Assembly: GCA_026692885.1 (NCBI GenBank)
Contig: JAPLNJ010000401.1
Span: forward strand, 1 to 12,323
Source of the DNA: Planctomycetota bacterium
Lineage (GTDB): Bacteria; Planctomycetota; Planctomycetia; Pirellulales; Pirellulaceae
DNA: 12,323 bases
Direction: 5' to 3'
Shown: one piece after another, positions 1 to 12,323 of the stretch
Numbering within the stretch: the stretch's first letter is position 1
Layout of the letters: every line of letters begins with the position of its first letter
Made by a program: the position numbers and the translations under genes
The notes under the pieces: model-generated
What the model was told of the DNA's origin: nothing
What the model saw: only the letters and a program-made list of their open reading frames with translations
Database searches by the model: none

Positions 1-25
1 CCAGCGGCGGCTTCGCCGCCGCTGG
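1..25. repeat. Perfect GC-rich hairpin
   Basis: An 11-bp perfect stem (1-11 pairs with 15-25) closes a TTC loop. No T-run follows on the plus strand, so it is not a classical intrinsic terminator for a gene entering from the left, although it could still stop or protect a transcript. It lies next to the palindromic element that starts near 65 and may belong to the same repeat cluster. Confidence 0.6.
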
Positions 26-64
26 CGAAACGGGGGAGGAAGTAGTACGGCTTGTGCGTGTAGC

Positions 65-230
65 AACGAGCGTAAGCATCCCCCGGGCAAGCCCTCGTCC
101 TTCTACACAACGCTGCCGCCCCAAAGGGGCATTAACAAACCAGCCCAGGGCAGAGCGTAGCGGCGACAGCCGCGGAGCGCCGCCCTGGGTACTGGATCGA
201 TTCAATACGGTAGCCCTGTAAGGGCGAAAC
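65..230 (+). repeat. Three-hairpin palindromic element, copy A
   Basis: Three palindromic modules lie in a row: GCCCC-AAA-GGGGC at 118-130, a 46-bp module at 144-189 bounded by CCCAGGGC and GCCCTGGG with an inner GCGGC-GACA-GCCGC hairpin, and GCCCT-GTA-AGGGC at 213-225. A left flank rich in CCCGGGCAAGCCCTCGTC is also shared with copy B. Copy B, in the opposite orientation, has the same modules in the same order, with a 46-bp central module and gaps of 13 and 23 bp in both copies. This exact spacing supports a defined repeat element. No coding capacity is convincing. It may be a non-autonomous, MITE-like element, but no transposase is present in the window. Confidence 0.75.
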
Positions 231-319
231 AAATCGGTTCATCTCACACGCATCGTTCGTCTTCAAATAAGATGGACGCAGTTCTTGACAAAGGATTGTG
301 GCGCGGTTGTGCTACGCTG

Positions 320-488
320 GCTCGTTTCGCCCCTTCAGGGCTGGCGTTCCCGATACTCTCCTAACCCAGGGCGGCGCTGCGCGGCTAACGCCGCTACGCT
401 CTGCCCTGGGCTGTCATGTGGCTGCCCCTATCGGGGCGAAGAACTTGTGTATAACGACGAGGGGCAAGCCGGGGGCATTCACCAGTTG
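320..488 (-). repeat. Three-hairpin palindromic element, copy B (inverted)
   Basis: This is the reverse-oriented partner of the element at 65-230. Its modules are GCCCC-TTC-AGGGC at 329-341, the 46-bp module at 365-410 with an inner GCGGC-TAAC-GCCGC hairpin, and GCCCC-TATC-GGGGC at 424-437. The flank at about 459-488 matches, on the opposite strand, the left flank of copy A. The two copies form a large imperfect inverted repeat around a spacer of about 90 bp (231-319). Loop and linker bases differ while stems are mostly retained, as expected for old copies kept by structure. Confidence 0.75.
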
Positions 489-551
489 CGGCCGATATTC
501 GCGACACCCCCAGAACATACGGGGAAGTTATTTCGTGGGCGTTGCTATGTC

Positions 552-616
552 GTAGCCGAAGTCCCCAGACTTCGGGGATTCACGCAAAACGCCCGAATTC
601 TGGCGAATTCGGCTAC
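552..616. repeat. 65-bp REPIN-like double hairpin, copy 1
   Basis: The element begins with GTAG and ends with CTAC. It contains two 8-bp-stem, 4-nt-loop hairpins: CCGAAGTC-CCCA-GACTTCGG at 556-575 and CCGAATTC-TGGC-GAATTCGG at 593-612, separated by a 17-nt linker. The copy at 802-866 has the same total length, stem lengths, loop sizes and linker length, with paired changes in the stems. Known REP sequences mobilised by RAYT (IS200-like REP-associated tyrosine) transposases carry a GTAG tetranucleotide beside a hairpin, and two in inverted orientation form a REPIN or BIME. That family assignment is an inference, as no RAYT gene is in the window. Confidence 0.75.
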
Positions 617-750
617 CAAAATGCTTAACGGCGTTGGGTGTGTGGGTTGTTGCTCGTGGTGAATTCCCACTCCGCGCTCCGAGCGAAAGCGGAGACCCCT
701 CGGCATGCCCGCTGTTGCAACATCGACCAAGTAGCGGAGAATGGGTTCAA

Positions 751-773
751 CCGCGACCCAACGGGAATCGCGG
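751..773. repeat. Small bulged hairpin
   Basis: CCGCGA (751-756) pairs with TCGCGG (768-773), and the inner CCC (757-759) pairs with GGG (763-765), leaving an AAC loop and a two-base AA bulge. It sits between the two REPIN-like elements. No T-run follows, and its role is unknown. Confidence 0.4.
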
Positions 774-780
774 GAAGTGA

Positions 781-900
781 CAGTAGCTCCAAGTTCGGAA
801 TGTAGCTGAACTCGTGAGAGTTCAGCGGTTGGGAGAAAACACCTGAATTCTCACGAATTCAGCTACGTCAATTGGCAACGCCGCAAACTTGGAACTACTG
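781..900. repeat. Outer inverted repeat enclosing the second REPIN-like element
   Basis: The 15-nt arm at 781-795 (CAGTAGCTCCAAGTT) matches the reverse complement of 886-900 at 14 of 15 positions. The arms flank the 65-bp element at 802-866. Either the small element inserted into an existing palindrome, or a larger element carries the small one in its centre. The right arm ends only about 30 bp upstream of the start of the downstream lipoprotein gene. Confidence 0.6.
802..866. repeat. 65-bp REPIN-like double hairpin, copy 2
   Basis: GTAG and CTAC ends bound two hairpins, CTGAACTC-GTGA-GAGTTCAG at 806-825 and CTGAATTC-TCAC-GAATTCAG at 843-862, with a 17-nt linker. Every dimension equals that of the copy at 552-616. 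The stem differences are compensated on the opposite arm: CCGAAGTC/GACTTCGG there becomes CTGAACTC/GAGTTCAG here. The element lies in the leader of the gene starting at 933, so it may affect transcript stability, but nothing here shows that directly. Confidence 0.75.
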
Positions 901-932
901 AGTGAGCTAGTCGACGTGAGAAAGGATTGCGC

Positions 933-3900
933 ATGTCAAAGAAAAAAATCTTCCTGACGCTCGCCGCCGCGGCCGCGATGGCTGCGGGCGGCTGCCTCAA
1001 CTCCGCCACCGCTTCCCAGGAGGGCCTGGCGCTGGTGTCGGACGCCGCCTCCCCGCGCGTCTCGTACGCCGTTGAAAAGCAAGGCGGCACGCTGGCGATT
1101 CTGCTCGCCGTGGAGACGTTCTCACCCCAGCAAAAACAGGGCGGGGTCAAAGTGCGGCTCGGGGTGGCCGCGGACAAGACCGTCACCCTCACCGGTGAGA
1201 AGCCCGAGACGGACACGGCGGACGGTACCGTGCGGTTCGCGTTCAAAATCCCGGCGGAGCGTCTTGTGGACAGCGCGAGCGGCTGGGCGAAACTGCGGCT
1301 GGCGTTTGCCGTCGAGTGGGACGGCGGCCCGTTCGGCCAACCCCGCCAGCGGGAGACGTTTCTGCAATCCCAGACGCGGGCGTCCCACGCGGGACTGTCG
1401 TCTTCGCCCGCGGACTGGCAGCCGCTGAACCTGGCGGAGTTCGCGCGCGCCGCCGCCGACCGGCGTCTGCGCATCGGCTTCAACTTCACGCAACCGCACG
1501 ACGGGAAGGCCACCATCGTGATCGAGGACGCCCAGGGCGGACGGGTGCGGAACCTCGTCTCCGGGGCCGACATGGGCCAGGGCGCTCAACGAATTGCCTG
1601 GGACGGGTGCGATGAGCACGGCACGCCGCTGCCTCCCGGAGAGTACCGTTGGCGGTCGATTTCCCATCCGGGTTTGAAGCCCGAATATCTCTTCTCCTTC
1701 TGCAACGGCTCGGGCTCCAACCACGGCACACTGCATGCCGCGGCGACGAACGGGACGCACCTGTTCTTCGGCACGTCAGTCTCCGAGGGTGGCTACGAAG
1801 TCATCCAAATGACCCCCGACGGCACCTTCGTCCGGGGCTACAACTCCCCGATGGGCCACGGTCTGTCGCGGGTGGCGGTGGCGGCCGACGGGAAGTTCCT
1901 CTACGCCGTCTACGACGGCACGTCATGGGGGCAGCATGTCGACCGCGCGAAGCCGGACTGGAAGGCGGACAACAAACTGACGCTCGTCCGCTTCGACCTC
2001 GCCAGCGGCAACCCGGTCGACTTCAAACCCTCGGTCCGGCTGGCCGAATTGCGCGCCTACTCCGTGGGGCCGGGATCTGCCGAGAAGCGACCCGACCGGC
2101 TAGCGCTCGCAGGGATCGCCCTCCTTCAAGGGCGGCTCTACGTCGGCGACGCCGTCCAGAACGGGATCCTCGACGTCGATCCCGCCACCGGCGAGGTCGC
2201 CCGCGTTCTCCCGCTGGAGAACCCCGTAACGCTGGCGGCGGACGCCGCCGTGCTCTACGCCGTGGCGGGGAAACGTCTGCTGCGCGTCGATCCGGCGACC
2301 GGACAAAGCGTTGAGATCGCGGCGGCGCTAGTGGGACGCCCGACCGGGCTGGCGGTCGGCGCCGACGGGAAGTTCTACGTCAGTGACGCCGCGGCGCATG
2401 TTGTTCGCAGGTTGGACAACCACGGCAAACAAGTGGCGGTGATCGGCAAGCTCGGAGGCATCACCGGCGGTTCCGCCGAGGCCCGCTCGAAGATGGGCGG
2501 ATTCGGCGAGGACGCGCAGGAGGCTCCTGTCGCGTCTGGTCCGTACGACCCGCTGAAGCTGCACAACCCGGCCGGGCTCGTGGTCTCGCCCGACGGCCAC
2601 CTGTGGGTGACGGAGACTGAGCGTTGGAAGCCTAAACGTCTCGCGGCGTATGACCCTGCCACAGGGACGATGTGGAAGGAATTCTTCGGCCCCACGGCAT
2701 ATGGGGCTTCGGGCTGCGGATTCGATCCGGAAGATCCGACGCGTTGGATTGGACAAGGCACGCTGTTCAAGCTGGACTTCCAGAAGAAGACGGCGGCGCC
2801 CGTGTCAACGCTCGGCGGCGAGGAAGGGATGCACTACCGCTTCTGGCGGCAGAGCGGCAGGACGTTCGTCATCGCCTACGGCAAGGCGACCTACCTTGAG
2901 GAGCTGCTGCCGAACAACACGCTGAAGCCTCTCGCCTTGCTCAGCTCGGCGCACCAGTACGCCTACGCCCGCTCGTGGAAACCAGCCAAGGAGTTCGTGG
3001 AAGCGTTCCGGCGGGATTATCCGAGCGTGAAATACGACTACGGGCGCGAAGGACAGCCCAGCCATGGCTATGGGATGCTCTGGGTGGACCGCGACGGCGA
3101 CGGCCAGATGCAGGCCGGCGAGATCGAGTTCTCCACGGCCGCCGAAAGCCTCGCCGGCTCCGGCTGGGGACATGACTTCCACGACCTGACCATGCGGATC
3201 CCCGCGAAGGTCGCTGGCCAGAGCGTCATGGTCACACTGAAGCCCGACGGCTGGTGGCCGGGCGGCGCGCCGAAGTACCCCGCCCTGAATGATGCCGTCA
3301 AGGCCGCCATCCCCATTGACGGTCCCGCTTGGAGCGGCGTCGAGACCACCACGGACCGCTTCGGCGACCTGATCGTCAACAGCGATCCGGAGCTGCGTGC
3401 CTTCGCCCCCGACGGCCGCCTCCTGTGGCGTTATCCGAACCGCTGGTCGGGCGTCCACGGCTCCCACCAGGCCCCGTTGCCGAGCCCCGGCGAGCTTCAA
3501 GGAGTCCTGTTCTTCACCGGCGTGGCTCCGCTGGACGACCAGGCAGACGTGATGCTGATGAACGGCAACCACGGCCGCGCCTTCGTGATGACCACCGACG
3601 GGCTGTACCTGGACGAGGTGTTTCCAGACTGCCGGATGATGACGAATCCGCAGGCGGGCGGAGTCGGTATCCTCGGCGGCGAGTGCTTCGGCGGGGCGTT
3701 CGGGCGCTCCCAGGCGGATGGCAACTACTATTTCCAGGGCGGCGGGATCGAATACCGTATCTACAGAATCGACGGATTGAAAGAGACCGTCCGCGCCGGC
3801 GGTTCGTTCACGGTCACGCCCGAGCAGGCGGCCGCCGCCGAGCGCGGCCTGAGCCGAAGCGTCGCGGCCGCCGCCAAGCCGCTGAGCGCGAAGATCCCGT

Positions 3901-4580
3901 TTGTCGACACGCCTCCCAAAATCAATGGCCAAGGAGCAGGCTGGACGGGCGAGCCCGCGGCGCAATGGAACAAAGGCAATCAGTTCCCCGTGACCGTACG
4001 GGCGGCCCACGACGATAAACACCTCTACCTTGGCTATACAGTCAACCGAGACGCATCTCCCTGGGTGAACAACGGCAAGGACTGGCAGACGCTGTTCAAA
4101 ACGGGCGACAGCGTCGATTTCCAGATCGGCTCCGACCCCCAGGCGGATCCGCAGCGCGCCGCCCCGGTCCTCGGCGACCTGCGGCTGCTGGTGGCTCCCT
4201 TCCAAGGAGGCAACATCGCCGTGCTCTACCGCCACCGCCTGCCAGGCGCCTCGGACAGTGTGGTCTTCCAGTGCCCCTGGAGAAGCGAGAAGGTCGATTC
4301 GGTCAAGAAACTTGAATCCGCGCGGATCGCGGTCAGCCGCGGCGGCGACTCCTACACCGTAGAAGTCGCGGTCCCGCTTGCCGAGCTAAGCCTGACTCCG
4401 ACTACGGGCAAAGCCCTGCGCGGCGACTTCGGCGTCATCTATGGCGACGCGGAGGGGACGACGAACATCTTCCGCAACTACTGGTCGAACCAGGCGACCG
4501 GACTCGTGAACGACATTCCCGGGGAAATCATGTTGACACCTATTCTCTGGAGCGACATCACGCTGGAGGCGAAGCCATGA
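933..4580 (+). CDS. Large exported propeller protein with FlgD-like Ig domain, EF-hand loop and CBM9-like C-terminus
   Basis: This encodes 1215 residues. The start is ATG at 933, preceded by AGGA (923-926) at a 6-nt spacing; an in-frame TTG at 927 is less likely. The N-terminus has a lysine-rich head, a hydrophobic stretch and a possible lipobox ending at Cys21 (AGGC, with a non-standard Ala at -3), suggesting an outer-surface or periplasmic lipoprotein. Residues about 190-242 resemble a FlgD-type Ig domain (RNLVSG, WDGCDEHGTPLPPGEY). A long middle part has propeller/NHL-like repeats (VAADGKFLYAVYDG, VSPDGHLWVTET). Residues 719-730 form a canonical EF-hand loop with D719, D721, D723 and E730, so calcium binding is likely. 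Residues about 987-1215 resemble the CBM9-like/DOMON domain (INGQ near the start, later HLYLGY). No catalytic motif is evident. It probably binds sugars or other surface ligands. The stop overlaps the next start by ATGA, implying translational coupling. Confidence 0.88.
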   Translation: MSKKKIFLTLAAAAAMAAGGCLNSATASQEGLALVSDAASPRVSYAVEKQGGTLAILLAVETFSPQQKQGGVKVRLGVAADKTVTLTGEKPETDTADGTVRFAFKIPAERLVDSASGWAKLRLAFAVEWDGGPFGQPRQRETFLQSQTRASHAGLSSSPADWQPLNLAEFARAAADRRLRIGFNFTQPHDGKATIVIEDAQGGRVRNLVSGADMGQGAQRIAWDGCDEHGTPLPPGEYRWRSISHPGLKPEYLFSFCNGSGSNHGTLHAAATNGTHLFFGTSVSEGGYEVIQMTPDGTFVRGYNSPMGHGLSRVAVAADGKFLYAVYDGTSWGQHVDRAKPDWKADNKLTLVRFDLASGNPVDFKPSVRLAELRAYSVGPGSAEKRPDRLALAGIALLQGRLYVGDAVQNGILDVDPATGEVARVLPLENPVTLAADAAVLYAVAGKRLLRVDPATGQSVEIAAALVGRPTGLAVGADGKFYVSDAAAHVVRRLDNHGKQVAVIGKLGGITGGSAEARSKMGGFGEDAQEAPVASGPYDPLKLHNPAGLVVSPDGHLWVTETERWKPKRLAAYDPATGTMWKEFFGPTAYGASGCGFDPEDPTRWIGQGTLFKLDFQKKTAAPVSTLGGEEGMHYRFWRQSGRTFVIAYGKATYLEELLPNNTLKPLALLSSAHQYAYARSWKPAKEFVEAFRRDYPSVKYDYGREGQPSHGYGMLWVDRDGDGQMQAGEIEFSTAAESLAGSGWGHDFHDLTMRIPAKVAGQSVMVTLKPDGWWPGGAPKYPALNDAVKAAIPIDGPAWSGVETTTDRFGDLIVNSDPELRAFAPDGRLLWRYPNRWSGVHGSHQAPLPSPGELQGVLFFTGVAPLDDQADVMLMNGNHGRAFVMTTDGLYLDEVFPDCRMMTNPQAGGVGILGGECFGGAFGRSQADGNYYFQGGGIEYRIYRIDGLKETVRAGGSFTVTPEQAAAAERGLSRSVAAAAKPLSAKIPFVDTPPKINGQGAGWTGEPAAQWNKGNQFPVTVRAAHDDKHLYLGYTVNRDASPWVNNGKDWQTLFKTGDSVDFQIGSDPQADPQRAAPVLGDLRLLVAPFQGGNIAVLYRHRLPGASDSVVFQCPWRSEKVDSVKKLESARIAVSRGGDSYTVEVAVPLAELSLTPTTGKALRGDFGVIYGDAEGTTNIFRNYWSNQATGLVNDIPGEIMLTPILWSDITLEAKP

Positions 4581-6304
4581 ACAGACCACTGTTTTCATTT
4601 TTCGTTGCAGCCGCAATCGGCGTTTCCTCAGCAAGTCTGTCGGCGGACGTGATCACTTGCGACGGCATCCTGGGGAATTCCGGAGAGCAAGGCGCCTCGC
4701 TGGTCCGCTTTCCAGGCGGCGGGACAAGCGGATTGGGGGTCGTGTGCGACCGCTACGGTTCGCTGTGGGACCGGGGCGGCTCCGCCTTGAACCGCTATGC
4801 GGTGGACGGGCGGCTCCTGGCCTCCTACAAACTCCCCAACGTTCCGGCGGACCGGAACTCCGACATGATCGCCCTGCTCGGTGACACGCTTGTCCTTCGA
4901 CTGGGCGGCCAACTTTATTCGCTTTCCATCGACGCGCCGACGGGCTCCGAAGTCCAGCCGATGAAGATCGAGGCAGACAAGCTGTCGTTCTCCGCCAAGG
5001 ATGGATGGGTCGCCGCATCCAAGGGGACGGACGTGTTTCTGCTCAACGCGGTCGGCGAGAAAAAAGCGGTCGTGACGTTGAAGAAGAATCCCGAGGGATT
5101 GGAGTTCGGCCCCGACGGTGCCGTCTACGTCAGCCTGAATGGGAAACTGTATCGAGTGGCACCCGAGGCTGCGGAGGGAATTGAGCTGGCCGGCCCCCAG
5201 CCCGGGGAGCGCCCGCAGTTTCTGAACGGATCCTGGTATGGAAGCGCCTGGCACAGCACCCTGAGGCGCTTTGACAAGAACCTGAACCCTTCGCCAGGAG
5301 TCGTCCTGGGCGGGAATTCCGGCGCTTTCATCGGACATGTGGCGGAACAGTCGGAAGTTGTGAACGGCAGAGGACTGGCGCAACTGAGGCCGGATCTGTT
5401 CGCGATTTCCGGCTTCGGCGGGATCGTCCATCTGCTCGAATGGAAACAGGCGGAAAAACGGTTTGAGCCGATCCGCAGAATCGGCTCTCTTCCGGCTTGC
5501 GAGGCGATTGGCCTCGACCGCGAAGGCCGCGTCTGGTGCGGCTCGGGCAATTGGAAGTGGAACGACAGCCCCTCGACCCCGCAGCACTTGGGCGTTCCAA
5601 CCCCGGAGAAGCTGTTCGGCCTGACGGCGCTGGACAACGACACCCTGTGCGGCTACGGCTGCATGTGGGGCAGGCCCATGGTGCTGTCCGGCAAGCTGGA
5701 CAAGGAGGTCCGGCTCGGACGAATTGAGTCGCAGACCGCCCTGCCCAAGGAGGCCGTCGCGGTCACCGTCACTGACGTGAACAAGCGGCGCGTGATGCTG
5801 GTTCTTGAGGCCAACGGCCAGGCCACTGCGGTCAACATCAATGACGACGGTGCCTACCACAGCGACGCCGGCCCTGTCCAGCTCTTCACCGTCACGCCCG
5901 TCAAGGCGTGGACCTCCCTTGCCGCGGCCGGTAAGGACGCGTTGTTGGCGGCCGGCGATGGATTTGTGATCCAGTTCGCCCGAGACGGCCAGAACTGGAA
6001 GGAGGAACGCCGCTGGAACTCATTCGGCCAGGACAAGGGGAACACGTTCAGCTCCGCAATCTGGCTGGCGGCCGACTCCGGCCGACTCTGGGTCTGCGAC
6101 AAGTTGAGGAGCCGGGTGCTCTGCTTCGACCAAGCCTCAGAGAAACTGTTGGCGGCATTCGGCGCCGCGGACTCCCCAGGAAGCGAGATCTCCTCATTGA
6201 ATTCGCCGACCGTGCTTGCGGCTCGGGGAAGACTGGCCGTGGTGTACGACAGCGGCAACCAGCGGCTGGTCAAGCTGCGACTGGACCGTCGGCCGTCCCC
6301 CTGA
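4577..6304 (+). CDS. Secreted beta-propeller (NHL/SMP-30-like) protein
   Basis: This encodes 575 residues. The ATG at 4577 overlaps the preceding stop (ATGA) and has TGGAGG at 4564-4569 with a 7-nt spacing, so this start is well supported. Residues about 1-23 form a Sec signal peptide, with likely cleavage near SLSA-DV. The rest looks like a beta-propeller built of short repeats such as FGPDGAVYVS, LDREGRVWCG and, near the C-terminus, RLWVCDKLRSRVLCFD followed by YDSGNQRLVKLRLD, which is NHL-like. No enzymatic motif is clear. Its job is probably binding or scaffolding together with the upstream propeller protein. The two are probably co-transcribed and may be partners. A lactonase-like activity cannot be excluded from sequence alone. 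Confidence 0.82.
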   Translation: MNRPLFSFFVAAAIGVSSASLSADVITCDGILGNSGEQGASLVRFPGGGTSGLGVVCDRYGSLWDRGGSALNRYAVDGRLLASYKLPNVPADRNSDMIALLGDTLVLRLGGQLYSLSIDAPTGSEVQPMKIEADKLSFSAKDGWVAASKGTDVFLLNAVGEKKAVVTLKKNPEGLEFGPDGAVYVSLNGKLYRVAPEAAEGIELAGPQPGERPQFLNGSWYGSAWHSTLRRFDKNLNPSPGVVLGGNSGAFIGHVAEQSEVVNGRGLAQLRPDLFAISGFGGIVHLLEWKQAEKRFEPIRRIGSLPACEAIGLDREGRVWCGSGNWKWNDSPSTPQHLGVPTPEKLFGLTALDNDTLCGYGCMWGRPMVLSGKLDKEVRLGRIESQTALPKEAVAVTVTDVNKRRVMLVLEANGQATAVNINDDGAYHSDAGPVQLFTVTPVKAWTSLAAAGKDALLAAGDGFVIQFARDGQNWKEERRWNSFGQDKGNTFSSAIWLAADSGRLWVCDKLRSRVLCFDQASEKLLAAFGAADSPGSEISSLNSPTVLAARGRLAVVYDSGNQRLVKLRLDRRPSP

Positions 6305-6341
6305 GATCGATGTTCCAGGCGGAAGCATAATAGGAATTCAT

Positions 6342-6355
6342 GGTGACCTTTCACC
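6342..6355. repeat. Short hairpin in the convergent intergenic gap
   Basis: GGTGA (6342-6346) pairs with TCACC (6351-6355) around CCTT. It lies between the 3' ends of two convergent genes and runs into the 13-bp tandem repeat. A role in ending transcription is possible but weak, as the stem is only 5 bp and no T-run is present. Confidence 0.3.
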
Positions 6356-6386
6356 CTAATCTTTCACCTTAATCTTTCACCTTAAT
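6348..6386. repeat. 13-bp tandem repeat, three copies
   Basis: CTTTCACCCTAAT is followed by two identical CTTTCACCTTAAT units (6348-6360, 6361-6373, 6374-6386), and a degenerate start of a fourth (CTTCATTC) runs to the glycosidase stop. The array is AT-richer than its surroundings and fills half of the 90-bp gap between convergent genes. On the minus strand it reads ATTAAGGTGAAAG. Copy number may vary between strains, and its function is unknown. Confidence 0.85.
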
Positions 6387-6394
6387 CTTCATTC

Positions 6395-9292
6395 TCAGTA
6401 GCTGGCGACAACCACCGCTTTTCCCATCAACCCCGCCAACTCGATGACCTCCTTGTCCGGGTTGAACCGCTTCCATGCCTGGCCGTTCACCGTGACGCTT
6501 CGGATCGGCATCTGCCGCGGATGACGCAGCCGCACGAGCACGGTTTGCAGAGGCTGGCGGGAGGGAATCTCGATCGTCGCGGTGATGGCGCCGTGGTCCA
6601 CGTCCGAGACGATCTCGTAGGCCGCGGTTCCGAAATAAGTCGGCGCGTTCTTGATGGAGATTCGCTTGCCGGCCTCGAGCCATGGCCGCGGTGTGCCGCG
6701 AGCGATCCATAGTGATGGGCCTTCCTCCATCACCAGCAGGTTGCGGAAGTTCTCCAGGAACCAACCGGCCGTGCCGTTGTCGGGCCCTGCACACGCCGCA
6801 TATTGACCCCATTGTCCCCACTCCCACAGCTTGCCGTCGGCGCCGACCATGACGGCGTAGGAGTTCATCCAGAACCGCAGGAAATTCGGCACATCGTCCT
6901 GCAGCAGGTAGATGTTGGCGTTGTGCGAGGCCTTGGGGAGACTGGCTCCATAGCTGTTCCAGAACCAGGCGTCGGCAGTGGACAGCCCCTTCTTCTTTCG
7001 CGCCTCCTCCAACTCACGCACTGCGCTGGCAGAGGTGCCGACTTCCTCCATGACATCCAGCGTCCCTACCATGCGGGCGTTGTTGGCGTCCAACGCCGCA
7101 AACGGCTCGGCCAATGGCAACGCTCCCAGGATCACGTCGCCCTGCGGACGGCCGACGGACGGGAACTCCAAAGCCAGCATCAGACCTCGGGTGTAGGCGG
7201 CAAGGGGGACGAAACTGCGGTAGACGCCGTCGCGTCCGATTCGCACCGGAGAAAGGGCGGCTTCCCGCTCCACGGCCCGCCGAATGTCCCGGCGGAACGC
7301 GTCCGCCTCGGCGCGGTACTTCCGGCCGGCCTCCGCATCGAACTCCGCCAGCGCGTCGGCGAAGCGTTGCAGCCCCTGGAGCGAAAAGCCGTTGTCGCAG
7401 TAGTACCAGCGCCAGTCACTGGACGGTAAAGCGTAATCGCCCAGCATGTACGGCGGCATCAGGCCCGCCACCAGCAACTCCTGGCGGTTGGGCACGTCCT
7501 GCATGTAGGAGGTCCGCTGGCGGATGATCCAGTCCGCCGCCGCCTGCAAGCGAGCGCGGTGGCGCTGGAACCATTCCTTATCGCCGGTCAGGAAGTAGCG
7601 TTCCGCCATGCCGAAGAGCAGCCGGCCCGTCGAGGCGTGGGTGCCGTCATGGCTGTATCCCATGCCGTGCCGTACGCTGGTCGCCCATTCCAGAGCTCCG
7701 TCGCCATCGGAGTAATCGCCGTCGGCCTTGGCTCCCGGAGACTTCAGGAAATGCTGGTACACTTTGTCGGCCTCGTCGTGCAGCCCGACCATGTCCATCT
7801 GGCGAGCCACCCGGCCTACTTCGAACGCCAGGCCGCCCCACATGTGCCGGCCGCGCAATTGATTCGAGGCGGCGCGCCAGGCATCCGTCCAGCGGGCGTC
7901 GGAAAGCTGCACTTGCATGGGCGGGTCTTCCACTTTGGGAAACGGCGGCACGGCCGTCCCCTCCGGGCAACGCCACAAGCGAGCCTCCCGCATCAGTTCG
8001 TCCCAGGAGGCGGCCTCGCGATGTTCGCGGGTCAATTGGCGGATGCTCTTGACGTTCTTGGCCGTCAGTTCCGCCGCGAACTGCCGGGCGGTCGTCCCGC
8101 TGCCGGCTTTGACGATGAACAGGCCGCGCTCCGGGATCAGCACGGGGCCTTTCTCGACATCCACGGGACGGAACGTGACTCCACCCGTTTTCGTCCAGAG
8201 AGTCACTCGACTGTCCAGACAGGGATCGGGGACCTCAGGGCCCGGCCCGGTGGTGTCGAACAGGACCGACCTGGTAACTGCAGGCGTATCCAAAACGCGC
8301 CGGTCGCCGGGGACATACACGAGCGGCAGCACGATCCCGTGCCGGCCCGCGCCCGCGGCGCGGGATTGCCAGGCGTGCGGGCCGGTGACGGTCGTTCCCG
8401 TGTCGCCCGCCAACGGCGAAACGGGGCCGATCAGGCTCAGATCCGTTTCCAGCCGCCCGTCAACATCGGTTTTTTCGGAGCCGGATTGGAATCCCCATTC
8501 AATTTCCACATCCAGCCGTTTCCATGTTCCGACCGTCGAGCTGATCAGCCGGATGCTGGGCACGGGAGACTTGGCTCCCTTGGGCGTTCTTTCGTCCTCG
8601 CAGAAGACGGCGACCATTTCCGTGGCGGAGCCTTTCCGGTGTCTCCGGCCGGCCACGGTCGGAATCTGTTCGATGCCCACATGGTTGTAGGTCCAAGTCC
8701 GGCGGTCCGCCGAGATCTCGGGCTGGCCCAGGATCTCATCGTTGCACCAACCAAACCAGCCGAACGCCGTGGGATACACCCGAACCTCTACGGCGTCGGG
8801 CGAGGGGACTTCCTGACCGGCCGGCCAACAGAGTTCCACGCGATAGTCCGCCAATCGCACCGACCACAACAGCCCCGCGAGCAACCGGCCTCGTGGTTTC
8901 GGGGGCAACGCCGTGATCAGGTCGGGCATGTCATAGTGCTCGCTCTTCAGCGCTCCGGCGCCCACTTGACCGAGGGCGGGTCGATACACCGTGTCGATCC
9001 GCTCGAGTCGCCGCGGGATAAAGTAGGCTTCGGGCTTCTCCTGCACCGCCCGATCGGCCTGCCAGGCATAAGCCCACGGCGCGATGTCCACCGGCTGGCC
9101 CTGAAGCTTGTCCAAAGCGGACTTGTCGACGGCCATCGGTCCCGCCCCCGGCAGGTCCGCGGCCAACGTCGCATCGGCATCGCCCGTTGAAAGGGCACCG
9201 CACAACAGGACCGTGCTCACACAGATTGTCATCCAGAACGGTAGGATGGCTCTGGACTGTTCTCGCTCAAAGCGTGCGCACTTTGCGTTCAT
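6395..9292 (-). CDS. Secreted six-hairpin-type glycoside hydrolase
   Basis: This encodes 965 residues. The ATG at 9292 has AGGAG (9301-9305) at an 8-nt spacing. Residues about 15-45 contain a hydrophobic segment (ILPFWMTICVSTVLLCGAL) acting as a signal peptide or anchor. Residues about 50-430 look beta-rich and probably form the N-terminal sandwich. Residues about 464-860 are helix-rich with the look of an (alpha/alpha)6 barrel, including DGDGALEWATS (near 530), HDGTHAS (near 548) and WRWYYCDNGFSLQGL. The end, from about 877, is a beta domain (TVLVRLRHP, SVTVNGQAWKRF) like the C-terminal domains of GH78- and GH95-type enzymes. Acid residues in the DGDGALEW/HDGTH region are catalytic candidates only. 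The family and substrate cannot be fixed. It lies 48 bp after a ribokinase gene on the same strand, so released sugar could feed that kinase. It converges on the propeller genes. Confidence 0.82.
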   Translation of the reverse strand: MNAKCARFEREQSRAILPFWMTICVSTVLLCGALSTGDADATLAADLPGAGPMAVDKSALDKLQGQPVDIAPWAYAWQADRAVQEKPEAYFIPRRLERIDTVYRPALGQVGAGALKSEHYDMPDLITALPPKPRGRLLAGLLWSVRLADYRVELCWPAGQEVPSPDAVEVRVYPTAFGWFGWCNDEILGQPEISADRRTWTYNHVGIEQIPTVAGRRHRKGSATEMVAVFCEDERTPKGAKSPVPSIRLISSTVGTWKRLDVEIEWGFQSGSEKTDVDGRLETDLSLIGPVSPLAGDTGTTVTGPHAWQSRAAGAGRHGIVLPLVYVPGDRRVLDTPAVTRSVLFDTTGPGPEVPDPCLDSRVTLWTKTGGVTFRPVDVEKGPVLIPERGLFIVKAGSGTTARQFAAELTAKNVKSIRQLTREHREAASWDELMREARLWRCPEGTAVPPFPKVEDPPMQVQLSDARWTDAWRAASNQLRGRHMWGGLAFEVGRVARQMDMVGLHDEADKVYQHFLKSPGAKADGDYSDGDGALEWATSVRHGMGYSHDGTHASTGRLLFGMAERYFLTGDKEWFQRHRARLQAAADWIIRQRTSYMQDVPNRQELLVAGLMPPYMLGDYALPSSDWRWYYCDNGFSLQGLQRFADALAEFDAEAGRKYRAEADAFRRDIRRAVEREAALSPVRIGRDGVYRSFVPLAAYTRGLMLALEFPSVGRPQGDVILGALPLAEPFAALDANNARMVGTLDVMEEVGTSASAVRELEEARKKKGLSTADAWFWNSYGASLPKASHNANIYLLQDDVPNFLRFWMNSYAVMVGADGKLWEWGQWGQYAACAGPDNGTAGWFLENFRNLLVMEEGPSLWIARGTPRPWLEAGKRISIKNAPTYFGTAAYEIVSDVDHGAITATIEIPSRQPLQTVLVRLRHPRQMPIRSVTVNGQAWKRFNPDKEVIELAGLMGKAVVVASY

Positions 9293-9340
9293 CGTCGTTT
9301 CTCCTGTTGGTGTGACCTGTCATTTTGCTCAAATCGCATG

Positions 9341-10312
9341 TCACGTGCCTCCTGTCTCTCGTAAGAACCGCTCGATCTCCTGACGCGACGGGATCGACGG
9401 TTGTGCGCCCAGGCGCGTGACGCAAATCGCAGCCGCTGCGTTGGCGAATCGGACGGCTTGTTCCAGCGGTCGGTTTTCGACGAGAGCGGCAGCTAGGGCA
9501 CCACAAAACACATCGCCGGCCGCGGTGGCGTCGACGGCCGTTACGATGAAGGCCGGCACGTGCGTCGGCGGACCACCGCAGGCGACGCACACTCCTTGCG
9601 AGCCGAGCGTGATCAGGACCGCTCGGGGGCCGCTCGTTCGTAGTGATTCGGCGGCCTGCGCGGCGCGCGGGAGCGAATCGACGGGGAATCCGCAGAGGAA
9701 CTCCGCTTCCGACTCGTTGACAACCAAGTAGGCGACGCTTCGCAGACCGGCCTCGGACACCTCGCGGGCCGGCGCCAGATTCAGCAGGATCGGGCGTTGC
9801 CGCTGTGCGGCCAGTTCCAGGACATATTCCAGCGTTTCGGAGAGGACCTCGCACTGGAGCACGATCATCGCGGCATCGCTGATCAGCGTCCGGACCTGAT
9901 GGATGTGGTCGCGGATCAGCCGGTAGTTCGCGCCGGGGGCCACGGAAAGGTAGTTGTCGCCCCGGTCGCCGACCATCACCAGAGCCGTGCCGCTGGCGAC
10001 ACCGGCGGCCGTGAACACGAAGTCAGTGTTGACTCCGGCGGCCTGCAAATTGTCGATGATGGCCGCCCCGTAACGATCGTCACCGACGCAGTTCACGAAA
10101 TGGACGTCGCCACCAGCCCGGGCAGCAGCGACCGCCTGGTTGGCTCCCTTGCCGCCGAAAGTCTGCAAGAAGGTCGCATCCGTAACCGTCTCGCCGCGTT
10201 GGGGAAGGTGGGGCATCTTCATGATAAAGTCGACGTTGGAGCTGCCGACGACGACGATCTGCCGAGCTTTCTCGCAGGCATCGTTTTGCTGGTGGGAGAG
10301 GTCTGGTTCCAT
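9341..10312 (-). CDS. rbsK: Ribokinase (PfkB family)
   Basis: This encodes 323 residues, close to the usual ribokinase length of about 300-310. It phosphorylates ribose (or a related sugar) with ATP in the cytoplasm. The N-terminal strand carries VVVGSSNVDFIMKMP. PfkB signature 1 is GGKGANQAVAAARAG from residue 53. Further motifs are NESE, LITLGSQGV and signature 2 DATAAGDVFCGALAAAL (261 onward), with D267 as the expected catalytic base. The C-terminal GAQPSIPSRQEI is typical of RbsK. Signature 2 reads DATAAGD rather than the commoner DTTGAGD, but Escherichia coli RbsK also has an AAGD form. The ATG at 10312 gives a normal N-terminus although only a weak GGCGAG lies upstream, and the in-frame extension upstream is not plausible protein. 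It follows the GH2/kinase chimera by 44 bp and precedes the glycosidase by 48 bp. Confidence 0.9.
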   Translation of the reverse strand: MEPDLSHQQNDACEKARQIVVVGSSNVDFIMKMPHLPQRGETVTDATFLQTFGGKGANQAVAAARAGGDVHFVNCVGDDRYGAAIIDNLQAAGVNTDFVFTAAGVASGTALVMVGDRGDNYLSVAPGANYRLIRDHIHQVRTLISDAAMIVLQCEVLSETLEYVLELAAQRQRPILLNLAPAREVSEAGLRSVAYLVVNESEAEFLCGFPVDSLPRAAQAAESLRTSGPRAVLITLGSQGVCVACGGPPTHVPAFIVTAVDATAAGDVFCGALAAALVENRPLEQAVRFANAAAAICVTRLGAQPSIPSRQEIERFLRETGGT

Positions 10313-10356
10313 GTTGGGCGTCTCGCCGTGCAATTCGCATGCTTGGAGGTAATGGG

Positions 10357-11781
10357 TCAGGGAGCGGTTCCGAGGATGTCCGCCAGTTCCTCGCGGTCGG
10401 GAAAGGACGTTTGCGTGCCCGGCTTCAGCACCGATCGCGTGGCGACGGCGCCCGCCCAGCGCGCGGCTTCGTTCAGCGGCACGCCGGCGGCCAGGAAATA
10501 GGCCAGGCTGCCCACGTAGGCGTCGCCGGCTCCTGTCGTGTCCACCGCGCGCACCGGCTGCACAGGAACGTGCTCCGCGCGGTGCGGGGTCACCACCAGG
10601 TTGCCACGCTGGCCGAGCGTGAGAATCACCGTGCCCGCCCCGCGGCGCAACAACTCGCGAGCGGCCGCCTCGCACTCGGCCAGCGACGACACCGGCAAGC
10701 CGGTGAGCAGCTCGGTTTCGCTTTCGTTCGGGCAGAGGATATCGGAGAGGGCGTAGATTTCCGGCGGCAGCTCGGTCCGGGCAGGGGCCGGGTTGAAGAT
10801 CGTGCGCACGCCTTCCTGCCGCGCCAAACGCAAGGCGGCCAGGCTGACGGCCACGGGCACTTCCAGTTGACAGACCAGCACGTCCGAGGCGGCGATCTCC
10901 GGTCGGGCGGCCTCGATCTCTTCGGCCGTCAGCAAGTCGTTCGCCCCCGTGACGATGGTGGAGTTGTCGATCGCCACCTGCAGCCGCACCCGGCCGGTGG
11001 CCGGGTCGGCTTGGGCAAACACGTCGGTCACGCGCACCACCGGTTGCCGGCGCAGTTCCACCGGCAGCAGAATGCCGCCCGAATTCGCGTTGCCGCCGAA
11101 CGCATAGTGATCGGCATTCTTGAACGAGTGCGGAATCTCCCGGATGACGAATCCATCTACCGGCTGGTGGCCGGGATTGATAACCCGCACCGCCAGCAGG
11201 TTCTTGCCGGAGGCGAGCAAGGCGTCGCTGACATCGAACTCGAACGGCGCATCCGAACCCTCGTGGTCGCCCAAGCGAGTGCCGTTGAGCCAGGCCTCGG
11301 CGAAGTAGTCCACGGCGCCAAAGCAGAGCCGCCAGCGGTGCCCGAAACTGGCTGCGGGGCTGGCGAATTCCGTCCAATACCAAGCCGCCCCGTGATATCC
11401 CGAAAAAGACTGCTGGATGGTCGCCGGCACCTTCGTCGGCTGGGCCTCCTCCCGCGGCGCGGCGAACCACTTCGCCTCGCGCCCCTCGTTCTTCGGATCG
11501 ATCGCGATCCGCCAGCCGTCGCCATCAAGGGATTGCACGAGCGAAGTCGACGGCTCAGCGCCGGCCGCGGAACTGCTCAGCGGCGCGAGCAGGAGAACGT
11601 TCAGGAGGAGCTGACAAAAAGATGGGCGGCAGAAAAGTGGGGGACGGATCTTCATCTTTTTGCCGGACATGTTTCTGCCGTCTTCCTGAGTGGACGTGAG
11701 CGGCGTTCTCATTGGCATGGCTGCCAAGCCAAGACATCCGACAGCGAACACGAGAGCAGGACGCACGATGTGTGATTTCAT
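10357..11781 (-). CDS. Chimeric protein: GH2 sugar-binding domain joined to the C-terminal half of a ribokinase
   Basis: This is a 474-residue open frame. The ATG at 11781 has AGGAG (11790-11794) at 8 nt. Residues 1-35 form a signal-peptide-like start. A palindromic repeat then encodes roughly residues 34-57, followed by a second hydrophobic stretch (LLLNVLLLAPLSSSAAGA). Residues about 80-265 match the GH2 N-terminal jelly-roll sugar-binding domain (AWYWTEF near 134, FAEAWLNGTRLGDHEG, LLAVRVINPGHQPVDGFV). At about residues 272-277 the sequence changes in frame to a ribokinase C-terminal half (TGANDLLTAEEIE, FNPAPA, NESETELLTGL, LTLGQRG, VDTTGAGDAYVGSLAYFL with D414 and D420). The kinase N-terminal ~120 residues, including the GGKGANQA signature, are missing, as are the GH2 catalytic barrel and acids. 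Neither enzyme activity is likely. It may be an intact-looking relic of a deletion, a real fusion or an assembly join. It differs clearly from the adjacent ribokinase, so that gene is not the donor. Confidence 0.75.
   Translation of the reverse strand: MKSHIVRPALVFAVGCLGLAAMPMRTPLTSTQEDGRNMSGKKMKIRPPLFCRPSFCQLLLNVLLLAPLSSSAAGAEPSTSLVQSLDGDGWRIAIDPKNEGREAKWFAAPREEAQPTKVPATIQQSFSGYHGAAWYWTEFASPAASFGHRWRLCFGAVDYFAEAWLNGTRLGDHEGSDAPFEFDVSDALLASGKNLLAVRVINPGHQPVDGFVIREIPHSFKNADHYAFGGNANSGGILLPVELRRQPVVRVTDVFAQADPATGRVRLQVAIDNSTIVTGANDLLTAEEIEAARPEIAASDVLVCQLEVPVAVSLAALRLARQEGVRTIFNPAPARTELPPEIYALSDILCPNESETELLTGLPVSSLAECEAAARELLRRGAGTVILTLGQRGNLVVTPHRAEHVPVQPVRAVDTTGAGDAYVGSLAYFLAAGVPLNEAARWAGAVATRSVLKPGTQTSFPDREELADILGTAP
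11613..11680 (+). repeat. Palindromic repeat of CGGCARAAARATG-like units, copy 1 (inside a coding frame)
   Basis: The left arm has two direct units, GACAAAAAGATGGG and CGGCAGAAAAGTGG. The right arm, read on the minus strand, has CGGCAGAAACATG and CCGGCAAAAAGATG. The two arms are inverted relative to each other and can fold. A second copy lies at 12157-12229 in the same orientation. On the minus strand this copy stays open and encodes roughly MSGKKMKIRPPLFCRPSFCQ within the 5' part of the GH2/ribokinase frame, so it was probably inserted there or the signal peptide was rebuilt around it. Confidence 0.65.
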
Positions 11782-11789
11782 AAGTGGGT

Positions 11790-11794
11790 CTCCT
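11790..11794 (-). promoter_or_regulatory. Strong Shine-Dalgarno site of the GH2/ribokinase chimera
   Basis: AGGAG on the minus strand lies 8 nt upstream of the ATG at 11781, within the 22-bp gap after the SDR remnant. Internal ATGs in the repeat-derived segment (MSGKK, MKIRPP) have no comparable site. This favours 11781 as the start and suggests that the frame is, or recently was, translated. Confidence 0.6.
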
Positions 11795-11803
11795 AATATT
11801 CGT

Positions 11804-11983
11804 TCAGTCCGATCCCGCGATCACGGCCGTTTCGCCAAGCCCTTCCGGTCCCATCGCGAGATAGCCACCATCCACCATAAGCGTCGTACCGGTGATGAAC
11901 GAGGCGTCATCACTGAGCAGGAACAGCGTGGGGCGGGCGACCTCAATGGCTTGACCCATGCGGCGGAGCATGTGGTACTTGCC
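11804..11983 (-). pseudogene. 3' remnant of a short-chain dehydrogenase/reductase gene
   Basis: The last ~59 codons of an SDR gene are visible: RMGQAIEVARPTLFLLSDD, then SFITGTTLMVDGGYLA, ending AVIAGSD with stop TGA at 11804-11806. This is the conserved C-terminal block of classical SDR oxidoreductases (after the active site), which are usually about 250 residues. The Rossmann nucleotide-binding motif and the YxxxK catalytic motif are absent. The frame can be followed to about 11983 (GKYHM), where it meets the first codons of an amidohydrolase read in a different frame. The stop is 22 bp upstream of the GH2/kinase chimera start. It is very probably a non-functional remnant, unless the join is an assembly error. 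Confidence 0.72.
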
Positions 11984-12027
11984 CCGATGTGAATGTGCGC
12001 ATCGATGATGGCAATCTGCTGTTTCAT
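11983..12027 (-). pseudogene. 5' remnant of an amidohydrolase gene
   Basis: Fifteen codons from ATG at 12027 read MKQQIAIIDAHIHIG. The IDAHIHIG block is the typical first metal-binding strand (HxH) of amidohydrolase-superfamily TIM-barrel enzymes, which are normally about 270-400 residues. After about 11983 this frame loses similarity and the sequence continues as the SDR C-terminus in another frame. The ATG overlaps the stop of the preceding coding remnant as ATGA, a genuine operon-type junction, so the start itself looks authentic. The rest of the gene is missing. Confidence 0.6.
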
Positions 12028-12140
12028 AGTTGGGCAACGATCTCTGGGGTTGCAGGAGTTGGGATCACGGCGATGCCACTACCGTCGTCGGGACGCGGTA
12101 GGTGCGCATCTTCGAGAAATAGATGGGCCTTTGGTGTGGG
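12024..12140 (-). pseudogene. 3' remnant of an unidentified coding sequence
   Basis: An open frame of 38 codons ends with stop TGA at 12024-12026. Its last part reads RPDDGSGIAVIPTPATPEIV then AQL, which looks like a real protein C-terminus. The stop overlaps the amidohydrolase start by ATGA. Going upstream, the frame meets a stop (TAA, 12141-12143), just before the palindromic repeat at 12157, so the gene is cut off at or near that repeat. I do not recognise the family. Confidence 0.45.
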
Positions 12141-12156
12141 TTATGAAAACGTGGTC

Positions 12157-12229
12157 GGCAAAAAGATGGGCGGCTAAAGATGGCAGACAGAAGGCCTGAA
12201 TGCATATTTTGCCGCACATATTTCTGCCG
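12157..12229 (+). repeat. Palindromic repeat of CGGCARAAARATG-like units, copy 2
   Basis: It starts GGCAAAAAGATGGGCGGC, the same 15-base core (AAAAAGATGGGCGGC preceded by C) as copy 1 at 11613-11680, and ends ATTTTGCCGCACATATTTCTGCCG against TTTTTGCCGGACATGTTTCTGCCG there, with a more divergent centre. The two copies are in direct orientation, about 540 bp apart, and bracket the remnant zone. It lies between two truncated coding remnants. Confidence 0.65.
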
Positions 12230-12238
12230 GTACTCCGC

Positions 12239-12323
12239 CTACTGGATGGTCGTGAACGTGACCTGCCGGTGAGTGACGTTGGCCCAATGTATGGCCTTGA
12301 GCGTGGTGTGCTGAAGCAGTTTG
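12239..12323 (-). CDS. Partial 3' end of an unidentified gene running off the window
   Basis: A frame enters from the right edge and ends at TAG (12239-12241), giving 27 residues: KLLQHTTLKAIHWANVTHRQ followed by VTFTTIQ. It could be the C-terminus of a real gene, since it stops cleanly just before the palindromic repeat. The fragment is too short to name a family or to tell whether the gene is intact beyond the window. Confidence 0.35.
   Translation of the reverse strand, partial: KLLQHTTLKAIHWANVTHRQVTFTTIQ

Follow-up and report, generated by a model that had tools for sequence, protein, structure and literature searches.

What is encoded by an open reading frame that runs from a glycoside hydrolase family 2 (GH2) sugar-binding domain straight into the back of a ribokinase: a new kind of enzyme, or an accident to two genes? 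The question is raised by a locus in the window, the whole 12,323-nucleotide stretch of DNA analysed here, for which a preliminary description had proposed an in-frame join of two such pieces. Analysis of the minus strand bore out the uninterrupted frame: from 11781 to 10357, stop codon included, it forms a single open reading frame of 474 codons without an internal stop (Table 1). An AGGAGA motif, seen by eye at 11794–11789 and 7 nt ahead of the ATG, agrees with the ribosome-binding site described earlier.

Table 1 Features of the chimeric reading frame and its surroundings in the window
Feature	Position	Strand	Basis
Second ribokinase, uninterrupted, directly downstream; distant paralogue	9341..10312	minus	TIGR02152
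Chimeric ORF, 474 aa: GH2 N-terminal piece and PfkB C-terminal piece	10357..11781	minus	ORF and Pfam
Ribokinase C-terminal part, residues 276–462	10396..10956	minus	Pfam PfkB; P0001 match
Join, residues 273–275, Asn-Ser-Thr	10957..10965	minus	Pairwise alignments to P0132 and P0001; alignments A1 and A3
Glyco_hydro_2_N sugar-binding jelly roll, residues 83–220	11122..11535	minus	Pfam, E 1.4e-15
REP-like palindromic repeat, 77 bases, inside the ORF, coding for about residues 34–59	11605..11681	minus	RNA fold z -2.74
Signal-like N-terminus MKSHIVRPALVFAVGCLGLAAMPM, with no convincing counterpart in aligned GH2 relatives	11710..11781	minus	Alignments; signal by eye
SDR gene stump, only PF13561 positions 197–235 of 236	11804..11983	minus	Pfam, E 4.6e-11
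Possible amidohydrolase start, IIDAHIHIG	11983..12027	minus	By eye
Second REP-like palindromic repeat copy, upstream	12140..12232	minus	RNA fold z -4.98

Pfam analysis revealed a GH2 jelly roll (PF02837) scoring 58 bits against a cut-off of 28, and a PfkB match with an E-value of 1.3e-34 that covers profile positions 107–301 of 302. At an E-value of 0.001, neither the GH2 Ig domain (PF00703) nor the TIM barrel with the catalytic acids (PF02836) was matched in the 474-aa protein, in line with the earlier claim that the GH2 piece lacks its catalytic barrel. In the kinase piece the sequence DTTGAGD is intact at 10522–10542, as had been described; we take DTxGAGD to be the C-terminal PfkB signature carrying the catalytic Asp. 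The N-terminal kinase half is absent, and with it GGKGAN, presumably a ribokinase motif with a role in ribose binding, at which the aligned ribokinase P0001 reads gfggkganq. With the NCBIfam ribokinase model TIGR02152 the fusion scored 200.2 bits, below the cut-off of 299.65, and it is thus not a full-length ribokinase by this model.

The join was located by pairwise alignment with the closest relatives found for the two halves, which are separate, complete proteins. P0132, the closest GH2 relative among the matches listed, has 1187 aa, is 86% identical over residues 62–272, and carries GH2_N, an Ig domain (193–305) and the barrel PF02836 (312–461). P0001, the closest kinase relative among the matches listed, is a 314-aa ribokinase whose match, spanning 43% of the query, is 92% identical. 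Homology to P0132 ends at Asp-Asn-Ser (P0132 residue 218), and homology to P0001 is clear from Ile-Val-Thr-Gly-Ala-Asn-Asp, fusion Ile276 onward. A PfkB half in mid-protein had been described correctly; it begins at residue 276 with IVTGAND, rather than near residue 277 at TGAND. P0001 reads Arg-Asn-Ser-Ile-Val at the join, and Asn-Ser stands at the join position in both P0132 and P0001, which, as read from the proteins of these relatives, suggests a short sequence common to both parents.

Compared with GH2 hydrolases such as P0132 (PF02837, PF00703, PF02836), the fusion shares a signal-like start (by eye) and the N-terminal jelly roll, but lacks 969 of the 1187 residues, namely the Ig domain from its 27th residue on, the TIM barrel and the C-terminal part. 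With PfkB ribokinases (PF00294; P0001 and human ribokinase 5byc) it has the C-terminal QLE, NESE and DTTGAGD in common, but lacks the first 115 residues as counted on P0001, close to the 120 or so estimated earlier and with GGKGAN among them. Because the cut falls inside the GH2 Ig domain and these kinase residues are gone, neither catalytic unit is whole. Both domains are severed in mid-domain, not at a domain boundary as in a natural fusion, and domain shuffling was rejected as an origin on this ground.

The predicted structure resembles two partial folds. AlphaFold was run on alignment A4, which comprised 27 sequences and in which MAFFT had placed kinase N-termini opposite the GH2 part, giving a mean pLDDT of 74.0 and a pTM of 0.50. 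Local confidence was good in both pieces, the jelly roll being predicted mostly as strands with mean pLDDT values of 77–94 per ten-residue block over residues 81–210. The pLDDT fell below 50 at almost every position from 1 to 76 and at residues 216–231. A Foldseek comparison with the PDB returned ribokinases over about 220 columns, with a TM-score by target length mostly near 0.5 and an rmsd mostly near 14, and beta-glucuronidases with TM-scores of 0.23–0.26 and an rmsd near 20. Given the high rmsd, these are poor as whole matches and fit two partial folds.

A search of a 5.8-billion-sequence collection with the whole protein, as the preliminary description had proposed, gave 3028 matches out of the 7995 candidates with the most words in common. 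All of the best 120 of these 3028 carry PF00294; each of the 120 spans at most half of the query, and no homologue covering both halves is among them. A search with residues 62–272 gave 11 matches when candidate lengths were set by the 474-aa protein and 58 when a longer carrier sequence was used, and PF00294 was found in none of either set (0 of 11 and 0 of 58). Among the named genomes, 23 loci matched the kinase half, one matched the GH2 half, and none of the 24 matched both. These searches for homologues of the join were word-based and cover the matches listed, so that distant copies could be missed. No GH2–ribokinase fusion appeared among the literature titles found. In P0076, P0087, P0093 and P0101 a ribokinase domain likewise sits in a longer, apparently fused protein, with PF01791, which we take to be an aldolase-type domain, also present; at 535–552 aa these have room for a whole kinase and the aldolase-type domain, judged by lengths and domain lists, and the combination is apparently a recurrent fusion.

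The two halves were also traced separately. A relative of the GH2 half was present in 21 of the 392 phylum genomes searched at 1e-15, in 11 of 119 genomes of the family of genome G001 at 1e-50, and in one of seven genomes of the family of G278 at 1e-40. Most of these matches lie within frames of 883–1600 aa, the shorter frames being of 498, 502, 523, 590, 707 and 709 aa. The best matches of the kinase half in named genomes are 60–71% identical and scattered over several phyla, so that this half by itself gives no fixed lineage. At 1e-70, two of the 396 genomes searched in the order of G001 had a relative of the kinase half, and at 1e-60 none of the seven in the family of G278 did. At 1e-5, the kinase half was found in none of 43 GH2 loci (L029–L058 and L061–L073, with flanks reaching about 1.5 kb at most on either side; two GH2 places from the phylum search yielded no locus and were left out).

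The age of the piece was judged from protein comparisons only. In a kinase-half tree of 121 sequences including the window (support for the sister grouping, 0.69), the terminal branch of the window is 0.036, compared with 0.050 for its sister P0001. In a GH2-half tree of 51 sequences including the window (support 0.92; 50 of the 61 matches P0121–P0181 were kept, those covering at least 90% of the query), the corresponding values are 0.060 for the window and 0.058 for its sister P0132. The kinase half has one private residue (1–6 in seven controls) and the GH2 half four (1–12 in seven controls). In each half one of the private residues occupies an alignment column with about 95% conservation, a mild point against the absence of decay; among the controls, one of seven for the kinase and two of seven for GH2 have private changes at such columns, each showing two or three. 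With no clear sign of decay, and neither window branch clearly longer than its sister's, the join appears to be either young or artefactual, consistent with the preliminary description, which took the piece to be young or still expressed. An old pseudogene was rejected because the branches are no clearly longer than those of the sisters. The two halves have GC contents of 0.83 and 0.86 at third codon positions, compared with 0.77–0.84 in four other genes here, a range that the kinase half slightly exceeds; since these values are near those of the other genes, one genome could hold both halves.

The first residues of the frame are harder to place than its two domains. The preliminary description had spoken of an exported GH2 domain; the N-terminus is more tangled than this would imply. 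No convincing counterpart of residues 1 to about 43 was seen in aligned GH2 relatives; pairwise alignments to P0132 and P0133 begin at residues 63 and 59, and in alignment A3 the longer N-termini of P0133 and P0136 sit opposite residues 22–45 without clear likeness. Residues 1–43 have a codon score of -0.073, compared with 0.278 and 0.392 in the two halves, and a third-position GC of 0.63. This N-terminal extension may mark a third gene break, no more than about 1 kb away from the join.

Other damage lies close by, and all that was recognised falls in about the last 2 kb at the right end of the window. The amidohydrolase-like start abuts the SDR stump without a gap and in a different frame, and no Pfam match was found for this 30-aa piece. 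Frames of 965, 575 and 1217 aa and the downstream ribokinase are uninterrupted, and the 965-aa protein could be aligned over residues 54–965. This protein, encoded on the minus strand at 6395–9292, has no Pfam or NCBIfam match at an E-value of 0.001. Positions 12322–12239 appear to hold the tail end of another gene. At the other end of the window, positions 1–926 contain no recognised gene, and short inverted or repeated motifs, for example TAGCTGAACTCGTGAGAGTTCAG, are seen there by eye. Of the two REP-like palindromes, the one inside the frame was matched in folding by three of 200 shuffles and the upstream copy by none of 200. In the order of G001, none of the 296 genomes searched contained the strict 28-base pattern with at most one mismatch. 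When the fetched loci were searched more loosely, the pattern was found in the window and at a single site in L011, which has six differences and looks like a chance match; Rfam gave no match at gathering scores.

Taken together, it is probable that a recent deletion or other short-homology rearrangement made a GH2–ribokinase chimeric pseudogene. In a planctomycete-like genome, an illegitimate deletion, or another rearrangement of that kind, would have brought the front of a secreted GH2 gene onto the final two-thirds of a ribokinase gene, the join falling where Asn-Ser was probably encoded in both parents, and the reading frame would have been kept by chance. The truncated SDR gene and the two palindromes alongside, signs of a rearranged stretch, fit this reading. 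Translation of the frame, if it occurs, would give a protein with an exported jelly roll in front of a Rossmann-type kinase part without its sugar-site half, most likely misfolded and then degraded; it is considered non-functional because both folds are broken. Expression, export, degradation and loss of function are all steps that we infer from the sequence. Chimeric pseudogenes born by deletion occur in bacteria, where the front of one gene is joined to the back of another through short homology; the present case differs from those known in that no sister strain serves to trace its parents, age and mechanism. Both halves keep intact codons, and these and the ribosome-binding motif would also fit an expressed gene; with the good local AlphaFold confidence for both pieces they speak against a pseudogene. 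A deletion between neighbouring genes, here a GH2 gene and a downstream ribokinase gene as the preliminary description had it, would be the simplest origin. The deletion scar does fit better than a selected fusion, since both domains are severed mid-fold; for the adjacency of the parents the evidence is thin. Among 27 GH2 loci (26 fetched loci and L024, many of them on short contigs and hence weak evidence on neighbourhood), GH2 and a P0001-type kinase were not found adjacent, which counts against a deletion. A ribokinase relative lay near the GH2 relative in one (L087), 5.4 kb downstream on the same strand and only 42% identical to P0001. Relatives of the 965-aa neighbour share contigs with GH2 genes at two of the 27 loci (L075 and L082, both of G001), so the GH2 part at least seems at home here; this, with the names of some relatives, is the ground for calling the genome planctomycete-like. 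The downstream ribokinase of the window is a full-length TIGR02152 match (326.9 bits against the cut-off of 299.65, scanned as 9341–10279); as the source of the fused half, by tandem duplication and internal deletion, it was rejected, being only 32% identical in alignment A1.

A serious alternative, although a rather doubtful one, is an assembly or library chimera, in which halves of separate intact genes were wrongly joined in the contig. Such an error would account for the want of a second copy of the join among the matches listed and of decay in either half, and the recognised broken genes all lie within the right 2 kb of the window. The likeness at the join, however, amounts to about two codons at the protein level, a short stretch for a k-mer assembler to be misled by; no more than about 1 kb from the join there are also the SDR stump and the possible N-terminal break, and both halves roughly share their codon composition with the other genes here. 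It is very unlikely that the gene is a selected fusion, with the jelly roll acting as a module for secretion or for docking to sugars and the kinase piece taking on a new, perhaps non-catalytic role. The uninterrupted frame, the ribosome-binding motif, the intact DTTGAGD, the absence of decay signs and the locally confident AlphaFold pieces would suit it, but both domains are severed mid-fold, the sugar-site half of the kinase is gone, the pTM is only 0.50 and no homologue of the join is among the matches listed. Access to ATP is poor outside the cytoplasm, which also speaks against a selected, exported kinase fusion. It is likewise very unlikely that the REP-like palindromes drive repeated rearrangement and that the fusion is one product of a piece-joining locus: the damaged stretch does contain two palindromes, one of them within the frame, and the SDR stump and the signal-like N-terminus sit between them, but some 640 bp separate the join from the closest palindrome, with none seen at the join itself, and the absence of the strict pattern from the 296 genomes searched in the order of G001 gives the repeat no traceable history. 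The fuller version, in which 10357–12232 is a gene-joining locus whose palindromes help to build secreted chimeras and the GH2–ribokinase frame is a young, expressed product of it, is scarcely credible.

Since each piece breaks off inside a fold and the join was not met again among the matches listed, the GH2–ribokinase frame does not look like an enzyme of a new kind; it has the appearance of a recent deletion scar, probably without use, or of an assembly error. Were the join not real, it would mainly be a caution, as automatic annotation could label the frame a ribokinase or a glycosidase despite its incomplete catalytic units. If real, the frame would show what a chimeric gene is like shortly after it arises, before visible decay or selection, with near relatives of both unrelated parent enzymes at hand for comparison.
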